A DNA stretch of 64,000 nt from Moheibacter lacus (GTDB lineage Bacteria; Bacteroidota; Bacteroidia; Flavobacteriales; Weeksellaceae). The notes beneath the pieces are model-generated. The model made no database searches. It saw only the letters and a list, made by a program, of their open reading frames with translations, and was not told the origin of the DNA. The DNA lies in the NCBI RefSeq assembly GCF_014042165.1, contig NZ_JACDZE010000001.1:1572595-1636594 (forward strand), written 5' to 3'. Made by a program: the position numbers and the translations under genes. Shown here piece by piece: positions 1-64,000 of this stretch (the first letter of the stretch is position 1; every line of letters starts with the position of its first letter).

Positions 1-945
1 ATGAATGGATACCATGATGAAGTCGTAGGGTATAAAACCAAAATGTCATTGGACTTTGGAGCAAGTTATAGTGATAAAATTTATCTAGGATTAGGTTTTA
101 ATTTTCATGATGTACAATATGATAATTATGTGGTTTTTGATGAACAAACCGTTGGAGAAGACGGGACTTCTAATGTTTTTCGTTATGATTTAAATGGCAC
201 ACCTTATACTGCTTCTGGTCAAGGATTTTCTTTAAGTGCTGGTGTGATTGGAAAAGTGAATGATAATGTCAGATTGGGACTGGCTTACCATAGCCCAGTT
301 TGGTACAGAAATATTCAAGAAAGTTATTATGCAGATTTATTGTTCGGAGAAAATTACCGATATGATTTGTATTATAGTGAATATGATCGTAATGCAAATG
401 GTCGATTGGTAGCGAGTGCAGGAGCAGTTTTTGCAAAATCATTGGCGCTTAATCTAGATTATACCTTGCACATGAATGGTTCAACCAAAATGATGCCTTC
501 AGCAGATTTTGCTGGAACCAATACATTTTTTGATGATTATATGAAATCCAGTAGTGAGGTGAGAGCCGGGTTGGAATATAGAATCAATAATTTCAGAATT
601 CGTGGTGGATACAATTATGTTCAAAGTCCTTTTGAGGAAATCACTTTGGACGCTGATTTAGGAAATGGAACTGTTGTAACCCAAAATTTCGACAAAGCTT
701 TTAGAGGTGATACCAATCGATTTAGTTTGGGTGCAGGATATGATTTTGGCGGGTTCTATTTGGACGCTGCTTATCAATTCCAGAACCAAAAATACGATTA
801 TGTATTTGGAAATGGAGAATATGTAGATTATGATTTGGGAGAAGTTTATTTGGCAGCACTTCCATTAAATGCAGACCATAATTATATTGCAGAAGTTAAA
901 AACCAAACCGGAATGTTCTTGTTGACAGCAGGTTGGCAATTCTAG
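1..945 (+). CDS. Outer-membrane transport protein, OmpP1/FadL family (5'-truncated)
   Basis: This is the C-terminal 314 residues of a beta-barrel outer-membrane protein, open at the left edge of the window, so its true start and signal peptide lie outside. Alternating aromatic and polar strands dominate, with repeated Gly-Leu-Gly/Gly-Ala-Gly-Tyr turns, a strand like RAGLEYRINNFRIRGGYNY, and a terminal strand ending GWQF. The C-terminal aromatic is typical of barrel proteins inserted by BAM. The family (OMPP1/FadL/TodX) takes up hydrophobic compounds such as long-chain fatty acids. The substrate cannot be told from this part. The gene is convergent with guaB and shares a bidirectional terminator with it. 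An OmpA-type or generic barrel is the alternative. Confidence 0.7.
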   Translation: MNGYHDEVVGYKTKMSLDFGASYSDKIYLGLGFNFHDVQYDNYVVFDEQTVGEDGTSNVFRYDLNGTPYTASGQGFSLSAGVIGKVNDNVRLGLAYHSPVWYRNIQESYYADLLFGENYRYDLYYSEYDRNANGRLVASAGAVFAKSLALNLDYTLHMNGSTKMMPSADFAGTNTFFDDYMKSSSEVRAGLEYRINNFRIRGGYNYVQSPFEEITLDADLGNGTVVTQNFDKAFRGDTNRFSLGAGYDFGGFYLDAAYQFQNQKYDYVFGNGEYVDYDLGEVYLAALPLNADHNYIAEVKNQTGMFLLTAGWQF

Positions 946-966
946 AAGTTGGAAAATAAAAATAAG

Positions 967-1000
967 AAAGGTGACTGAAATTTTTTCAGTCACCTTTTTT
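967..1000. terminator. Bidirectional intrinsic terminator between the FadL-like gene and guaB
   Basis: A perfect 14-bp inverted repeat (967-980 against 984-997) with a 3-nt loop is flanked by an A-run on the left and a T-run on the right, so it can terminate both convergent genes. Confidence 0.85.
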
Positions 1001-1019
1001 TATGAATTGAATTCTAATT

Positions 1020-2480
1020 TTAATTCGAATAATTCGGTGCTTCTTTTGTGATCATCACATCATGTGGGTGACTTTCTGCCAAACCGGCATTTGAAATCTT
1101 TACAAATTTTCCGTTTTTAATTAGCGTTTCGATGTCAGCGGTTCCACAATATCCCATTCCGGCGCGTAATCCACCACAAAGTTGGTAAACCACATCTGCT
1201 AAACGACCTTTATATGGAACTCTACCTTCGATTCCTTCCGGTACCAATTTATTGGCATCTGACTGGAAATACCGGTCTTTACTTCCGCGTTTCATAGCAG
1301 AAAGTGAGCCCATTCCTTGATAAGCTTTGAATTTTCTTCCTTGGTAAATGATTTCCTCTCCGGGCGCTTCGTCTGTTCCGGCAAATAAACTTCCGATCAT
1401 AACCGTACTAGCCCCAGAAGCGATAGCTTTTACGATGTCTCCTGAGAGTTTGATTCCGCCATCGGCTATAATTGAAATGTTTTTTGTGTGCGCATATTCA
1501 TATACATCATAAATCGCAGAAAGCTGTGGGACACCCACTCCGGCAACCACTCTAGTCGTACAAATAGAACCTGGTCCAACTCCTACTTTTAGCACATTTG
1601 CTCCGGCATCTATCAAATCTTTTGCCGCCATTCCCGTAACGATATTTCCACCTACGATATCCAATTCAGGGAAAGCATTTCGTACTTCCCGTACCTTGTC
1701 GATTACTCCTTTTGAATGACCATGAGCAGAATCAAGCGCGATGATGTCTACGCCTTTGTTTACCAAAGCTTGAACTCTGTCCATCGTTTCGATTCCAACA
1801 CCTACTCCGGCACCTACACGAAGTCGACCTTGGCTGTCTTTACAAGCATTGGGGAATTCGGAAAGGTTGTCGATATCTTTTATGGTAATTAATCCAATTA
1901 ATTTTAGATTTTCATCGACGATTGGAAGTTTTTCTACCCGATTTTTTAATAAAATATCTTTTGCCTTAAATAAATCGGTTGTGATGTCAGATGTAATAAG
2001 ATTTTCTTTGGTCATCACATCTTCAACACTTTGGTCCATATCGGTTTGATAGCGGATGTCGCGGTTGGTGATGATTCCGACTAAAGTTCGGTCTTCTTCT
2101 ATTACAGGTAGACCAGAAATTCGGTAGTGACGCATCAATTCTTCAGCATCTTTCAATTTATGATGACGACTAAGCGTAATCGGATCTGTAATCATACCAT
2201 TTTCAGATCGTTTTACCGCATCGATTTCGTTGGCCTGTTCCTGAATGGACATATTTTTATGAACAAAGGAAAGTCCACCTTCTCGAGCCAAAGCTATTGC
2301 CAATTTGGACTCAGAAACCGTATCCATAGCTGCTGAAACAAGTGGGATGTTCAATTGTATTTTGTCTGTCAATCGGGTTTGCAACGAAACTTGATTGGGA
2401 AGAATTTCAGAATAAGAAGGAACTAAAAGGACATCATCAAAGGTAATTGCGTCCTGAATAATTTTATCAGATAAAGGCAT
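1020..2480 (-). CDS. guaB: Inosine-5'-monophosphate dehydrogenase
   Basis: IMPDH oxidises IMP to XMP with NAD+, the committed step of GMP synthesis, in the cytosol. The N-terminal [16 protein letters not shown] motif, a tandem CBS (Bateman) domain at about residues 90-210, the catalytic loop GPGSICTTR with Cys307, and the flap region ending ESHPHDV are all present. The open frame extends to an ATG at 2507, but the ATG at 2480 (MPLSDK) gives 486 residues and puts the catalytic Cys at 307, close to E. coli Cys305, so I prefer it. The extra MFKFAWQKA would be unusual. The gene stands alone and is divergent from the DUF2723 gene. Confidence 0.97.
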
Positions 2481-2620
2481 TGCTTTTTGCCAAGCAAATT
2501 TAAACATTTTTTGAAACCAAAATTTTATTTTTTCATGATTAATATTTTTTTAACCAAATTTTGAACAGTAAATTCTTCACATTTACATTTCATTAACCGT
2601 TTAAAGAGCAAAATAGTTCT

Positions 2621-2628
2621 TATTTTCG
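2621..2628 (+). promoter_or_regulatory. Candidate -7 element for the DUF2723 gene
   Basis: TATTTTCG followed by CA resembles the Bacteroidota -7 consensus TAnnTTTG with one mismatch, 18 nt before the start codon. No clear -33 TTTG lies 19 nt upstream, so the call is weak. Confidence 0.3.
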
Positions 2629-2646
2629 CAAGATAAATTTTAGAAA

Positions 2647-5600
2647 ATGAATATTCCTTTCAAAAAATGGAACAATTTAATCGGTTTTGCACTTTTCATT
2701 CTTGCATCATTTGTTTATTTGATGACGATGGAGCGAAAGCTAAGCTTTTGGGATTGTGGTGAATACATCGTTTCTTCAGCGAAATTGGGTGTTACGCATG
2801 CTCCCGGAGCGGCACTTTTTCAACTGATTGGATCGGTTTGGGCTGGATTGGCTTTTGGGGATGGAAGTAAATATGCTTTGGTCATCAATTCCATGTCGGC
2901 GATTTGTAGTGCACTCACGATTATGTTTCTTTTTTGGACCATTACACATTTTGTGCGTCGCATGTTTTTTGTAACCAAACAAAACGAATTGGTTGAAAAT
3001 GCTTTCCAGACTTCACTTTCCAAATCTCAAGCTTTGATTACGCTCGGTAGTGGATTGGTGGGAGCGATGGTTTTTATGTTCAGTGATTCATTTTGGTTTT
3101 CTGCTGCGGAAGGTGAAGTTTACGCCATGGCATCTTTGTTTACAGCGATTCTGATTTGGTTAGGATGTAAATGGGAAGAGGAATCTGACGAACAGCGAGG
3201 AAACAAATGGTTTTTATTGATTTGTTTGACCATCGGTTTGGCTACAGGTGTCCATTTGATGGCGATACTGGCGATTCCGGCGGTTTGTTATATGTACTAT
3301 GCCAAAAATTATAAATTGACCATCAAGAGTTTTTTATTGGCCAATTTATTTACCGCAATCTTTTTAGGATTTGTATTCAAATACCTTTTCAAATGGGTAA
3401 TGACCATATTTGGGAAAACAGAAATTTATGTGGTCAATAATTTTGGATTGCCTTTTAATTCGGGTACAGTTGTAGCCGGAATACTCTTGGCTTTGGTCTT
3501 CTTTCTAGCATTCAAATACACAAAAAAATACAATTGGAAGTTAGGAAATACATTGGTATTATCCATTGCTTTTATGATCATCGGATTTTCCTGTTGGTTG
3601 GTCATTCCGATTCGCGCCAATGCCAATCCGCACATGAACTTAAACGATCCGGACACGGCTTTGGGCATGTTGGATTATTTTAATCGTGAACAATACGGCG
3701 ATTGGCCAACGATTTATGGCCAAACTTATACTGCCAATTTTGCTGCTGATGGAATTGCTGTAAGTCCTGATGGCAATTACCAAACGAAAATTACCGGTGA
3801 GAATTATGTAAAGGACAATCGAACTGAAAAGTATATAAAAGTTTCTGATAGAAAGGATTATGTGTACAATGACAAACACATCAAGTTCTTTCCAAAAATG
3901 TACAATAATCTACCGGATGTCATGGAAAATTATGCAGCCATGTATGGATTTCCGGAATTTACGATAAACGCGGCCTTCTTTAATGATATGGAAGATCATC
4001 CTGAAGTACGTGCTCAAAAACGCCAAATGGCTGAAGCGAGGTTCAACGAATTACTTCAGAAAAAACATGATGGAACGTTGAAAATTGCTGATTTACAGAA
4101 AAATGCAGAATTATTGGACATTCAACCGCCTACATTTGGGCAACAAATCAATTATTTTTTGGATTATCAATTGGATTATATGTTTTTCCGCTATTTCATG
4201 TGGAATTTTTCAGGGAAACAAAACGATTGGGAAGGAAATATGCAGGTTACAAAAGGGAATTGGATTACTGGAATTCCATTTTTTGATAATGCCCGACTGG
4301 GTGATCAATCCAAACTCCCTGCGGTTTATAAAGAAAATAAAGGGCATAATGTCTATTTCATGCTGCCGTTGATTTTAGGATTGATTGGTTTCTTTGTTCA
4401 ATATAATCGAAATGTTACGCATTGGTGGGCGATTCTTTCTTTGTTTTTATTGACTAGTGTCGGAATCATTTTCTATACCAGTGTGAAGCCATTTGAACCG
4501 AGAGAAAGAGATTATGCTTTGGTGAGTTCATTTTATGCTTTTTCGATTTGGGTTGGTTTAGGTGTACAAGGAATTTATATTTTGATCAAAAAATTCAAAA
4601 AAAGAGAATTGACACCATCCGTTTCCATCGTGATTTCGGCATTCTGTTTGGCAATTCCATTGTTGATGGGCTTCCAGAATTGGGATGATCATGATCGTTC
4701 CAAACGTGAAGGTGCTTATGCGTTAGCCTATAATTATTTGAATAATTTAGACGAAAACTCCATTCTCTTTGTATATGGAGACAATGATACTTATCCGCTT
4801 TGGGGATTGCAAGAAACCGAATTGTTCAGAGATGATGTGAAAATTGTAAATTACACGCTTTTGGGTTCACCTTGGAACATAGAACAATCCTTACGCAAAA
4901 CGTATGATGCACCAGCACTTCCATCCAAATTGCAATACAAAGATTTCCAATTGAACACGAACGATAACATCATGGTCGTTGCCGGAAATATCAAATCTAT
5001 CTTTGGCGAATTGCACAGCATCATCAAACCGGATGCTGGATTGAGCGTTGCTGAAATCATGAGTTTGCCTGCAGATCAAATCACCCAGTATTTGGTAGAT
5101 CCGGGTTATGATCCTGCCGGAATTCAGCAATTGTACAATTCTGTGAAACCACTTGAACAATATTTGGTGAAGGATAGCATGACGGCAAAAGAAGCTTTTG
5201 AATTTATCATGGACAATAAAAATCCGGCAAAAGCCGCATTGGCAGATTATTTCGGTTATCCGGTAGGAGCTGTGAATTATCTTCCTGTGGATAAAATCAT
5301 CATTCCGGTCAACAAAGCCAATGCAATTAAATCGGGAATTGTGGACGCAAAAGATGCTGATAAAATAGTAGATCAAATTACGGTTACACTTGGAAAAAGA
5401 CAGCTGTACAAATCCGAATTGTTGATGATTTCCATGTTTGCGGAGTACAATTGGGATAGAAGTATTTATTTCAGCGGAGGTGGTGTTTCAGATCCGGGAA
5501 ATATTTTCTGGTTGAGTGATTATTTGGAAAACAATGGTTTCTCTTATAAATTGGTGCCGATTTATACCCGATTTGGTGAAGGAGGAAAATTAGGAAGAAG

Positions 5601-6285
5601 CAATACGGATCAGATGTATACCAACTTCAAAGATTTCAAATGGGCCAATTTCAATTTGGATGATGCTTCATTCTCCAATACCGACCGAAATTACACCAAT
5701 ACATACAGAAACATCGCTGTTCGTCTGGCAGATGACTTTACGGAAAGAGGCGATAAAGTAAAAGCCAAAGAAGTGCTGGATAAAGTGATGGAAATGATTC
5801 CGGATCAACCGCGATACGATTATGGTTTGAGCACAGAGCGAATTGCGCAAGCATATAATAAAATTGGTGAAACTAAAAAAGCAGAGGCGTTATTGAAAAC
5901 CGCAAAACAACGTTTGATAGAAAAGATGAATTTTTATGAATCCTTGCCAGATAACATCCGTTATACGGTTTCAGGTGATATGAACGATGCTCGAAGTGAT
6001 TATTCGCTGATGGTTTATGGGCGAGTAAGTGAATTGTTAAGTAAAAAAGACACAATTCAAGCGATGCAATACTTTAAACAAGAATTTAAACCGGTGCGTG
6101 ATAAATTGGTTCAATCTTATCAAACATACAACAAAGACGGCAATGTAGACGTTAGAGAACAAAACAACATCGATGGACAGTTCCGATTTGTGAGCGAATT
6201 TTTAGGAATCGCAGAATTGATCGATACGACCTATGCCAAAAAAGAAACAAACGAATTGTATAACATTTTAACAAACGAAAAATAA
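2647..6285 (+). CDS. DUF2723 family membrane protein (GT117 / TMEM260-like protein O-mannosyltransferase family)
   Basis: A large 1212-residue integral membrane protein. The first 600 residues hold many hydrophobic helices starting at about residue 10, including a conserved early segment SFWDCGEYIVSSAKLGVTHAPG that marks DUF2723. The next part is a long extracytoplasmic domain. The C-terminus has TPR-like helical repeats around 1000-1150. The family is widespread in Bacteroidota, is placed in glycosyltransferase family 117, and is related to human TMEM260. A GT-C-type glycosyl transfer from a lipid-linked sugar to exported proteins is therefore plausible, but the bacterial substrate is inferred. 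A small outer-membrane barrel gene follows 12 nt downstream, probably in the same transcript. Confidence 0.85.
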   Translation: MNIPFKKWNNLIGFALFILASFVYLMTMERKLSFWDCGEYIVSSAKLGVTHAPGAALFQLIGSVWAGLAFGDGSKYALVINSMSAICSALTIMFLFWTITHFVRRMFFVTKQNELVENAFQTSLSKSQALITLGSGLVGAMVFMFSDSFWFSAAEGEVYAMASLFTAILIWLGCKWEEESDEQRGNKWFLLICLTIGLATGVHLMAILAIPAVCYMYYAKNYKLTIKSFLLANLFTAIFLGFVFKYLFKWVMTIFGKTEIYVVNNFGLPFNSGTVVAGILLALVFFLAFKYTKKYNWKLGNTLVLSIAFMIIGFSCWLVIPIRANANPHMNLNDPDTALGMLDYFNREQYGDWPTIYGQTYTANFAADGIAVSPDGNYQTKITGENYVKDNRTEKYIKVSDRKDYVYNDKHIKFFPKMYNNLPDVMENYAAMYGFPEFTINAAFFNDMEDHPEVRAQKRQMAEARFNELLQKKHDGTLKIADLQKNAELLDIQPPTFGQQINYFLDYQLDYMFFRYFMWNFSGKQNDWEGNMQVTKGNWITGIPFFDNARLGDQSKLPAVYKENKGHNVYFMLPLILGLIGFFVQYNRNVTHWWAILSLFLLTSVGIIFYTSVKPFEPRERDYALVSSFYAFSIWVGLGVQGIYILIKKFKKRELTPSVSIVISAFCLAIPLLMGFQNWDDHDRSKREGAYALAYNYLNNLDENSILFVYGDNDTYPLWGLQETELFRDDVKIVNYTLLGSPWNIEQSLRKTYDAPALPSKLQYKDFQLNTNDNIMVVAGNIKSIFGELHSIIKPDAGLSVAEIMSLPADQITQYLVDPGYDPAGIQQLYNSVKPLEQYLVKDSMTAKEAFEFIMDNKNPAKAALADYFGYPVGAVNYLPVDKIIIPVNKANAIKSGIVDAKDADKIVDQITVTLGKRQLYKSELLMISMFAEYNWDRSIYFSGGGVSDPGNIFWLSDYLENNGFSYKLVPIYTRFGEGGKLGRSNTDQMYTNFKDFKWANFNLDDASFSNTDRNYTNTYRNIAVRLADDFTERGDKVKAKEVLDKVMEMIPDQPRYDYGLSTERIAQAYNKIGETKKAEALLKTAKQRLIEKMNFYESLPDNIRYTVSGDMNDARSDYSLMVYGRVSELLSKKDTIQAMQYFKQEFKPVRDKLVQSYQTYNKDGNVDVREQNNIDGQFRFVSEFLGIAELIDTTYAKKETNELYNILTNEK

Positions 6286-6297
6286 ATTTAGAAACAT

Positions 6298-6816
6298 ATG
6301 AAAAAGTTGATTTTCAGTGCTGCACTAGCAGTAATCGGGTTGGTGTCAGTAAATGCGCAGGAAGGTTTAAAAGCAGGTGCGCACATAGGTGTTCCGGTAG
6401 GTGATGCGACCAATTATTTTGGAGTTAATTTTGGAGCTGAAGTTTCTTATCTGTATCCGGTAATGGAGAATTTTCATGTAGGAGGGATAGCCGGAGTTGA
6501 ATTATTTCCGGGAAAAGAAATTACAGGGACAGGAACCAAATTAAAGGGATTGACTTTGGTGCCAATCGCTGCAAGTGCGCAATATGACTTTTTGGAACAA
6601 TTTTTTGGTGCTGTAGATTTGGGATATGCATTTAGTTTAAATAAGGACTATAACGGAGGTTTTTACTTTCAACCAAAAGGAGGTTGGCAAAACGAATATT
6701 TCCAAGCATTTGCTTTTGTGAAAGTCATTTCATCTGATGTAGATGTTGCAAGTCCGGTTTATGGAAATTATTCTGCCATCACAACTGTTGGTGTCGGAGC
6801 AGCCTATAAATTTTAA
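6298..6816 (+). CDS. Outer-membrane beta-barrel protein, small
   Basis: A 172-residue exported protein. Residues 1-20 form a Sec signal peptide (MKKLIFSAALAVIGLVSVNAQ, cut after the Ala-Gln region). The mature part has about eight amphipathic strands with Gly-rich turns (GAHIGVPVG, GLTLVPIAASAQYDF) and ends with the aromatic YKF, so it should fold as a small OmpW/OmpX-sized barrel. No specific ligand is apparent. It follows the DUF2723 gene by 12 nt and is closed by a strong terminator. Confidence 0.75.
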   Translation: MKKLIFSAALAVIGLVSVNAQEGLKAGAHIGVPVGDATNYFGVNFGAEVSYLYPVMENFHVGGIAGVELFPGKEITGTGTKLKGLTLVPIAASAQYDFLEQFFGAVDLGYAFSLNKDYNGGFYFQPKGGWQNEYFQAFAFVKVISSDVDVASPVYGNYSAITTVGVGAAYKF

Positions 6817-6838
6817 GTAAAAGATTTATTTACCACAT

Positions 6839-6870
6839 AAAAATACCCGCCAATTCCGGTGGGTATTTTT
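6839..6870 (+). terminator. Intrinsic terminator after the small barrel gene
   Basis: A 13-bp stem (6839-6851 against 6858-6870, one G:T wobble) ends in a run of five T. The mirrored A-run means it may also act on the minus strand for the deoxynucleoside kinase gene. Confidence 0.85.
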
Positions 6871-6919
6871 ATTTCTTTAATTTTTCTACTTTTTACTTTC
6901 TACCAACTACCATTTTCTC

Positions 6920-7534
6920 TTAAAACAACCCGTTGATTTCCGCATCGACTTTGTCATAAATAAAACTCAAATCTTCCGGATTATTTACAAAATCCAAATT
7001 GTCCACATCGATGATGAGCAGTTTTCCCTCGTCGTAAGTTTTCACCCATTCTTCGTACTTATCGTTCAGACGACTGAGGTATTCGATGCTGATGGAGCTC
7101 TCGTATTCGCGACCTCTGAGTTGAATTTGTTTGACCAACGTTGGAATGGAAGCCCGTAAATAAATCAACAAATCGGGTGCTTGCACAAAGGAATTCATCA
7201 AATCAAAAACCGTCAGATAATTTTCATAATCTCTGGTCATCAAAAGACCCATATCATGTAAATTGCTCGCAAAAATATGCGCATCTTCATGGATGGTTCT
7301 ATCCTGAATGATGTTCTCACCGCTTTCTCTGATTTCTTTGATTTGGTTGAAACGACTTCCTAGAAAATAGATTTGAAGATTAAACGCCCATTTTTCCATG
7401 TCGTTGTAAAAATCGTCGAGGTATGGGTTTTCATCAACACTCTCAAACTGAGGTTTCCAACGAAAGTTTTTGGCCAATAATTGTGTCAATGTTGTTTTTC
7501 CGGCTCCTATGTTTCCAGCGATGGCGATGTGCAT
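6920..7534 (-). CDS. Deoxynucleoside kinase
   Basis: Phosphorylates deoxynucleosides for the salvage of DNA precursors. The 204-residue protein has a P-loop GNIGAGKTT at residues 7-15, a DRT motif at 78-80 (the ERS/DRS position that binds phosphate), and an Arg-rich lid RGREYESS near 144-151, which together define the dNK/dGK family. Family members differ in preference for deoxyadenosine, deoxyguanosine or thymidine, and this cannot be read from the sequence. Its start lies 2 nt after the stop of the upstream gene, so the pair is co-transcribed and probably translationally coupled. Confidence 0.9.
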   Translation of the reverse strand: MHIAIAGNIGAGKTTLTQLLAKNFRWKPQFESVDENPYLDDFYNDMEKWAFNLQIYFLGSRFNQIKEIRESGENIIQDRTIHEDAHIFASNLHDMGLLMTRDYENYLTVFDLMNSFVQAPDLLIYLRASIPTLVKQIQLRGREYESSISIEYLSRLNDKYEEWVKTYDEGKLLIIDVDNLDFVNNPEDLSFIYDKVDAEINGLF

Positions 7535-7536
7535 TT

Positions 7537-8337
7537 TTAATGGTTTTTTTGGAATTCGTAAAGATAAACAACCCGACCTTTTAAGGCAAACAGAAAACGA
7601 TTATTTACCGAAAAATAATCAAAAGAGCGATGGATAGAGATTTCTTTGGTTTCTTTTGATTTTAAATCCAATTGAAATAATTTCCCTTTATCTGAGTAAT
7701 AAAAGACATCATTCTGAAGATAAATTTGATCAAATTTTTGAAAGGGAATCACCGACTCCAAATTGGCATATTCGTCAAAACGAAGAATTTTTGTGAACCC
7801 AATCAGGTAAATTTTATTTTGATGATAAATCAAATCCGAATAAAATTCGTCACCCGTTTTTTCTGTCAAAATCACTGATTGCCTTATGGCCTTTTTATCT
7901 CTGTAATTCCAAAGCACCAAACGCTGCAAAACCGGATCGTAGCCCCAGAGAAAATTATTGTCCACAAGCGCAGAAAGCGTAGGAGTGAAGTTGGTTTCGA
8001 TCGGGAATTCGATCAAATCCTGTACTTGATTCAATTGATTGTCCAGCACCAAAAGATTGAACAAAGCTGATTTTAACGTGATTTGTAAAATATTTTGGGT
8101 GTTGAGGTTTTCTAGGACGGTTTGATTGGAATAGATTTTTCGTTTTCGGGTTTGGTAATCGATTTTATTGAGTTCGGTAAAATTTCGGATATAATACACA
8201 TTGTGAAAATCATCCGCTTCAAAATCGGTAATGGAATCACGGCTTTCGATGGAAATAGAGTCCACGAGTTGGAAGCGCTGCCCAAAACCGAGCGAAACAG
8301 CGAGGAAAATCAACCCGATGCCAATTGCTATTTTCAT
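7537..8337 (-). CDS. Secreted protein of unknown function, beta-propeller-like
   Basis: The frame is open from 8427, but the ATG at 8337 begins a clear signal peptide (MKIAIGIGLIFLAVSLGFGQ) and the extra 30 residues upstream look non-coding, so I set the start there (266 residues). After the signal the protein is a series of short beta strands with repeated aromatic-rich units (DNNFLWGYDPVLQRLVLWNY; QNKIYLIGFTKILRFD), which suggests a propeller fold. No catalytic motif is visible. It lies directly upstream of, and 2 nt from, the deoxynucleoside kinase, with no obvious functional link. Function unknown. Confidence 0.6.
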   Translation of the reverse strand: MKIAIGIGLIFLAVSLGFGQRFQLVDSISIESRDSITDFEADDFHNVYYIRNFTELNKIDYQTRKRKIYSNQTVLENLNTQNILQITLKSALFNLLVLDNQLNQVQDLIEFPIETNFTPTLSALVDNNFLWGYDPVLQRLVLWNYRDKKAIRQSVILTEKTGDEFYSDLIYHQNKIYLIGFTKILRFDEYANLESVIPFQKFDQIYLQNDVFYYSDKGKLFQLDLKSKETKEISIHRSFDYFSVNNRFLFALKGRVVYLYEFQKNH

Positions 8338-8475
8338 TTGGTCTAAAGTAAAAAAAAATATTGGGAATCCCGTTGAAAATCGTCTGTGGGGCAAAAGATA
8401 TTTTGGGTATAAAAACCCGTAGTACATTTTGGTTTAATGTGGTAATTCTTTGAATTTATGCGAATGAATAGAAAG

Positions 8476-8592
8476 AACTCCGTAGGAGTTAAATGTTTGT
8501 AGTCTTGGAAGTTGTTCAAGGTTTTATAGAAATGGAATTGATTTATTTTGTCATGATTTTTGATGTGCAACAATCAAAAATCATGACAAAAT
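8476..8592. repeat. REP-like intergenic element A
   Basis: Three folded parts in order: a palindrome AACTCCGTAGGAGTT (8476-8490), a CTTGG..CAAGG imperfect hairpin (about 8503-8521), and a perfect 20-bp inverted repeat (8545-8564 against 8573-8592) with an 8-nt loop. The same architecture recurs at 49852-49975, where 24 consecutive bases of the last arm and its 3' flank are identical. Such dispersed hairpin units are typical of REP sequences mobilised by RAYT transposases. No transposase gene is in the window. Confidence 0.65.
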
Positions 8593-8622
8593 TCTATTTG
8601 AATTATCATTACTGCTTATAAA

Positions 8623-9426
8623 TTAAATCTTTTGATTCTTTTCTATTGTCGTTTTCAGCGCCTGAATTTCCCTGTACAATACCGAGAAATCGGAAACAGG
8701 TTCGGGAAAATTTTGGCTGGAAAAGGAATGAAACTCCCAAATTTCCAGTACGTCTGTTGCCAATACGGTGTAAGGCTGATAAGTTGGGTTTAAGGATTTT
8801 AGTGTCAAAGTTTTATCTTTTTGGAATGTCAGCAGTTTGAAAACAAAGTCCTGTTGGTCTTTTAAAATGATGATGCAAGGTGTATTTGGTTTGATGTTAT
8901 GCCAATTCTCTACATATTTTCCTGTTACATCACTGTTTTCGGGAATAGGAAGCATAGAGTCTCCTACCGTTGGGAAAATCCTATATGTTCCTTGTTTGGG
9001 TACGTTCGGCAAAGAATATTTCGGTAATTTGGCAATGTATTCAGGATCATTATAACCAGACCGATAGCCTGCTTTGGTTTTGATAGGAACATACTCGACG
9101 TTCTCATTGTTTTCTTTGTCAACTGTAATGGCCAAGACCCTTAAATTTCCGCCTTTTATATAGACATCGTTTCCGGCTTCGAGTTCGCGAAGCTTTAATT
9201 CACCCAATTTGGATAAATCAATTTTGATCAAAGTATCCAAACTCATTTTAAAGTGAGCGGAAAATTTTAACAGATCCTCCACAGAGGGAGATTTGGTTTG
9301 TCCCGTTTCGATGCAATTCAGTTTGGAGCGCGTCATGGAAAGGCTTTCCGCTAAATTTTCTTGGGTGCGTTTTTGTCGGACACGGAGAAATTTAACATTG
9401 TTTCCAAAAAAAATATGCGTTTTCAT
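8623..9426 (-). CDS. LexA-like transcriptional repressor (XRE HTH + S24 peptidase domain)
   Basis: A 267-residue regulator. Residues 8-65 are an XRE-type helix-turn-helix (TQENLAESLSMTRSKLNCIE). Residues 110-235 are an S24/LexA-type autopeptidase domain. The three self-cleavage elements are present: a scissile-type Ala119-Gly120, Ser157 in GDSM, and Lys197 in FVFK. Their spacing (37 and 40 residues) is close to that of E. coli LexA (34 and 37). A short coiled tail follows. The gene is divergent from the dinB-dnaE2-nuclease operon across 70 bp that hold a palindromic operator, so it most likely represses that operon and itself and is inactivated on DNA damage. A plain S24 phage-type repressor is the alternative. 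Confidence 0.85.
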   Translation of the reverse strand: MKTHIFFGNNVKFLRVRQKRTQENLAESLSMTRSKLNCIETGQTKSPSVEDLLKFSAHFKMSLDTLIKIDLSKLGELKLRELEAGNDVYIKGGNLRVLAITVDKENNENVEYVPIKTKAGYRSGYNDPEYIAKLPKYSLPNVPKQGTYRIFPTVGDSMLPIPENSDVTGKYVENWHNIKPNTPCIIILKDQQDFVFKLLTFQKDKTLTLKSLNPTYQPYTVLATDVLEIWEFHSFSSQNFPEPVSDFSVLYREIQALKTTIEKNQKI

Positions 9427-9447
9427 ATGATCTAATTGTTTAAATTG

Positions 9448-9477
9448 TAGTCGTCATATTGACTATAATTTAGTCAA
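9448..9477. promoter_or_regulatory. Palindromic operator in the repressor/dinB divergent promoter
   Basis: A perfect 19-bp palindrome TTGACTA-TAATT-TAGTCAA spans 9459-9477, and a third half-site TAGTC lies at 9448-9452. The palindrome overlaps a -7-like TAATTTAG (9466-9473) for dinB, with TTG 18 nt upstream at 9445-9447. A bound repressor would therefore block the promoter. Binding by the adjacent LexA-like protein is inferred. Confidence 0.6.
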
Positions 9478-9496
9478 AAATACTAAAAATATTGAT

Positions 9497-10642
9497 ATGG
9501 AGCGGCACATCGTGCATTGTGATTTAGATTCTTTTTTTGTAAGTGTGGAGCGTTTGCAGAACAGCAGCCTGATAGGCAAGCCGGTTTTGATCGGTGGGAA
9601 AAGCGATAGGGCGGTGGTAGCTTCCTGCAGTTATGAAGCGCGGAAGTTTGGGGTGCACTCGGCCATGCCCATGAAACTGGCATTGCGTCTATGTCCGGAA
9701 GCCATCGTGGTGCAAGGCGATCACGATTCCTATTCTTATCATTCCAACATCGTGACGGAAATCATCAAAGAAAATGTGCCCTTATTTGAAAAAGCGAGCA
9801 TCGACGAACATTATTTTGATTTGACGGGAATGGATCGGTTTTTTGGTTGTTGGAGCTGGACGCGTGAACTCCGTCAGCGCATCATCACAGAAACGGGTTT
9901 GCCCATTTCCTTTGGTTTGTCGGCCAATAAAACCACTTCCAAAATTGCGACAGGACAAGCCAAGCCTTGTGGCGAACTCAAAGTAGACTGCGGAACGGAA
10001 AAGCATTTTCTGGCACCGCTTTCCATCCGTAAAATTCCCATGGTCGGCGATAAAACCTACACCCAACTGCGCAACATGGGCATTTCGAAATGTTTGACTT
10101 TGCAGCAAATGGAAGTCTTTACGCTGCGCAGGGTTCTAGGCGAGAACGGCATCAGCATTTGGAAAAAGGCAAACGGCCTGGACGAGAGTCCGGTGGTCTC
10201 GTTTCAACAACAAAAAAGCATGAGCAAAGAAACGACCTATCAAAACGACACCATCGACATGGAAGTCTTGCGGAAAACATTGGCCAAAATGGTGAACGAA
10301 TTGGCCTTTGATCTCAGGAAAGAGCAAAAGTTGACCGGTTGTATCACGCTGAAAATCCGGTACAGCAATTTTGATACGCATACCAAACAAATCCGCATTC
10401 CTTATACCAATTCGGACAGGGTGATCGATGAAAAAATAAAAGAATTATTCACCAAACTCTACAGTCGGCGTATGCTCATACGGCTCATAGGGGTGAAATT
10501 CAGCCATTTGATCAGCGGAAATTACCAAACCGATTTGTTCAATGACCGGGAAAAAGACCTGCAACTCGCTTTGGCGATGGACAGGATTAGGCTTAGACAT
10601 GGTTTTAAATCGGTAACCCGAGGCGGTTTGTTCATCCAGTAA
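9497..10642 (+). CDS. dinB: Y-family DNA polymerase (DinB / Pol IV-like)
   Basis: A 381-residue translesion polymerase. The palm carries the catalytic acids Asp9 (HCDLDSFF), Asp103 and Glu104 (SIDEH; the usual residue after DE is Ala). Thumb and little-finger domains follow. QTDLF at residues 344-348 fits the beta-clamp-binding consensus QLxLF. It is the first gene of a three-gene operon: dnaE2 starts 10 nt after its stop. The distance from the operator suggests damage induction. Its base composition is clearly GC-richer than the genes downstream of 22 kb (32 of 60 bases at 9541-9600). It could equally be classed as ImuB-like by context, but the catalytic residues are intact, unlike ImuB. Confidence 0.93.
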   Translation: MERHIVHCDLDSFFVSVERLQNSSLIGKPVLIGGKSDRAVVASCSYEARKFGVHSAMPMKLALRLCPEAIVVQGDHDSYSYHSNIVTEIIKENVPLFEKASIDEHYFDLTGMDRFFGCWSWTRELRQRIITETGLPISFGLSANKTTSKIATGQAKPCGELKVDCGTEKHFLAPLSIRKIPMVGDKTYTQLRNMGISKCLTLQQMEVFTLRRVLGENGISIWKKANGLDESPVVSFQQQKSMSKETTYQNDTIDMEVLRKTLAKMVNELAFDLRKEQKLTGCITLKIRYSNFDTHTKQIRIPYTNSDRVIDEKIKELFTKLYSRRMLIRLIGVKFSHLISGNYQTDLFNDREKDLQLALAMDRIRLRHGFKSVTRGGLFIQ

Positions 10643-10651
10643 TTCTCAGAA

Positions 10652-13585
10652 ATGTTATTGAATCTGCACAGTTATTATAGTTTGCGGCATGGTACGCTCA
10701 GCTTGGAAAGTCTCATCGGGGAAATGCAGAAGAGAGGCTATGAAACAGCGGTTTTGACCGATGTGAACAACAGTTCAGGGGTATTGGATTTTATCAAGTT
10801 GGGGCAGGAAGCGGGAATAAATCCGCTGGCGGGAATGGAATTCAGAAACGGTGATCGATTGCTGTACATCGGCATTGCCCGGAATGAATTGGGTTTCAAA
10901 GAACTCAACGAATGGATGACCTTGCATAACCGGGAGAAACGATTGTTGCCGGAAATCGCACCTGAATTCGCCCATGTTTTTCTAATCTATCCCTATGGTA
11001 GTCAAAAATTGAATCAATTACGGGATAATGAATTCATCGGAATTCGACCTTCTGAATTGAATAAAATCCGCCTGGAACCGGCTGTGAATTTTGAGCGTTA
11101 TGTCGTGCTGGCTCCTGTTACATTTGGGCAGGAAGATTATCAATTGCACCGTCAGCTCAGAGCCATTGATCATAATATTTTGATTTCCCAATTGGAGCCT
11201 TTTCAAATGGCCGGAGCGGATGAATTCTTTTTAAATAAATCTGAATTAATGGAAATCTATCGCTCTTTTCCTCAATTGATCCAAAACACAAACCAACTGT
11301 TGTCGGCCTGCCGATTTGATTTCGATTTTAAAACCGTAAAAAACAAAAAGCACTTTACAGAAAGTCGTTACGAAGACAAAGAATTGCTTTACCAATATGC
11401 GTTTGAAGGATTTAAAAACCGATACGACGAAAAGAATGAAATCGCCAAAGCGCGGATTTTAAAAGAATTGGAAGTCATCGATAACCTGAATTTTTCGAGT
11501 TATTTTTTGATTACCGATGACATCTGTCGTTATGCGCGCAGCCGGAAGTTTGAGTATGTAGGCAGAGGAAGCGGCGCAAATAGCGTGGTAGCTTATTGTC
11601 TGGGGATTACAGATGTTTGCCCGATCGAGTTGGATTTGTATTTTGAACGTTTTTTAAACCCCAAACGCAAATCGCCTCCTGACTTTGATGTCGATTTTTC
11701 ATGGAAAGAACGGGATGAAATCTATGCGTATATTTTCAATCGATATGGAACAGATCATGTAGCGTTAATGGGAACAATGAGTACGTTTCGTTCGCGAAGC
11801 ATCTTACGGGAATTGGGGAAAATTTATGGTTTGCCCAAAGCTGAAATTGACCGACTCGTACGCGAACCGGAAAATAGACTCAATCAAAATGAAGTCACCC
11901 AGATGATTTTAAATGTTTACAACCAAATGACCGATTTTCCTAACCAGCGCTCCATCCACGCCAGTGGTGTTTTGATTTCAGAATTGCCGCTTACACAATA
12001 TTGTGCACTGGATTTTCCACCCAAAGGTTTGGCGACGGCTCAGATCGATATGTACACAGCCGAAGACATCGGATTTGAAAAAATTGATATCCTCAGTCAA
12101 CGGGGAATCGGGCATATCAAAGATTGCAAAGAAATCATCAAGTACAACAGGGGCGAGGAAATCAGCACAGAAAATCCGCATCGGTTTTTTGAAGATAAAA
12201 AAATCGCCGCCCAACTCAAATCGGCTAACACGATTGGTTGTTTCTATATCGAAAGCCCTGCGATGCGTCAACTTTTAACCAAACTCAAATGCGATACTTA
12301 TCTGACGCTGGTAGCAGCCAGCTCCATCATCCGTCCCGGCGTGTCTTCTTCAGGGATGATGGGCGCCTACATCGAGCGGCATCATGATCCGTCCAAAGTG
12401 GTGTATCCGCATCCGGTTTTTGAACAACAATTAAAAGAAACCTATGGTGTGATGGTGTATCAGGAAGATGTGATGAAAATAGGGCATCACTATGGCGGAT
12501 TGGATTTGGCAGATGCCGATGTTTTGCGGCGAATGATGAGCGGGAAATACCGGCATGTCGGTCATTTGGTCGAAATCAAAGACAAATTTTTTGACCATTG
12601 CAAAGCGATGAACTATCCGGAGGCTTCGTCCAAAGAGGTTTGGCGACAGATGGAGAGTTTTGCGGGTTATTCTTTTAACAAAGCGCACAGCGCCAGTTTC
12701 GCAGTAGAGAGTTACCAAAGTTTGTTTCTGAAAACCTATTTCCCAAAAGAATTTATGGTAGCGGTTTTGAACAATTACGGCGGATTTTACAGCCGCAAAG
12801 TCTATGTCAACGAAGCGCGAAAGTCGGGAGCGGAGATTTGTTTGCCATGTGTCAACAAAAGTATGTATGAAACGGTAATTTATGGAGAAGAAATCTATTT
12901 AGGGTTTGATGGAATTTTGAATTTCGAAGCCCAATTGGGGCATAGAATCGTAGCGGAAAGAACGCGAAATGGTGCGTATTTGGGCATTGAGAATTTCGTG
13001 CTGCGAACCGGCGCTGGATTGGAACAAATCGTCATATTGATCCGATGTAATGCTTTTCGGTTTTTGGGAATTGGTAAAAAAGAGTTGTTATGGGAAGCGC
13101 ATTTTTTATTGAGCGAACATGTTGAAAAACAGCATAATTTTTCACTTTTTGAAACAGATTCTGAAAAACCTGTCTTACCTTCATTGGAATATTCGGTATT
13201 GGAAGATATTTACGATGAAATCGAATTGATCGGTTTTCCGGTTTCGGCTTCTTTGTTTGATTTGGCCAAATCAAAATTCAGAGGCGATGTGATGGTTGCT
13301 GATCTAAATCAATTTGAAGGAAAAATCATACGGATGGTGGGCGATTTTGTGACCGATAAACTCGTGCGAACGCGAATTGGAATCATGAAGTTTGGGACAT
13401 TTTTTGATGAACAAGGTGTGTTTTTTGACACCATACATTTCCCGCATTCTCTGGCCAAATATCCGCTCAGAGGTTCGGGGTTGTATTTGCTGGAAGGTAG
13501 AGTGGTTGTGGATTTTGGATGTCCTTCACTGGAAATAATAAGATGCGGTAAAATGCCGTTACAAAAAGACCCAAGAAGTGAGTAA
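10652..13585 (+). CDS. dnaE2: Second DNA polymerase III alpha subunit, DnaE2-like (error-prone)
   Basis: A C-family polymerase of 977 residues, shorter than replicative DnaE (about 1160). Catalytic Asp344, Asp346 (PDFDVDF) and Asp479 (KIDILSQRG) are present, with the VGRGSGANSVVAYCLGIT nucleotide-site motif before them. The KxDxLSQRG form resembles DnaE2 rather than the replicative DnaE1 (KFDFLGL). The N-terminal PHP domain is degenerate: the usual HxH metal motif reads Asn4-Leu-His6, so PHP nuclease activity is doubtful. A C-terminal OB-like region is at about 880-977. Its position between dinB and an exonuclease implies joint translesion synthesis with DinB. The replicative dnaE must be elsewhere. 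Confidence 0.88.
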   Translation: MLLNLHSYYSLRHGTLSLESLIGEMQKRGYETAVLTDVNNSSGVLDFIKLGQEAGINPLAGMEFRNGDRLLYIGIARNELGFKELNEWMTLHNREKRLLPEIAPEFAHVFLIYPYGSQKLNQLRDNEFIGIRPSELNKIRLEPAVNFERYVVLAPVTFGQEDYQLHRQLRAIDHNILISQLEPFQMAGADEFFLNKSELMEIYRSFPQLIQNTNQLLSACRFDFDFKTVKNKKHFTESRYEDKELLYQYAFEGFKNRYDEKNEIAKARILKELEVIDNLNFSSYFLITDDICRYARSRKFEYVGRGSGANSVVAYCLGITDVCPIELDLYFERFLNPKRKSPPDFDVDFSWKERDEIYAYIFNRYGTDHVALMGTMSTFRSRSILRELGKIYGLPKAEIDRLVREPENRLNQNEVTQMILNVYNQMTDFPNQRSIHASGVLISELPLTQYCALDFPPKGLATAQIDMYTAEDIGFEKIDILSQRGIGHIKDCKEIIKYNRGEEISTENPHRFFEDKKIAAQLKSANTIGCFYIESPAMRQLLTKLKCDTYLTLVAASSIIRPGVSSSGMMGAYIERHHDPSKVVYPHPVFEQQLKETYGVMVYQEDVMKIGHHYGGLDLADADVLRRMMSGKYRHVGHLVEIKDKFFDHCKAMNYPEASSKEVWRQMESFAGYSFNKAHSASFAVESYQSLFLKTYFPKEFMVAVLNNYGGFYSRKVYVNEARKSGAEICLPCVNKSMYETVIYGEEIYLGFDGILNFEAQLGHRIVAERTRNGAYLGIENFVLRTGAGLEQIVILIRCNAFRFLGIGKKELLWEAHFLLSEHVEKQHNFSLFETDSEKPVLPSLEYSVLEDIYDEIELIGFPVSASLFDLAKSKFRGDVMVADLNQFEGKIIRMVGDFVTDKLVRTRIGIMKFGTFFDEQGVFFDTIHFPHSLAKYPLRGSGLYLLEGRVVVDFGCPSLEIIRCGKMPLQKDPRSE

Positions 13586-14984
13586 AAAGAAAAATAATAG
13601 AGAATATGCCATCGTGGACATCGAAACCACAGGCGGATATGCGTCCGGAAGTAAGATTACGGAAGTGGCCATCATCGTGTTTGACGGCGAAAAAATCACA
13701 GACCGTTTTGAAACACTTGTCAATCCTGAGAGGGATATTCCATTGCCCATTTTTGCCTTGACCGGAATCAACAATGAAATGGTGGCGCATGCGCCGAAAT
13801 TTGAGATGATAGCGGAAAAGGTATTTGGAATGCTTGAGAATCGGGTTTTTGTAGCGCACAATGTGAATTTTGATTATTCCTTTATCAAACAACAGCTCAG
13901 CGCGGAAGGTTATCCTTTTTCTGCTCCCAAATTATGTACAGTACGCATGAGCCGTAAAATCAAACCTGGATTGTATTCTTATAGTTTGGGGAATTTATGT
14001 CAAAGTTTGGAAATTCCTATTCAAAATCGGCATAGGGCGGGAGGCGATGCAGAAGCTACGGCGATTTTATTTTCAAAATTGATGGAATGGGACGAAGAAG
14101 GCATCATCCCGGAAATGCTGAAACGCAATTCAAAAGAACAACAATTGCCGCCCAATTTGCAAAAATCGGATTTTGAGAATTTGCCCAATTGTCCTGGCGT
14201 GTATTATTTTCGAAACAAAGCCGGAAAAGTGGTGTATGTCGGAAAAGCTATCAACATCAAAAAGCGGGTTTCATCCCATTTTACAGGACATAATCCGAAT
14301 CCCCAGCGGCAAAATTTCCTGAAAGACATTTACCATATTTCCTATGAAATCTGTGGAACCGAACTCATGGCTTTTTTGCTGGAATGCGTCGAAATCAAAA
14401 AACTCTACCCGATTTATAACCGTGCGCTGAAACGATTTGAACCTAAATTTGGATTGTTTCAATACAAAGATATTTCGGGTTATCAACGATTGGCTGTTGG
14501 GAAACTCAGTAAAAATCAGACAAGTATCCGGGTTTTTCATCAACTTTTTGAAGGAATTAATGTGTTATTGAATTTGATTGAACAACATGATTTGGATATA
14601 CGACTTTGTTATCTGGGTCAGGAAACCGATCGATTTCAACCCAATGAAATTCCCTATCCGCCTGCTGAAGCATACAATCTCAAAGTGGAAAAAGCGCTGG
14701 AAGAACTCGATTCCAAACAACCTAGTTTTGCCATTTTGGGCAAAGGAAGAAATGAAGAAGAAAAAAGTTGTATTTGGGTGGAAAATGGGAGGTTTTATGC
14801 GATGGGCTATTTGGATAAAGCCATTGACTTTTCCGATTTTGAAGCGGTAAAAGAAAGTTTGGAACGATTTCCGGACAATTATTATATGAATCAATTGATC
14901 CATTCCTTTGCTGAAAAAAATCCGCAGAGCGTTTATGTGATAGATGATGAATTTAAATTGGAAACAATTCAAAAATCATTTTGA
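13578..14984 (+). CDS. DEDDh exonuclease - GIY-YIG endonuclease fusion
   Basis: A 468-residue fusion. Residues 8-170 are a DnaQ-like 3'-5' exonuclease with Asp14/Glu16 (DIETTG), Asp99 (HNVNFD), and His152/Asp157 (HRAGGD, the DEDDh signature). Residues 200-285 are a GIY-YIG nuclease (GVYYF at 207-211, YVG at 220-222, Arg230) as in UvrC/Cho. The last 180 residues match nothing I recognise. The UvrC RNase H-like half and helix-hairpin-helix are absent. It begins with GTG and overlaps dnaE2 by 8 nt, so it is translationally coupled to it. It could proofread for, or trim lesions before, the error-prone polymerases. Confidence 0.88.
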   Translation: MSKKKNNREYAIVDIETTGGYASGSKITEVAIIVFDGEKITDRFETLVNPERDIPLPIFALTGINNEMVAHAPKFEMIAEKVFGMLENRVFVAHNVNFDYSFIKQQLSAEGYPFSAPKLCTVRMSRKIKPGLYSYSLGNLCQSLEIPIQNRHRAGGDAEATAILFSKLMEWDEEGIIPEMLKRNSKEQQLPPNLQKSDFENLPNCPGVYYFRNKAGKVVYVGKAINIKKRVSSHFTGHNPNPQRQNFLKDIYHISYEICGTELMAFLLECVEIKKLYPIYNRALKRFEPKFGLFQYKDISGYQRLAVGKLSKNQTSIRVFHQLFEGINVLLNLIEQHDLDIRLCYLGQETDRFQPNEIPYPPAEAYNLKVEKALEELDSKQPSFAILGKGRNEEEKSCIWVENGRFYAMGYLDKAIDFSDFEAVKESLERFPDNYYMNQLIHSFAEKNPQSVYVIDDEFKLETIQKSF

Positions 14985-14998
14985 AATTATAAATGAGC

Positions 14999-15060
14999 AG
15001 TAGGCGTTGCAAACGCAAATAGATCAGACAGGTTGCAAATGCGCGCCAGGCAAAGACAAA
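14999..15060. repeat. Short repeat-rich spacer
   Basis: Holds a hairpin GCGTT-GCA-AACGC (about 15014-15026) and a second related GTTGCAAATGCGC stretch at about 15042-15054, so two TTGCAAA-type units stand side by side. No reading frame of substance. They may be decayed REP units. Function unknown. Confidence 0.35.
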
Positions 15061-15088
15061 AAAAAGGATAGTATAAACTATCCTTTTT
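15061..15088. terminator. Bidirectional intrinsic terminator between the mutagenesis operon and tRNA-Arg
   Basis: A perfect 12-bp stem (15061-15072 against 15077-15088) has a 4-nt loop, with an A-run on one side and a T-run on the other. It closes the dinB-dnaE2-nuclease operon and the tRNA-Arg transcript. Confidence 0.85.
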
Positions 15089-15135
15089 GTGACCACGGAG
15101 GCCCCGATACTTCGGGGGAACCCCCAACTTTTCTT
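15083..15135 (-). repeat. Partial duplicate of the tRNA-Arg 3' end with an inserted hairpin
   Basis: Bases 15083-15101 repeat 15133-15151 (the tRNA 3' flank, discriminator and acceptor strand) with one mismatch at an offset of 50 nt. The T-arm copy that follows is disrupted by CCCCGA-TACT-TCGGGG and then resumes as AACCCCC-like sequence. It cannot fold as a tRNA. It looks like the scar of an attachment-site or REP insertion. Confidence 0.6.
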
Positions 15136-15139
15136 TTTG

Positions 15140-15213
15140 TGACCGCGGAGGGATTCGAACCCCCAACCCTCAGAGCCGAAATCTGATATTCTATCCAGTT
15201 GAACTACGCAGCC
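15140..15213 (-). tRNA. tRNA-Arg (anticodon TCG)
   Basis: 74 nt that fold as a full cloverleaf: acceptor GGCTGCG/CGCGGTC with two G:T pairs, anticodon stem TCAGA/TCTGA with loop TTTCGGC (anticodon TCG, reading CGA), and T-loop TTCGAAT. The discriminator is A73, and CCA is not encoded. It lies 30 nt after the M49-like lipoprotein gene on the same strand. Confidence 0.92.
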
Positions 15214-15243
15214 ATTGGGAGTGCAAAAGTAATTAAATCTAAT

Positions 15244-16887
15244 TTACAATCCCAAAACTTTTACACCTTGTTCAAAAATGATGTCGTCCGGAATCCCTGC
15301 GGCTTTCAATTTGTCCAAATCTTTTTGCAATTCTTTGGAAATATGTCCTTTTTGTTCGGTTAATTTTTTTACACCTTCATAATCACCATTTCCTTGAAGT
15401 GTTAAAATCAATTCGGATAATCCGTTCATCGCAGCTTCCATCTTTGGGAAATCCACGATGTATTTTCCTTCTTTGGTTCGTTTAAAAGCCCCTCTTTCTT
15501 TAAAATAATTGAAACAAATCATATTGGCCGATCCGTGAGCGCTTTCTCCAAATCGTACCGAACGGAAAATTCCGGCGAGAAATGTCACCATAAAATCTTC
15601 TTTTTGTCCTTCCAATTCGCCTTTTTCAAGCAATTGGTTGACCATGTACAATCCCAAAATATCGGCTTTCCCTTCTTCCAAATGGGATTGTTGTTCTTTC
15701 AAGGCTTCTCGGACGGTTCCTTTGTCGTTGATCGTGTTTTTAATCCCCAATCCATGCGCAACTTCGTGAAACATCACATTGGCAAAAAACGCATCAAATT
15801 TTACGTGTTGGCGTTGGGAATCGTCGATCAGGACATCGGCAATCGGTACCATGATTTTGTCAAATTTGGCACGCATGGCGTTTTTCAATTGTAATCGACG
15901 TGTTCCTTTTTCCAATTGTACACGTTCGTCGTTGGGTAAATTGATTGCGATGGTTTTTCCTCCGGCGTTGCAATCTCCTGCATAATACACCACATCATAG
16001 GCGTTCAAGTCGGAATCGGTTCCGGGAGATTCGGTTTTGTACTTGTCCGGCACGGGTAAATTTCGTTGCAATTCAGGCAAGAATTTGGCATATTTTTCCA
16101 GTTTTTTGGACCATTCCATGTCTTTTACCAAGACATAAGCTTCGTGTGCTGCTTTATATCCAAATAATTGATCTTCATAGGTTTCGATCGGTCCGACGAC
16201 AAAATCCAATCGGTTGGTTTTCATGTTCATCCATGCGATATCGCTTTCGAAATACTTATCGGTTTCCAACGCTGTTGCTCTCGTTTCCAAATAGATTTTC
16301 AGTCCTTCATCATCCGCAAAAGTGGCGGCTTTGCGTAAAAGTCCGGCAGCATTGGCGATTTGGTCTTTGAATTGGACATGGTAGGGAACGGTATAGAGTC
16401 CGCCGTCTTCATTTCTTCTGACGAAAGTGTATTGGCTTTTTCCTTCCGGTAAATTGGCATTTTCAAATTCTTCAACGGTCATGTCCAAAGGATAGAAATT
16501 GGCGCCGAGCGGTTTCGGTCCAAATCCTTTGACGAAAGATTGCATATTGTCCAAACGGTCCCAAGGGCCATAATTGATTTCTACATAATTTCGAGTGTTT
16601 CCAGCAACTTTAGAAAGCAATTCTTCTTTGTCACCATAGGCTTCGTACCAGAACAATTCGTCCATAATTTGAGAAGCTTCGATCATGATGACGAGCATCG
16701 CTTTTTCTTTGTCGCTCAAATGACTCAAATCGGTTTCCAGTCGAACGGTCGCATAGGATTTTAAAGAATCGAGTTGTACGATTTCTTGTTTTTCACCATC
16801 AACGATATTGGGTGCTGTTGGTTCTTTTTTACAATTTATCAGAACAAGACATAGGGTTAGGAAACTGATTCCAATTATAGATTTCAT
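15244..16887 (-). CDS. Zinc metallopeptidase lipoprotein, dipeptidyl-peptidase III (M49)-like
   Basis: 547 residues. The ATG at 16887 gives a lipoprotein signal (MKSIIGISFLTLCLVLINC, lipobox Cys19). The frame open to 16968 adds 27 residues that look like a separate leader peptide. The zinc site is His374-Glu-Val-Ala-His378 followed about 50 residues later by EEGKADI, which supplies the third ligand, as in M49 dipeptidyl peptidases III. The pentapeptide HEXXH replaces the six-residue HEXXGH usual for that family. It probably trims di- or oligopeptides in the periplasm or at the outer membrane. The length is shorter than classical DPP III (about 700 residues). Confidence 0.75.
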   Translation of the reverse strand: MKSIIGISFLTLCLVLINCKKEPTAPNIVDGEKQEIVQLDSLKSYATVRLETDLSHLSDKEKAMLVIMIEASQIMDELFWYEAYGDKEELLSKVAGNTRNYVEINYGPWDRLDNMQSFVKGFGPKPLGANFYPLDMTVEEFENANLPEGKSQYTFVRRNEDGGLYTVPYHVQFKDQIANAAGLLRKAATFADDEGLKIYLETRATALETDKYFESDIAWMNMKTNRLDFVVGPIETYEDQLFGYKAAHEAYVLVKDMEWSKKLEKYAKFLPELQRNLPVPDKYKTESPGTDSDLNAYDVVYYAGDCNAGGKTIAINLPNDERVQLEKGTRRLQLKNAMRAKFDKIMVPIADVLIDDSQRQHVKFDAFFANVMFHEVAHGLGIKNTINDKGTVREALKEQQSHLEEGKADILGLYMVNQLLEKGELEGQKEDFMVTFLAGIFRSVRFGESAHGSANMICFNYFKERGAFKRTKEGKYIVDFPKMEAAMNGLSELILTLQGNGDYEGVKKLTEQKGHISKELQKDLDKLKAAGIPDDIIFEQGVKVLGL

Positions 16888-16968
16888 ATTTGCGATGCGT
16901 TTAATGCTCAAAAATAGGAAAAAAAGAAGCCGAATCCTAATGATTCGACTCCTTAAATTAACACACAT
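16888..16968 (-). other. Arg/Ile-rich leader reading frame overlapping a terminator-like hairpin
   Basis: An ATG at 16968 opens a frame MCVNLRSRIIRIRLLFF.. that is in phase with, and runs into, the lipoprotein gene. The codons for RSRIIRIR form the hairpin at 16926-16952 and the following Leu/Phe codons are its T-run. This is the layout of a transcription-attenuation leader. Whether it is translated separately, or is just an over-long open frame, is not known. Confidence 0.35.
16926..16952 (-). terminator. Intrinsic terminator or attenuator upstream of the M49-like gene
   Basis: An 11-bp stem (16926-16936 against 16942-16952, two wobble pairs) has a 5-nt loop. On the minus strand it is followed by a run of T, about 40 nt ahead of the lipoprotein start codon. 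Confidence 0.6.
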
Positions 16969-17048
16969 GAGGACAAAATTTCACAGCGCAAATTTGAGGA
17001 GGAAATTTAAGTTAAAGGTTAAGTCAATGCTAAATAATGGGAAACAAA

Positions 17049-17071
17049 AAAGCCCTTAAATTAAGGGCTTT
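17049..17071 (-). terminator. Intrinsic terminator of tRNA-His
   Basis: An 11-bp stem (17049-17059 against 17061-17071; the central bases form the loop) lies 3 nt beyond the tRNA 3' end and is followed by six T on the minus strand. Confidence 0.8.
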
Positions 17072-17074
17072 CTG

Positions 17075-17149
<75 letters not shown>

Positions 17150-17224
17150 ATTTTTCAATTGGATTGCAAATATATAAATTATTTGAATGCCAACATTCAA
17201 AATTTAAATTTTATCATGTAAAAT

Positions 17225-17926
17225 TTAAAGAATACCTTCAAAATCCTTTAATCCCAAATAACCTTTTAGCATAAAACCTTCACCTGCTTGCGTGCCGATT
17301 AGCATACCTAAGTCTTTGGCCCTGTTCTCGATGCTGTCTTGAAAGAGTTTGGAAGAGATGGGTGTGTCAGGCTCTTGATTGTTTGGGTCATGAAATTGCG
17401 TGGTGTAGGCAAAACAGGCTGCTTTTTTCTTTTCCACATATCCGCTGACATCCAGAACGAAGTCAGGTTTCAAAGGAAACCATTGGATATAATGAAAAAT
17501 ATTTTTCGGTCGCCAAGCTTCCTGACCTGTTTCTATTTTTTTCAACCCCGATAAAAAACAGGATTCCTCTACCAATTCTGCTCCTTTTCCATGATCGATA
17601 TGACGGTCTTCCACTGCATTGCAAAGGACAATTTCCGGCTGGTATTTGCGGATGATTTCGATGATTTTCATTTGATGTGCTTCATCATTTTTGAAAAATC
17701 CATCTCTGAATCCGAGGTTTTCTCTCACCGCAACACCCAAAATTTGGGCAGCATCGGCTGCTTCTTTTTTGCGCGTTTCGGCCGTTCCTCTTGTTCCCAA
17801 TTCACCTTGTGTCAAATCGATGATGCCGACTGTTTTTCCGGCAGCAACCATTTTTGCAACGGTTGCACCTGCGCCCAATTCTACATCATCAGGATGTGCT
17901 CCAAAAGCAAGTATGTCTAGTTTCAT
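17225..17926 (-). CDS. bshB1: Bacillithiol biosynthesis deacetylase BshB1
   Basis: A 233-residue PIG-L/LmbE-type zinc deacetylase that removes the acetyl group from GlcNAc-malate in bacillithiol synthesis. The zinc and catalytic motif AHPDD is at residues 10-14, the second metal motif is DRHIDHGKG near 106-114, and the LTQGELGTRG loop near 38-47 is typical of BshB1. It implies that this organism uses bacillithiol as its low-molecular-weight thiol. bshA and bshC are not in the window. It lies downstream of the glutathione peroxidase-like gene with a 70-nt gap. Confidence 0.93.
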   Translation of the reverse strand: MKLDILAFGAHPDDVELGAGATVAKMVAAGKTVGIIDLTQGELGTRGTAETRKKEAADAAQILGVAVRENLGFRDGFFKNDEAHQMKIIEIIRKYQPEIVLCNAVEDRHIDHGKGAELVEESCFLSGLKKIETGQEAWRPKNIFHYIQWFPLKPDFVLDVSGYVEKKKAACFAYTTQFHDPNNQEPDTPISSKLFQDSIENRAKDLGMLIGTQAGEGFMLKGYLGLKDFEGIL

Positions 17927-17933
17927 GTTATTT

Positions 17934-17987
17934 AGTGATTAGTGAATGGTAATTAGTAATTAGAGAAAAAGCTATTTACTAATCACT
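17934..17987. repeat. Inverted repeat between gpx and bshB1
   Basis: A perfect 10-bp inverted repeat AGTGATTAGT / ACTAATCACT (17934-17943, 17978-17987) encloses further TTAGT/ATTAG direct repeats. There is no T-run, so it is not an intrinsic terminator. It may be an mRNA processing or stability hairpin. Confidence 0.4.
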
Positions 17988-17996
17988 TGTTACTAT

Positions 17997-18548
17997 TTAC
18001 TTCTTTTCTATCCATTTGGTGATTTTCTTGCTGTCCGGTTTGGTGATCGAATAAAAATAATCTTCCAGCGTTCCATCTTCATTGATGATGTATTTTTGGA
18101 AATTCCATTTTACGGACGAATTTTTCTTTCCGTTCAATTCCTTTTGCGTCAAGAATTGGTAAATAGGCGCGATGCTGTCTCCTTTGACGGAAATTTTGCT
18201 CATCATAGGGAAAGTTACACCATAATTTATTTTACAGAATTCAGCAATTTCTTTATTGCTACCCGGATCTTGCTGCCCAAAATCATTAGAAGGAAATCCG
18301 ACAATCACAAAATTATCGTCTTTGTATTTTTGGTAAAGGGCTTCCAAACCTTCAAATTGTGGTGTGAAACCACATTCAGAAGCGGTATTGACCACCAATA
18401 TTTTTTTGCCTTTTAGCGTTGCGAAATCAAATGTTTCGCCACTGATGTCTTCCACTTTATAATCGTAAATTGTTTGCATTGTTTTATCATTTTGAGCTTT
18501 GCATGAAATCATGAAGATAGACAAAGCAATTAGACTGAAGATTTTCAT
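17997..18548 (-). CDS. Glutathione peroxidase family protein (thiol peroxidase), lipoprotein
   Basis: A 183-residue peroxidase that reduces H2O2 or organic hydroperoxides, probably with thioredoxin or another thiol instead of glutathione. Residues 1-16 form a lipoprotein signal (lipobox Cys16, FMISC), so it acts outside the cytoplasm. The peroxidatic cysteine is Cys59 in NTASECGFTPQ, with the GFPSNDFGQQDPGS motif and the late WNFQKYIINEDG motif intact. Its ATG overlaps the ccsBA stop codon (ATGA), so the two are translationally coupled, which fits a role near the cytochrome c redox machinery. Confidence 0.92.
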   Translation of the reverse strand: MKIFSLIALSIFMISCKAQNDKTMQTIYDYKVEDISGETFDFATLKGKKILVVNTASECGFTPQFEGLEALYQKYKDDNFVIVGFPSNDFGQQDPGSNKEIAEFCKINYGVTFPMMSKISVKGDSIAPIYQFLTQKELNGKKNSSVKWNFQKYIINEDGTLEDYFYSITKPDSKKITKWIEKK

Positions 18549-21500
18549 TTTTTTACCGTTTTATAATTTCTTTTTCGGTTAAATTTCCGATCTCTAATGT
18601 ACGAAATTACAGTGAGCAATAGCATTGAGCTAGAAGCTATGTAAATCCAATTTGGAATTGGAATCGCGTCGCCTGCTGCATAGGAATGTAATCCCGATAA
18701 ATAATAATTCACTCCGAAATAAGTCATGATGATGGACCAAATCGCCCACATACTCGCCATGTTAAATGCCCATTTTCCACGTAATCCCGGAACTAATCTT
18801 AGGTGCAAAACGATGGCGTAAACGATTACGGATATAAAAGCCCAAGTTTCCTTAGGATCCCAACTCCAGTATCTTCCCCAACTTTCATTGGCCCACATTC
18901 CACCGAGAAATGTTCCAACGGTTAACGTAAATAGACCAATAGTGGAAGCCATTTCGCTAACTATGGTGATTTCTTGAATGGATTGTTTGATTTTTTTCGT
19001 TGGTTTGAAACAAAGAAGGATCAATGTAATTACCCCAATTACAGCCGATAAACCAAAGAATCCATAACTCGAAGTAATGATCCCTACGTGAACCATCAAC
19101 CAATAAGATTTAAGAACCGGAACCAAAGGCGTGATTTGAGGGTCGAGTAAACCTCCTCCGTGCGCAAATCCCATCATGATCATTGCAACAATGGCTCCTG
19201 ATGCCGGAATGAAAGCATTCCTGTTTCGGTACAAAATCAATCCTGCCAAAACGCCTATCGACGAAATGAATACAATCGCTTCATATCCATTGCTCCAAGG
19301 AGCATGTCCCGACAAGTACCATCTTACCGCCAGTCCCAAAACATGGATGATGTAACTTGTGAGCATTAAGCCTAAAAAGAACAGCGTCAGTTTATGAATG
19401 ATTTTTCTAAATCTATTCTCAGAAGATAGCACTTCTAAAAAGGCAAGTAACAGCAAAATAGAACCAATCATGGTGTAGGCGATCATCAGCCATAGGAAAA
19501 TGTTCGTTTTGTTATACAAAACTTCCAAATGAACTTTTGAGTCTGAAGGAATGACATTTTTCCCCCATTCATGTTGGTAATCATGGATTGCTTTTAGTGA
19601 AGCATCTGCTTTTTTCCAGTCACCTGTTTGGAATCCACTTTTTAAATCATTGAAATAATTGGTGATGAAATCATAAGCAGTTTTGTCAATTTCGATTGGA
19701 TTTTCATCTGTACTGTAAATCCAGCTTGTCCAAGTTTCGCCCGGGTCATTTTTTACCGGGATGATTTTGGTGTAATAGCCATAGACGATGTTGTTGAAAA
19801 CATTGAAACGTTCTGTTACATTGAGGATTTCATTGTCTCTTTTGGATCTGTCAGCAGCACGTTTACTAAAAGCAGCATTGTATTGACTTTCTAATTTGAA
19901 TTGACCTGTCTCTGGATTGACCAACTTCATATAAGTCGTATATCCATTTTCATCGACCTCTAATTCTGCATTAAGTTCCTCGCTGACATTCATGACCCTG
20001 ATCAAAGGTTCATTGGCCCATGAAGAAGGATCTATTTGCAAAGAGAGAAACCATTGATCAGAAGTTAAATCTTCATATTTGTCTTTTTTGTAAATTTTTC
20101 GAAGCAATTCCAATGTGTGCGTATTCATCGGTTTGATCCGTCCTTCAAAATCCTGAACCAATAAATGGGAGAATTTCTCAATATGTTCCGGGTCTACGAT
20201 GAATTTTTTTCCTAATTCGTCAGGATGAGCAAATTGAGCCGATGGTTGCACTTGTTTATGTTCGGCAGGAATGGAATCGACATGTTGGTGGTTATGTTCT
20301 GCATGAGCAGAATCTTGAGCGTTTCCAGTTCCGATAAATAATAGAAATGGCAATAATACCAATCCTTTTTTATGCAAATTGGTCAATTGTTGGTTCAATT
20401 TCCAAAAATGAGTTCCCTTCCAAAAAAGAGAGGCAAATAATCCGAAAAACAATAAGAAATAACCTACATAAGTGATGTTTGTTCCCCACCAGTCCGCATT
20501 GACTGACAGAATTGTTCCGCCTTCATCAGGAAAATAGCTGGCTTGAAAGAACCGATAGCCTCTGTAGTCCATGACATTGTTCATGTAAACATGATGAGGA
20601 GTTTCTTCGCCTTTGTCGATTACGGTAATTTCGCTTTCAAATGAAGAAGGGCTTGCTGAACCGGGATAGCGATCTAGAATGAAATCATCACAACGGATGG
20701 AAAAAGGCGTGTGGATAATCTTAGAACCAAATCCAACCGATATACCCAAACCGTTAATTGTCGTGTTTTTACTAAAGGAAGTAATGCCTCTTCCGCCTAT
20801 GATGGTTAAAGTGTCTTTTTCAGCGCCGGAGGCTAATTCTACGATGATTGCTCCGGGCAATTCCTTGTCCATCGCATTGGTTTTATCGCCTTTGTAATAA
20901 ACGACTTTTCCTTGAAATGCCGGAGTCGGAATGATAAAATTGGTGTTGTTAATCGTGTATAAAGTCCTGTAATTGAGGAGTTGGGGTTGGTTGATTTCAA
21001 TTTTCCCGGATTGTTCCGCCAATAAAGCTGAATCCGTTACCACTCCGACTTGTTGCCCGGTCATGGTCATGAATTGTCCATCAAATGGAGAGTTGATCAT
21101 CAATTTCCCTTCTTGGTCTATTAACTGGACAGAACCTTCAATCGGGTTGTTGTAGCTGACCATAGTTCCAGCTACATTTTTAATTTCGCCTTCGGCGATA
21201 AATTCAGATTCTCGTCCACTTTGTCCCATCGTTACGATTTCGAGCATTTTTTTACCGGAATTGGTTTTTTGAATGGAATCTTTGGCAAGAGGAATGTAGT
21301 CTAATGTCTTTAAAGTTACTATTTTATCTCCAAAGCTATAGTCTTTCTCATAAGTTCTTTTAAATGGCCAAGGCGTATCTTTTCCGTTAAAATGCGACAT
21401 CATGTACGCATTTTTATCATATCTTAATGCGCGTTCTTTGTCGTTGATTTCCAATTTGAAATAGGTGCGGTCGCTGATGATTTCGTTTGTGGTCTCCCCT

Positions 21501-21823
21501 TCACGTATGGGCATTTGACCTTCAAAACTGATGTATCTTGTGATGGCTCCACCGATGAAAATAAAAACAAATGATAAGTGGAAAATCAAAACCGGCCATT
21601 TTTCTCTGCGTAATAAACGATAGCGTTTGATGTTTCCGATGAAAAGTATGATCAACCATAACATCAATATTTCAAACCATTTGGATTCGTAAATTAAGGT
21701 TTTTGCAGTTGGGGTGTCGTAATCATTCTCTATAAAAGTTGCAACTCCCATGGAAATGGCAAACAAAAACAGAAGAACCGTCATGGTTCGGGTGGAGAAA
21801 AACATTTTTTCGATGCGCGTCAT
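18545..21823 (-). CDS. ccsBA: Cytochrome c biogenesis protein, ResB-CcsA fusion
   Basis: A 1092-residue membrane protein of cytochrome c maturation system II, which exports haem and attaches it to apocytochrome c. The N-terminal ResB half has helices at about 13-30, 45-62 and 75-95, then a long periplasmic domain and another helix near 450. A low-complexity His-rich stretch (HAEHNHQH) around 515-522 precedes a second periplasmic region. The C-terminal CcsA half (from about 755) carries the haem-handling WGRYWSWDPKETW motif near 980. Single-chain CcsBA of this size is normal for Bacteroidota. It is the first gene of an operon with gpx. Confidence 0.93.
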   Translation of the reverse strand: MTRIEKMFFSTRTMTVLLFLFAISMGVATFIENDYDTPTAKTLIYESKWFEILMLWLIILFIGNIKRYRLLRREKWPVLIFHLSFVFIFIGGAITRYISFEGQMPIREGETTNEIISDRTYFKLEINDKERALRYDKNAYMMSHFNGKDTPWPFKRTYEKDYSFGDKIVTLKTLDYIPLAKDSIQKTNSGKKMLEIVTMGQSGRESEFIAEGEIKNVAGTMVSYNNPIEGSVQLIDQEGKLMINSPFDGQFMTMTGQQVGVVTDSALLAEQSGKIEINQPQLLNYRTLYTINNTNFIIPTPAFQGKVVYYKGDKTNAMDKELPGAIIVELASGAEKDTLTIIGGRGITSFSKNTTINGLGISVGFGSKIIHTPFSIRCDDFILDRYPGSASPSSFESEITVIDKGEETPHHVYMNNVMDYRGYRFFQASYFPDEGGTILSVNADWWGTNITYVGYFLLFFGLFASLFWKGTHFWKLNQQLTNLHKKGLVLLPFLLFIGTGNAQDSAHAEHNHQHVDSIPAEHKQVQPSAQFAHPDELGKKFIVDPEHIEKFSHLLVQDFEGRIKPMNTHTLELLRKIYKKDKYEDLTSDQWFLSLQIDPSSWANEPLIRVMNVSEELNAELEVDENGYTTYMKLVNPETGQFKLESQYNAAFSKRAADRSKRDNEILNVTERFNVFNNIVYGYYTKIIPVKNDPGETWTSWIYSTDENPIEIDKTAYDFITNYFNDLKSGFQTGDWKKADASLKAIHDYQHEWGKNVIPSDSKVHLEVLYNKTNIFLWLMIAYTMIGSILLLLAFLEVLSSENRFRKIIHKLTLFFLGLMLTSYIIHVLGLAVRWYLSGHAPWSNGYEAIVFISSIGVLAGLILYRNRNAFIPASGAIVAMIMMGFAHGGGLLDPQITPLVPVLKSYWLMVHVGIITSSYGFFGLSAVIGVITLILLCFKPTKKIKQSIQEITIVSEMASTIGLFTLTVGTFLGGMWANESWGRYWSWDPKETWAFISVIVYAIVLHLRLVPGLRGKWAFNMASMWAIWSIIMTYFGVNYYLSGLHSYAAGDAIPIPNWIYIASSSMLLLTVISYIRDRKFNRKRNYKTVKK

Positions 21824-21846
21824 TTTATCAATCCTAAATTAACTCA

Positions 21847-21854
21847 CAAAAATA
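21847..21854 (-). promoter_or_regulatory. Candidate -7 element for ccsBA
   Basis: TATTTTTG on the minus strand matches TAnnTTTG exactly, 23 nt before the ccsBA start. No good -33 element is visible at the right spacing. Confidence 0.35.
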
Positions 21855-22005
21855 CATCATGGTCAGTGATATAGCACTTTGGACTTTGTGATTTTTGTTA
21901 GATTTAACGCTTCGGTTATAATTTAAATTAAATCTAAATAATTAGTTTCGCATCAATTAAAATGATGTGTGAGATCAAAGTATTAATTTAGTATATGAAT
22001 TGGTG

Positions 22006-24765
22006 ATGAGGTATTTTCGTTTTTATTTACTGATATTTTTAATTGGAATGCTGCTTTTTCCTATGGTAGGAGTGAGTCAACAACAGCTTACTCCTTATGT
22101 GAAAAATTATTCCAAATTAAATTATGAAGGTGAAGCTTTGGTTTGGGGCATCACCCAAACTGCTGATCGTCAGCTGTATTTTGCCAACAATAAAATTCTG
22201 CTTCAGTTTGATGGGAATCGTTGGCAACACCATTGGCTTCCTGAAAAAACGATCATTCGTTCCGTTTTTGCTGTAGAAAATAAAGTTTTCACAGGTTCAT
22301 ATATGGAGTTTGGATATTGGGAAATGATGGATGGGCATTTGACCTATACCTCACTTTCTAAAAAGTTTAAATTATTTGAAGAAAAGGGAAATGATGAAGT
22401 TTGGAATATTTTTTCATTTCAAAATAAAATTTATTTCCAAACTTTTTTCTCCATCTACATTTATGATGGGAAAACAATCAAAACTGTCAAAACGCCGAGC
22501 CAAATCACCTATGCTTTTCCGGTTAAAAATCAGATTTACGTTGCTTCGATTACAGAAGGAATTTATCGTTTTGAAAATGGAGCATTCTATCCCGATAAGA
22601 GGATTGATCAGCTGAAAAATAAAGTGATTCATTCCATTTTGCCGTATAGAAATGGATTGATGATTTTTACGCAAAAGGAAGGTGTTTTTATATTTGAGAA
22701 CGATGAGATAAGCAGTTGGAAAAATGATTTGAACAAAACATTTCAACTAGAAATGATCAACTCTGCTTTGAGAATTTCGGATTCGAAATATGCAGTTGGA
22801 ACTTCAGGCGATGGCTTGTACTTGGTTGATATCGAATCTGGTAACTACACGAATTTGCATAAAAATAATGGAAGTCTTCAAAATAATTCTGTTTTAAGCA
22901 TTTTTCAGGACAAAGAATCCAATCTTTGGTTGGGGCTTGATAATGGAATTTCATTTGTTCAAAATGATGCCAATTCGTTTGTATATCAGGATTTTACTGG
23001 TAAACTAGGAAGTGTAAATGCCATTCAAAAAACGGAAAATGGATTTCTATTGGGGTCCAACCATGGTTTATATGCATTAGAAAATGGAAAACTTCAGTTG
23101 ATTCCTGGAACACAAGGTCCTGTTTGGAGCATTGCCAAAGTTGGGAGTCAATTCATCATCGGTCATAATAATGCGACGATGATTTATGAAGGCGGGAATT
23201 TACAGAAAATCAATGCTTTACCGGGTGGTTACCGTTTTGAAAAACAAGAAGATAATTTGTATTATCAAGCCAATTATGTAGGACTTTACCAATATCAATT
23301 CATAAATGGAAATTGGGTGCATGAAAAATTAGCACCGAAATTAATAAAACCCATCAACCAGTTTTTCAAAAAAGAAGAATTTGTATTGGCAACTGACATG
23401 TACAGAGGGGTTTATAAAATTAATTTGGAAAACAATGAATTTGTTGAAGTTCAAGCAGAAGACAAGTCCCATTTGTACAATTCAAAAATGGTTGAAATCA
23501 ATCAACAACTTTATTTCTTGTCCAATCGGATTTGGTATGAATTAGACAATTGGTCCAATCAACTTAAAAAATCTGATCGACTGAACGAACTTTTACCGAC
23601 AGTTAATAACATATTGCCACTTGGGAAAGATATATTTTTGGTAGAATCCAATTCCATTTTATCGGTTGTGAAAATTGAAAATCAAAAGATGACATGGGTG
23701 AATATTCCTGATAAATATTACAAGGGTAGAGTGGTAAATGATTGGATATCAGGGTACTTAAAAAATAATTATTTGTATTTAAATCTGGACAATGGTTTTT
23801 TGGTACATAAAGTTTCATTTGAAGATACAGCCGATGCAAAGGTTTTTATCAACGCTGAAGGAAATGGAAAACAGTTCATAAGAGGAGAGAAATTAGGTTA
23901 TTATAATAATGCCATAGACTTTTTTATTTCTACCCGAAAATATGGATATGCTGATATCAACTTATATTACAAATTGTCTCCTTCAGATCAAAAATTTCAG
24001 CCTATCAAAAATGGTAAAATAAGTTATACGCATCTCCCAAATGATAGTTATAGTTTGGTAATTGCCAGCAAATCAGGAAAAGAATTTACGGTCATCGACA
24101 CTTTTGATTTTACAGTAAAGAAGCCTTGGTTTATTTCTAATCTGATGATTTTGATCTATTTGGTATTGGTTTTTCTGGTTTATTTCCTTTACCATAGTTT
24201 CATCCAAAGACAGAACAAACAGAAATTGGCGCAATTGCAACATGAGATTGAATTACAAAAAGAATTGGTCTGCATAAAAACGGAAGCAGAAAGAAAAGAA
24301 GCAGAGCACTGGGTGGAAATGCAGAAATTAGAACAAGACATCAAATCAAAAACCAGTGAATTGGCATCTAAAACACTTTCTGTAGCATCTCAGAGTGAAT
24401 TGTTAAAAGAATTGGAATCCATACAGAAAGGGATAGAAGAAAACACACCGACTTCAACTATTAAAAAAGACATCAGTAAAATCTTACGCGATTATAATTA
24501 TAACCAAAACGAATGGAAGGTTTTTGACACCAATTTAAATGAGTTGCATGAGGACTTTGTTTCCAGATTGGTCAAATCCTACCCAAACCTTACACCAAAG
24601 GACATCCGATTGGCCATTTTATTGCGCATGAATATGTCCTCAAAAGAGATCGCTCCACTGATGAGGAAAAGTTTCAGAAGTGTGGAACTACAACGTTATA
24701 GATTGCGAAAGAAATTGAAGCTTTCCTCCAAAACGAACCTATCAAAGTTCTTTATCGAGTTTTAG
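22006..24765 (+). CDS. Membrane-anchored sensor regulator: beta-propeller, triple-Tyr domain, LuxR-type HTH
   Basis: 919 residues from the ATG at 22006 (a TTG 6 nt upstream is also in frame). A signal peptide (1-22) is followed by a large periplasmic region with repeated propeller units (SNLWLGLDNGISFVQND) and a Y_Y_Y-type domain near 600-700. One transmembrane helix (about 707-730), a cytoplasmic coiled coil (740-820) and a C-terminal HTH at 862-905 (SSKEIAPLMRKSFRSVELQ) follow. There is no histidine kinase or receiver domain. This is a one-polypeptide transmembrane regulator that should sense glycan fragments and activate the adjacent susCD operon. Its start lies 182 nt from divergent ccsBA. 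Confidence 0.85.
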   Translation: MRYFRFYLLIFLIGMLLFPMVGVSQQQLTPYVKNYSKLNYEGEALVWGITQTADRQLYFANNKILLQFDGNRWQHHWLPEKTIIRSVFAVENKVFTGSYMEFGYWEMMDGHLTYTSLSKKFKLFEEKGNDEVWNIFSFQNKIYFQTFFSIYIYDGKTIKTVKTPSQITYAFPVKNQIYVASITEGIYRFENGAFYPDKRIDQLKNKVIHSILPYRNGLMIFTQKEGVFIFENDEISSWKNDLNKTFQLEMINSALRISDSKYAVGTSGDGLYLVDIESGNYTNLHKNNGSLQNNSVLSIFQDKESNLWLGLDNGISFVQNDANSFVYQDFTGKLGSVNAIQKTENGFLLGSNHGLYALENGKLQLIPGTQGPVWSIAKVGSQFIIGHNNATMIYEGGNLQKINALPGGYRFEKQEDNLYYQANYVGLYQYQFINGNWVHEKLAPKLIKPINQFFKKEEFVLATDMYRGVYKINLENNEFVEVQAEDKSHLYNSKMVEINQQLYFLSNRIWYELDNWSNQLKKSDRLNELLPTVNNILPLGKDIFLVESNSILSVVKIENQKMTWVNIPDKYYKGRVVNDWISGYLKNNYLYLNLDNGFLVHKVSFEDTADAKVFINAEGNGKQFIRGEKLGYYNNAIDFFISTRKYGYADINLYYKLSPSDQKFQPIKNGKISYTHLPNDSYSLVIASKSGKEFTVIDTFDFTVKKPWFISNLMILIYLVLVFLVYFLYHSFIQRQNKQKLAQLQHEIELQKELVCIKTEAERKEAEHWVEMQKLEQDIKSKTSELASKTLSVASQSELLKELESIQKGIEENTPTSTIKKDISKILRDYNYNQNEWKVFDTNLNELHEDFVSRLVKSYPNLTPKDIRLAILLRMNMSSKEIAPLMRKSFRSVELQRYRLRKKLKLSSKTNLSKFFIEF

Positions 24766-24920
24766 GTTATACATCAAATTTTAAATCAGACTACATCATT
24801 ACTACATCATTTTAATATTGTTTCATATACAGTAAATGACCCCAAACCCTTTTCTATAAAGGATATTGAACGAAGTGTATTTTTTACACCCTTTGATGTT
24901 TCTTTTATGTGTTTTTAACA

Positions 24921-24952
24921 TTTTGATAACACATCATCCTCTTTTAACTTTG
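24921..24952 (+). promoter_or_regulatory. Bacteroidota-type promoter of the susC operon
   Basis: TTTTG at 24921-24925 and TAACTTTG at 24945-24952 are separated by 19 nt, an exact match to the phylum sigma-ABfr consensus (TTTG-N19-TAnnTTTG). It lies 18 nt ahead of the susC ATG at 24971 and supports that start. Confidence 0.75.
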
Positions 24953-24970
24953 AGACAAACATTAAATAGT

Positions 24971-27916
24971 ATGAGGAAAATAGTAATTACAGCAATTCTC
25001 TTGTTCTTTACCTGTTCGGTTTGGGCACAAGAAGATTCCATCCAGATTGATGATTATTATGTAGAGGATTTAGATTCTATAGGTGATGATTTTGGATTGG
25101 AATTGGAAGAAACCGTAGTCATCGGTTACGGTACACAGAAACGGGGTGATTTGACATCCTCTGTTTCATCTGTAAAAGCAGAAGACATCATGACACAGCC
25201 TGCCACAACTGCGATGCAATCTTTGCAAGGAAAATTGGCCGGGGTGAACATTGTCAATACAGATCAGCCAGGTGCGACGCCAAGTGTTGTCATCAGAGGT
25301 TTGGGAACCGCTCTTGGTGGAAGAAATCCGCTCTATGTAGTCGATGGTTTGATCGTTCCAAACATTACCAATATCAACCCAAATGACATCGAAACCATCG
25401 ATGTAATGAAAGATGCTGCTTCATCTGCCATATATGGAGTTCGTGGCGCAAATGGTGTGGTAATCGTAACGACCAAAAGAGGGAAAAAAGGAAAACCAAG
25501 AATCAATTACGATGCTTATATGGGCTTTAGAACCATTTTGAATAAAGTGGATATGGCCAATTCTGATCAATATGTAACTTATTTTAATGAAGAACAAACG
25601 ATTCTGGGTTCTACCAATTTTTTGTCTACAGATCAGCCTTATGATACAGATTGGTATGATGAATTGTTGAAAACAGGATTTATCAATAACAATAGCATTT
25701 CGATTGCCGGTGGAGGTGATGATGTCAATTACTTTTTTGCATTGGATCACTTTGATGAAAAAGGAATTTTGGATGGTCAAAACTTTAACAGAACCACCCT
25801 CAGAAACAACAATGATTACAAATTATTTGATGATCGAATTACCATCAAACAAAATATCAATGTGACGTTTACAAACGAAACGCCAAAACCAATGGGCGCT
25901 TTCAATACAGCATTTAGACAAGCGCCAATCGTTCCGGTGAAATATGATACGGGACAGTGGGGTATGTCTTATTGGAATCAAACAACAGGAGTCGCCGGAT
26001 TTACCGGAAATGAAGGAGATGTCATCGGTTCATTAAACAATGCAGGAAACCCTGTTTCACAAGTGTATTTCAACAATGTGAACAACAAAACCACAACTTT
26101 ACAAGGGAATTTGGAAATCGGATATGAAATCATTGAGGATTTTACTTTTACTTCCCGTGCAGGCGGAACCAAATATTGGTACACAAGCGAAACTTTCACA
26201 CCAACCCGAGATTTATGGTTGGCAGCAGATCCGAGAAGAACGATGGATGAATTTATTGCAGGTCAAACTGCAAATCCAAACAATACTTCTTGGGCCAATA
26301 ATTCATTCTCTCGAGAAGAAATCAATACGACTAGATGGCAATGGGAAAATTTCATCACCTATGATTTGGATTTTGGCAACCATAATTTGACATTAGTTGG
26401 AGGAATGTCTTCAGAAGAAATCGGTGTCGGAGGTAGATTTTATGGAGTAGGTTACGGTGTTCCGGATCAAAATAATTATTGGAGCATCGACCATGCAGAT
26501 GGAACTTATGATAAAGTAGTAGAACAAGTCAATTATACACCATTGCGTTTCCTTTCTTATTTCGGGAGAGTACAGTATGATTTTGATAACCGGTATTATA
26601 TTTCCGGAGTATTTAGAAGAGATGGAACCAGTACATTTAGAACCAATAATGAATATTGGGGAAATTTCCCATCCTTCAGTGCAGGTTGGAACATATCCAA
26701 TGAAGAATTCTTGAGTGGAAACAATACCATTAATTTCTTGAAATTAAGAGGAGGTTGGGGTAGATTGGGGAATGCAGATGTTCCTTTTAATGTAACCAAC
26801 ACACTGACAGATCCAGGAAGTGCCAATATGAACTATGTTTTTGGGCCAGGTCAAGATTTAATTTTTGGGGCTTATACTGGCACACCTGCTCTTCCAATTA
26901 GTTGGGAAATCGTAGAAGAATGGGGGGGAGGTATTGACTTCACCTTATTTGGGAATAAACTCTCTGGTTCATTTGATTATTATAACAAAACTACTGAAAA
27001 TACTATTTTAAATATTAGAACTATTGGTACTTCTCCATATTCAGGTGAATTTTACGATCATGCAGCTGAAGTAGTCAACAAGGGTTGGGAAGCAGCGCTT
27101 GGTTGGAAAGACACTTCCAATTCCGGTGACTTTTCTTATGAAATCAATGTGAATTTCAACATGAATGACAATCAAGTTACACATGTAGAAGATGGTTATG
27201 GCGGAATGATCGGAGGTTCCCTAGGGAATGGTTCTATCACCAAACGTTTGGAAGAAGGACATGCCATCGGATCTTGGTGGATGTTTGAAACAGAAGGCGT
27301 TTGGCAAACACAAGAAGAAATCGATGCCAATGCGCATCTTTCAGGTGCAAGACCGGGTCATTTAAGATATGTGGATCAAAACGGAGATGGACTGATCGAT
27401 GATCGCGATAAAAAATTCTTCGATTCGTATTTGCCTGATTATAATTATGGTGTAAACATCACTTTAACTTATAAAAGAATTGACTTAAATGTTTCAGGTT
27501 ATGGAGTTGGTGGAAACCAAATCTACAATGGTTTGATGAATACAAGATGGGGTGGTGAGAACATTACAGCAGATACTTTCAACGATCGTTGGACAGGAGC
27601 TGGTTCTACAAACGAACATCCGGGTGCCAACCGTGATTATGAAGCTTCAAACTATTATTTGGAAGATGGAGATTTCTTCAGAATCAATAACATCACCTTG
27701 GGATACAATTTCAAAGACATGATCAATGGTGTTCGAAACCTAAGATTGTATGTAACCGCTCAAAATCCATTTATTTTCACAAAATACAGTGGATTCTCGC
27801 CTGAGTTGAACGGTACGGGAACAGATGCAGGAAATCCTTACCGATTGACCGGTGTTGAATTGGATGCTTATCCAACTACCAGAACCTTTTTGATGGGCGT
27901 TAATGTTGAATTTTAA
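24971..27916 (+). CDS. SusC/RagA-family TonB-dependent outer-membrane receptor (PUL)
   Basis: 981 residues from the ATG at 24971. The frame open to 24866 is upstream of the promoter and is not coding. A signal peptide (1-19, ending VWAQ) is followed by a short acidic segment (DSIQIDDYYVEDLDSIGDD), then a TonB-box-like EETVVIGYGTQKRGDLT, a plug domain with the SusC motif NPLYVVDG and DAASSAIYGVRGANGVVIVTT, and a 22-strand barrel ending GVNVEF. The usual N-terminal carboxypeptidase-regulatory-like domain is missing. It imports oligosaccharides with the SusD lipoprotein that starts 13 nt downstream, probably beta-1,2-glucan fragments given the flanking enzymes. Confidence 0.95.
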   Translation: MRKIVITAILLFFTCSVWAQEDSIQIDDYYVEDLDSIGDDFGLELEETVVIGYGTQKRGDLTSSVSSVKAEDIMTQPATTAMQSLQGKLAGVNIVNTDQPGATPSVVIRGLGTALGGRNPLYVVDGLIVPNITNINPNDIETIDVMKDAASSAIYGVRGANGVVIVTTKRGKKGKPRINYDAYMGFRTILNKVDMANSDQYVTYFNEEQTILGSTNFLSTDQPYDTDWYDELLKTGFINNNSISIAGGGDDVNYFFALDHFDEKGILDGQNFNRTTLRNNNDYKLFDDRITIKQNINVTFTNETPKPMGAFNTAFRQAPIVPVKYDTGQWGMSYWNQTTGVAGFTGNEGDVIGSLNNAGNPVSQVYFNNVNNKTTTLQGNLEIGYEIIEDFTFTSRAGGTKYWYTSETFTPTRDLWLAADPRRTMDEFIAGQTANPNNTSWANNSFSREEINTTRWQWENFITYDLDFGNHNLTLVGGMSSEEIGVGGRFYGVGYGVPDQNNYWSIDHADGTYDKVVEQVNYTPLRFLSYFGRVQYDFDNRYYISGVFRRDGTSTFRTNNEYWGNFPSFSAGWNISNEEFLSGNNTINFLKLRGGWGRLGNADVPFNVTNTLTDPGSANMNYVFGPGQDLIFGAYTGTPALPISWEIVEEWGGGIDFTLFGNKLSGSFDYYNKTTENTILNIRTIGTSPYSGEFYDHAAEVVNKGWEAALGWKDTSNSGDFSYEINVNFNMNDNQVTHVEDGYGGMIGGSLGNGSITKRLEEGHAIGSWWMFETEGVWQTQEEIDANAHLSGARPGHLRYVDQNGDGLIDDRDKKFFDSYLPDYNYGVNITLTYKRIDLNVSGYGVGGNQIYNGLMNTRWGGENITADTFNDRWTGAGSTNEHPGANRDYEASNYYLEDGDFFRINNITLGYNFKDMINGVRNLRLYVTAQNPFIFTKYSGFSPELNGTGTDAGNPYRLTGVELDAYPTTRTFLMGVNVEF

Positions 27917-27928
27917 TTGAATTGAATT

Positions 27929-29344
27929 ATGAAAAATATTACGAAATATTTATTGCTAATTGGAATTTTCGTTCTAAGCGGATGTTCTGACGACTTTTTG
28001 GAAGTAGACCCGGAAGAAGATGTATTGGAATCAGACAGTGGTGAAGTCTATACACCTGAAATGTATGTCAATGGCGTTTATGGTTATTTGACGGATTGGA
28101 CCTATGCATTTTCTTGGTTAGGCGTAACCGAAATCATTTCAGATAACGCTGACAAAGGAAGTTCTCCTTCTGATACCGGTGGAGACAAACATCTATTGGA
28201 TGCCCTGGAACATACCAGTACAACAGGATCTATTGAAGCTTGTTGGACAACTTTTTACAAAACAATTGGTAGAGCCAATATTGCGATCCAATACACCGAA
28301 GAATACGGTTTAACAGATGAAACCTATAAAAATCGTTTGATCGGTGAAGCCAAATTTCTACGTGCGCTTCATTATTTCTGGTTGGTCAGAATGTTTGGTG
28401 ATGTGCCGATTCAGGTTGTAGATGATCCGGCATCTTGGGAAACAAGAGTTGCAAAAGCCGAAGTTTATGCCTACATCGAACAAGATTTATTGGACGCCAT
28501 CTCCACATTACCCAATAAAAGTGATTATCCATCGATGGATTTAGGTCGCGCTACAAAAGGTGCAGCACAAGGACTTTTAGCCAAAGTTTATTTGTACCAA
28601 GAAAAATGGCAAGACGCTTATGATATGGCCGGAACTGTGATGAGTTCAGGACAATATGGTTTGGAAGCTGACTACGGAACAATTTGGAGAGCATCTACTG
28701 AAAATGGAACAGAATCATTATTTGAAGTTCAAGCTCGTGGTGAATCCATCAACCACGGTGTGAATCAATATTCCCAAACTCAAGGCGCACGTGGTTCCGG
28801 AGGTTGGGGTTGGGGCTTTAATGTTCCTTCCGAAAATCTTTTAAATGCGTTTAACAATGCGAGTGATACTATTCGTCGTGATGGAACCATCATCTTCAGA
28901 GGGGAAACTTTATGGGATGGAAGAGAAGTTCCAGAAACTGTTGAAAACCCGATGTATAACGAAAAAGCTTATTCAAGCGCTAACTTAGGCGATAGTGATA
29001 CTGACAAAAATATCAGAATCCTCCGTTATGCAGAAATCCTTTTGATTCGTGCAGAAGCCGCAATTCACGCTGGAGGAGATGTTGCCACACCATTGAATAT
29101 GGTGAGAAATCGTGCAGGGTTAACCTCCATTGCCAATCCAACCGTTGAACAAATTTGGTTAGAAAGAAGATTGGAATTGGCATTTGAACATGACCGTTGG
29201 TTTGATTTGGTTAGAACCGGACAAGCAGAATCTGCCATGGCAGCTGACGGGAAAACTTTTGTAGTTGGAAAACATGAATTGTTCCCTATTCCAAATTCAC
29301 AATTGATTCAAACTCCAGCCATGACCCAAAATCCGGGTTGGTAA
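27929..29344 (+). CDS. SusD/RagB-family glycan-binding lipoprotein
   Basis: A 471-residue surface lipoprotein (signal ending LSGC, lipobox Cys19) that caps the SusC barrel and binds the incoming glycan. The TPR-like N-terminal helices include GEAKFLRALHYFWLVRMFGDVP, and the C-terminus has the family RYAEILLIRAEA and LELAFEHDRWFDLVRTG motifs. It is followed 11 nt later by the first GH144-like gene, so susC, susD and the glucanase form one transcription unit. Confidence 0.95.
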   Translation: MKNITKYLLLIGIFVLSGCSDDFLEVDPEEDVLESDSGEVYTPEMYVNGVYGYLTDWTYAFSWLGVTEIISDNADKGSSPSDTGGDKHLLDALEHTSTTGSIEACWTTFYKTIGRANIAIQYTEEYGLTDETYKNRLIGEAKFLRALHYFWLVRMFGDVPIQVVDDPASWETRVAKAEVYAYIEQDLLDAISTLPNKSDYPSMDLGRATKGAAQGLLAKVYLYQEKWQDAYDMAGTVMSSGQYGLEADYGTIWRASTENGTESLFEVQARGESINHGVNQYSQTQGARGSGGWGWGFNVPSENLLNAFNNASDTIRRDGTIIFRGETLWDGREVPETVENPMYNEKAYSSANLGDSDTDKNIRILRYAEILLIRAEAAIHAGGDVATPLNMVRNRAGLTSIANPTVEQIWLERRLELAFEHDRWFDLVRTGQAESAMAADGKTFVVGKHELFPIPNSQLIQTPAMTQNPGW

Positions 29345-29355
29345 TTGATTAAATA

Positions 29356-30717
29356 ATGAAAAAGAACTTCATTTTATTTATATGTTTTATAGCAGCGATG
29401 GGTTGTAATCGACCGGCTTCTGAAGCCTCAGCAGATGCCGGTTCGATTACAAATAATGATGAAGAAATGTTGATGAATCAGGTTCAGCAAGATGTGTTGA
29501 AATATTTTTGGGATTTTGCTGAACCCAATTCATTATTGGCCAGAGAAAGATACCATCCGGACGGAAATTACCCTGAAAACGATGCAAATGTCGTTACCTC
29601 TGGTGGCTCCGGGTTTGGTTTGATGACTTTGATAGTTGGAATTGACAGAAATTTTATTCCCAGAGAAGAAGCGGTGTTGCGCTTGCATCATATGATGGAT
29701 TTTTTAGAGAAAGCTGATCGTTTTCATGGAGCTTGGCCGCATTGGATGAATGGAGAAACCGGAAAAGTAAAATCGTTTGGAAAAAAAGACAATGGTGGTG
29801 ATTTAGTAGAAACGGCATTTCTTGTCCAAGGACTGATTTGTATCAAAGAATATTTCAAAGACGGAAATGAATCTGAAAAACAATTGGCTGAAAAAGCAGA
29901 TCAACTTTGGAAAGGTGTAGAATGGAATTGGTACACAAAAGGAGAAGAGGTTTTGTATTGGCATTGGTCTCCCGAATATGAATGGGAAATGAATTTTCCG
30001 CTCGAAGGATACAACGAATGTTTGATCACTTATGTTCTTGCAGCTGCTTCGCCTGATTATTCGATTGAAAAAGAAGTATTTACAAAAGGTTGGAGTCGTT
30101 CAGGCGAAATCAAATCAGAAGCAAAAAAATTTGAAATTCCTGTAATCGTCAACCACAATGGCGCAGTAGGATCAGTCGGTCCTCTGTTTTGGTCGCAATA
30201 TTCTTATTTGGGTTTAAATCCTAAAGGTTTATCAGACGAATTTGTCAATTATTGGGATCTAAATGTCAATCATTCAAAAATTATGTATGAATATGCTTTA
30301 GAAAATCCTAAAAAATTCAAAGGTTACGGAAAAGATTTTTGGGGTTTAACCGCAAGTTATACCCTGAAAGAAAATGGAGAAACAGGCTATACAGCGCATT
30401 CTCCACAAAATGATAACGGCGTGATCACACCGACTGCTGCTTTGTCGTCTTTTCCTTATACACCCAATGAATCCATGGATTTTTTAAAATTCATTTACAA
30501 CAAAGAAAACAAAGATAAATTCATAGGACCTGCAGGGCCTTATGATGCTTTTTCGATAGAGGACGATTGGGTAGCGAAGCGTTTTTTGGCGATTGACCAA
30601 GGAACGATTGCGCCCATGATTGAAAATCACCGTACAGGTTTGATTTGGAAATTGTTTATGCAAAACGATGACGTGCAAAGAGGATTGGCGAAATTAGGTT
30701 TTAAAGTAAATCCATAA
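29356..30717 (+). CDS. GH144-like glucanase (glycoamylase domain PF10091), lipoprotein, copy 1
   Basis: 453 residues with a lipoprotein signal (lipobox Cys17, AMGC). The whole mature part is an (alpha/alpha)6-barrel of the glycoamylase type: TSGGSGFGLM, ADRFHGAWPHWMNGETG, the acidic NGGDLVETAF, GYNECLITYVLAA, and the late LAIDQGTIAPMIENHRTGLIW. Characterised members of this family (GH144) are endo-beta-1,2-glucanases. It probably sits on the cell surface and cuts the polymer for the SusCD importer. A different beta-glucan is possible. It is about 50-60% similar to the copy at 30965. Confidence 0.85.
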   Translation: MKKNFILFICFIAAMGCNRPASEASADAGSITNNDEEMLMNQVQQDVLKYFWDFAEPNSLLARERYHPDGNYPENDANVVTSGGSGFGLMTLIVGIDRNFIPREEAVLRLHHMMDFLEKADRFHGAWPHWMNGETGKVKSFGKKDNGGDLVETAFLVQGLICIKEYFKDGNESEKQLAEKADQLWKGVEWNWYTKGEEVLYWHWSPEYEWEMNFPLEGYNECLITYVLAAASPDYSIEKEVFTKGWSRSGEIKSEAKKFEIPVIVNHNGAVGSVGPLFWSQYSYLGLNPKGLSDEFVNYWDLNVNHSKIMYEYALENPKKFKGYGKDFWGLTASYTLKENGETGYTAHSPQNDNGVITPTAALSSFPYTPNESMDFLKFIYNKENKDKFIGPAGPYDAFSIEDDWVAKRFLAIDQGTIAPMIENHRTGLIWKLFMQNDDVQRGLAKLGFKVNP

Positions 30718-30874
30718 TCCAAAACGCTGTAGGATTTTCATAAAGATAGAAAGAATGTAGGTAGGAATAATAATTTGTGAAATTGTTTGGGTGTGTGTTT
30801 TTGAATAAAAACCATGACAAAACATCAAAGAGAAATAGATGAAAATTTCACAATTAAATCAAATTCTTATGCTA

Positions 30875-30941
30875 GTTCCGTAGGAACAAAACATGGGTAG
30901 AACAGAAAAAAAATAAATTCAAATTAAAGTTCCGTAGGAAC
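30875..30941. repeat. REP-like element B (two palindromes) between the GH144-like genes
   Basis: GTTCCGTAGGAAC occurs twice (30875-30887 and 30929-30941) with related flanks of about 20 nt each side, and a degenerate TGTAGGA unit lies upstream near 30730. The CCGTAGG core is shared with element A at 8476. The 247-nt gap separates the two glucanase genes and holds no gene. Confidence 0.55.
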
Positions 30942-30964
30942 GAAACGTAGAAAGAAATTTTTAC

Positions 30965-32353
30965 ATGTACAAAAAGATAATTTATATATTCTTTGGTTTA
31001 ATGCTGATCAATTGTAGTTCGTCTGATGATTCCATTCCGGTAACGGATGATGGAGACGGAACTGGCGAACCTGATCCAATAACCGAAATTGAATTTGATC
31101 CAATTGACAACAATGAATTGATGGACATCGTTCAGAGAGAAACTTTCAAATATTTCTGGGACTATGCAGAATCCAATTCCGGAGCTGCGCGTGAACGTTA
31201 CCATCCAGATGATTCCGGAAATAGTGCGAATGTAGTTGCAACGGGAGGTTCAGGTTTTGGGTTGATGGCGATTTTGGTCGGAATAGAAAGAGGATTTATT
31301 TCTCGAGAGCAAGGTTTTCAACGCATCCGTACGATTTTAAACTTTTTTGAAAATGCAGATCGTTTTCATGGAGCTTGGCCGCATTGGCTCAATGGAAATT
31401 CGGGGGCAGTTATTCCATTCAGCACAGTTGATGACGGTGGCGACATCGTCGAAACTTCCTTTTTTGCAATGGGACTCATTTCAGTTAGAGAATATTTTAA
31501 TAATGGAAATTCGGAAGAAATCAATTTGGCAACTCAAGCCGATGAATTATGGAAGGGAATCGAATGGAATTGGTATACAAATAATGGAAATCAATTGATT
31601 TGGCATTGGTCGCCTGATCACGGTTTCGCTATCAATTTAGCCTTAAAAGGATATAACGAGACTTTGATTACTTATGTTTTAGCCGCAAGTTCACCTACTT
31701 ATCCGATTTCACCGGAAACCTATCATTTCGGTTGGGCAAGTGGTGGCGGATTTCTAAATTCCAATGTTCAATTTGAAATTCCAATACTGGTAAAACATGG
31801 TGGTAGTTCTTCCCATGTTGGCCCTCTGTTTCTTTCGCATTATTCTTTCTTGGGATTAGATCCTAGAAATTTAATAGATCAATATGTAAATTATTGGGAC
31901 GTCGCCAAAAATCATGCTTTGATCAATTATCGATATGCAATTGAAAATCCAAACGAACATGATCATTATGGACGATATGTTTGGGGGCTAACGGCTAGTT
32001 ATACCTATCAATCAGGAGGTGGAATGGGCTATGCAACACATAGTCCCGGAAATGATTTGGGTGTGATTGCGCCAACGGCAGCAGTGAGTTCTATCGTTTT
32101 TACTCCGGAACAATCCCTAGATGCCATGCAATATTTTTATCATAAAAGAGAAATTTTGATGGGTCCAGCCGGATTTTACGATGCCTTTAGTCCTGAAAGA
32201 AATTATTGGGTAGCAAATGGATATTTAGCCATAGATCAAGGACCTATGATGATCATGATCGAAAATTATAGAACCCAAATGATGTGGAATTTATTTACGG
32301 GAGCAAATGATGTTCAGCAAGGTCTTGTGGATTTGGGATTCAGTTATGAATGA
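30965..32353 (+). CDS. GH144-like glucanase (glycoamylase domain PF10091), lipoprotein, copy 2
   Basis: 462 residues, lipobox Cys17 (LINC) followed by a Ser/Asp/Gly-rich linker. The domain repeats the motifs of copy 1 (ATGGSGFGLM, ADRFHGAWPHWLNGNSG, GGDIVETSFFA, GYNETLITYVLAAS, LAIDQGPMMIMIENYRT), so the two are tandem paralogues. The linker and loop differences suggest different product lengths or substrates, for example an endo- and an exo-acting form. This gene is separated from copy 1 by the repeat-bearing spacer and may have its own transcript. Confidence 0.85.
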   Translation: MYKKIIYIFFGLMLINCSSSDDSIPVTDDGDGTGEPDPITEIEFDPIDNNELMDIVQRETFKYFWDYAESNSGAARERYHPDDSGNSANVVATGGSGFGLMAILVGIERGFISREQGFQRIRTILNFFENADRFHGAWPHWLNGNSGAVIPFSTVDDGGDIVETSFFAMGLISVREYFNNGNSEEINLATQADELWKGIEWNWYTNNGNQLIWHWSPDHGFAINLALKGYNETLITYVLAASSPTYPISPETYHFGWASGGGFLNSNVQFEIPILVKHGGSSSHVGPLFLSHYSFLGLDPRNLIDQYVNYWDVAKNHALINYRYAIENPNEHDHYGRYVWGLTASYTYQSGGGMGYATHSPGNDLGVIAPTAAVSSIVFTPEQSLDAMQYFYHKREILMGPAGFYDAFSPERNYWVANGYLAIDQGPMMIMIENYRTQMMWNLFTGANDVQQGLVDLGFSYE

Positions 32354-32391
32354 TATTCTTTGCTTTATAGTAAAGTGAGGGAGGTTTGGTA

Positions 32392-32446
32392 AAGATATCG
32401 TCAGGTCAATTCTTATTCATAGTTAGGTTGACCTGTACGGTATCTT
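32392..32446 (+). promoter_or_regulatory. Long stem-loop in the 5' leader of the esterase gene
   Basis: An imperfect 18/19-nt inverted repeat (32392-32409 against 32428-32446, two mismatches and one bulge) encloses an 18-nt loop and ends 11 nt before the esterase ATG. It is followed by an A-run, not T, so termination on this strand is unlikely. It could control translation or mRNA processing within the PUL transcript. Confidence 0.5.
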
Positions 32447-32457
32447 AAAAATTAAAA

Positions 32458-33165
32458 ATGATGACAAAAAAAATATACATATTCATTCTAATTTTACTGT
32501 CGAATTTGAATTTCGCCCAGCAAACCACAGGCAAATTCAAAGACAAAGTTTCGATTCAATTTGAAATCAATTACTTGCTTCGTTTACCCGAAAATTCGCA
32601 AGGAAAATATCCATTATTGGTTTTCCTTCATGGCGCAGGCGAACGTGGAACCGATATCAACAAGGTCATAGCAAATGGACCGCTTCAGGAGAAATACAAA
32701 GAATTCACCAAACATTTTGCAATCCTTGCGCCGCAATGTCCAGAAGGTCAATATTGGGATGTGGAAACGGTTTATCAATTGATTCAAAAAATAATTAAGG
32801 ACAATAAAAACATCGATACCAACAGAATTTACCTCACCGGACTCAGTATGGGCGGTTGGGGAAGTTGGCGATTGGCAGAAAAACACCCTGAACTTTTTGC
32901 TGCATTGGTACCGGTTTGCGGACCTGCAGGACTTCCTGAAAAACGCGAAGCGCATTTGGTCAAAAATATTCCGACCAGAATTTTTCACGGTGCTTTGGAT
33001 GATATCGTTCCGGTAGAGAATTCGATCATGATGTATCAGGAATTGAAAAGTTTTGGGGCAGATGTGGATTTGATAATTTTCAAGGACGACAACCACAACA
33101 GTTGGGATTCCACTTATTCCAATCCGGAATTGTACAAATGGATTTTAGAGCAAAAAAAGAAATAA
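32458..33165 (+). CDS. Secreted alpha/beta-hydrolase (predicted carbohydrate esterase)
   Basis: A 235-residue serine esterase with a signal peptide (MMTKKIYIFILILLSNLNFAQ). The catalytic elements are the oxyanion region HGAGERG, the nucleophile in GLSMGG, an acid in GALDD and the His in DNHNSW. Its fold is the phospholipase/carboxylesterase or dienelactone hydrolase type that includes carbohydrate esterases. In this PUL it probably removes acyl groups from the glycan. The exact ester is unknown. The GH3 gene starts 17 nt after its stop. Confidence 0.85.
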   Translation: MMTKKIYIFILILLSNLNFAQQTTGKFKDKVSIQFEINYLLRLPENSQGKYPLLVFLHGAGERGTDINKVIANGPLQEKYKEFTKHFAILAPQCPEGQYWDVETVYQLIQKIIKDNKNIDTNRIYLTGLSMGGWGSWRLAEKHPELFAALVPVCGPAGLPEKREAHLVKNIPTRIFHGALDDIVPVENSIMMYQELKSFGADVDLIIFKDDNHNSWDSTYSNPELYKWILEQKKK

Positions 33166-33182
33166 TAAGAAAACACGAATTT

Positions 33183-35468
33183 ATGACACAGAAACTGATT
33201 GTATTATGTACGCTTTTCGGATTTGCATTTGGTTTTGGCCAGAAAGTAAAATTTGACAAGAATAAACCGAAAGACCAATTCATCAATGAGATCATTTCCA
33301 AAATGACTTTGGAAGAAAAAATCGGACAATTGAACCTTCCGAGTTCAGGAGATTTCACAACCGGACAAACCAAAAGTTCCAACATCGGGAAAAACATCGA
33401 AGCCGGAAAAGTAGGTGGATTGTTTAACATCAAAGGTGTAGAGAGAATCAGAGACGTACAGAAAGTTGCGGTCGAAAACAGTCGTTTAGGGATTCCACTG
33501 ATTTTCGGGATGGACATTATCCATGGATATGAAACCGCATTCCCTATTCCACTTGGATTAGCTGCGAGTTGGGATGTGTCAGTTTATGAAAAAATGGCGA
33601 GAATTTCAGCTCAAGAAGGAACGGCTGATGGGATCAATTGGACTTTTTCGCCTATGGTAGACATTTCCCGTGATCCGCGTTGGGGCAGGATTTCAGAAGG
33701 TGGAGGTGAAGATACTTTCCTCGTAAGCCAAATGTCCAAATACATGGTCAAAGGTTACCAAGGAGATGATTTAGCTGCAAAAAATACCATGATGGCTTGT
33801 GTGAAACACTTTGCACTTTATGGTGCACCGACTGCAGGCCGAGATTACAACCATGTCGATATGAGCCGTTGGACAATGTTCAATACGTATTTTCCTCCTT
33901 ACAAAGCGGGAGTTGATGCGGGAGTTGGTTCTGTCATGATGTCTTTCAATGATGTCGATGGGGTTCCTGCAACTGGAAACAAATGGTTGATCGATGATGT
34001 ATTACGTAAACAATGGGGATTTGATGGGTTTGTGGTAACGGATTATACCGGAATCAACGAAATGATCGCACATGGAATGGGTGATTTGCAACAAGTTTCT
34101 GCAATGGCGATGAATGCCGGAGTGGATATGGACATGGTCGGAGAAGGTTTTTTAACAACGCTTGAAAAATCTTTGAACGAAGGAAAAGTAAACATCGCTC
34201 AAATCGATGCCGCCGTCAGAAGAATTTTAGAAGCCAAATATGATTTGGGTTTATTTGAAGATCCTTATCGGTACATCGACTCCAAACGCGCTAAAAAAGA
34301 GGTTTTCGCAAAAGAACACGTAGCCGAAGCCAGACGAATTGCAACCGAATCTTTCGTTTTGTTGAAAAATGAAAATCAGGTTTTACCATTGAAACCCGAC
34401 GCCAAAATTGCTTTGGTTGGTCCGATGGCAGATGCAGCGGACAATATGCCCGGAACTTGGTCGGTAGCAGCGAGATTTGAAGCTTCGGTTTCACTCAAAA
34501 TGGGATTGAAAGATAAAAATGTAGTTTACGCGCACGGAGCGAATTTGGTAGATGATAAAGTGTTGTTTGACAATGCAACGATTTTTGGGAAAAAACCAAA
34601 ATGGGACGAAAGAAGCGCCGATGAATTGATCAAAGAAGCGATTGAAGCCACTAAAAATGTAGATGTGATCATAGCAGCCGTCGGAGAATCTTCCGAAATG
34701 AGCGGTGAAAGTAGCAGCATGGTCAATTTGGATATTCCGGTGGCGCAGAAAAGATTGTTACAAGCGATGTACGATACCGGAAAACCGGTTGTCGTAGTAC
34801 TTTTTACAGGTAGAGCCAAAACCTTGATGGAAGAAAATGAAAAGGCCGATGCGATTTTAAATACTTGGTTTGGTGGAACGGAGTCCGGAAATGCAATAGC
34901 AGACGTTTTATTTGGAAAGGTAAATCCAAGTGGTAAATTGCCTTTGACTTTTCCGAGAAGCGTTGGGCAAGTACCGATTTATTATGCGCATTTCAGTACA
35001 GGTCGACCTTTGAGTGATGAAAAATCCGATGGTTGTACATTTGAGAAATTCAGATCGAATTATTTGGACGAATGCAATACGCCTTTGTATGAATTCGGAT
35101 ATGGACTTTCCTACACAACTTTTGATATTTCGAATTTAAAGTTGGACAAAACAACATTGAATCAAGGAGGTTCTTTAAAAGTTACGGTTCAGGTAAAAAA
35201 TACCGGAAATTATGATGGAGCAGAAGTAGTGCAATTGTACACCCGAGATATGGTAGGTTCTATTTCACGTCCCGTAAAAGAATTAAAAGGTTTCCAAAAA
35301 GTTTTCTTGAAAAAAGGAGAATCCAAAACCGTTGAATTTAATTTGACAACCGAAGATTTGAAATTCTACAATGCTGAAATGAAATTTGTTGCAGAACCGG
35401 GAGAATTTGAAGTTTTCGTAGGGAATTCATCAAATGCCAAATTAAAATCCAAATTCGAGTTAAAATAA
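33183..35468 (+). CDS. bglX: Beta-glucosidase, glycoside hydrolase family 3
   Basis: 761 residues from the ATG at 33183 (MTQKLIVLCTLF.., signal peptide ending FGFGQ); the frame open to 33102 overlaps the esterase and is rejected. The GH3 barrel includes MTLEEKIGQLNLP, DISRDPRWGRISEGGGEDT and the nucleophile Asp287 in VVTDYTG. The second domain has AVGESSEMSGESSS with the likely acid/base Glu, and the C-terminal fibronectin III-like domain ends the chain. BglX-type GH3 enzymes hydrolyse beta-linked gluco-oligosaccharides in the periplasm, and related GH3 proteins act on sophorose in beta-1,2-glucan loci. Confidence 0.95.
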   Translation: MTQKLIVLCTLFGFAFGFGQKVKFDKNKPKDQFINEIISKMTLEEKIGQLNLPSSGDFTTGQTKSSNIGKNIEAGKVGGLFNIKGVERIRDVQKVAVENSRLGIPLIFGMDIIHGYETAFPIPLGLAASWDVSVYEKMARISAQEGTADGINWTFSPMVDISRDPRWGRISEGGGEDTFLVSQMSKYMVKGYQGDDLAAKNTMMACVKHFALYGAPTAGRDYNHVDMSRWTMFNTYFPPYKAGVDAGVGSVMMSFNDVDGVPATGNKWLIDDVLRKQWGFDGFVVTDYTGINEMIAHGMGDLQQVSAMAMNAGVDMDMVGEGFLTTLEKSLNEGKVNIAQIDAAVRRILEAKYDLGLFEDPYRYIDSKRAKKEVFAKEHVAEARRIATESFVLLKNENQVLPLKPDAKIALVGPMADAADNMPGTWSVAARFEASVSLKMGLKDKNVVYAHGANLVDDKVLFDNATIFGKKPKWDERSADELIKEAIEATKNVDVIIAAVGESSEMSGESSSMVNLDIPVAQKRLLQAMYDTGKPVVVVLFTGRAKTLMEENEKADAILNTWFGGTESGNAIADVLFGKVNPSGKLPLTFPRSVGQVPIYYAHFSTGRPLSDEKSDGCTFEKFRSNYLDECNTPLYEFGYGLSYTTFDISNLKLDKTTLNQGGSLKVTVQVKNTGNYDGAEVVQLYTRDMVGSISRPVKELKGFQKVFLKKGESKTVEFNLTTEDLKFYNAEMKFVAEPGEFEVFVGNSSNAKLKSKFELK

Positions 35469-35511
35469 TTATCTTGCCTCGATTTAGTTTTAATTAACAC
35501 AAACATTAAAT

Positions 35512-37008
35512 ATGAGTAATGAATTTCAGACGACAAGATGGGGGCAATTTATTTCCTTGGTCATTGTATTTTTCTTTTGGGGATTTGTAGCAGCGAGTAA
35601 TGATATTTTAATTCCTGTTTTTAAAGAAGCCTTTCATTTAAGCCAAGGTCAAAGCCAATTGGTTTCTGTGGCTTTTTATGTCGCTTATACCGTTGGGTCT
35701 ATTATTTATATGATCATTTCGCTTGCGATCGGTAAAGATTTGATCAACAAAATAGGATATAAAAATGCTTTGATCATCGGATTGGTCGTATCGGCTTTGG
35801 GAACTTTGCTGTTCTATCCGGCGGCCAATTCAGAGTCTTTTCCCTTGATGCTTTCCGGTCTTTTCATCGTAGGTTTAGGATTTTCCTTACAACAAACTGT
35901 AGCGAATCCGCTTGCAATTGCACTGGGACCTGTCAATACCGGTTCTCAGCGATTGACATTGGCTGGAGGAATCAATAATTTCGGAACGACGATCGGTCCC
36001 TTGATCGTGAGTTTTGCCATTTTTGGCTCAGCAACCGGGTCCAACACAGATGCGAGCATAGAAAGTGTGAAAATCCCTTATTTGTGTTTGGGATTGGCCT
36101 TTATATTGGTTGCGGTATTTTTGAAATTTTCAAAAGTTCCCAACAAACCTCAGATCGAAGAATCCGTCGAAGAAGTGGAAGAATTAGGTGTTGATGCTAT
36201 TTCACATCCAGAATCAAACCTCGAAACCAAATTTGTGAAAAACACGAGTAGAAAATCTGCTTTGAGTTATCCGCAATTATTGTTGGGAATGTTGGCAATA
36301 TTCATCTATGTTGGGGTTGAAGTTTCGACAGCGAGTAATTTGCCCGCTTATATGGAAAAAGATTTAGGATTTTTGGTAAAGGACGTTGCGCCTTATATTT
36401 CTTTGTATTGGGCGAGTTTGATGATTGGACGTTGGTCTGGAGCTGTTGAAGCATTTAATTTGAGCAAGTCAAAAGAGAAATTTGCCAAAATTCTAGCGCC
36501 TTATTTGGCATTTGGTGTTTTTTTATTGGTGAATTTAATAGCAGGACATGATTTAGGACCATTTTATATTTATGGAGTGGTCATTTTGGTTTTAATTGCT
36601 GCCGACTATTTGAGTAAAGGGAATCCAGTTCGTATGTTGTTGATTTTCTCTATTTTAGGAATCACGGCGACCGGAATCGGGATGGCGACCTCAGGAATGA
36701 TCAGCGTTTATGCTTTTACGAGTGTAGGATTATTTTGTAGTACACTTTGGCCTTGTATCTTTACATTGGCTGTTGCAGGTTTGGGGAAACATACCAGTCA
36801 GGGCAGTTCTTTCTTGATCATGATGATCATGGGAGGTGGAATAGTGAGTTGGATCCAAGGTATGATTGCGGATGCAACTACCATTCATTTCAGTTATATC
36901 GTGGGCATCATTTGTTTTGCTTATTTGGCGTTTTATGCTTGGAGAGTAAAAGGAATTTTGAAAGCTCAAGGTATCGATTATGATAAAATAGTAGGTGGTG
37001 GACACTAA
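35512..37008 (+). CDS. MFS sugar transporter, FucP/glucose-galactose permease family
   Basis: 498 residues with about 12 transmembrane helices and a central cytoplasmic linker (about 205-245). FWGFVAASNDILIPVFK near the N-terminus and LGFSLQQTVANPLAIALGP are typical of the FucP/GluP symporter group, here with extra helices near the C-terminus. It should carry the released monosaccharide, probably glucose, across the inner membrane with H+ or Na+. It follows GH3 by 43 nt and is closed by a hairpin terminator. Confidence 0.88.
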   Translation: MSNEFQTTRWGQFISLVIVFFFWGFVAASNDILIPVFKEAFHLSQGQSQLVSVAFYVAYTVGSIIYMIISLAIGKDLINKIGYKNALIIGLVVSALGTLLFYPAANSESFPLMLSGLFIVGLGFSLQQTVANPLAIALGPVNTGSQRLTLAGGINNFGTTIGPLIVSFAIFGSATGSNTDASIESVKIPYLCLGLAFILVAVFLKFSKVPNKPQIEESVEEVEELGVDAISHPESNLETKFVKNTSRKSALSYPQLLLGMLAIFIYVGVEVSTASNLPAYMEKDLGFLVKDVAPYISLYWASLMIGRWSGAVEAFNLSKSKEKFAKILAPYLAFGVFLLVNLIAGHDLGPFYIYGVVILVLIAADYLSKGNPVRMLLIFSILGITATGIGMATSGMISVYAFTSVGLFCSTLWPCIFTLAVAGLGKHTSQGSSFLIMMIMGGGIVSWIQGMIADATTIHFSYIVGIICFAYLAFYAWRVKGILKAQGIDYDKIVGGGH

Positions 37009-37036
37009 ATTGAAAAGTATAAATTAAATTAAAATC

Positions 37037-37065
37037 AACCTCACAGGTAGTCTTGTGAGGTTTTT
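37037..37065 (+). terminator. Intrinsic terminator after the MFS gene
   Basis: A 9-bp stem AACCTCACA/TGTGAGGTT (37037-37045, 37054-37062) is followed by T5. It lies 12 nt before the next ATG, so some read-through is likely needed, or the next gene has its own promoter. Confidence 0.7.
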
Positions 37066-37076
37066 ATTTGAGAAAA

Positions 37077-37916
37077 ATGAAAAAAATCATCCAAATATTG
37101 ATCCTCTTAATTGGAATTCAAACCATTGGACAAGAAAATTATTCCATTATGAGTTACAACATCCGCCTCGGTTCTGTGGACGATGGTGAAAATCATTGGG
37201 ATTTACGCAAACAGCATTTGGTAGATTTGATTCAATATTATGAGCCCGATTTTCTCGGTACGCAAGAAGGTCAAAGTCCACAATTGAAATTCATTCAAGC
37301 AAATTTAAAGGGATATGAATTCATCGGAAAACCCAGAACCCTAGACGAAAACGGAGAGTTCACTGCCATTTTTTACAAAAAAGATCAATTTGAAATCCTT
37401 GAACAAAATACATTTTGGCTTTCGCAAACGCCCGATAAAATTTCAAAAGGTTGGGACGCCGATTACGAACGAATTGCAACTTATGTTTTGTTCAAACACA
37501 AATCAAATGGAAAACAAATTTGGGTAATCAATACGCATTTCGACCACATCGGAAAAGAAGCCAGAAGAAATTCTGCTTTGATGATTTTGGAAAAAGTCAA
37601 AGAATTGAAATCAAAAAAAGATGTTCCGGTTTTTGTAATGGGTGATTTTAATGCTGTTTCGACAGATGAGCCGATTCAGATTTTGACAAAAGAATTGAAA
37701 GATACGCGCGGGATTTCCAAATCAAAACCTTATGGTCCAGAATATACTTTTACCGGATTCAGGTTTCCAAAAGATGAAAATCTTTTATTGGATTATATAT
37801 TTCTAAATGAAAATTCAAAAGTAGAAATCCAGAAACATTTAGTGATTGATGATTTTTACGGTGATGGAAAATATCCCTCAGATCATCTTCCGGTTTTAGT
37901 GAATTTTAAATATTAA
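37077..37916 (+). CDS. Endonuclease/exonuclease/phosphatase-family hydrolase, secreted
   Basis: 279 residues from the ATG at 37077 (an in-frame TTG at 37068 is less likely). The signal peptide ends GIQTIGQ. The EEP fold is marked by MSYNIRLG, the metal Glu in GTQEGQ, INTHFDHIG, VMGDFNAV and the final SDHLPV. Members of this group cleave phosphodiesters or phosphomonoesters, and secreted forms occur often in Bacteroidota PULs with no assigned substrate. It may act on a phosphorylated glycan or on a nucleic acid by-product. It is bracketed by two related AACCTCACA hairpins. Confidence 0.85.
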   Translation: MKKIIQILILLIGIQTIGQENYSIMSYNIRLGSVDDGENHWDLRKQHLVDLIQYYEPDFLGTQEGQSPQLKFIQANLKGYEFIGKPRTLDENGEFTAIFYKKDQFEILEQNTFWLSQTPDKISKGWDADYERIATYVLFKHKSNGKQIWVINTHFDHIGKEARRNSALMILEKVKELKSKKDVPVFVMGDFNAVSTDEPIQILTKELKDTRGISKSKPYGPEYTFTGFRFPKDENLLLDYIFLNENSKVEIQKHLVIDDFYGDGKYPSDHLPVLVNFKY

Positions 37917-37932
37917 TTAGAATTAGTCAATC

Positions 37933-37968
37933 AAACCTCACAGGTTTTAAAAACCTGTGAGGTTTTAA
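37933..37968 (+). terminator. Intrinsic terminator after the EEP-family gene
   Basis: A perfect 16-bp inverted repeat (37933-37948, 37950-37965) is followed by a short T-run. The first 12 bases repeat those of the hairpin at 37037. Confidence 0.75.
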
Positions 37969-37978
37969 AATCACATAA

Positions 37979-39733
37979 ATGAAAAATTTATTTTCAATAA
38001 TTATTTTAATATTATCAGCTCAACTGTTCTCCCAACAGAAAACCTTCTGTAATCCGATTAATATCGATTATGGTTACACGCCATTTGAAAGTTTTTCAAC
38101 TCAGGGAAAGCATCGTGCAACAGCCGATCCTGTGATTGTGAATTTCAAAGACCAATTGTTTTTGTTTTCCACCAACCAGGAAGGATATTGGTACAGCGAC
38201 GATATGCTTGACTGGAAATTTGTGTATAGAAAATTCCTTCGTGATGATAAATACATCCATGATTTAAATGCACCTGCAGCTTGGGTCATGAAAGACACAT
38301 TGTACGTTTACGGCTCAACATGGGAACAGGATTTTCCAATTTATAAAAGTACAAATCCCACCAAAGACGAATGGGAAATCGCAGTCGATACACTCAAAGT
38401 CGGTGCTTGGGATCCGGCTTTTCATTATGACGAAGACAAAAACAAATTGTATCTCTATTGGGGTTCAAGCAACGAATGGCCGCTTTTAGGAACGGAAGTC
38501 AAAACCAAGACCATGCAATCCGAAGGTTTCGTCAAACCGATTTTGAAATTGCATCCGGAAGACCACGGATGGGAAAGATTTGGGGAATACAATGACAATA
38601 CATTTCTGCAACCCTTTGTAGAAGGCGCTTGGGTAACCAAACACAACGGAAAATATTATATGCAGTACGGTGCGCCTGGAACGGAATTCAGCGGATATGC
38701 CGATGGCGTTTATGTCAGTGAAAATCCTTTGGAAGGTTATGCTTACCAAAAACACAATCCTTTTTCCTATAAACCGGGCGGATTTGCGCGCGGTGCCGGA
38801 CACGGTTCCACTTATCAGGACAAGTATGGGAATTATTGGCATGTTTCGACGATTTTTATTTCGACTAAAAATAATTTTGAACGTCGATTGGGTATCTGGC
38901 CTGCCGGATTTGATCAAGATGATGTGATGTATTGCAACACGGCTTATGGCGATTATCCGACCTATATACCGGAATTTGCGCAGGGAAAGGATTTTTCCAA
39001 AGGACTATTTTCCGGATGGATGCTTTTGAATTATAACAAACCGGTTCAAGTTTCTTCGACTTTGGGTGGTTTCCAACCGAATTTTGCGGTGGACGAAGAT
39101 ATTAAGACTTATTGGTCTGCTAAAACCGGAGACAAAGGCGAATGGTTCCAAACTGATTTAGGAGAAACTTCTACCATTCATGCCATTCAAATCAATTATG
39201 CGGATCAGGACGCAGAATTTATGGGGAAAACTTTGGGAAAACTTCATCAATACAAAATTTACGGTTCTGATGATGGTAAAAAATGGAAAGTAATCGTGGA
39301 CAAAAGCCAGAATAAAAAAGACGTTCCGCATGATTACATCGAATTGGAAAAACCAGCCAAAGCGCGTTTTCTGAAAATGGAAAACCTGAAAATGCCAACA
39401 GGGAAATTTGCATTGAGTGGGTTTAGAGTTTTTGGAAAAGGAGCAGGGAAAGCGCCTGAGAAAGTGCGGAATTTTGTTCCACTTCGAGCCAGTCCTGAAA
39501 AATATGGCGAACGAAGAAGTGTTTGGTTCAAATGGCAACAAAACCCTGATGCGGACGGTTATGTGATTTATTGGGGGAAATCGCCTGATAAAATGTATGG
39601 AAGCATTATGGTGTATGGAAAAAACGAATATTATTTCACCGGAGCGGACAGAACGGATGAATATTATTTCCAGATCGAAGCATTTAATGCAAATGGGATT
39701 TCGGAGAGAACAGAAATTTTGAAATCAGAATAG
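37979..39733 (+). CDS. Glycoside hydrolase family 43-like protein with CBM32 (F5/8 type C) and Fn3-like domains
   Basis: 584 residues, with a signal peptide ending QLFSQ. Residues 20-330 form a five-bladed propeller (DPVIVNFKDQLFLFST, HDLNAPAAWVMKDTLYVYG, GAWDPAFHYDEDKNKLYLYWG), with acidic residues at the GH43 positions. Residues 345-480 are a discoidin/CBM32-type module (PNFAVDEDIKTYWSAKTG, ARFLKMENL), and the C-terminus is Fn3-like (WFKWQQNPDADGYVIYWG). It should bind and cut a side chain or a different polysaccharide from the GH144/GH3 pair. The substrate is not predictable. The catalytic residues need confirming. Confidence 0.75.
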   Translation: MKNLFSIIILILSAQLFSQQKTFCNPINIDYGYTPFESFSTQGKHRATADPVIVNFKDQLFLFSTNQEGYWYSDDMLDWKFVYRKFLRDDKYIHDLNAPAAWVMKDTLYVYGSTWEQDFPIYKSTNPTKDEWEIAVDTLKVGAWDPAFHYDEDKNKLYLYWGSSNEWPLLGTEVKTKTMQSEGFVKPILKLHPEDHGWERFGEYNDNTFLQPFVEGAWVTKHNGKYYMQYGAPGTEFSGYADGVYVSENPLEGYAYQKHNPFSYKPGGFARGAGHGSTYQDKYGNYWHVSTIFISTKNNFERRLGIWPAGFDQDDVMYCNTAYGDYPTYIPEFAQGKDFSKGLFSGWMLLNYNKPVQVSSTLGGFQPNFAVDEDIKTYWSAKTGDKGEWFQTDLGETSTIHAIQINYADQDAEFMGKTLGKLHQYKIYGSDDGKKWKVIVDKSQNKKDVPHDYIELEKPAKARFLKMENLKMPTGKFALSGFRVFGKGAGKAPEKVRNFVPLRASPEKYGERRSVWFKWQQNPDADGYVIYWGKSPDKMYGSIMVYGKNEYYFTGADRTDEYYFQIEAFNANGISERTEILKSE

Positions 39734-39738
39734 GAAAA

Positions 39739-39786
39739 AACCTTGTCAAGGTTTTTTCCGGTTTTTAATTGAACCTTGACAAGGTT
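39739..39786 (+). terminator. Paired palindromes after the GH43-like gene
   Basis: AACCTTGTCAAGGTT (39739-39753) is followed by T6. Its reverse complement AACCTTGACAAGGTT is at 39772-39786. Each can fold alone or both can pair across the 18-nt gap. The first, with its T-run, can end transcription. Confidence 0.65.
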
Positions 39787-39827
39787 GAATTTATTTAATT
39801 TATTTTTGATGATAAAAACAACAAATT

Positions 39828-40445
39828 ATGAAACAATTCTACCTACTTATTTTAATTGTGATTTCTCAATATGTAATTTCTCAAGATAAAATTCATTTTA
39901 TAGAAGGTGATTCAATTGAAGTTAAAGTGTTAGAAATAAATGAAACTGAAATTAAGTATAAAAAATTTTCAAACTTAGAAGGACCATTATATACGGTCGA
40001 TAAAAGTAGTGTTTACGAAATATATTTTTCAAATGGAGAAGTTGAAAAATTAAATAAAAATATTACAGATATAGACAATCAATACCTTGAACTTGAAAGT
40101 AGCAATATAGATGTGATTTTTTCACGAGGCAAAAAAGTTTTTGTAGATAATCCAAATCTTGCAAAACCCAAGGCAATTATGTATTTAAGGGAGCACTTAG
40201 AACAATGGGGTTATTGGGAAGTAACAGAAAATATTTATGAAGCAGATTTTATAATTGATTATTACTTTTCTAAAAAAGCCATGGCAGACAAATCAGCTAA
40301 AGTTATATTGAAAACGAGAAATGGAATAATTTACAAAGAATCTCGTGAATATTATGCAAAAGGAAGACATAACCATGGTTTTAATCCTTCAAGTTGGGTT
40401 GCTAATAAAATTGTTGAACAATATTTGAAAGTGGAGTTTAAATAA
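39828..40445 (+). CDS. Exported protein of unknown function
   Basis: A 205-residue protein with a signal peptide (MKQFYLLILIVISQYVISQ). The N-terminal part (20-95) has a repeat-like strand pattern, DSIEVKVLEINETEIKYK, as in small periplasmic proteins with an SH3-like fold. The rest is mixed alpha/beta with no motif I recognise. It lies in the PUL region between the GH43-like and sulfatase genes on the same strand, with strongly AT-rich codons unlike those enzymes, and may be an insertion into the operon. Function unknown. Confidence 0.6.
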   Translation: MKQFYLLILIVISQYVISQDKIHFIEGDSIEVKVLEINETEIKYKKFSNLEGPLYTVDKSSVYEIYFSNGEVEKLNKNITDIDNQYLELESSNIDVIFSRGKKVFVDNPNLAKPKAIMYLREHLEQWGYWEVTENIYEADFIIDYYFSKKAMADKSAKVILKTRNGIIYKESREYYAKGRHNHGFNPSSWVANKIVEQYLKVEFK

Positions 40446-40509
40446 ATTTTCTATTTCTATTTTCAATTACTTAATGTTTTAAATTCAACTTAACAATAAT
40501 TAAAAAGCC

Positions 40510-41994
40510 ATGAAATCTATAATTAAAACATTATTCATTTCGATTTTAATTCTTTCCTGTAACAAAAAATCAGTTGAGGTCACGCAAAAACGTCCCAACA
40601 TCATTTTCATCATGGCGGACGACCATGCGATCCAAGCCATCAGCGCTTACGGTCATCCCGTTTCAAAGTTGGCACCGACGCCTAATTTGGATCGAATTGC
40701 AAAAGATGGTGCGATTTTCAAAAAAAATTATGTAACCAATTCCATTTGTGGCCCCAGTCGTGCGGTGATTTTGACCGGAAAACACAGCCACATCAACGGA
40801 TTTCGGATGAATGGAAATGTTTTCGATGGAAGTCAACCAACCTTTCCCAAAATGTTCCAAAAAGCAGGATACCAAACCGCAATTATCGGAAAATGGCATT
40901 TGCATGGCTATCCGCAAGGGTTTGATCATTGGGAAATTTTGAATGACCAAGGAAATTATTACAATCCTCAATTTATTCAAATTCAAGATTCCATTCATTT
41001 GGACAAAAATAAAATTGATTCTACGGCACATTGGTCAACCCAAAATTTGCCGGATACTTTGACGATAGAAGGTTATGCGACCGATTTGATCACCGAAAAA
41101 GCACTTGATTTCATCCGAAAAAATAAAGATAAAAATGAACCTTTCATGATGATGGTTCACCACAAAGCGCCGCACCGAAACTGGATGCCTGCGATTCGTC
41201 ATTTGAATAAATATGACGCGGTGAAATTTCCGATTCCGGATTCTTATTTCACAAATCACGAAGGTTCGACCGCTTCAAAAGAGCAACTGCAAACCATTTA
41301 TGAGGATATGTACGAAGGACATGATTTGAAAATGACCCAAGAAAAAGGAAAACCAGATCTGGCGCACAATCCCTGGACGACCGATTTTGATCGGATGACG
41401 CCCGAGCAACGAAAAATTTGGGATAAAGCTTATCAAAAGAAAAACGACGATTTCCATGATTTGAATTTGTCGGGAAAAGCATTGGCGGAATGGAAGTTTC
41501 AACGGTATATGCAGGATTATTTGGCGACGATTGGTGCAATAGATGAAGGTGTTGGGAAGATTTTGGATTATTTGGAAGAATCGGGTTTGGATCAAAATAC
41601 ATTGATCGTTTATACATCCGATCAAGGATTTTATCTGGGTGAAAAAGGATTTTTTGACAAAAGATTTATGTACGAAGAATCTTTTGGAATGCCTTTGTTG
41701 ATGAAATATCCAAAAGAAATTCAACCCGGAACGGTGGTGGAAGATTTAACCCAAAATTTGGATTTCGCCCAAACGTTTTTGGATTTTGCGGGAATTGAAA
41801 TTCCGGATGATATGCAAGGAAAATCTTTGAAACCTTTGTTGGTAGGTGAAAAAGCTGAGGGAAAATTCCGCGAAGCACTTTATTATCATTATTACGACTT
41901 TCCGGCTTTTCACATGGTCAAAAAAATGTATGGAATCCGTACGGAGCGTTATAAATTATTCCATGTTTACGACGATATAGACCAATGGGAATAG
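40510..41994 (+). CDS. Sulfatase, S1 family, ended early by an in-frame TAG
   Basis: A lipoprotein (lipobox Cys17, LILSC) sulfatase that removes sulfate esters from glycans. FIMADDHA (metal site), the formylglycine motif CGPSR with Cys80, GKWHLHG, and YTSDQGFYLGEKG (metal acids Asp/Gln) are intact. The frame stops at TAG (41992-41994) after 494 residues. The next 69 codons in the same frame continue the expected C-terminus (YDLEKDPQELHNL), so the stop is premature by one base, most likely a Leu or Trp codon. The enzyme may still fold, but it lacks its last helix region. The substrate is unknown. A sequencing error cannot be excluded. Confidence 0.85.
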   Translation: MKSIIKTLFISILILSCNKKSVEVTQKRPNIIFIMADDHAIQAISAYGHPVSKLAPTPNLDRIAKDGAIFKKNYVTNSICGPSRAVILTGKHSHINGFRMNGNVFDGSQPTFPKMFQKAGYQTAIIGKWHLHGYPQGFDHWEILNDQGNYYNPQFIQIQDSIHLDKNKIDSTAHWSTQNLPDTLTIEGYATDLITEKALDFIRKNKDKNEPFMMMVHHKAPHRNWMPAIRHLNKYDAVKFPIPDSYFTNHEGSTASKEQLQTIYEDMYEGHDLKMTQEKGKPDLAHNPWTTDFDRMTPEQRKIWDKAYQKKNDDFHDLNLSGKALAEWKFQRYMQDYLATIGAIDEGVGKILDYLEESGLDQNTLIVYTSDQGFYLGEKGFFDKRFMYEESFGMPLLMKYPKEIQPGTVVEDLTQNLDFAQTFLDFAGIEIPDDMQGKSLKPLLVGEKAEGKFREALYYHYYDFPAFHMVKKMYGIRTERYKLFHVYDDIDQWE

Positions 41995-42201
41995 TACGAT
42001 TTGGAAAAAGATCCGCAGGAATTGCATAATTTGATCGAGGATCCTAATTATTTGGAAATCAAAAAAGATTTAGAAAAGGAATTAAAAGAATTGCAACGAC
42101 AATACCAAGTTACCGAGAAGGAATTTGAAAAAGCCAGTCCTGAATCGGTCGAAAAAGCCTACAAAAATTTTGGAAAACTAAGAGGACATGCACACCATTA
42201 A
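41995..42201 (+). pseudogene. C-terminal remnant of the sulfatase beyond the in-frame TAG
   Basis: In phase with the sulfatase (codon offset exactly 497). It encodes the standard sulfatase tail YDLEKDPQELHNLIEDP and then a Lys/Glu-rich helix, with no start codon of its own other than a TTG. Its stop overlaps the next gene start by 14 nt, the same tight spacing as an intact operon. Confidence 0.8.
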
Positions 42202-43069
42202 ACAAACTATGATTTTCGGGTTCTTGCTGATACTTTCCATCGGCTATTCTCAAACGAAACAAACCCATACCTATGGTGTCAAAGACGGAGAAGAATTAAA
42301 ATTAGACATTTATTTTCCGGATAATTTTGATCAAAATACATCTTTTCCTACGATCGTTTGGATGCATGGTGGAGGATTTTCGGGTGGAAGTCGGGATGCG
42401 CCCGATGAAACTCAACTTTGTCAAGAAATCACCAATAGAAATTACATCGCAGTTTCGATTTCTTATCGATTGACAAGGAAAGGAACGAAAGAAGGATTTG
42501 GATGTGATTGTCCGAAAGAGGTGAAATTGGAAACTTTTCAAAAGGCATCGGAAGACTATTTGGATGCGGTTCAGTTTTTAATTCGAAACCGAGGGAAATT
42601 TAAAATTGATCCGGAAAAAGTCATCGCAGGAGGAAGTAGTGCAGGAGCAGAGGGAATTCTAAATGCGATTTTTATGAAAGAAAATTGGTTTGATTCGAAA
42701 TATGAAGATGTGAACTTTGCGGGATTGATTTCGCTAGCTGGTGCTGCAGTTCCAGAAATAAAAATCGATAAGATTAATTCTATTCCGGCGGTATTTTTTC
42801 ATGGGGCTGAAGATAAAACAGTTCCTTATGAAACCAATCCCCATCATTTTTGTGAAAAAAATAAAGCAGGTTATCTTGTTCTAAAAGGTTCCAGATCCAT
42901 TGTTGAAGAATATGAGAATCTGAATCAATCTTATTTTTTATTTACTTCATTGAATGGAAAACACGAATGGTCAGGAATTCCTTTTGAATATCTAAATCAG
43001 ATTTTTGAGTTTTTAAGATTGACGTTAGAAAAGAAAAAATTTCTGACAATTGAAATTAACATAGATTAG
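42188..43069 (+). CDS. Secreted carboxylesterase, alpha/beta-hydrolase
   Basis: 293 residues. The ATG at 42188 gives the signal peptide MHTIKQTMIFGFLLILSIGYSQ with a basic start; an ATG at 42209 would lose it. The oxyanion-hole motif WMHGGGFSGGS, the nucleophile in GGSSAGAE, an acid in GAEDKTVP and the His in GKHEW mark an HSL/BD-FAE-like esterase. A CDCP pair suggests a disulfide or metal site. It may deacylate the same glycan attacked by the GH43-like protein and sulfatase, and it ends the PUL, converging on rarA with 8 nt between them. Confidence 0.85.
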   Translation: MHTIKQTMIFGFLLILSIGYSQTKQTHTYGVKDGEELKLDIYFPDNFDQNTSFPTIVWMHGGGFSGGSRDAPDETQLCQEITNRNYIAVSISYRLTRKGTKEGFGCDCPKEVKLETFQKASEDYLDAVQFLIRNRGKFKIDPEKVIAGGSSAGAEGILNAIFMKENWFDSKYEDVNFAGLISLAGAAVPEIKIDKINSIPAVFFHGAEDKTVPYETNPHHFCEKNKAGYLVLKGSRSIVEEYENLNQSYFLFTSLNGKHEWSGIPFEYLNQIFEFLRLTLEKKKFLTIEINID

Positions 43070-43077
43070 GCACTTAT

Positions 43078-44355
43078 TCAATACCCATACTTCCCTCTCC
43101 ACTTTTTCTTGAGCGATTCTTTGTCGGCTTGCTCGCGCGAATTCATTCCGGGTTCATAAAAAGTAGTTCCTTTGATTTCTTCCGGTAGAAATTCTTGGTC
43201 GATGAAATTATTTTCGCCGGAATGCGAATATTGATAATCTTTCCCATAATCCAAATCTTTCATCAATTTCGTAGGTGCATTTCGAAGATGAAGCGGAACC
43301 GATAAATCACCAGTTTGTCGAACCAATTGTTGGGCTTTTCCGATGGCTTCATACGTCGAATTGCTTTTAGGAGAATTTGCCAAATAAACCGCACATTGAC
43401 TCAAAATAATTCTGGCTTCGGGATAGCCGATGGTATTGACTGCCTGAAAAGTATTGTTGGCAATCACCAAAGCTGTTGGATTGGCATTTCCGATGTCTTC
43501 TGATGATAATATCAACAGCCGTCTTGCGATGAACTTCAAATCTTCTCCGCCTTCCAGCATTCGTGCAAGCCAATAAACCGCAGCATTTGGATCAGAACCT
43601 CTGATGGATTTGATAAAAGCTGAAATGATGTCATAATGCATTTCGCCGGATTTATCATACATCGCCAGATTTTGTTGAATGGATTTCGTTACGGACTCAT
43701 TGGTCAAAATGATTTTATCTTTTTCAAAACTATTGATGACCAATTCCAATCCGTTCAATAATTTCCTTGCGTCACCACCGGAATAGCGAAGCAAAGCATC
43801 TGTTTCTTTTACCGTAATTTTTTTCTTTTTCAATTCATCGTCTGACTGAATTGCGTTTTGGATCAATTCTTCTAAATCCGATTTTTCCAGGGAATTCAAT
43901 GTGTAAACCTGACAACGGGAAAGCAAAGCCGGAACGACTTCAAAACTTGGGTTTTCAGTCGTAGCTCCAATCAAAACAATCCAACCTTTTTCCACTGCAC
44001 CGAGCAAACTATCTTGTTGGGATTTATTGAAGCGATGGATTTCGTCGATGAATAGAATAGGGGCGCTTTCACCTGAAAAAAGGTTCTGATTTTTGGCTTT
44101 TTCGATGACTTCACGAACTTCTTTTACGCCGGAATTGATGGCGCTGAGTTCAAAAAAGGAACGTTTTGAAAGTTCGGAAATGATTTTGGCCAATGTCGTT
44201 TTTCCGGTTCCCGGTGGTCCCCAAAAAATCATGGAAGCGATATGCCCGGACTTTAACATCATTTGGATGGGGGAGTTTTTCCCTACCAAATGGTTTTGGC
44301 TGATGAATTCATTCAGCGATTTTGGGCGTAATCGTTCTGCGAGTGGTGGAATCAT
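43078..44355 (-). CDS. rarA: Replication-associated recombination protein A
   Basis: A 425-residue AAA+ ATPase (MgsA/WHIP family) that acts at stalled replication forks with the clamp-loader and SSB. The Walker [14 protein letters not shown], Walker [17 protein letters not shown], sensor [11 protein letters not shown] and the C-terminal tetramerisation region ([20 protein letters not shown]) are clear. It is monocistronic and converges on the PUL. A short TTTC-loop terminator for the following SusD gene lies just upstream of its start. Confidence 0.95.
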
Positions 44356-44383
44356 GTTTCCAAAGTTACGGAAGAATTGGGCA

Positions 44384-44408
44384 AATAAAAACCCCGCTTT
44401 CGCAGGGT
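44384..44408 (-). terminator. Intrinsic terminator of the orphan susCD operon
   Basis: On the minus strand ACCCTGC-GAAA-GCGGGGT (plus 44391-44397 and 44402-44408) has one G:T pair and a stable GNRA-type loop, followed by TTTTTA. Confidence 0.85.
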
Positions 44409-44435
44409 TCTTATTAAATTCTATAAACGAGATGA

Positions 44436-45872
44436 TTAGTTAACGTCCCAGAATAGTTTGGTATTTAGGTCATCACCACCGATTGCAGATGCAGCGGCAT
44501 TGTAATTCTCTACATTAAGACTCGCCTCAGATAGGGGATATGTGTAACGAGTTGGAACTGGGTCACCACTCTGTGCGGCAACATTTAAAGTTGGAGCATC
44601 TAATCTTCTCCATACGTTCCAACCTTCAAAACCTCTGTTGAACATTGCCAACCAAAATTGTTTGGCCACTTTTTGTTTTGCTGTTCCAGGTGCGGATGAA
44701 TAAGCAACATCTGCTCTTCCCATATAAGTCGTAATGTCTGCTTCACTTACTTCCCAGTATTCCATAGAGGCCATAATTCCTGCATTGTAGTGAGACTCGA
44801 TCGTACCAGGTACACTTAGTCCTTTTGCTAAAGCTTCGGCCATTAAGAATTCAATTTCAGCATAATCAATCAATACGCCAGGTGTTGTCGCAGTATGTAA
44901 TTTCTCACCTAGATGGGTGTATGTGTCATAGCTATTGGATGTACCATAAATTCCACCAGAATAAACATTATCCCCTAAATTTTGATCGAAATACATTGGT
45001 CTTCTTGGGTCACTTAGTTCATTCATGTAATCAACAATGGTATTGGCTGCAAGAAAGTCTTGTCTACCACTCAGCACCAAATCATCATAAACTGGGTTTG
45101 AATAAGGCGTTGCAGATAGATAGTTGATGATAAAGCTGTCCGCGTTTGAGGTAAATACCCCTGAAGAAATTGCTTGAGAGATAGTCGTTTGAGCCAATGA
45201 AGGATTTACATCGCTTAATTGCATTCCCAAACGAAGTTTCAATGAGGCAGCTGCCTTTTTCCAAGCACTCATATTATCTCCATAAATGATGTCATCACTA
45301 CCAAATCCACCTTCTGAAGTATTGAACATATTGATGGCAGTGGAAATTCTTGTGATTAAATCTGAATAGATGGTTGCGGCATCATCATAAACAGGGAAAG
45401 TGTTATCCAATCCTTGTAATGCTTCAGTGTATGGGACATTACCAAAAGTATCTACCAAAATTTGCCAAGCATATACTTCCAAAGTTTCAATTACAGCCAA
45501 TTGGTTGTTTCTTTGCGCCTCTGTAATGTTTGCATCGTTTTGAACTTTTATTTTGGCATCTTTTAAATCGTACAATACGTCTGTGTAAAGTTCATTCCAA
45601 TGGTTTCCGTTAATATTTCGAGTATTCAAATCATAATTGGGTTCGTCCAAATATGTTGTTGTAGTAAAATACTGAGAAAAGAAGCGGAATACATTTGTAT
45701 TAACATTTGTACTTGTCATTTGGTCAAATAAACTAGTCGTTGCACTTGTGACCAAAAAACTTGCTGGAACATCAGATGGATTGTCTTGATCCACATTTAG
45801 GGAATCATAATAATCATCAGAACAGGACATAATTCCTGTAGCTATTCCTATTGCTATTATGTATTTTTTCAT
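44436..45872 (-). CDS. SusD/RagB-family nutrient-binding lipoprotein (orphan pair)
   Basis: 478 residues, lipobox Cys17 (GIMSC). It belongs to the SusD-like type 2 group: DQDNPSDVPASFLVTSATTS at the start, AQRNNQLAVIETLEVYAWQILVDTFGNVPY, NPVYDDLVLSGRQDF, and the C-terminal AKQFWLAMFNRGFEGWNVWRR. It differs from the SusD at 27929. It is the second gene of a susCD pair with no degradative enzyme nearby, so the ligand cannot be inferred and may be a peptide or a non-glycan nutrient. Confidence 0.93.
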   Translation of the reverse strand: MKKYIIAIGIATGIMSCSDDYYDSLNVDQDNPSDVPASFLVTSATTSLFDQMTSTNVNTNVFRFFSQYFTTTTYLDEPNYDLNTRNINGNHWNELYTDVLYDLKDAKIKVQNDANITEAQRNNQLAVIETLEVYAWQILVDTFGNVPYTEALQGLDNTFPVYDDAATIYSDLITRISTAINMFNTSEGGFGSDDIIYGDNMSAWKKAAASLKLRLGMQLSDVNPSLAQTTISQAISSGVFTSNADSFIINYLSATPYSNPVYDDLVLSGRQDFLAANTIVDYMNELSDPRRPMYFDQNLGDNVYSGGIYGTSNSYDTYTHLGEKLHTATTPGVLIDYAEIEFLMAEALAKGLSVPGTIESHYNAGIMASMEYWEVSEADITTYMGRADVAYSSAPGTAKQKVAKQFWLAMFNRGFEGWNVWRRLDAPTLNVAAQSGDPVPTRYTYPLSEASLNVENYNAAASAIGGDDLNTKLFWDVN

Positions 45873-45884
45873 TTGTTCTTTATT

Positions 45885-48800
45885 TTAAAATTCAACTTTT
45901 ATACTAGCTCCTATTTCACGAATTGTAGGGTATGCACCTGATTGATATCCTCTAAAGTTACCTGCACTCAATCCAGCTTCTGGGTCAGAGTAAGGAACGT
46001 TTTTGTGGATGATCCAAAGGTTTCTTCCGATTGCAGAAATGGTGAACTTTTGGATAAAAGTATTTTTTATTAAACTTTCTGGAAGATCGTAAGATAGGGT
46101 TACATTTCTCAATTTCACAAAAGAGGCATCATAAACGTGAGCTGCTCTTGGTGCACCACCGTAACCAAATGGATTGGTATCGTCAGAAGCTCCTACGCGG
46201 ATGTCATTTGTAGAGCCATCTTCTTTTACACCAGGAAGGATAACTCCACCACCATTTTCAAGACTATTTCTGATTGGATTTCCTAAATCATTTAGACCAG
46301 CGGAGAAATCATAAATACCTGTTTGGTAACCGTACCATGTATCCAATGAGAAAACATCTCCACCTTGTTGTACGTCAATCAAAAAGCTCAAGGTTAAATT
46401 TTTATAAGAAAGTCTATTTTTCAAACCTCCTGTCCATTCAGGATTGGTGTCTCCGATGATTTGACCTGCTTCAGTTAGGTAGAATCCGTCTTCACCTACT
46501 ACTTTATTTCCGTTTTCATCATAAACGTAGTTGGTTCCAACTAGTACACCCAGTGGTTGATTTAACCAAGCACCGTATTCAACTCCACCTTGGAAAGATG
46601 TCAATGGGTAATACTCACTATCCCCTGCAAGTTGTGTTACTTCACTTGTATTTTTGGCAAAGTTCGCAATGATGTCCCATGTGAAACTGTTGGATCTTAT
46701 TGGAGTTAGGGTTAAACTTGCTTCAATACCTTTGTTTCTCACACTTCCAACATTTGCCCAAGCACCTGTAGCGCCTATTGCACCTGTTGTGACTATTTGG
46801 GTCAACAAATCCTCTGTTTCATTGTCATAATAGGAAACATCAAAACTCACACGATTTTTGAACATGGCCATTTCTAAACCTAATTCATATCCACCAGTAG
46901 TTTCAGGTAATAAATTTGGATTGTTGGAAACAGCTGGATTTGATCCAGAAGAAATTGAACCAAAGGATGTGTTCAAGTTGTAAATGTTATAAACATTTAA
47001 TGGATCTAAATCATTGGCAACTTTAGCGTAATTTCCTCTTAATTTACCGAAGTTTAACCAATCACCATCTATCAGTTCAGAGAACACAAAACTTCCGGAA
47101 GCAGACCAGTATGAATAACGATTGTCATTTTTAGGTAATGCAGATGATCTGTCGGTTCTTATCGATCCCTCAACAAAGAAAGTTCTGTAAAAACCTACAC
47201 TTGCTCTTGCAAACATACCATCAACCATCTTTCTCCATCGATATTGTTGCATATCACTGGCCCCAAGTGGATTGATAGAATTGTCCAAAGTATATAGTCC
47301 TGGAACTTGTAAACCACCATTTGTTGTGCCGATAAATCCATTTCTATCAGTTACTCTTAAGTTCCATCCGGCATTTGCATCCAAATTAATGTTATCTGTA
47401 AGGTCTTTGTTGATATTTAAGATCAAATCATAGTTGTTTTCACTTACAGTTTGTTTGAAAAGAGAATATTCTCCAACATATGCGGTAGCTCCTCCAGCTG
47501 AACCTACAGCAATACGCTCTTCGCGGGTTTCATCATAGTTGTCAAATGCAAAACGCCCTAGCAAACTGATCCAGTCATTGAATTCATAATTAACTCCAAC
47601 ATTACCAAAATATCTGTTTCGATCATCAGTTTGGTAATTATTTGCTCTGTTCCAAAAATAGTTGTCAGTATAAATTGGTCTTAAATCAGTAGCAGATCTA
47701 GGATTCCAAGTGATGTTCTGGCCAGTTAGTAAAAATGCAGCTTCTTGCTGTCTCATGTCTACGTTGGTTTGCCACCACTGACGGAATGATTGCATCGGGT
47801 TATTTCCTTCGTAGCCTGTCCCAACTCTACCTTTTCCAGAGTTGTTTACATAGGAAATGTTTGCACTCACTGTTAACTCATCTGTAAAAGAGTAATCTCC
47901 ACTAAAGTCCAAAGAGTTTCTTAATAATTTGCTGTTGACCAAGTTTCCATTTTGCGTAAAGTTGGTAAAGCCTAATCGAAATGCACCTTTGTCATTCCCT
48001 CCACTAAAAGCAACGGAGTTAGTGTATGTTTCAGAAATATTCCAAATATAGTTTGGATCTTCTTGACCTGCCACCCAAGGAGAGGCTTGTCTGTAAGTTG
48101 GCAATTGTGGATAAATGGAATTCCATTGATAAATCATCAAATTTGGATCAAAAGCAGCTCCATAAGAAGCATCTTCTGTAAATGGTGTCGTTAAATCTAG
48201 TACACCATCTCCATTTACATCAGAAAGCCCAAAGTATCCATTGTCACTTGCGTAATAAGGACCATATCCAGCCCCATATTGTTTCTGGTATTTTGGTAAA
48301 GTTTCTTTATCAGCTGCACCAACAAAAACACTTGAGTTAACCTCAACTCCTATGCCCTTGTTTCTTTTACCTGATTTTGTCGTAATCATCACGACACCAT
48401 TAGCACCGCGAGAGCCATATAAGGCAGTTGCTGCAGCGCCTTTCAATACATTGACACTTTCAATGTCATTTGGATTGATGTCAGATGCAGCATTGGAATA
48501 ATCATAACCTCCACGTCCTCTTTGTTGATCTACAGGGTTATAAGTGTTGTTGTTGATCGGTGTACCATCAACTACAATCAATGCCTGGTTGTTTCCTGTA
48601 ATGGATTTGTAACCTCTGACGATGATATTGGTTGATCCACCCATCGTTCCAGATGATGTGATGTCCAATCCTGCAATTTCTCCAGATAATGCATCTGCAA
48701 AATTCGAAACTGGTGTTTTGGAAATTTCTTCCCCACTGATTTCCTGCGTCGCATAACCCAAAGATTTTTTGTCTCTTGTAATACCTAAAGCCGTTACTAC

Positions 48801-49115
48801 AGCTCCTTCTAACTCAATGGCTCCACTTTCTCTTAGTGTAGCATTGTAAATGTCACTTGCTCCAACCGTAACAGTTGAAACATCTAAACCTAATGCCTCG
48901 ATGGTTAAGACATCACCTTCATTTGCCGTTATGGAATAGTTCCCGTCCATGTCGGTAAAAACTTCTTGTCCTGAAGAAGATGTTACACTAGCGTCCGGAA
49001 CGCCAAAACCATAAGCATCAGTCACAGTACCTGTAACTGTTTTCTCTTGTGCAAATAAAATTCCTCCGAGAAGGATTCCACATAGCACAAGTAAACCTCT
49101 TAACTTTGTACTCAT
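45885..49115 (-). CDS. SusC/RagA-family TonB-dependent receptor (orphan pair)
   Basis: 1076 residues. Signal peptide (1-22), a carboxypeptidase-regulatory-like domain (about 25-95: TVTGTVTDAYGFGVPDASVT), a TonB-box-like segment near 100-107 (EGAVVTALG), a plug with ALIVVDGTPINNN and ATALYGSRGANGVVMITTKSG, and a barrel ending IGASIKVEF. Unlike the PUL SusC at 24971, it has the full N-terminal domain. It precedes the SusD gene by 12 nt. No regulator or enzyme adjoins it. Confidence 0.96.
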   Translation of the reverse strand: MSTKLRGLLVLCGILLGGILFAQEKTVTGTVTDAYGFGVPDASVTSSSGQEVFTDMDGNYSITANEGDVLTIEALGLDVSTVTVGASDIYNATLRESGAIELEGAVVTALGITRDKKSLGYATQEISGEEISKTPVSNFADALSGEIAGLDITSSGTMGGSTNIIVRGYKSITGNNQALIVVDGTPINNNTYNPVDQQRGRGGYDYSNAASDINPNDIESVNVLKGAAATALYGSRGANGVVMITTKSGKRNKGIGVEVNSSVFVGAADKETLPKYQKQYGAGYGPYYASDNGYFGLSDVNGDGVLDLTTPFTEDASYGAAFDPNLMIYQWNSIYPQLPTYRQASPWVAGQEDPNYIWNISETYTNSVAFSGGNDKGAFRLGFTNFTQNGNLVNSKLLRNSLDFSGDYSFTDELTVSANISYVNNSGKGRVGTGYEGNNPMQSFRQWWQTNVDMRQQEAAFLLTGQNITWNPRSATDLRPIYTDNYFWNRANNYQTDDRNRYFGNVGVNYEFNDWISLLGRFAFDNYDETREERIAVGSAGGATAYVGEYSLFKQTVSENNYDLILNINKDLTDNINLDANAGWNLRVTDRNGFIGTTNGGLQVPGLYTLDNSINPLGASDMQQYRWRKMVDGMFARASVGFYRTFFVEGSIRTDRSSALPKNDNRYSYWSASGSFVFSELIDGDWLNFGKLRGNYAKVANDLDPLNVYNIYNLNTSFGSISSGSNPAVSNNPNLLPETTGGYELGLEMAMFKNRVSFDVSYYDNETEDLLTQIVTTGAIGATGAWANVGSVRNKGIEASLTLTPIRSNSFTWDIIANFAKNTSEVTQLAGDSEYYPLTSFQGGVEYGAWLNQPLGVLVGTNYVYDENGNKVVGEDGFYLTEAGQIIGDTNPEWTGGLKNRLSYKNLTLSFLIDVQQGGDVFSLDTWYGYQTGIYDFSAGLNDLGNPIRNSLENGGGVILPGVKEDGSTNDIRVGASDDTNPFGYGGAPRAAHVYDASFVKLRNVTLSYDLPESLIKNTFIQKFTISAIGRNLWIIHKNVPYSDPEAGLSAGNFRGYQSGAYPTIREIGASIKVEF

Positions 49116-49206
49116 TTGTTAAAGAATTTAATGTTTTATAAGGCTAATTTAACAATTATTTAATTAAACGGTAAAAAAAATCGTTGTTAAAGTTTGAAAT
49201 ATTCCT

Positions 49207-49803
49207 ATGAAGAATCAATTTATCGAAGCCATTTTAGAAGCAGGATGCGATGAAGCAGGACGTGGGTGTTTGGCAGGTCCGGTTTTTGCTGCAGCAGTAA
49301 TTTTGGGAGAATCATTTGACAATCAATTTGTTAATGACTCCAAACAATTGACCATGAAAAATAGGAAAGAATTAAGGTTGTATATCGAACAAAATGCGCT
49401 TGCATTTTCTGTGGCATTTGTAGAACCAAAGCAAATTGATGAAATCAATATTCTAAATGCCAGTATTCTCGCCATGCATTTGGCTTTAGAAGGATTGAAA
49501 ATTCAACCGGAACATATCATCGTAGATGGAAACCGTTTTAAACCTTATCAGAATATCCCGCACCAATGCATCGTAAAAGGTGATGCGAAATACAGAAATA
49601 TCGCTGCAGCTTCTATTTTAGCCAAAACCTATCGAGATGAATTCATGGAAGAACTTCATGAAGAATTTCCGGTTTACAATTGGAAGAAAAACAAAGGATA
49701 TCCCACTATGGTACACAGGGAGGCTATAAAAGAATACGGAATTACGGAACATCACAGAAAATCATTTAAACTCTTACCGACTCAATTGAGTTTGGATTTA
49801 TAA
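49207..49803 (+). CDS. rnhB: Ribonuclease HII
   Basis: A 198-residue endonuclease that removes ribonucleotides from DNA. The catalytic acids are Asp15 and Glu16 in CDEAGRG, with the further acids in HIIVDGNRF and [13 protein letters not shown]. The family C-terminal region [26 protein letters not shown] is complete. It is transcribed alone and divergent from the orphan susC, with 91 nt between the starts. Confidence 0.95.
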
Positions 49804-49851
49804 ATTAAGAAGTGCATTATTAGGCCCTGATTTAATAATTTAAACAAGAAA

Positions 49852-49975
49852 AAACTCTATAGGAGTTTTATGTTGGTAGCCTTGGGCATTGCCCAAGGTA
49901 ATTTGAATTTGTATTATAAACATATTGGCGTATATTTTTGATGTGGAACCATCAAAAATCATGACAAAATTCTAA
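49852..49975. repeat. REP-like intergenic element C
   Basis: Same order of hairpins as element A: AACTCTATAGGAGTT (49853-49867), a perfect CCTTGGGC-ATT-GCCCAAGG (49880-49898), then a hairpin with 10-bp arms ATTTTTGATG/CATCAAAAAT (49934-49943, 49950-49959). A 24-base stretch from 49951 is identical to element A. It fills the 196-nt gap between rnhB and coaD. No gene. Confidence 0.65.
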
Positions 49976-49999
49976 TTTAAGGATGCACCACGGGTTAAA

Positions 50000-50461
50000 T
50001 CAGATGCGAACTTCTTTCGGAACCAGAATTTCATAATTACCTCCGTTTCTTAAAACATCCCGGACGATGCTCGAACTGATGTAGGATTTTCCGGAAGAGG
50101 TTAATAAAAATACGGTTTCGATGTCTTTTTTTGTAATCGCCCTATTGGTGTGTGCGATGGCTTTTTCAAACTCAAAGTCTGCGGGGTTTCGCAAGCCTCT
50201 CAAAATGAAATTCGCACCCATTTTCTTACAATAATCCACAGTCAGACCTTCATAAATGTCAACTCGGACATTTGGAAAGGGTTTGAAGGAGTCTTCGAGC
50301 CATTTTTTTCGTTGTTCCAATGAAAACATATAGTTTTTTTGTGCATTTTGACCAATTGCTACGATGATCTGATCAAAAAGCGGAACAGCTCTTTCAACGA
50401 TATCGTAATGTCCTAAAGTAATCGGGTCAAAAGATCCCGGGAAAACGGCTATTCGTTCCAT
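50000..50461 (-). CDS. coaD: Phosphopantetheine adenylyltransferase
   Basis: A 153-residue enzyme for the fourth step of CoA synthesis (4'-phosphopantetheine + ATP to dephospho-CoA). The nucleotidyltransferase motif GSFDPITLGH (His18) and the C-terminal ISSSIVRD are in place. The length is normal. It overlaps the end of ddl by 13 nt and is in one operon with it. Confidence 0.96.
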   Translation of the reverse strand: MERIAVFPGSFDPITLGHYDIVERAVPLFDQIIVAIGQNAQKNYMFSLEQRKKWLEDSFKPFPNVRVDIYEGLTVDYCKKMGANFILRGLRNPADFEFEKAIAHTNRAITKKDIETVFLLTSSGKSYISSSIVRDVLRNGGNYEILVPKEVRI

Positions 50462-51438
50462 AAATTTTTACGGTTAAGTGCAATTTCTATTTCGCTGTCA
50501 AATAAATCTTCTAATTCAAGTCCTGCATGTCGGGCTTGTTGCGGAAAAATACTTGCCGGTGAAAACCCCGGAAGCGTATTCATTTCCAAAAAATGAGGAA
50601 TTCCGTTAACGATGATGAATTCAGAACGGGAAATTCCGGTCATTTGCAAACTTTCGTAGGCTTTTGCGGCAATTTCCTCGATTTGCTTTGTGGTAACAGC
50701 ATCCAATCTGGCTGGTGTGATCTCCTCAGAAGCGCCTTCATATTTGGCTTCGTAATCAAAAAATTCATTGTGACTCACGATTTCTGTAATGCCGACAACT
50801 TTGGTTTTGTTTTGGTGCCGGATCACGCCGACCGAAACTTCCATGCCATCTAAAAAGGATTCGACCAATACTTCTTTATCTTCTTTAAAAGCTTTTTTTA
50901 ATGCCGGTTCAAATTCTTCGATGGTTTTTACTTTTGAAATCCCCAAACTCGATCCAGATTGGTTGGGTTTTACAAAACAAGGTAGTCCGACTGTTTTTAT
51001 GATTTCATCTATAAAATAAGGTGTATTTTCATTTATGTAGACCGATTTGGCATGCGGAATTCCATATTTTTCCAAAACGGCGATACAGTCTTTTTTGTTG
51101 AATGTCAGCGCAGACTGATAAAAATTACAACCGGTATAAGGAAGTCCGATCAATTCCCAATAAGCCTGCATGTAACCATCTTCGCCGGGCGTTCCATGGA
51201 TGATATTGACAACGCAATCAAAATTTACTTTTTCTCCTTCTCTTGTAAAACTGAAATCTTTTTTGTCAATCAGAAACTTTTCACCATCGATTTCAGCATA
51301 CCATCCTTCTTTTAATATTCTAACCCGGGTTTTTTTGTACTTTTCAGGATTCAGACTTTGGTAAACCAACTCGCAACTTTTAAGAGAAACGATCCATTCG
51401 TCTGAATATCCACCAGCTACAACCGCAACATTTAACAT
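50449..51438 (-). CDS. ddl: D-alanine--D-alanine ligase
   Basis: A 329-residue ATP-grasp ligase that makes D-Ala-D-Ala for peptidoglycan. GTPGEDGYMQAYWELIGLPYTG, the ATP-binding KPNQSGSSLGISKV, the VLVESFLDGMEVSVGVI motif and the C-terminal FLEMNTLPGFSPASIFP (metal Glu and Asn) are present. It shares a promoter region of 234 nt with the divergent PASTA protein gene, so two cell-wall genes face each other. Confidence 0.97.
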   Translation of the reverse strand: MLNVAVVAGGYSDEWIVSLKSCELVYQSLNPEKYKKTRVRILKEGWYAEIDGEKFLIDKKDFSFTREGEKVNFDCVVNIIHGTPGEDGYMQAYWELIGLPYTGCNFYQSALTFNKKDCIAVLEKYGIPHAKSVYINENTPYFIDEIIKTVGLPCFVKPNQSGSSLGISKVKTIEEFEPALKKAFKEDKEVLVESFLDGMEVSVGVIRHQNKTKVVGITEIVSHNEFFDYEAKYEGASEEITPARLDAVTTKQIEEIAAKAYESLQMTGISRSEFIIVNGIPHFLEMNTLPGFSPASIFPQQARHAGLELEDLFDSEIEIALNRKNLWNE

Positions 51439-51457
51439 AAATTAAAACTTAAGAATT

Positions 51458-51465
51458 CAAAGATA
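51458..51465 (-). promoter_or_regulatory. Candidate -7 element of the ddl-coaD operon
   Basis: TATCTTTG on the minus strand matches TAnnTTTG exactly, 19 nt before the ddl start. No -33 element was identified. Confidence 0.4.
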
Positions 51466-51601
51466 AGTTGAAATTGGAAAACTGAAACCAGAATTTTTTT
51501 TTTCTAAAACAGAAATAGGGCGGTTGAGGGATTTCAAATATAATTTGGAACAATTTTTTCTAATTGAAATCCGTTCCGGTAAGAGGGATTAAAAAAATAT
51601 G

Positions 51602-51609
51602 TAAGTTTG
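51602..51609 (+). promoter_or_regulatory. Candidate -7 element of the PASTA gene
   Basis: TAAGTTTG matches TAnnTTTG exactly, 63 nt before the GTG start. No -33 at the expected spacing. Confidence 0.4.
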
Positions 51610-51672
51610 TGACTTGAATTTGTAATAGAAATCCATTTGATTTTACAAATTAATTTATAAAAAAAGAACCGC

Positions 51673-52632
51673 GTGAAATTCTTCAAAACATTCACCAAAT
51701 GGCAATTCTGGGTAAGTATCCTTTTGATGGGAGTTGCTTGTTTTGGTTTGTATCATTTCATATTTAAAGTTTGGTTAAATACCTATACCAATCATGATGA
51801 GGAAATTGAAATCCCCGATTTATCCGTCATGAATATTCAAGAAGCGATGAAAACACTCGATAGTTTGGATTTAACTTATGAAATAGACAGTGTCAAATTT
51901 GATTCGGCCAAAGCGCCATTGGCAGTACTGGATTTTTATCCTCAAAAAGGTTTTAGAGTAAAAGAAGGTAGAAAAATCTTCATTAAATCCAATCCAAAAG
52001 GCTGGAGGTCAACTAGTTTGCCGGATATTATTGGAAAATCCAAACGTTTAGCTTTTACGCAATTAAAATTAGCCGGATTGGAGGTAGGCGATACGATTTA
52101 CGAGCCAGATATAGCCAAAGATGCAGTTCTGCGCGTGATGTTTCAAGGAAAACAAATCTCAAAAGATGCAGCATTGCCGAGGTTTACAAAAGTAGATTTG
52201 GTGCTGGGGAAAGGATTGGAATATGGAATCGATATGGCCAATTTAATCGGGATGACACTGGATCAAGGTCGCTCATCGATCGAAGCCAATCGTTTTGAAG
52301 TCGGTCGACTTAATGTAGATGGTATCGTATCAGACAGTGCTTTGCTTCGCATTTATTATCAATATCCACTTCCGGGAGACAATTATGACCAAGGACTTCC
52401 AGTAGATTTATGGGTTTCGGAAAAAGATCCGAAAGACTTACAATCCGTGGTAAGGGTGCTCGACAAACAGTACCGTAACTTTGAAAATGATTCCATTGCG
52501 GCGGCTCAATATGCAGATGATCTGAGGTTAAAAGAAAAATCAGTAGAGCAATCAACATCAGATGCCGGAACGCCTCAAGCTCCACCTGTAAAGGTAACTG
52601 AAGCACAACCCGAAGGAGTTGAAATAGATTGA
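51673..52632 (+). CDS. PASTA-domain membrane protein
   Basis: 319 residues starting with GTG (51673; no better ATG upstream). One N-terminal transmembrane helix (about 12-33) is followed by three PASTA-type repeats (about 45-105 DLSVMNIQEAMKTLDSLDL, 116-180 PDIIGKSKRLAFTQLKLAG, 190-255 ANLIGMTLDQGRSSIEANR), then a charged, Pro-rich tail. PASTA domains bind peptidoglycan stem peptides. There is no kinase domain, so this is not a PknB homologue. It lies 1 nt from the pseudouridine synthase and may help with cell-wall sensing next to ddl. Confidence 0.85.
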   Translation: MKFFKTFTKWQFWVSILLMGVACFGLYHFIFKVWLNTYTNHDEEIEIPDLSVMNIQEAMKTLDSLDLTYEIDSVKFDSAKAPLAVLDFYPQKGFRVKEGRKIFIKSNPKGWRSTSLPDIIGKSKRLAFTQLKLAGLEVGDTIYEPDIAKDAVLRVMFQGKQISKDAALPRFTKVDLVLGKGLEYGIDMANLIGMTLDQGRSSIEANRFEVGRLNVDGIVSDSALLRIYYQYPLPGDNYDQGLPVDLWVSEKDPKDLQSVVRVLDKQYRNFENDSIAAAQYADDLRLKEKSVEQSTSDAGTPQAPPVKVTEAQPEGVEID

Positions 52633-52633
52633 T

Positions 52634-53653
52634 ATGAGTGAAAATCAATTTGGGTTTGAACAATTTTCCATCAATGTCGAAAAAGGACAAAGTCCTTTGC
52701 GGATCGATAAGTATTTGATGAATTTTATCGAAGCTACCACCCGAAGCAAAATCCAAACCGCAGCCGACAACGGTCAAATTCTGGTCAACGGAATTCCCGT
52801 AAAATCCAATTATAAAGTAAAACCCGGTGACGAAATCAAGGTCATGCTGGAAGAACCGCCGAGAGTGGTTGATATCATCGCGGAAGATTTGCCGATCAAT
52901 ATCGTTTATGAAGACGATTCGGTAGTGGTCATCAACAAAGAACCCGGAATGGTCGTGCATCCCGGACATGGGAATTACAAAGGAACGCTCGTCAATGCTC
53001 TAAAATTTCATTTTGAGAACTTACCATCAATGTCAGCAGAATTGGAACGCCCCGGATTGGTGCATCGAATCGACAAAGATACAAGCGGACTTTTGGTCAT
53101 CGCTAAAACCGAACAAGCCATGCAAAGTTTGACTTCTCAATTCAAAGCCAGAACCACAGATCGGCTCTATGATGCATTGGTTTGGGGGAATTTGGAAGAA
53201 GAAAAAGGGACGATCGAAGGTCATATAGGACGACATTTAAAAGACCGAATGCAAATGGCTGTTTTTGAAGATGGAAGTCAAGGGAAACCGGCGATTACCC
53301 ATTTTAAAACGTTGGAAAAATTTCTCTATGTGACTTTTGTCGAATGTAAATTGGAAACTGGACGTACTCATCAGATCCGTGCGCATTTCAAACACATCGG
53401 TCATCCGCTTTTTAATGATGATCGCTATGGCGGAAACCAAATCCTGAAAGGAACGACTTTTACCAAATACAAACAATTCGTAGAAAATTGTTTTCAAATC
53501 TGTCCAAGACAAGCACTTCACGCCAAAACCTTAGGATTTGATCATCCGGTTACAGGTGAACGCATGTTTTTTGAAGCACCGATGCCGGAAGATATGGTAC
53601 AGCTTTTTGAAAAGTGGCGGAATTATACACAGTTTTCAAGAGAAGAAATTTGA
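52634..53653 (+). CDS. rluD: Ribosomal large-subunit pseudouridine synthase, RluD type
   Basis: 339 residues. An N-terminal S4 RNA-binding domain (about 16-75: RIDKYLMNFIEATTRSKIQTAADNG) precedes a RluA-family synthase domain with catalytic Asp147 in HRIDKDTSG and GRTHQIRAHFKHIGHPLF. It isomerises uridines in 23S rRNA (in RluD at the decoding-linked helix 69). RluC and RluD types are hard to separate by eye; context with the cell-wall genes is usual in Bacteroidota. The DUF6438 gene starts 29 nt after its stop. Confidence 0.92.
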   Translation: MSENQFGFEQFSINVEKGQSPLRIDKYLMNFIEATTRSKIQTAADNGQILVNGIPVKSNYKVKPGDEIKVMLEEPPRVVDIIAEDLPINIVYEDDSVVVINKEPGMVVHPGHGNYKGTLVNALKFHFENLPSMSAELERPGLVHRIDKDTSGLLVIAKTEQAMQSLTSQFKARTTDRLYDALVWGNLEEEKGTIEGHIGRHLKDRMQMAVFEDGSQGKPAITHFKTLEKFLYVTFVECKLETGRTHQIRAHFKHIGHPLFNDDRYGGNQILKGTTFTKYKQFVENCFQICPRQALHAKTLGFDHPVTGERMFFEAPMPEDMVQLFEKWRNYTQFSREEI

Positions 53654-53681
53654 TTTTATTACTTTTAAAGAAAACTTCAAA

Positions 53682-54653
53682 ATGAGAATTCTGATTATTC
53701 TATTCATTTTCACTTTATTTAGTTGCGGAAAAAAGGAAAAAATTGCTTCAAAAACAAATTCCAAAATCTTTGAATTTCAACCAAAAATTCTTACCAAAAT
53801 CGATAGTATTCAATCAGAGAAAGACGCAGAACATTTGATCAATAGTTTGATTAAAGATAAAGATAGAAATTTTGTTGTTAAAAAGTATTCTGATTATAAA
53901 AATGATGTTATTTATAACTATGAGATACCTCAAAAAATTGCCGATTCTTTGGGGATTGATAAATCCTTTTACAAGGCGGATTTTGATGGAAATCAATTGA
54001 CGGATCTGTTGGTAATAGGTGAGTACTATGATTTTAGTATTTATGTAGTTATGAGTTTTGAAAATGACTTATTGGAATTGAAAAAATTAACCCAAGATTA
54101 TAATGCTTTTGTTTTTCCTAGATTAAAAAATCATTCAATTATTGAATTATATGGAGGCTTTAATAATGATGAGAAATTGGACAAGAAATTATTGACTTAT
54201 AAATTCAATGATTTTGTCGAATTGAATGAAAATCGGATTGAACATCAAATTACTCAAATCGAATTTGAAACGAGTGGTTGTTTTGGTACTTGTCCAGTTT
54301 TTAAACTTACACTTCTTCAAAATAAAAAATCAGAATTTAAAGCACTTGCCTATAATTTTAATGATGAATTGAGGATAAACTCCAACGATGAAGAAGGAAA
54401 TTTCCTAACAATTTTAAGACAAGAAAATTGGAATGAATTAATTGATATCCTAAATTATATAGACTTTGAAAATCTGGAAGAAAACTATGCGGTTAATTGG
54501 ACTGATGACCAAACAGCGATTTTGAAAATTCATTATGACAACGGAAAAATCAAAGAAATTCGAGATTATGGTTTAATCGGAACTTATGGTTTATCAATTT
54601 TATACGATAAACTTTATGAAATCAGGAAGAATCAAGATTGGAAGAAATTATAA
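53682..54653 (+). CDS. DUF6438-type lipoprotein of unknown function
   Basis: 323 residues from the ATG at 53682, which starts the lipoprotein signal MRILIILFIFTLFSC (Cys15). The frame open to 53538 runs inside the pseudouridine synthase gene and is rejected. The C-terminal domain has the SGCFGTCPVFKLTL signature, with two cysteines five apart that may bind or oxidise. The N-terminal half contains YKADFDGNQLTDLLVIG, a repeat-like acidic strand motif. Codons are AT-rich. Function unknown. It sits between the synthase and ileS. Confidence 0.7.
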   Translation: MRILIILFIFTLFSCGKKEKIASKTNSKIFEFQPKILTKIDSIQSEKDAEHLINSLIKDKDRNFVVKKYSDYKNDVIYNYEIPQKIADSLGIDKSFYKADFDGNQLTDLLVIGEYYDFSIYVVMSFENDLLELKKLTQDYNAFVFPRLKNHSIIELYGGFNNDEKLDKKLLTYKFNDFVELNENRIEHQITQIEFETSGCFGTCPVFKLTLLQNKKSEFKALAYNFNDELRINSNDEEGNFLTILRQENWNELIDILNYIDFENLEENYAVNWTDDQTAILKIHYDNGKIKEIRDYGLIGTYGLSILYDKLYEIRKNQDWKKL

Positions 54654-54706
54654 GAAGAATCAATCGCTTTTTCCCAATTTATTCAACACAATTCTTTGAA
54701 TTTTTG

Positions 54707-54714
54707 TACATTCG
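54707..54714 (+). promoter_or_regulatory. Candidate -7 element for ileS
   Basis: TACATTCG followed by CA matches TAnnTTTG with one mismatch, 35 nt before the ileS ATG. The same TAnnTT(T/C)GC form appears before DUF2723 and DUF3817. Confidence 0.3.
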
Positions 54715-54749
54715 CAAACCTTTAAAAATTAAGGTTGTAAGATTGATCT

Positions 54750-57700
54750 ATGAGCAAGAATTTCAAAGAATACAAACAGTTAGATTTAGTACAAATTGCC
54801 GAAGACGTTCTCCAAGATTGGAACCAAAACCAAATCTTTGAAAAAAGTGTTTCCACGCGCGAAGGTCAGGAAAACTTTGTGTTTTATGAAGGGCCACCTT
54901 CCGCAAATGGAATGCCCGGGATTCACCACGTCATGGCGAGAGCGATCAAAGATATTTTTTGTCGTTACCAAACGCTGAAAGGAAAACAAGTTCACCGTAA
55001 AGCCGGTTGGGATACGCATGGGCTTCCAATCGAGTTAGGCGTGGAAAAAGAATTGGGCATAACCAAAGAAGACATCGGGAAGAAAATTTCGGTAGAAGAT
55101 TATAACAAAGCCTGTCGGGAAGCGGTCATGCGCTATACAGATGTTTGGAATGATTTGACGCAAAAAATGGGTTATTGGGTCGATTTACAAGATCCCTATA
55201 TCACTTACGAACCCAAATACATGGAGTCGGTTTGGTGGTTGTTGAAACAGATTTACGACAAAGGTTTGATTTACAAAGGCTATACGATTCAACCTTATTC
55301 GCCAAAAGCCGGGACTGGGCTTTCTTCTCACGAATTGAACCAACCTGGAACTTATCGGGATGTGACCGATACGACCATAGTTGCCCAATTCAAAGCCGAT
55401 AAAGAAACTTCTGATTTCTTGAAAGGAATCGATGGTGATGTTTATTTTCTGGCTTGGACGACCACTCCTTGGACTTTGCCTTCCAACACCGCTTTGACCG
55501 TCGGACCGAAAATCGAATATGTATTGGTCGAAACATTTAACCAATACACCTTTCGTCCACAGAAAGTGATTTTAGGAAAACCTTTATTGAATTCGGTTTT
55601 TGGGAAAAATTATGTTGAATCCAATGAATCTTCCGATTTTGAGAATTTCAAAGAAGGAGACAAAAAATTCCCTTATAGAATCTTGGAAACTTTCAAAGGA
55701 TCCGATTTGGTCGGAATCAAATACGAACAACTTTTGCCATGGGCAACTCCTTTTGAAGATGCGGATAAAGCTTTTCAAGTGATTTCGGGTGATTTCGTTA
55801 CAACAGAAGATGGAACCGGAATCGTACACACGGCACCGACTTTTGGAGCAGATGATGCCAAAGTTGCCAAAGAACACGGCGTTCCACCGATGTTGGTTTT
55901 GGATGAAAATGGAAACCCAGTTCCGCTTGTCAATTTGCAAGGGAAATTCATTGATCAACTACCGGAAGGTTACGGTGGGAAATATGTGAAGAACGAATAT
56001 TACAATGATGGCGAAGCGCCGGAAAAATCGGTAGATGTTGAAATCGCTATTCAACTAAAAGAAGAAAACAAGGCTTTTAAAGTCGAAAAATACAAACACA
56101 ATTATCCGCATTGTTGGCGGACGGACAAACCAATTTTATATTATCCACTCGATTCTTGGTTCATCAAAATCACTTCCGTTCGGGAACGAATGGCAGAATT
56201 GAACAAAACCATCAACTGGAAACCAAAAGCGACGGGAGAAGGACGATTTGGGAATTGGTTGGAAAATGCAAACGATTGGAATTTGTCTCGATCAAGATAT
56301 TGGGGAATTCCTTTGCCGATTTGGCGTTCAGAAGATAAATCGGAAGAAATCATCATCGGTTCGGTAGAAGAATTGATGCATGAAATCCAAAAATCAATCG
56401 ATGTAGGCTTCATGACTTCCAACCCTTTTGAAGGATTTGAAGTTGGGAATATGTCGGAAGAGAATTATGCAAAAATTGACCTGCATAAAAATATCGTCGA
56501 CGAAATCATTTTGGTTTCTGATTCCGGCAAAGCGATGAAAAGAGAGTCGGATTTGATCGATGTTTGGTTTGATTCAGGATCGATGCCTTACAGTCAATTT
56601 CATTACCCTTTCGAAAATAAAGATTGGATTGAAAATGGTGGGGCTTTCCCGGCTGATTTCATCGCTGAAGGTGTGGACCAAACCCGCGGATGGTTCTATA
56701 CTTTGCATGCGATCGGAACTTTGGTTTTTGATAGTGTGGCGTATAAAAATGTGGTTTCCAATGGATTGGTGCTCGATAAAAATGGTCAGAAAATGTCCAA
56801 ACGACTCGGTAATGCGGTAGATCCTTTTGAAACTTTGGCGGTTTACGGGCCGGATGCGACGCGTTGGTACATGATTTCCAATGCGCAACCTTGGGAAAAT
56901 TTGAAATTTGATATTGCAGGAGTGGATGAAGTTCGTCGTAAATTTTTCGGAACGCTTTACAACACTTATTCGTTCTTTGCGCTTTATGCCAATGTGGACG
57001 GATTTAAGTATGCAGAAACAGAAATTCCGGTAGCAGAAAGAACGGAATTAGACCGATGGATTTTGTCGGAATTGAATTCACTGATCAAAAAAGTAGATGA
57101 ATTTTATACCGATTATGAACCAACTCGTGCGGCGAGAGCGATACAAGAATTTGTCATCGACAATTTGAGCAATTGGCATGTGCGTTTGAGTAGAAGACGT
57201 TTCTGGAAAGGCGAATATGAAAAAGACAAAATTTCTGCTTACCAAACTTTGTATACTGTTTTGGAAAATGTAGCGATTTTAATCGCACCGATTGCGCCGT
57301 TTTTTGCGGAAAAATTGTACAAAGATTTAAATGAAGCCACCGGGAAAAATGATTTTGAATCCGTTCATTTGGCTTATTTCCCTAAGGCTGATGTATCCAT
57401 GATCAACAATGAGTTGGAAGCGAGAACGCATTTGGCGCAATTGGCGACTACGATGATTTTGTCGCTAAGAAAAGGAGCGGACATCAAAGTGCGTCAGCCT
57501 TTGCAGAAAGTGATCATTCCGGTTTTGGATGAAACGATGAAGAGCCGTTTGGAATCGGTTTCCGAATTGTTGAAACAAGAGGTGAATGTGAAAGAAATCC
57601 AGTTGTTGACCAACGAAGAAGCTTCGCATTTGTTGGTGAAAAGCATCAAACCGAATTTCAAGACTTTAGGGCCGAAATACGGAAAGGATATGAAAGCGAT

Positions 57701-58157
57701 TTCGCAAGCGACAGCAGGATTGAAAAACGAAGACATCCTTGAATTGGAGAAAAATGGAAAAATCCAATTGAACATAGGAGCTTCTACTTTGGAATTAGAA
57801 TTAGAAGACTTTGAAATTTCGACTTCAGATATTCCGGGCTGGACGGTTGCTTCGAATTCAAATCTGACGGTAGCGCTTGATATTCAGTTAAATGAAGATT
57901 TGATTTCTGAGGGGATTGCAAGAGAATTGGTCAACCGAATTCAGAATTTACGTAAGGACACCGGTTTGGAGCTGACAGATCGCATCAAATTGGTTGTTAA
58001 AAAAGAGGATAAATTAGAAAATGCAATAATTCAAAATAAAGATTATATTTGCTCGGAAACCCTGACCGATGAGTTGGAAATTGCAGCTGAAATACAGGGT
58101 GGAACGCAGATAGAAATAGATGATTTAGTAACGGAAATTTCGATTTCAAAAACGTAA
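54750..58157 (+). CDS. ileS: Isoleucyl-tRNA synthetase (IleRS2-type)
   Basis: 1135 residues. The class I signature near the start is GPPSANGMPGIHH: residues 57-60 read GIHH instead of HIGH. KMSKR is at 681-685. The editing (CP1) domain lies in between, with the post-transfer editing region near 240-260 (WTTTPWTLPSNTALTVG) and near 350 (VTTEDGTGIVHTAPTFG). The anticodon-binding and C-terminal junction domains follow. The long C-terminus without zinc-finger Cys is of the eukaryote-like IleRS2 type, often less sensitive to mupirocin. It attaches Ile to tRNA-Ile. The dksA-like gene follows 4 nt later. Confidence 0.97.
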   Translation: MSKNFKEYKQLDLVQIAEDVLQDWNQNQIFEKSVSTREGQENFVFYEGPPSANGMPGIHHVMARAIKDIFCRYQTLKGKQVHRKAGWDTHGLPIELGVEKELGITKEDIGKKISVEDYNKACREAVMRYTDVWNDLTQKMGYWVDLQDPYITYEPKYMESVWWLLKQIYDKGLIYKGYTIQPYSPKAGTGLSSHELNQPGTYRDVTDTTIVAQFKADKETSDFLKGIDGDVYFLAWTTTPWTLPSNTALTVGPKIEYVLVETFNQYTFRPQKVILGKPLLNSVFGKNYVESNESSDFENFKEGDKKFPYRILETFKGSDLVGIKYEQLLPWATPFEDADKAFQVISGDFVTTEDGTGIVHTAPTFGADDAKVAKEHGVPPMLVLDENGNPVPLVNLQGKFIDQLPEGYGGKYVKNEYYNDGEAPEKSVDVEIAIQLKEENKAFKVEKYKHNYPHCWRTDKPILYYPLDSWFIKITSVRERMAELNKTINWKPKATGEGRFGNWLENANDWNLSRSRYWGIPLPIWRSEDKSEEIIIGSVEELMHEIQKSIDVGFMTSNPFEGFEVGNMSEENYAKIDLHKNIVDEIILVSDSGKAMKRESDLIDVWFDSGSMPYSQFHYPFENKDWIENGGAFPADFIAEGVDQTRGWFYTLHAIGTLVFDSVAYKNVVSNGLVLDKNGQKMSKRLGNAVDPFETLAVYGPDATRWYMISNAQPWENLKFDIAGVDEVRRKFFGTLYNTYSFFALYANVDGFKYAETEIPVAERTELDRWILSELNSLIKKVDEFYTDYEPTRAARAIQEFVIDNLSNWHVRLSRRRFWKGEYEKDKISAYQTLYTVLENVAILIAPIAPFFAEKLYKDLNEATGKNDFESVHLAYFPKADVSMINNELEARTHLAQLATTMILSLRKGADIKVRQPLQKVIIPVLDETMKSRLESVSELLKQEVNVKEIQLLTNEEASHLLVKSIKPNFKTLGPKYGKDMKAISQATAGLKNEDILELEKNGKIQLNIGASTLELELEDFEISTSDIPGWTVASNSNLTVALDIQLNEDLISEGIARELVNRIQNLRKDTGLELTDRIKLVVKKEDKLENAIIQNKDYICSETLTDELEIAAEIQGGTQIEIDDLVTEISISKT

Positions 58158-58161
58158 AGCT

Positions 58162-58542
58162 ATGACAGAAGAAAAAACAAGATATTCTGATGCGGAATTA
58201 AAAGAATTTCGTGATATCATTCAAGATAAATTGGATAAAGCAGAGCGCGATTATGAATTGATCAAAGAAACTTTTATGAATGGTTTGGATAACGGGACCG
58301 ATGATACATCGCCGACTTTCAAAGCGTTTGAGGAAGGTTCTGAAACGATGAGCAAAGAGCAAAACGCTCAGTTAGCAGCTCGTCAGGAGAAATTCATCCG
58401 CGATTTAAAAAATGCTTTGGTCCGCATCGAAAACAAAACCTACGGCATTTGTCGTGTGACCGGAAAATTGATCAACAAAGAACGATTGAAACTGGTTCCG
58501 CATGCAACTTTAAGCATAGAAGCCAAAAATATGCAACGTTAA
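58162..58542 (+). CDS. TraR/DksA-family transcription factor
   Basis: A 126-residue coiled-coil protein of the DksA type, which binds RNA polymerase through its secondary channel and mediates ppGpp effects. The helical part (13-70) is followed by KTYGICRVTGKLINKERL near 99-115, where the usual four zinc Cys are reduced to one (Cys103). Such Cys-poor members are common in Bacteroidota. The sequence is short and acidic as in the family. It lies in the ileS-lspA operon. Confidence 0.85.
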   Translation: MTEEKTRYSDAELKEFRDIIQDKLDKAERDYELIKETFMNGLDNGTDDTSPTFKAFEEGSETMSKEQNAQLAARQEKFIRDLKNALVRIENKTYGICRVTGKLINKERLKLVPHATLSIEAKNMQR

Positions 58543-58551
58543 TCCGGAGGT

Positions 58552-59157
58552 TTGAAGAAAGTAGGCATCATTGTGCTGGTCGTGTTGATGATCGACCAGC
58601 TTTTAAAATTTTACATCAAAACAAATTTCCATCTCGGCGAAGGAGTGGAGGTTTTTCCATGGTTTCAATTGAAATTTGTGGAAAATCCGGGAATGGCGTA
58701 TGGCGCTGAGTTTGGTGGACTGACCGGGAAAATTGTTTTGTCGATATTGAGAATTTTGCTGATCGGCGGAATCGGTTGGTTCATCTGGAAAAACATCAAA
58801 CTTCGCAACAACAATTATTTCAAAATCGGAATGGCATTGGTTTTTGCCGGAGCGATTGGGAATCTCATCGACGGACTTTTTTACGGGATGATTTTCGATA
58901 CGGGAATGACTTGGAACGAACAAATGGCTGCTTGGGATGGTTATGCCGGAATTTCAAAAGCCGATTTCTCAGGTTATTCAGGATTTCTTCAGGGAAGTGT
59001 AGTCGACATGTTTTATTTTCCGCTTTTTGACTGGCCGGAATGGGTTCCAATTGTAGGCGGAAAAGAATTTTTCTCTTATATTTTCAATGTGGCAGATGCT
59101 TCTATTACGGTTGGAGGAGCCATTGTGATATTATTTCGAAATAAAGTGTTCAATTAA
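58552..59157 (+). CDS. lspA: Lipoprotein signal peptidase
   Basis: 201 residues with four transmembrane helices. It cleaves the signal peptides of prolipoproteins and so is needed for the many lipoproteins here. Motifs: IDQLLKFYI (Asp15), ENPGMAYG, GAIGNLIDGLFYG, SVVDMFYFP, FNVADASITVGG. The catalytic aspartates are in the last two. It starts with TTG at 58552; GGAGG is only 1 nt upstream, too close to work as a Shine-Dalgarno, and no other in-frame start keeps the first helix whole. A strong terminator follows at 59178. Confidence 0.93.
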   Translation: MKKVGIIVLVVLMIDQLLKFYIKTNFHLGEGVEVFPWFQLKFVENPGMAYGAEFGGLTGKIVLSILRILLIGGIGWFIWKNIKLRNNNYFKIGMALVFAGAIGNLIDGLFYGMIFDTGMTWNEQMAAWDGYAGISKADFSGYSGFLQGSVVDMFYFPLFDWPEWVPIVGGKEFFSYIFNVADASITVGGAIVILFRNKVFN

Positions 59158-59177
59158 ATTATTGGAACAATATATTT

Positions 59178-59214
59178 AAACCTCGAAGGAATTCAATCCC
59201 TTCGAGGTTTTTTT
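59178..59214 (+). terminator. Intrinsic terminator after lspA
   Basis: A 12-bp stem (59178-59189 against 59199-59210) with a 9-nt loop and a run of seven T. Confidence 0.9.
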
Positions 59215-59251
59215 CTGCCAATTCCTTATTTTTGGGTTCAATTATTCGACC

Positions 59252-60436
59252 ATGTCCCATCACCAACTTCGTAAGGAAAAGAACTGTTTGAACTGTGGAG
59301 AAACTGTTGAACAACGTTTCTGCCCCAAATGTGGACAGGAAAATTCTATCAATCGGCCTTCTTTTCATTATTTATTTACTCATTTTGCGGAAGATTTTGT
59401 ACACTATGACAGCGGATTTTGGAAAACGATGAAAACTTTGTTTTTCCGTCCCGGGAAAATCATCAGAGACTATCTCGATGGAAAACGGAAAACCTATATG
59501 CCGCCTGTGAAACTCTATATTTTTGTGAGTTTTGCTGCTTTTTTTCTTCCCTATTTATTGCCCGATTTCGAACATGAAAATACGGAGAATTATATTCAAA
59601 ATGCCATTACACAAGAGGATGAATTTGAAGGAATTGAAGTGAAAACGGGTGTTTTTGCAAAATCTGTCAAAGAATTGGATTCCATCCAAAATAGTTTGCC
59701 TCCCAATCAAAAAATTCCCGAACTCGAATACGATATTTTTAAAGGAACTTTGGCAGGAATTGGCCTAAATGAAAATCAGACAGATTCAGTTGCTGTTCTT
59801 GTCGGAAAAAGTGTGGATGACCGTTTGTTTTCAAAAAACGGAATCAACATAGGTCCTTATAAAAACGTTCGGACGGTAGAGCAGCTTGATTCTATCGATA
59901 ATAACTTGTCCGAAAAAAACAAACCGGGATGGGCTTCTAAAAAATTGATGAGGAAAATAGTAGAAATCCGTCATCGTCATTATGAAGAAAATGAAAATTT
60001 ATGGAAAAAAGGATGGGAAACCTTTGTTCAAAATCTGCCCAAAGCATTATTTTTCTATCTGCCGATTTTTGCTTTTTTACTTTGGTTGATACACGGCAAA
60101 AAGAAATGGTTGTATTATGATCACGGTGTTTTTACGTTGTATTATTTTTCATTTTTACTCTTCTTGATTACTTTGAATATAATTTTGGATTGGATATTTG
60201 GAGGAATTTCAATGCTAATTCCTTCATGGTCGGTTTTCTTTGACTTTATAATCATTTCGTTGTTTGTTATTTCAGCTATCTATTCTTTCTTCTATTTTTT
60301 CAGAGCACACAGTAAAGTATATCTGGAAAACAAGGCAGTTTCAAGAATGAAAGGATTTGTATTGTTTGGGATGAATTTTTTCTTATTTATTATGGTCCTG
60401 ATGATTTATTCTTTGATAACTTTTTTGATTGTTTGA
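59252..60436 (+). CDS. DUF3667 membrane protein with zinc ribbon
   Basis: 394 residues. The N-terminus has a Cys4 zinc ribbon (CLNC..CPKC, about 12-32), followed by the conserved VHYDSGFWKTMKTLFFRPGKIIRDYL and KTYMPPVKLYIFVSF motifs of DUF3667. Hydrophobic segments at about 87-104, 263-280, 290-315 and 335-390 form the membrane part. The function is unknown for the whole family. The M48 peptidase gene starts 1 nt after its stop, so they are one operon. Confidence 0.85.
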   Translation: MSHHQLRKEKNCLNCGETVEQRFCPKCGQENSINRPSFHYLFTHFAEDFVHYDSGFWKTMKTLFFRPGKIIRDYLDGKRKTYMPPVKLYIFVSFAAFFLPYLLPDFEHENTENYIQNAITQEDEFEGIEVKTGVFAKSVKELDSIQNSLPPNQKIPELEYDIFKGTLAGIGLNENQTDSVAVLVGKSVDDRLFSKNGINIGPYKNVRTVEQLDSIDNNLSEKNKPGWASKKLMRKIVEIRHRHYEENENLWKKGWETFVQNLPKALFFYLPIFAFLLWLIHGKKKWLYYDHGVFTLYYFSFLLFLITLNIILDWIFGGISMLIPSWSVFFDFIIISLFVISAIYSFFYFFRAHSKVYLENKAVSRMKGFVLFGMNFFLFIMVLMIYSLITFLIV

Positions 60437-60437
60437 T

Positions 60438-61757
60438 ATGAAAGAATTAAAATTGAAATCATGCATTATTTTTATTTTAATAGGAATTTCTTTACAAATT
60501 TCTGCACAGGATTATTCGCCAATTGATACAGCAGATGCTGATTTTCGTTCGGAGTTAAAATCGAGTTATGAGTCCATATTTGATCATTATAATGCAGATT
60601 TAAAAAACAATTATCAAGGAAAAAAGAAGAGTGAATTGTTAAATGCTTTTCAAAGTTTTCAAGACGATTTTATAAAAGAAATTGAAGATGGAATTTATGT
60701 GAAAGATGCCAAATTTCAAGACCTTTTGGAAGAAATCGTTCAAGAGCTTCAAGCCCAAAATCCGGAAATCCCAAAAGACATCAAAATTTTGATTTCAAAA
60801 CATCCAAACGTGAATGCATATGCACTTCCGGACGGAACTTTGGTGATGAATATGGGAAGTTTTAAATTTCTTGAAAATGAAGACCAAATCGCTTCTATCA
60901 TCGCACATGAAATCGCGCATCATGTTTTGAAACATGTCCTAAACAGCCAAATCAAACAAATAGATGACGATATTTCAGGGAAATACAAATCCAAAATAAA
61001 ATCGATCAAACAAGTAAAAGTTGGACAAAATTCACAAGCATTTCAGCTGATGCAAAACCTTTTGTATGAAGAAGGAGCCAACCGCAGAATTCAGGAAAAA
61101 GAAGCCGATTCACTTGGGTTTGTTTATTTTCAAAAAGCGAAATTCAAAAGCGATGAATTTATCAATGCATTTAAACTTTTACAACGCTATGATACGATAA
61201 AACCTGCAGGTTTACCAAAGGAAATTTATTTGAAATATTTTGATTTGCCCGAACAAACTTTTCAGGAAAGCTGGTTGGAAATGGAAGATTTTTCTCAATA
61301 TGATTATTCTAAATTCGAAGAAAAAATAGACAAAGACTCCATTTCTTCTCATCCTGAAGCGATGGAAAGAATCACCGCTTTGCAAAAGAATTTCCCTGAG
61401 TTGAAAACCATTTCTCCACCTAAAAACCCAAGTGAAAATTTTGTGGAATTGCAAAACACCGCCAATTGGGAAGAAGTGCCCAATCTGTTTTTTCTCAAAC
61501 AATATGGTATGGCCATTTTTATTTCACTGCTTCGGCTGGAAGAAGGATTGGACGAAAGGTTCTATAAATATTGGTTGGCAAAGAGTTTTGAAAAAGTCTA
61601 TGAAGCCCGCAAACAATACCGTTTGAATCGCTATTTGGAAACCGTAAATCCTCCAGAACAGTCTGAAAGTTATCAGCAATTCCTCAGTTTTATGTGGAAT
61701 TTAAATTTGGATGAACTGAAAACGATTGCCGATTTTTATTCGAAAACCGAAATCTAA
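60438..61757 (+). CDS. M48-family zinc metallopeptidase, exported
   Basis: 439 residues from the ATG at 60438 (a TTG 9 nt upstream is in frame but would overlap the previous gene). A signal peptide (ending ISAQ) is followed by a peptidase domain: HEIAHHVLKH gives the HExxH zinc site and EKEADSLG gives the third ligand. A long helical tail follows. It is the periplasmic BepA/LoiP-like type, which removes misfolded outer-membrane proteins. It converges on the next gene, overlapping its end by 4 nt. Confidence 0.9.
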   Translation: MKELKLKSCIIFILIGISLQISAQDYSPIDTADADFRSELKSSYESIFDHYNADLKNNYQGKKKSELLNAFQSFQDDFIKEIEDGIYVKDAKFQDLLEEIVQELQAQNPEIPKDIKILISKHPNVNAYALPDGTLVMNMGSFKFLENEDQIASIIAHEIAHHVLKHVLNSQIKQIDDDISGKYKSKIKSIKQVKVGQNSQAFQLMQNLLYEEGANRRIQEKEADSLGFVYFQKAKFKSDEFINAFKLLQRYDTIKPAGLPKEIYLKYFDLPEQTFQESWLEMEDFSQYDYSKFEEKIDKDSISSHPEAMERITALQKNFPELKTISPPKNPSENFVELQNTANWEEVPNLFFLKQYGMAIFISLLRLEEGLDERFYKYWLAKSFEKVYEARKQYRLNRYLETVNPPEQSESYQQFLSFMWNLNLDELKTIADFYSKTEI

Positions 61758-63244
61758 TAATTCAAACGTTCCAATCGCAATTGGTCAAATTCACTTTTTT
61801 TGTTGAATTCGCGAAGCAAAATATACCCTTCTTTTGCAGGAATGGGTTGGATGAAAAAATCATCAGATGACATGGGGACCAACTCTTGTTTGAACTCAGT
61901 ATTGATGACGGTATTGATACCCAAAACCCAATTTTTATCTTTCGTTTCACCATCCTTTTTATGGTCGCGGAAAAAGAAAACCACGCCCGAATTGTCTTTG
62001 ATGTATTGATGAAACAAATAATCGTTTTGCGCCCATTTCGTTTTGTCTTTTTCTATGGTATGATTTTCTTTGAAATTCCCTTCATTGTCAAAGTTAAATA
62101 ACACGAAATCAAGTGTTTTGGTAGAAGTGTAGTTAGAGTTGACACCTTTAAATTTCTCCGCCAAATAAACAAATGAACCGTCTTTCATGATGAAAAATTT
62201 CTTCGGTGACAGATAGTATCCTTTTTCTACTACACCATACTTATTGGCTTCCATATTTTTTGCAATTTCAGACCAAGGATGGTATTTTCTAGTAATTTCG
62301 TTTCCATTTTGATCCAAAACAACTTGGTAAATACCCAAATTTTTCATCCAATTAAAATCATCTTTAGAGTAGGGGCTATAATTCCCGACGATGTAGATTT
62401 TATCACCAAAATAGCGGATGTTTACAGAATGGCTATAAGCAGCGTTTTTATTTTCCAATTCATATTTGAACCGTTTTTGACCTGTTTCCATTTCCAGTCC
62501 GACTATTTTAAAACTGTCGATCCAAGTTTCATTGGCAAAATGAGAAAGTCCACCTAAGATCAGACCTTCATTCATGTTCAACACCCGAAATGCATTCCAG
62601 TCTTTTTTGCTTCCATTTTCGTTGTAGACATATGCCCATTTCAGGTTTTTGTCTGAATCGTAAATCTTCAAATCTTTGTCCTGATAAAAATGTTTCCGTT
62701 TTTTATTGTTTTCAGATACAAAAAATCCGTTCAGGTCTTTATGGTTAAAAGCATACGTAATGTTGATAGATTCCGCATTTTTATAATCTTTCAATTGGTT
62801 TGCGGTAATGTTCAAATCACGAAATTCATTGTTTTCAAAGATGAATTCTTTCGAAACCGATTTGTCTTTCAGCGAAATGATCCGATTGAAAGTCAAAAGC
62901 ACTTCATATTTCCGTATGTAATATTTGGAAAAAATGATGTGCTCGCCCATGAAAGTACAATCAAAAAAGTCGGAAGAAATTCCATCATAGTTTTTTTCTT
63001 GATAAGTTCCATTGGCAACTTTATTGAGGTTTCGGTCCAGTAAAATATACTCAAACTGTTTGTTTTCAGCATCAATTTTTCCTTGGTCAAAAAAGTAAAT
63101 ATAGCCGTAAAGATTATGGTCAGAGTCATATAAAATATCAGCATAGACCATTTCTCCATCAGCTAAATTTTCTAAATCTTGGGTTTGAGAAGAAGAGAAG
63201 ATTGATAATAAAAAAACAAGTATAGTAAAAAATGAAACTCTCAT
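61754..63244 (-). CDS. Exported protein of unknown function, beta-rich
   Basis: 496 residues with a signal peptide (MRVSFFTILVFLLSIFSSSQ). The rest is a long series of beta strands with Asp/Asn-rich turns (FDQGKIDAENKQFEYILLDRNLNKVANGTY; FGDKIYIVGNYSPYSKDDFNW) that may form a propeller. No catalytic motif is visible. A flavobacterial DUF6770-type family is possible, but I am not sure. It is monocistronic and divergent from DUF3817. Confidence 0.6.
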   Translation of the reverse strand: MRVSFFTILVFLLSIFSSSQTQDLENLADGEMVYADILYDSDHNLYGYIYFFDQGKIDAENKQFEYILLDRNLNKVANGTYQEKNYDGISSDFFDCTFMGEHIIFSKYYIRKYEVLLTFNRIISLKDKSVSKEFIFENNEFRDLNITANQLKDYKNAESINITYAFNHKDLNGFFVSENNKKRKHFYQDKDLKIYDSDKNLKWAYVYNENGSKKDWNAFRVLNMNEGLILGGLSHFANETWIDSFKIVGLEMETGQKRFKYELENKNAAYSHSVNIRYFGDKIYIVGNYSPYSKDDFNWMKNLGIYQVVLDQNGNEITRKYHPWSEIAKNMEANKYGVVEKGYYLSPKKFFIMKDGSFVYLAEKFKGVNSNYTSTKTLDFVLFNFDNEGNFKENHTIEKDKTKWAQNDYLFHQYIKDNSGVVFFFRDHKKDGETKDKNWVLGINTVINTEFKQELVPMSSDDFFIQPIPAKEGYILLREFNKKSEFDQLRLERLNY

Positions 63245-63268
63245 ATGGTTTATATTTCAAAAATTTGA

Positions 63269-63276
63269 CAAATATA
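63269..63276 (-). promoter_or_regulatory. Candidate -7 element for the exported protein at 61754-63244
   Basis: TATATTTG on the minus strand matches TAnnTTTG exactly, 24 nt before the start. No -33 match. Confidence 0.4.
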
Positions 63277-63312
63277 AGATTTAATGATGGGGTAGAAATC
63301 TAAGGAGAAACT

Positions 63313-63320
63313 TATCTTTG
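63313..63320 (+). promoter_or_regulatory. Candidate -7 element for the DUF3817 gene
   Basis: TATCTTTG matches TAnnTTTG exactly and is followed by C, 15 nt before the ATG at 63336. It supports that start over the upstream in-frame ATG at 63318, which would lie within the promoter. Confidence 0.45.
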
Positions 63321-63335
63321 CGCCAAATTTTTAAC

Positions 63336-63647
63336 ATGAACGAACAATCTTTGAAAAAATATTTCAAGTTTTTCTGTATTTTAGAATTCATCAGTTGTAT
63401 CTTGCTTTTTTGTATCGCCATGCCGGTAAAATACGGTGTAGATCCTGAAACTCCTTTGATGTTTCCCATCGGGCTATTTCATGGCGTTGCCTTTATGGGG
63501 TATGTATTGTTTGCCTTTTTGGTAAAAAAATATTACAAATGGGACTGGGAAGAAATGGCCTTTGTGTTGATGTTTGCGTTCGTTCCGTTCATGACCATTT
63601 TGGTACATAAAAAAGTGAATAAATTTGACCGTGAAAATGCGGTTTAA
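63336..63647 (+). CDS. DUF3817 small membrane protein
   Basis: 103 residues with three hydrophobic helices (about 8-28, 41-61, 70-88). EFISCILLFCIAMPVKYG and PIGLFHGVAFMGYVLFAFL are the typical DUF3817 features. The function is not known. The ATG at 63336 is chosen because the promoter-like element ends 15 nt upstream. Confidence 0.8.
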   Translation: MNEQSLKKYFKFFCILEFISCILLFCIAMPVKYGVDPETPLMFPIGLFHGVAFMGYVLFAFLVKKYYKWDWEEMAFVLMFAFVPFMTILVHKKVNKFDRENAV

Positions 63648-63682
63648 TAGTAAATTCAAAAATTCAACATTCAAAATTTAAA

Positions 63683-64000
63683 ATGATGCCAAGAGTTTTA
63701 ACCGGCGTTCAAGCCACGGGAACACCACATTTAGGAAATATTTTGGGAGCGATTGCTCCGGCGATTGAGATGGCGAATTCCGCAAACGACAATTCCTTTA
63801 TCTTCATCGCAGATCTTCATGCTTTGACTCAAATCAAAGATCCTGAAGTGTTGAAACAAAACACCTATGAAGTAGCAGCAACTTGGTTGGCGCTGGGACT
63901 CGATACGGAAAAAGCGGTTTTTTACCGTCAATCAGACGTGGCTCAGGTTTCAGAATTGATGTGGTATTTGCTGAATTTCTTTCCTTTTCAGCGATTGACA
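63683..64000 (+). CDS. trpS: Tryptophanyl-tRNA synthetase (3'-truncated by the window edge)
   Basis: The first 106 residues of TrpRS, which attaches Trp to tRNA-Trp. The N-terminus MMPRVLTGVQATGTPHLGN holds the class I HIGH-type signature (TPHLGN), followed by FIFIADLHALTQIKDPE and the ADQ-type region VFYRQSDVAQVSELMWYLL. Two consecutive ATG (63683, 63686) may serve as start. The frame is open to the end of the window. Confidence 0.95.
   Translation, partial: MMPRVLTGVQATGTPHLGNILGAIAPAIEMANSANDNSFIFIADLHALTQIKDPEVLKQNTYEVAATWLALGLDTEKAVFYRQSDVAQVSELMWYLLNFFPFQRLT

Follow-up and report, generated by a model that had tools for sequence, protein, structure and literature searches.

The window is a 64,000-nt stretch of Moheibacter lacus (assembly GCF_014042165.1, contig NZ_JACDZE010000001.1, positions 1,572,595-1,636,594, forward strand). 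It carries a compact cassette in which the genes for a repressor and a DinB-type polymerase diverge from a shared 70-bp promoter, and the DinB gene is followed by those for a DnaE2-type polymerase and a two-domain nuclease. The features are listed below by position in the window, with the basis of each call in brackets.

7537-8427, minus strand: left neighbour gene, without Pfam match
8623-9426, minus strand: S24/HTH repressor of the non-canonical LexA type, 267 aa (Pfam, fold, alignment)
9436-9454, no strand: O2, predicted second, degenerate operator, TTGTTTA-AATTG-TAGTCGT, centre 9445 (promoter self-match)
9459-9477, no strand: O1, predicted operator, perfect palindrome TTGACTA-TAATT-TAGTCAA, centre 9468 (pattern and palindrome searches)
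9497-10642, plus strand: DinB-type Y-family polymerase, 381 aa, intact active site (Pfam, residues)
10532-10627, plus strand: RecA-N-terminus-like tail of DinB, residues 346-377 (alignment)
10652-13585, plus strand: DnaE2-type C-family polymerase, 977 aa, three catalytic Asp (Pfam, alignment)
13578-14984, plus strand: DEDDh 3'-5' exonuclease joined to a UvrC/Cho-type GIY-YIG nuclease, 468 aa, GTG start (Pfam, alignment)
15139-15213, minus strand: tRNA-Arg (tcg) adjoining the inserted block, 3' end towards the cassette
15244-16968, minus strand: right neighbour past the tRNA, M49-type peptidase (Pfam)

All four genes that an earlier note had placed at 8623-14984 were found there. Its account of their spacing was right for the 8-nt overlap of the DnaE2 and nuclease genes (13578-13585) and slightly wrong for the gap between DinB and DnaE2, which is 9 nt (10643-10651) rather than 10 nt. 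The two polymerases are also as it described them. DinB is catalytically intact, with the Pfam domains IMS and IMS_C and with D9, D103 and E104, which we take to be its catalytic residues; an identity as ImuB was rejected on account of this active site. DinB is the sole IMS match in the assembly, and no second Y-family protein or ImuB was found in the genome. The sequence QTDLF at residue 344 resembles a clamp motif. The tail beyond it aligns with the N-terminus of the genome's own RecA at a score of 38 (mean of shuffled tails 19.9, with 6 of 2000 scoring as high), and the protein stops 4 residues past this stretch.

The second polymerase matches DNA_pol3_alpha, finger, HHH_6 and PHP. Its D344 and D346 (in PDFDVDF) and D479 align with the matching aspartates of the solved bacterial PolIII alpha chain 3e0d and are presumably catalytic. 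The genome has two DNA_pol3_alpha matches, the cassette's DnaE2 and DnaE1, and the cassette holds the only Y-family polymerase and the only DnaE2 found. A canonical PHP domain starts with HxH; the one in DnaE2 opens LNLHSYYS, with no HxH. DnaE2 has been described as a group without the canonical PHP pattern (PMC3919608).

The repressor contains HTH_3 and scores 22.9 bits for Peptidase_S24, 0.4 bit short of the 23.3-bit cut-off; with backing from the fold, the earlier description of a LexA/S24-type repressor facing a tight operon was upheld. The closest PDB folds to its predicted structure (mean pLDDT 76, pTM 0.48) are LexA and the lambda and 186 repressors, with a best E-value of 5.6e-06 and a modest TM-score of 0.39 on the query. 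Kinship with LexA is visible only at this level. Canonical LexA was rejected as an identity, a phmmer search of the PDB with E up to 1 having returned HTH proteins and weak Wzc-type kinases and no LexA. A119-G120, S157 and K197 are present, and the last three of these four residues are invariant among 21 aligned repressor rows; A119-G120 is the predicted self-cleavage site and S157/K197 the predicted dyad. The assignment to a LexA-like repressor (CI-type, S24) is supported, and the cassette's copy is the only such repressor found in the genome. A defence system was also considered and rejected: PADLOC matched the repressor (HTH-type) and the exonuclease part (DEDDh/PDC-S48), and neither polymerase.

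The perfect form of the predicted operator is unique to the cassette in this genome. TTGACTA-N5-TAGTCAA with 0 mismatches occurs once in the 2.77-Mb assembly, at O1; the two sites with 1 mismatch both fall within open frames, of 464 aa in one case and 537 aa in the other. At up to 2 mismatches the genome has ten sites, none of them close to recA. These ten compare with 37 for the reversed control, making the pattern rarer than its control, and at the same tolerance a match appears in 25 of 100 shuffles of the window alone. A looser pattern gave 418 forward matches in the genome against 1422 for the reversed control, and the known site is not among the matches listed. A genome-wide regulon was rejected, the loose pattern being swamped by its control and the strict one yielding a single perfect site. 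On visual inspection, the long inverted repeat that precedes recA was taken for a hairpin rather than an operator. O2 is centred 23 bp from the centre of O1 and is weak, with only 3 of 7 pairs matching; across 22 promoters, self-match peaks at a shift of 23 (0.66, compared with 0.18-0.37 at other shifts from 14 to 31). The sole CTAA-N5-TTAG of the window lies at 46283, and the divergent promoter contains no GGA-N5-TCC.

Related promoters share the architecture of O1. When 25 chosen own-repressor promoters were searched without constraint, 19 had their best palindrome at 41-42 nt from the aligned start of the repressor, and 9 had 7/7 palindromes against a shuffled mean of 0.39 and a largest shuffled value of 3. 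The site reads (T)TG-NNNN-N5-NNNN-CA(A) in 24 promoters and, when placed at 41-42, has TG in 48/48 half-sites. Its inner bases co-vary with the recognition helix (partial Mantel r 0.33, p 0.0008, 22 promoters); relatedness enters this test only as C-terminal distance, and the L087 row is partly masked in that region. The inner bases are ACTA in L018, ACAC in L073 and CTAC in L024. The correspondence is not absolute: one half-site of L054 reads TCAC although its helix is RSKLNALE. In published gel shifts of two repressors, dyad-adjacent substitutions had no effect (PMC8565304), so the repressor may not touch the conserved outer TTG, or TTG may serve the promoter. CTAA-N5-TTAG stands before dinB in none of 21 own-repressor cassettes compared with 27 of 34 repressor-less ones (Fisher p 1.8e-9).

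The fourth gene encodes an exonuclease fused to a GIY-YIG nuclease, as had been noted, with the Pfam domains RNase_T and GIY-YIG and key residues in place. D14, E16, D99, H152 and D157 of the exonuclease and G207, Y209, Y220, G222, R230, E269 and N281 of the GIY-YIG domain, which we take to be the active-site residues, are invariant in all 7 aligned cassette nucleases. The protein reaches 250 bits with the nearest NCBIfam model, PRK07883, whose cut-off is 495 bits, and aligns with it only to residue 288. A C4 plus Cho-CTD or a UvrB-binding domain was sought after the GIY-YIG domain; the C-terminal region (about 291-468) has no Pfam or NCBIfam match with E up to 1. The structural model is of low confidence at 183-260, and the fold matches listed for it are taken up by the exonuclease domain.

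Conservation of the gene order, one of the tests that the earlier note had set for its proposal, proved partial. A repressor of either type is divergent from DinB-DnaE2 in 29 of the 63 named loci that extend far enough upstream, so this arrangement is common; the exact four-part form is rare, with a nuclease after DnaE2 in 6 of 67 named loci and, at the thresholds used, in 1 of 146 DnaE2-bearing genomes of the window's family. The four-gene form with a repressor of its own occurs in the culturable Parapedobacter tibetensis and Sphingobacterium faecium. Since 61 of the 67 related loci do without the nuclease, it is not required by the core. On the DnaE2 tree it is scattered, with 7 changes for 7 bearers (the window included and incomplete loci scored as lacking it). 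The form with the nuclease is a rarer, optional variant of the cassette. Apart from a remark on a regulon in PMC8565304, full-text searches of the literature brought up no evident description of a GIY-YIG nuclease in a DinB-DnaE2 operon.

The block has inserted next to tRNA-Arg, whose 3' end points at the cassette at a distance of 154 nt from the stop of the nuclease gene. In two congeners the homologue of the left neighbour adjoins tRNA-Arg and the M49 gene, with no cassette at that place. DnaE2 is 75% identical to that of P. tibetensis (Sphingobacteriaceae) and 71% to that of a congener, whereas for DnaE1 the order is reversed (67% and 77%, respectively); on the DnaE2 tree, the window, P. 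tibetensis and the congener form a clade with an SH-aLRT of 98. The block was apparently imported. No integrase was found among its genes, no flanking repeat was found, and the 3' end of the tRNA is not repeated at the other edge, where the best match covers 14 of 25 letters. At the DNA level, positions 6001-17000 of the window have no blastn match at 1e-20 to the P. tibetensis locus (L018) or to L087. Integration at tRNA sites was rejected as a general rule, any tRNA being present in only 2 of 80 named loci (L038 and L066). Plasmid carriage was likewise rejected: DnaE2 relatives occur on 6 of 72,556 plasmid records and are only 32-56% identical, and these records therefore hold no close source.

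We read the cassette, with a probability of about 75%, as a horizontally acquired, self-regulated SOS-type DnaE2B-PolY(-RecA) mutasome with its own non-canonical LexA, a private operator and a Cho+Exo-type nuclease. This reading builds on the gene order, the intact residues, the operator anatomy with its co-variation and the insertion into the locus. Its control by damage we infer from tested relatives: a repressor dimer on O1, and perhaps on O2, would silence both its own gene and the operon, and damage would raise a RecA filament, induce self-cleavage at A119-G120 and release the operon. Following published models, the RecA-like tail and the clamp motif would recruit DinB, which would act in lesion bypass with DnaE2, a polymerase with an apparently degenerate PHP site. 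As a hypothesis, the GIY-YIG domain may nick near lesions and the DEDDh domain resect 3'-5', leaving gaps or clean 3' ends for both polymerases.

The place of the nuclease in the unit can be explained otherwise. We give somewhat less than even odds to its being a chance neighbour, or a stand-alone Cho-like repair enzyme that is merely co-transcribed, with the repressor, DinB and DnaE2 as the functional unit. Its rarity and its scatter on the DnaE2 tree fit such an association, as do related nucleases that adjoin other genes in L159-L161. However, P. tibetensis repeats both the 8-nt overlap and the GTG start (nuclease at 11930, DnaE2 end at 11937), and in each of the 6 loci the DnaE2 and nuclease genes either overlap or are at most about 30 nt apart. 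In L070, L081 and L082 relatives of the nuclease adjoin the repressor on its strand, DnaE2 is followed in L059-L061 by a GIY-YIG protein that stands alone, and a GIY-YIG exonuclease belongs to both published regulons (PMC8565304). It is unlikely that the nuclease instead serves DnaE2 as a subunit that proofreads or trims, with a structural or inactive GIY-YIG part. The DEDDh domain is nearest the DinG, PolC and DnaQ exonucleases, and the PHP of DnaE2 lacks the HxH start, but the GIY-YIG residues are invariant in 7/7 and most related operons have no nuclease.

We consider it quite improbable that the repressor circuit is of a phage or element type, arrived with the cassette and answers another signal, the unit then not being a damage-inducible SOS system. 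The HTH does resemble phage-type repressors (29.4 bits for the RstR model, cut-off 80), and the genome has no other perfect operator and none near recA. Against this, the Ala-Gly bond and Ser-Lys dyad are intact, and tested family members respond to mitomycin C, which in E. anophelis induces a divergent pair of repressor and error-prone polymerase (PMC8565304).

Beyond the preferred reading of this locus as an SOS-type mutasome, we tentatively propose, at odds well short of even, that Bacteroidota DinB-DnaE2 cassettes are transferable modules. These would be either private (own S24 repressor, TTG-NNNN-N5-NNNN-CAA) or adopted (repressor lost, host CTAA-N5-TTAG), and the import in the window would provide all of the organism's inducible translesion synthesis, its nuclease making gaps of its own to be filled mutagenically. 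Modules resident in one cell would avoid cross-talk because the recognition helix and NNNN co-evolve. If so, the 24 promoters, with several half-sites, would offer natural repressor-operator pairs for a LexA-like recognition code, and the capacity for damage-induced mutation would pass from one species to another as an insulated, ready-made part. With the optional nuclease, one could test whether a mutasome can create its own substrate.

Much of the cassette has counterparts in known systems. The earlier note likened it to ImuA-ImuB-DnaE2, and the resemblance of a compact unit with a Y-family protein and DnaE2 under a repressor holds; in contrast to ImuB, which is dead and carries ImuB-C, the Y-family member here is intact and ends after its RecA-like tail. 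The implied novelty is not supported, since the pairing of an active PolY with DnaE2 in Bacteroidetes was described in 2019, in operons "often, but not universally" with lexA (PMC6511836), and named DnaE2B-PolY-RecA in 2026 as a putative mutasome of Bacteroidetes (PolY2 group, with the Cellulophaga algicola system; PMC12926913). The window agrees with that system in its intact Y-family polymerase with a RecA-N-terminus-like tail beside DnaE2, in having no ImuB-C or ImuB and in the repressor gene, which is often present there; its DnaE2-type polymerase may belong to group B rather than to DnaE2A or X. It differs in the added Cho+Exo nuclease, "GIY-YIG" being absent from the main texts of both papers.

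The repressor type, its induction by damage and the presence of a GIY-YIG exonuclease in the regulon were already reported in 2021 for Bacteroidota, long believed to be without LexA (PMC8565304). That work describes non-canonical LexA proteins (COG2932) in a CTAA-N5-TTAG and a GGA-N5-TCC group. The window's repressor shares their CI-like multi-helical HTH with S24, Ala-Gly bond, Ser-Lys dyad, dyad-N5-dyad palindrome in its own promoter and adjoining TLS polymerase, but has only one perfect site in the genome and the half-site ACTA (TTG-ACTA), a string absent from the main text, rather than CTAA or GGA. This excludes the two named groups and not the family, because diverged half-sites are reported within it (PMC8565304). 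Nor is the fusion of exonuclease and GIY-YIG new: it matches the Cho+Exo type of 2006, for which, as for Cho-like+Exo proteins, a nick followed by digestion through the lesion was proposed (PMC1564403). Both have an N-terminal DEDDh domain and a UvrC/Cho-type GIY-YIG domain with conserved residues; the window's protein differs in scoring well below the cut-off of PRK07883 ("DEDD exonuclease domain-containing protein") and in its unmatched C-terminal region. The core of repressor, PolY and DnaE2 is thus already known from relatives, while less has been described of the optional nuclease and of the apparent private switch.

The four-gene system proposed in the earlier note is confirmed and is largely known; new here are its operator, the operonic Cho+Exo nuclease and evidence that the unit is transferable. 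Gene calls agree with the locations first given, and the 8-nt overlap of DnaE2 and nuclease stands, while the DinB-DnaE2 gap is corrected from 10 to 9 nt. The components are:

8623-9426, minus strand: repressor
9459-9477, in the 70-bp divergent promoter: putative operator, TTGACTA-TAATT-TAGTCAA
9497-10642, plus strand: DinB
10652-13585, plus strand: DnaE2
13578-14984, plus strand: nuclease

All four assignments were upheld by domain searches and residue checks. The repressor has a CI-like HTH and an S24 domain and retains Ala-Gly and Ser-Lys; the DinB-type polymerase has its acidic residues; the C-family polymerase is DnaE2-type, with three aspartates present; and the nuclease joins a DEDDh exonuclease to a GIY-YIG domain of UvrC/Cho type, the residues of each being intact. 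A repressor sequence search of the PDB at E up to 1 found no LexA match; the LexA likeness comes from fold comparison, in which a structure model (mean pLDDT 76, pTM 0.48) gave LexA and the lambda/186 repressors as top PDB matches, with modest scores. The cassette contains the sole Y-family match, the sole repressor match of this kind and the sole C-family polymerase other than DnaE1 in the assembly; a genome domain search placed DnaE1 separately, at another site. The DinB tail aligns to the RecA N-terminus of the same genome with a score of 38 (shuffled mean 19.9; at least 38 in 6 of 2000 shuffles), which fits what the mutasome model requires. We consider a mutasome role probable for this cassette.

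By analogy, the cassette is very probably under damage control (probability about 0.85). A named-genome scan seeded with the window DnaE2 found 453 relatives, of which the best 80 loci were kept (loci here and below carry L numbers), a sample thereby biased toward close relatives. Sixty-three of these include DinB and 1 kb or more of upstream sequence; among them, a divergent repressor is window-like in 21 (at least 44% identity, a cut of our choosing), more distant in 8 and absent in 34. CTAA-N5-TTAG, a published SOS site type (non-canonical LexA, PMC8565304), lies within 250 bp before dinB in 0/21, 2/8 and 27/34 of these, respectively; shuffled upstreams average 0.46 of 63, with a maximum of 3. 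The contrast between the window-like and the repressor-less group gives a Fisher p of 1.8e-9 on related rows, and a tree of 48 rows needs at least six changes. Sphingobacterium detergens has both states in one genome: L048 and L075 have their own repressor, and L030 has none, with CTAA-N5-TTAG instead. These patterns suggest that a single module has two regulatory states. Genomes with two or three DnaE2 loci include Sphingobacterium sp. HMA12 (L034, L046) and S. detergens. In five Dyadobacter loci (L065, L068, L070, L072, L079), no DinB match was found and the repressor diverges directly from DnaE2; a protein starting MCYHISN, reminiscent of SOS-associated peptidases, comes next in L065 and L070.

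The operator is the sole perfect match to TTGACTA-N5-TAGTCAA in the assembly. Two sites with one mismatch both lie within open frames, and none of the ten with at most two mismatches is near recA. Matches with at most two mismatches arose in 25 of 100 shuffled windows (the observed site has 0). On the window sequence by itself the pattern does not stand out, and its support comes from position and conservation. In 25 chosen promoters, aligned at the repressor start by means of the HTH, an unconstrained search put 19 of the best palindromes 41-42 nt from that start, and 9 promoters gave a 7/7 palindrome (shuffled mean 0.39, largest 3). For 24 promoters with the site set at position 41 or 42, half-sites carried TG in 48/48 and the first T in 41/48, with variable inner bases. 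These bases covary with the recognition helix (partial Mantel test controlling for C-terminal distance: r 0.33, p 0.0008, 22 promoters): ACTA accompanies RSKLNCIE in the window, Parapedobacter tibetensis (L018) and a congener (L087); ACAC accompanies RSKLNALE in L056 and L073, but L054 has the same helix with TCAC/ACAC half-sites; and GTCT accompanies RVKLKAIE in L068 and L070, L065 having GTTC in one half. A second candidate site at 23 bp (self-match 0.66 at that shift versus 0.18-0.37 at the remaining shifts 14-31) is weak in the window. Counting against the operator reading, published gel shifts with two repressors found dyad-adjacent changes to be without effect.

The gene order is conserved in part. 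P. tibetensis, of the Sphingobacteriaceae, repeats the exact four-gene order, with identical GTG start, 8-nt overlap, operator core and spacer, while the nuclease immediately follows DnaE2 in only 6 of the 67 loci, from the best 80 of 453, that contain the whole DnaE2 end and extend 1.4 kb or more past it (L018, L023, L024, L026, L051, L084). In the window's family, DnaE2 matched at 1e-100 in 146/246 sampled genomes and the nuclease at 1e-60, which weaker homologues escape, in 25/246. Both matched in the window's genome and three others (G019, G040, G056); in those three the nuclease stands next to different genes. In 28 family loci examined directly for about 1.5 kb past DnaE2 (L098-L125), there were no nuclease matches at 1e-10. 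Nuclease presence requires seven changes for seven bearers on the DnaE2 tree (the window counted, truncated loci scored as lacking it), and the four-part form is thus a rare, scattered add-on. Other arrangements occur: in three Sphingobacterium MAGs (L059, L060, L061; ~11981-12781) a stand-alone GIY-YIG protein replaces the fusion after DnaE2, the one tested (L059) matching NCBIfam excinuclease Cho best, under cut-off; and in L081, L082 and L070 an exonuclease/GIY-YIG relative is located on the side of the repressor and shares its strand.

Locus history points to import. In congeners G005 (L194; 81% complete) and G001 (L196; 99%), the homologue of the window's left neighbour (7537-8427, minus strand) adjoins the M49 peptidase gene (in the window 15244-16968, minus strand) with tRNA-Arg (tcg) between; neither has a cassette at this site or DnaE2 elsewhere in the genome. 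In G002 (L195) the tRNA adjoins M49, followed by a different gene; in G003 and G004 that side of M49 is occupied by other genes within the stretch examined. In the window, 154 nt separate the nuclease end from the tRNA 3' end (tRNA 15139-15213, minus strand). The cassette of G003 (L087) has different surroundings. For DnaE2, the window shares 75% identity with P. tibetensis (977 columns) and 71% with this congener (best segment); for DnaE1 (770 aa) the order is reversed, at 67% and 77%. A quick DnaE2 tree groups the three, without internal order (SH-aLRT 98), in a mainly Sphingobacteriaceae part; a separate clade holds 22/29 other family rows. The block's genes include no integrase, and no att repeat was found flanking it. 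Elsewhere, a 20.9-kb stretch surrounding a DinB-DnaE2 cassette that has the more distant type of repressor is 99.98% identical between Chryseobacterium angstadtii and C. oranimense (L029 and L032, 1-20934 in each); genes that by eye look arsenic-resistance-like, transposase-like and VgrG-like lie nearby. Plasmids of Adhaeribacter swui (NZ_CP055155.1, 34949-37885) and Emticicia oligotrophica (NC_018742.1, 44660-47596) carry DnaE2 relatives, with a dinB annotation under the matched region.

The core has been described before: the DinB-DnaE2-repressor combination is already in print. Active PolY paired with DnaE2 was reported for Bacteroidetes, in operons that often contain lexA (PMC6511836), and DnaE2B-PolY-RecA names one of the larger groups (PMC12926913). 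The work on the non-canonical LexA placed a GIY-YIG exonuclease in the regulon, and E. anophelis has a repressor divergent from an error-prone polymerase, with induction of both by mitomycin C (PMC8565304). A nick-and-resect action of the nuclease is proposed here tentatively, as a possibility somewhat short of even odds; a paper that lists Cho+Exo fusions restates an earlier proposal, in which the exonuclease starts at the nick made by the GIY-YIG domain and degrades the DNA through the lesion (PMC1564403).
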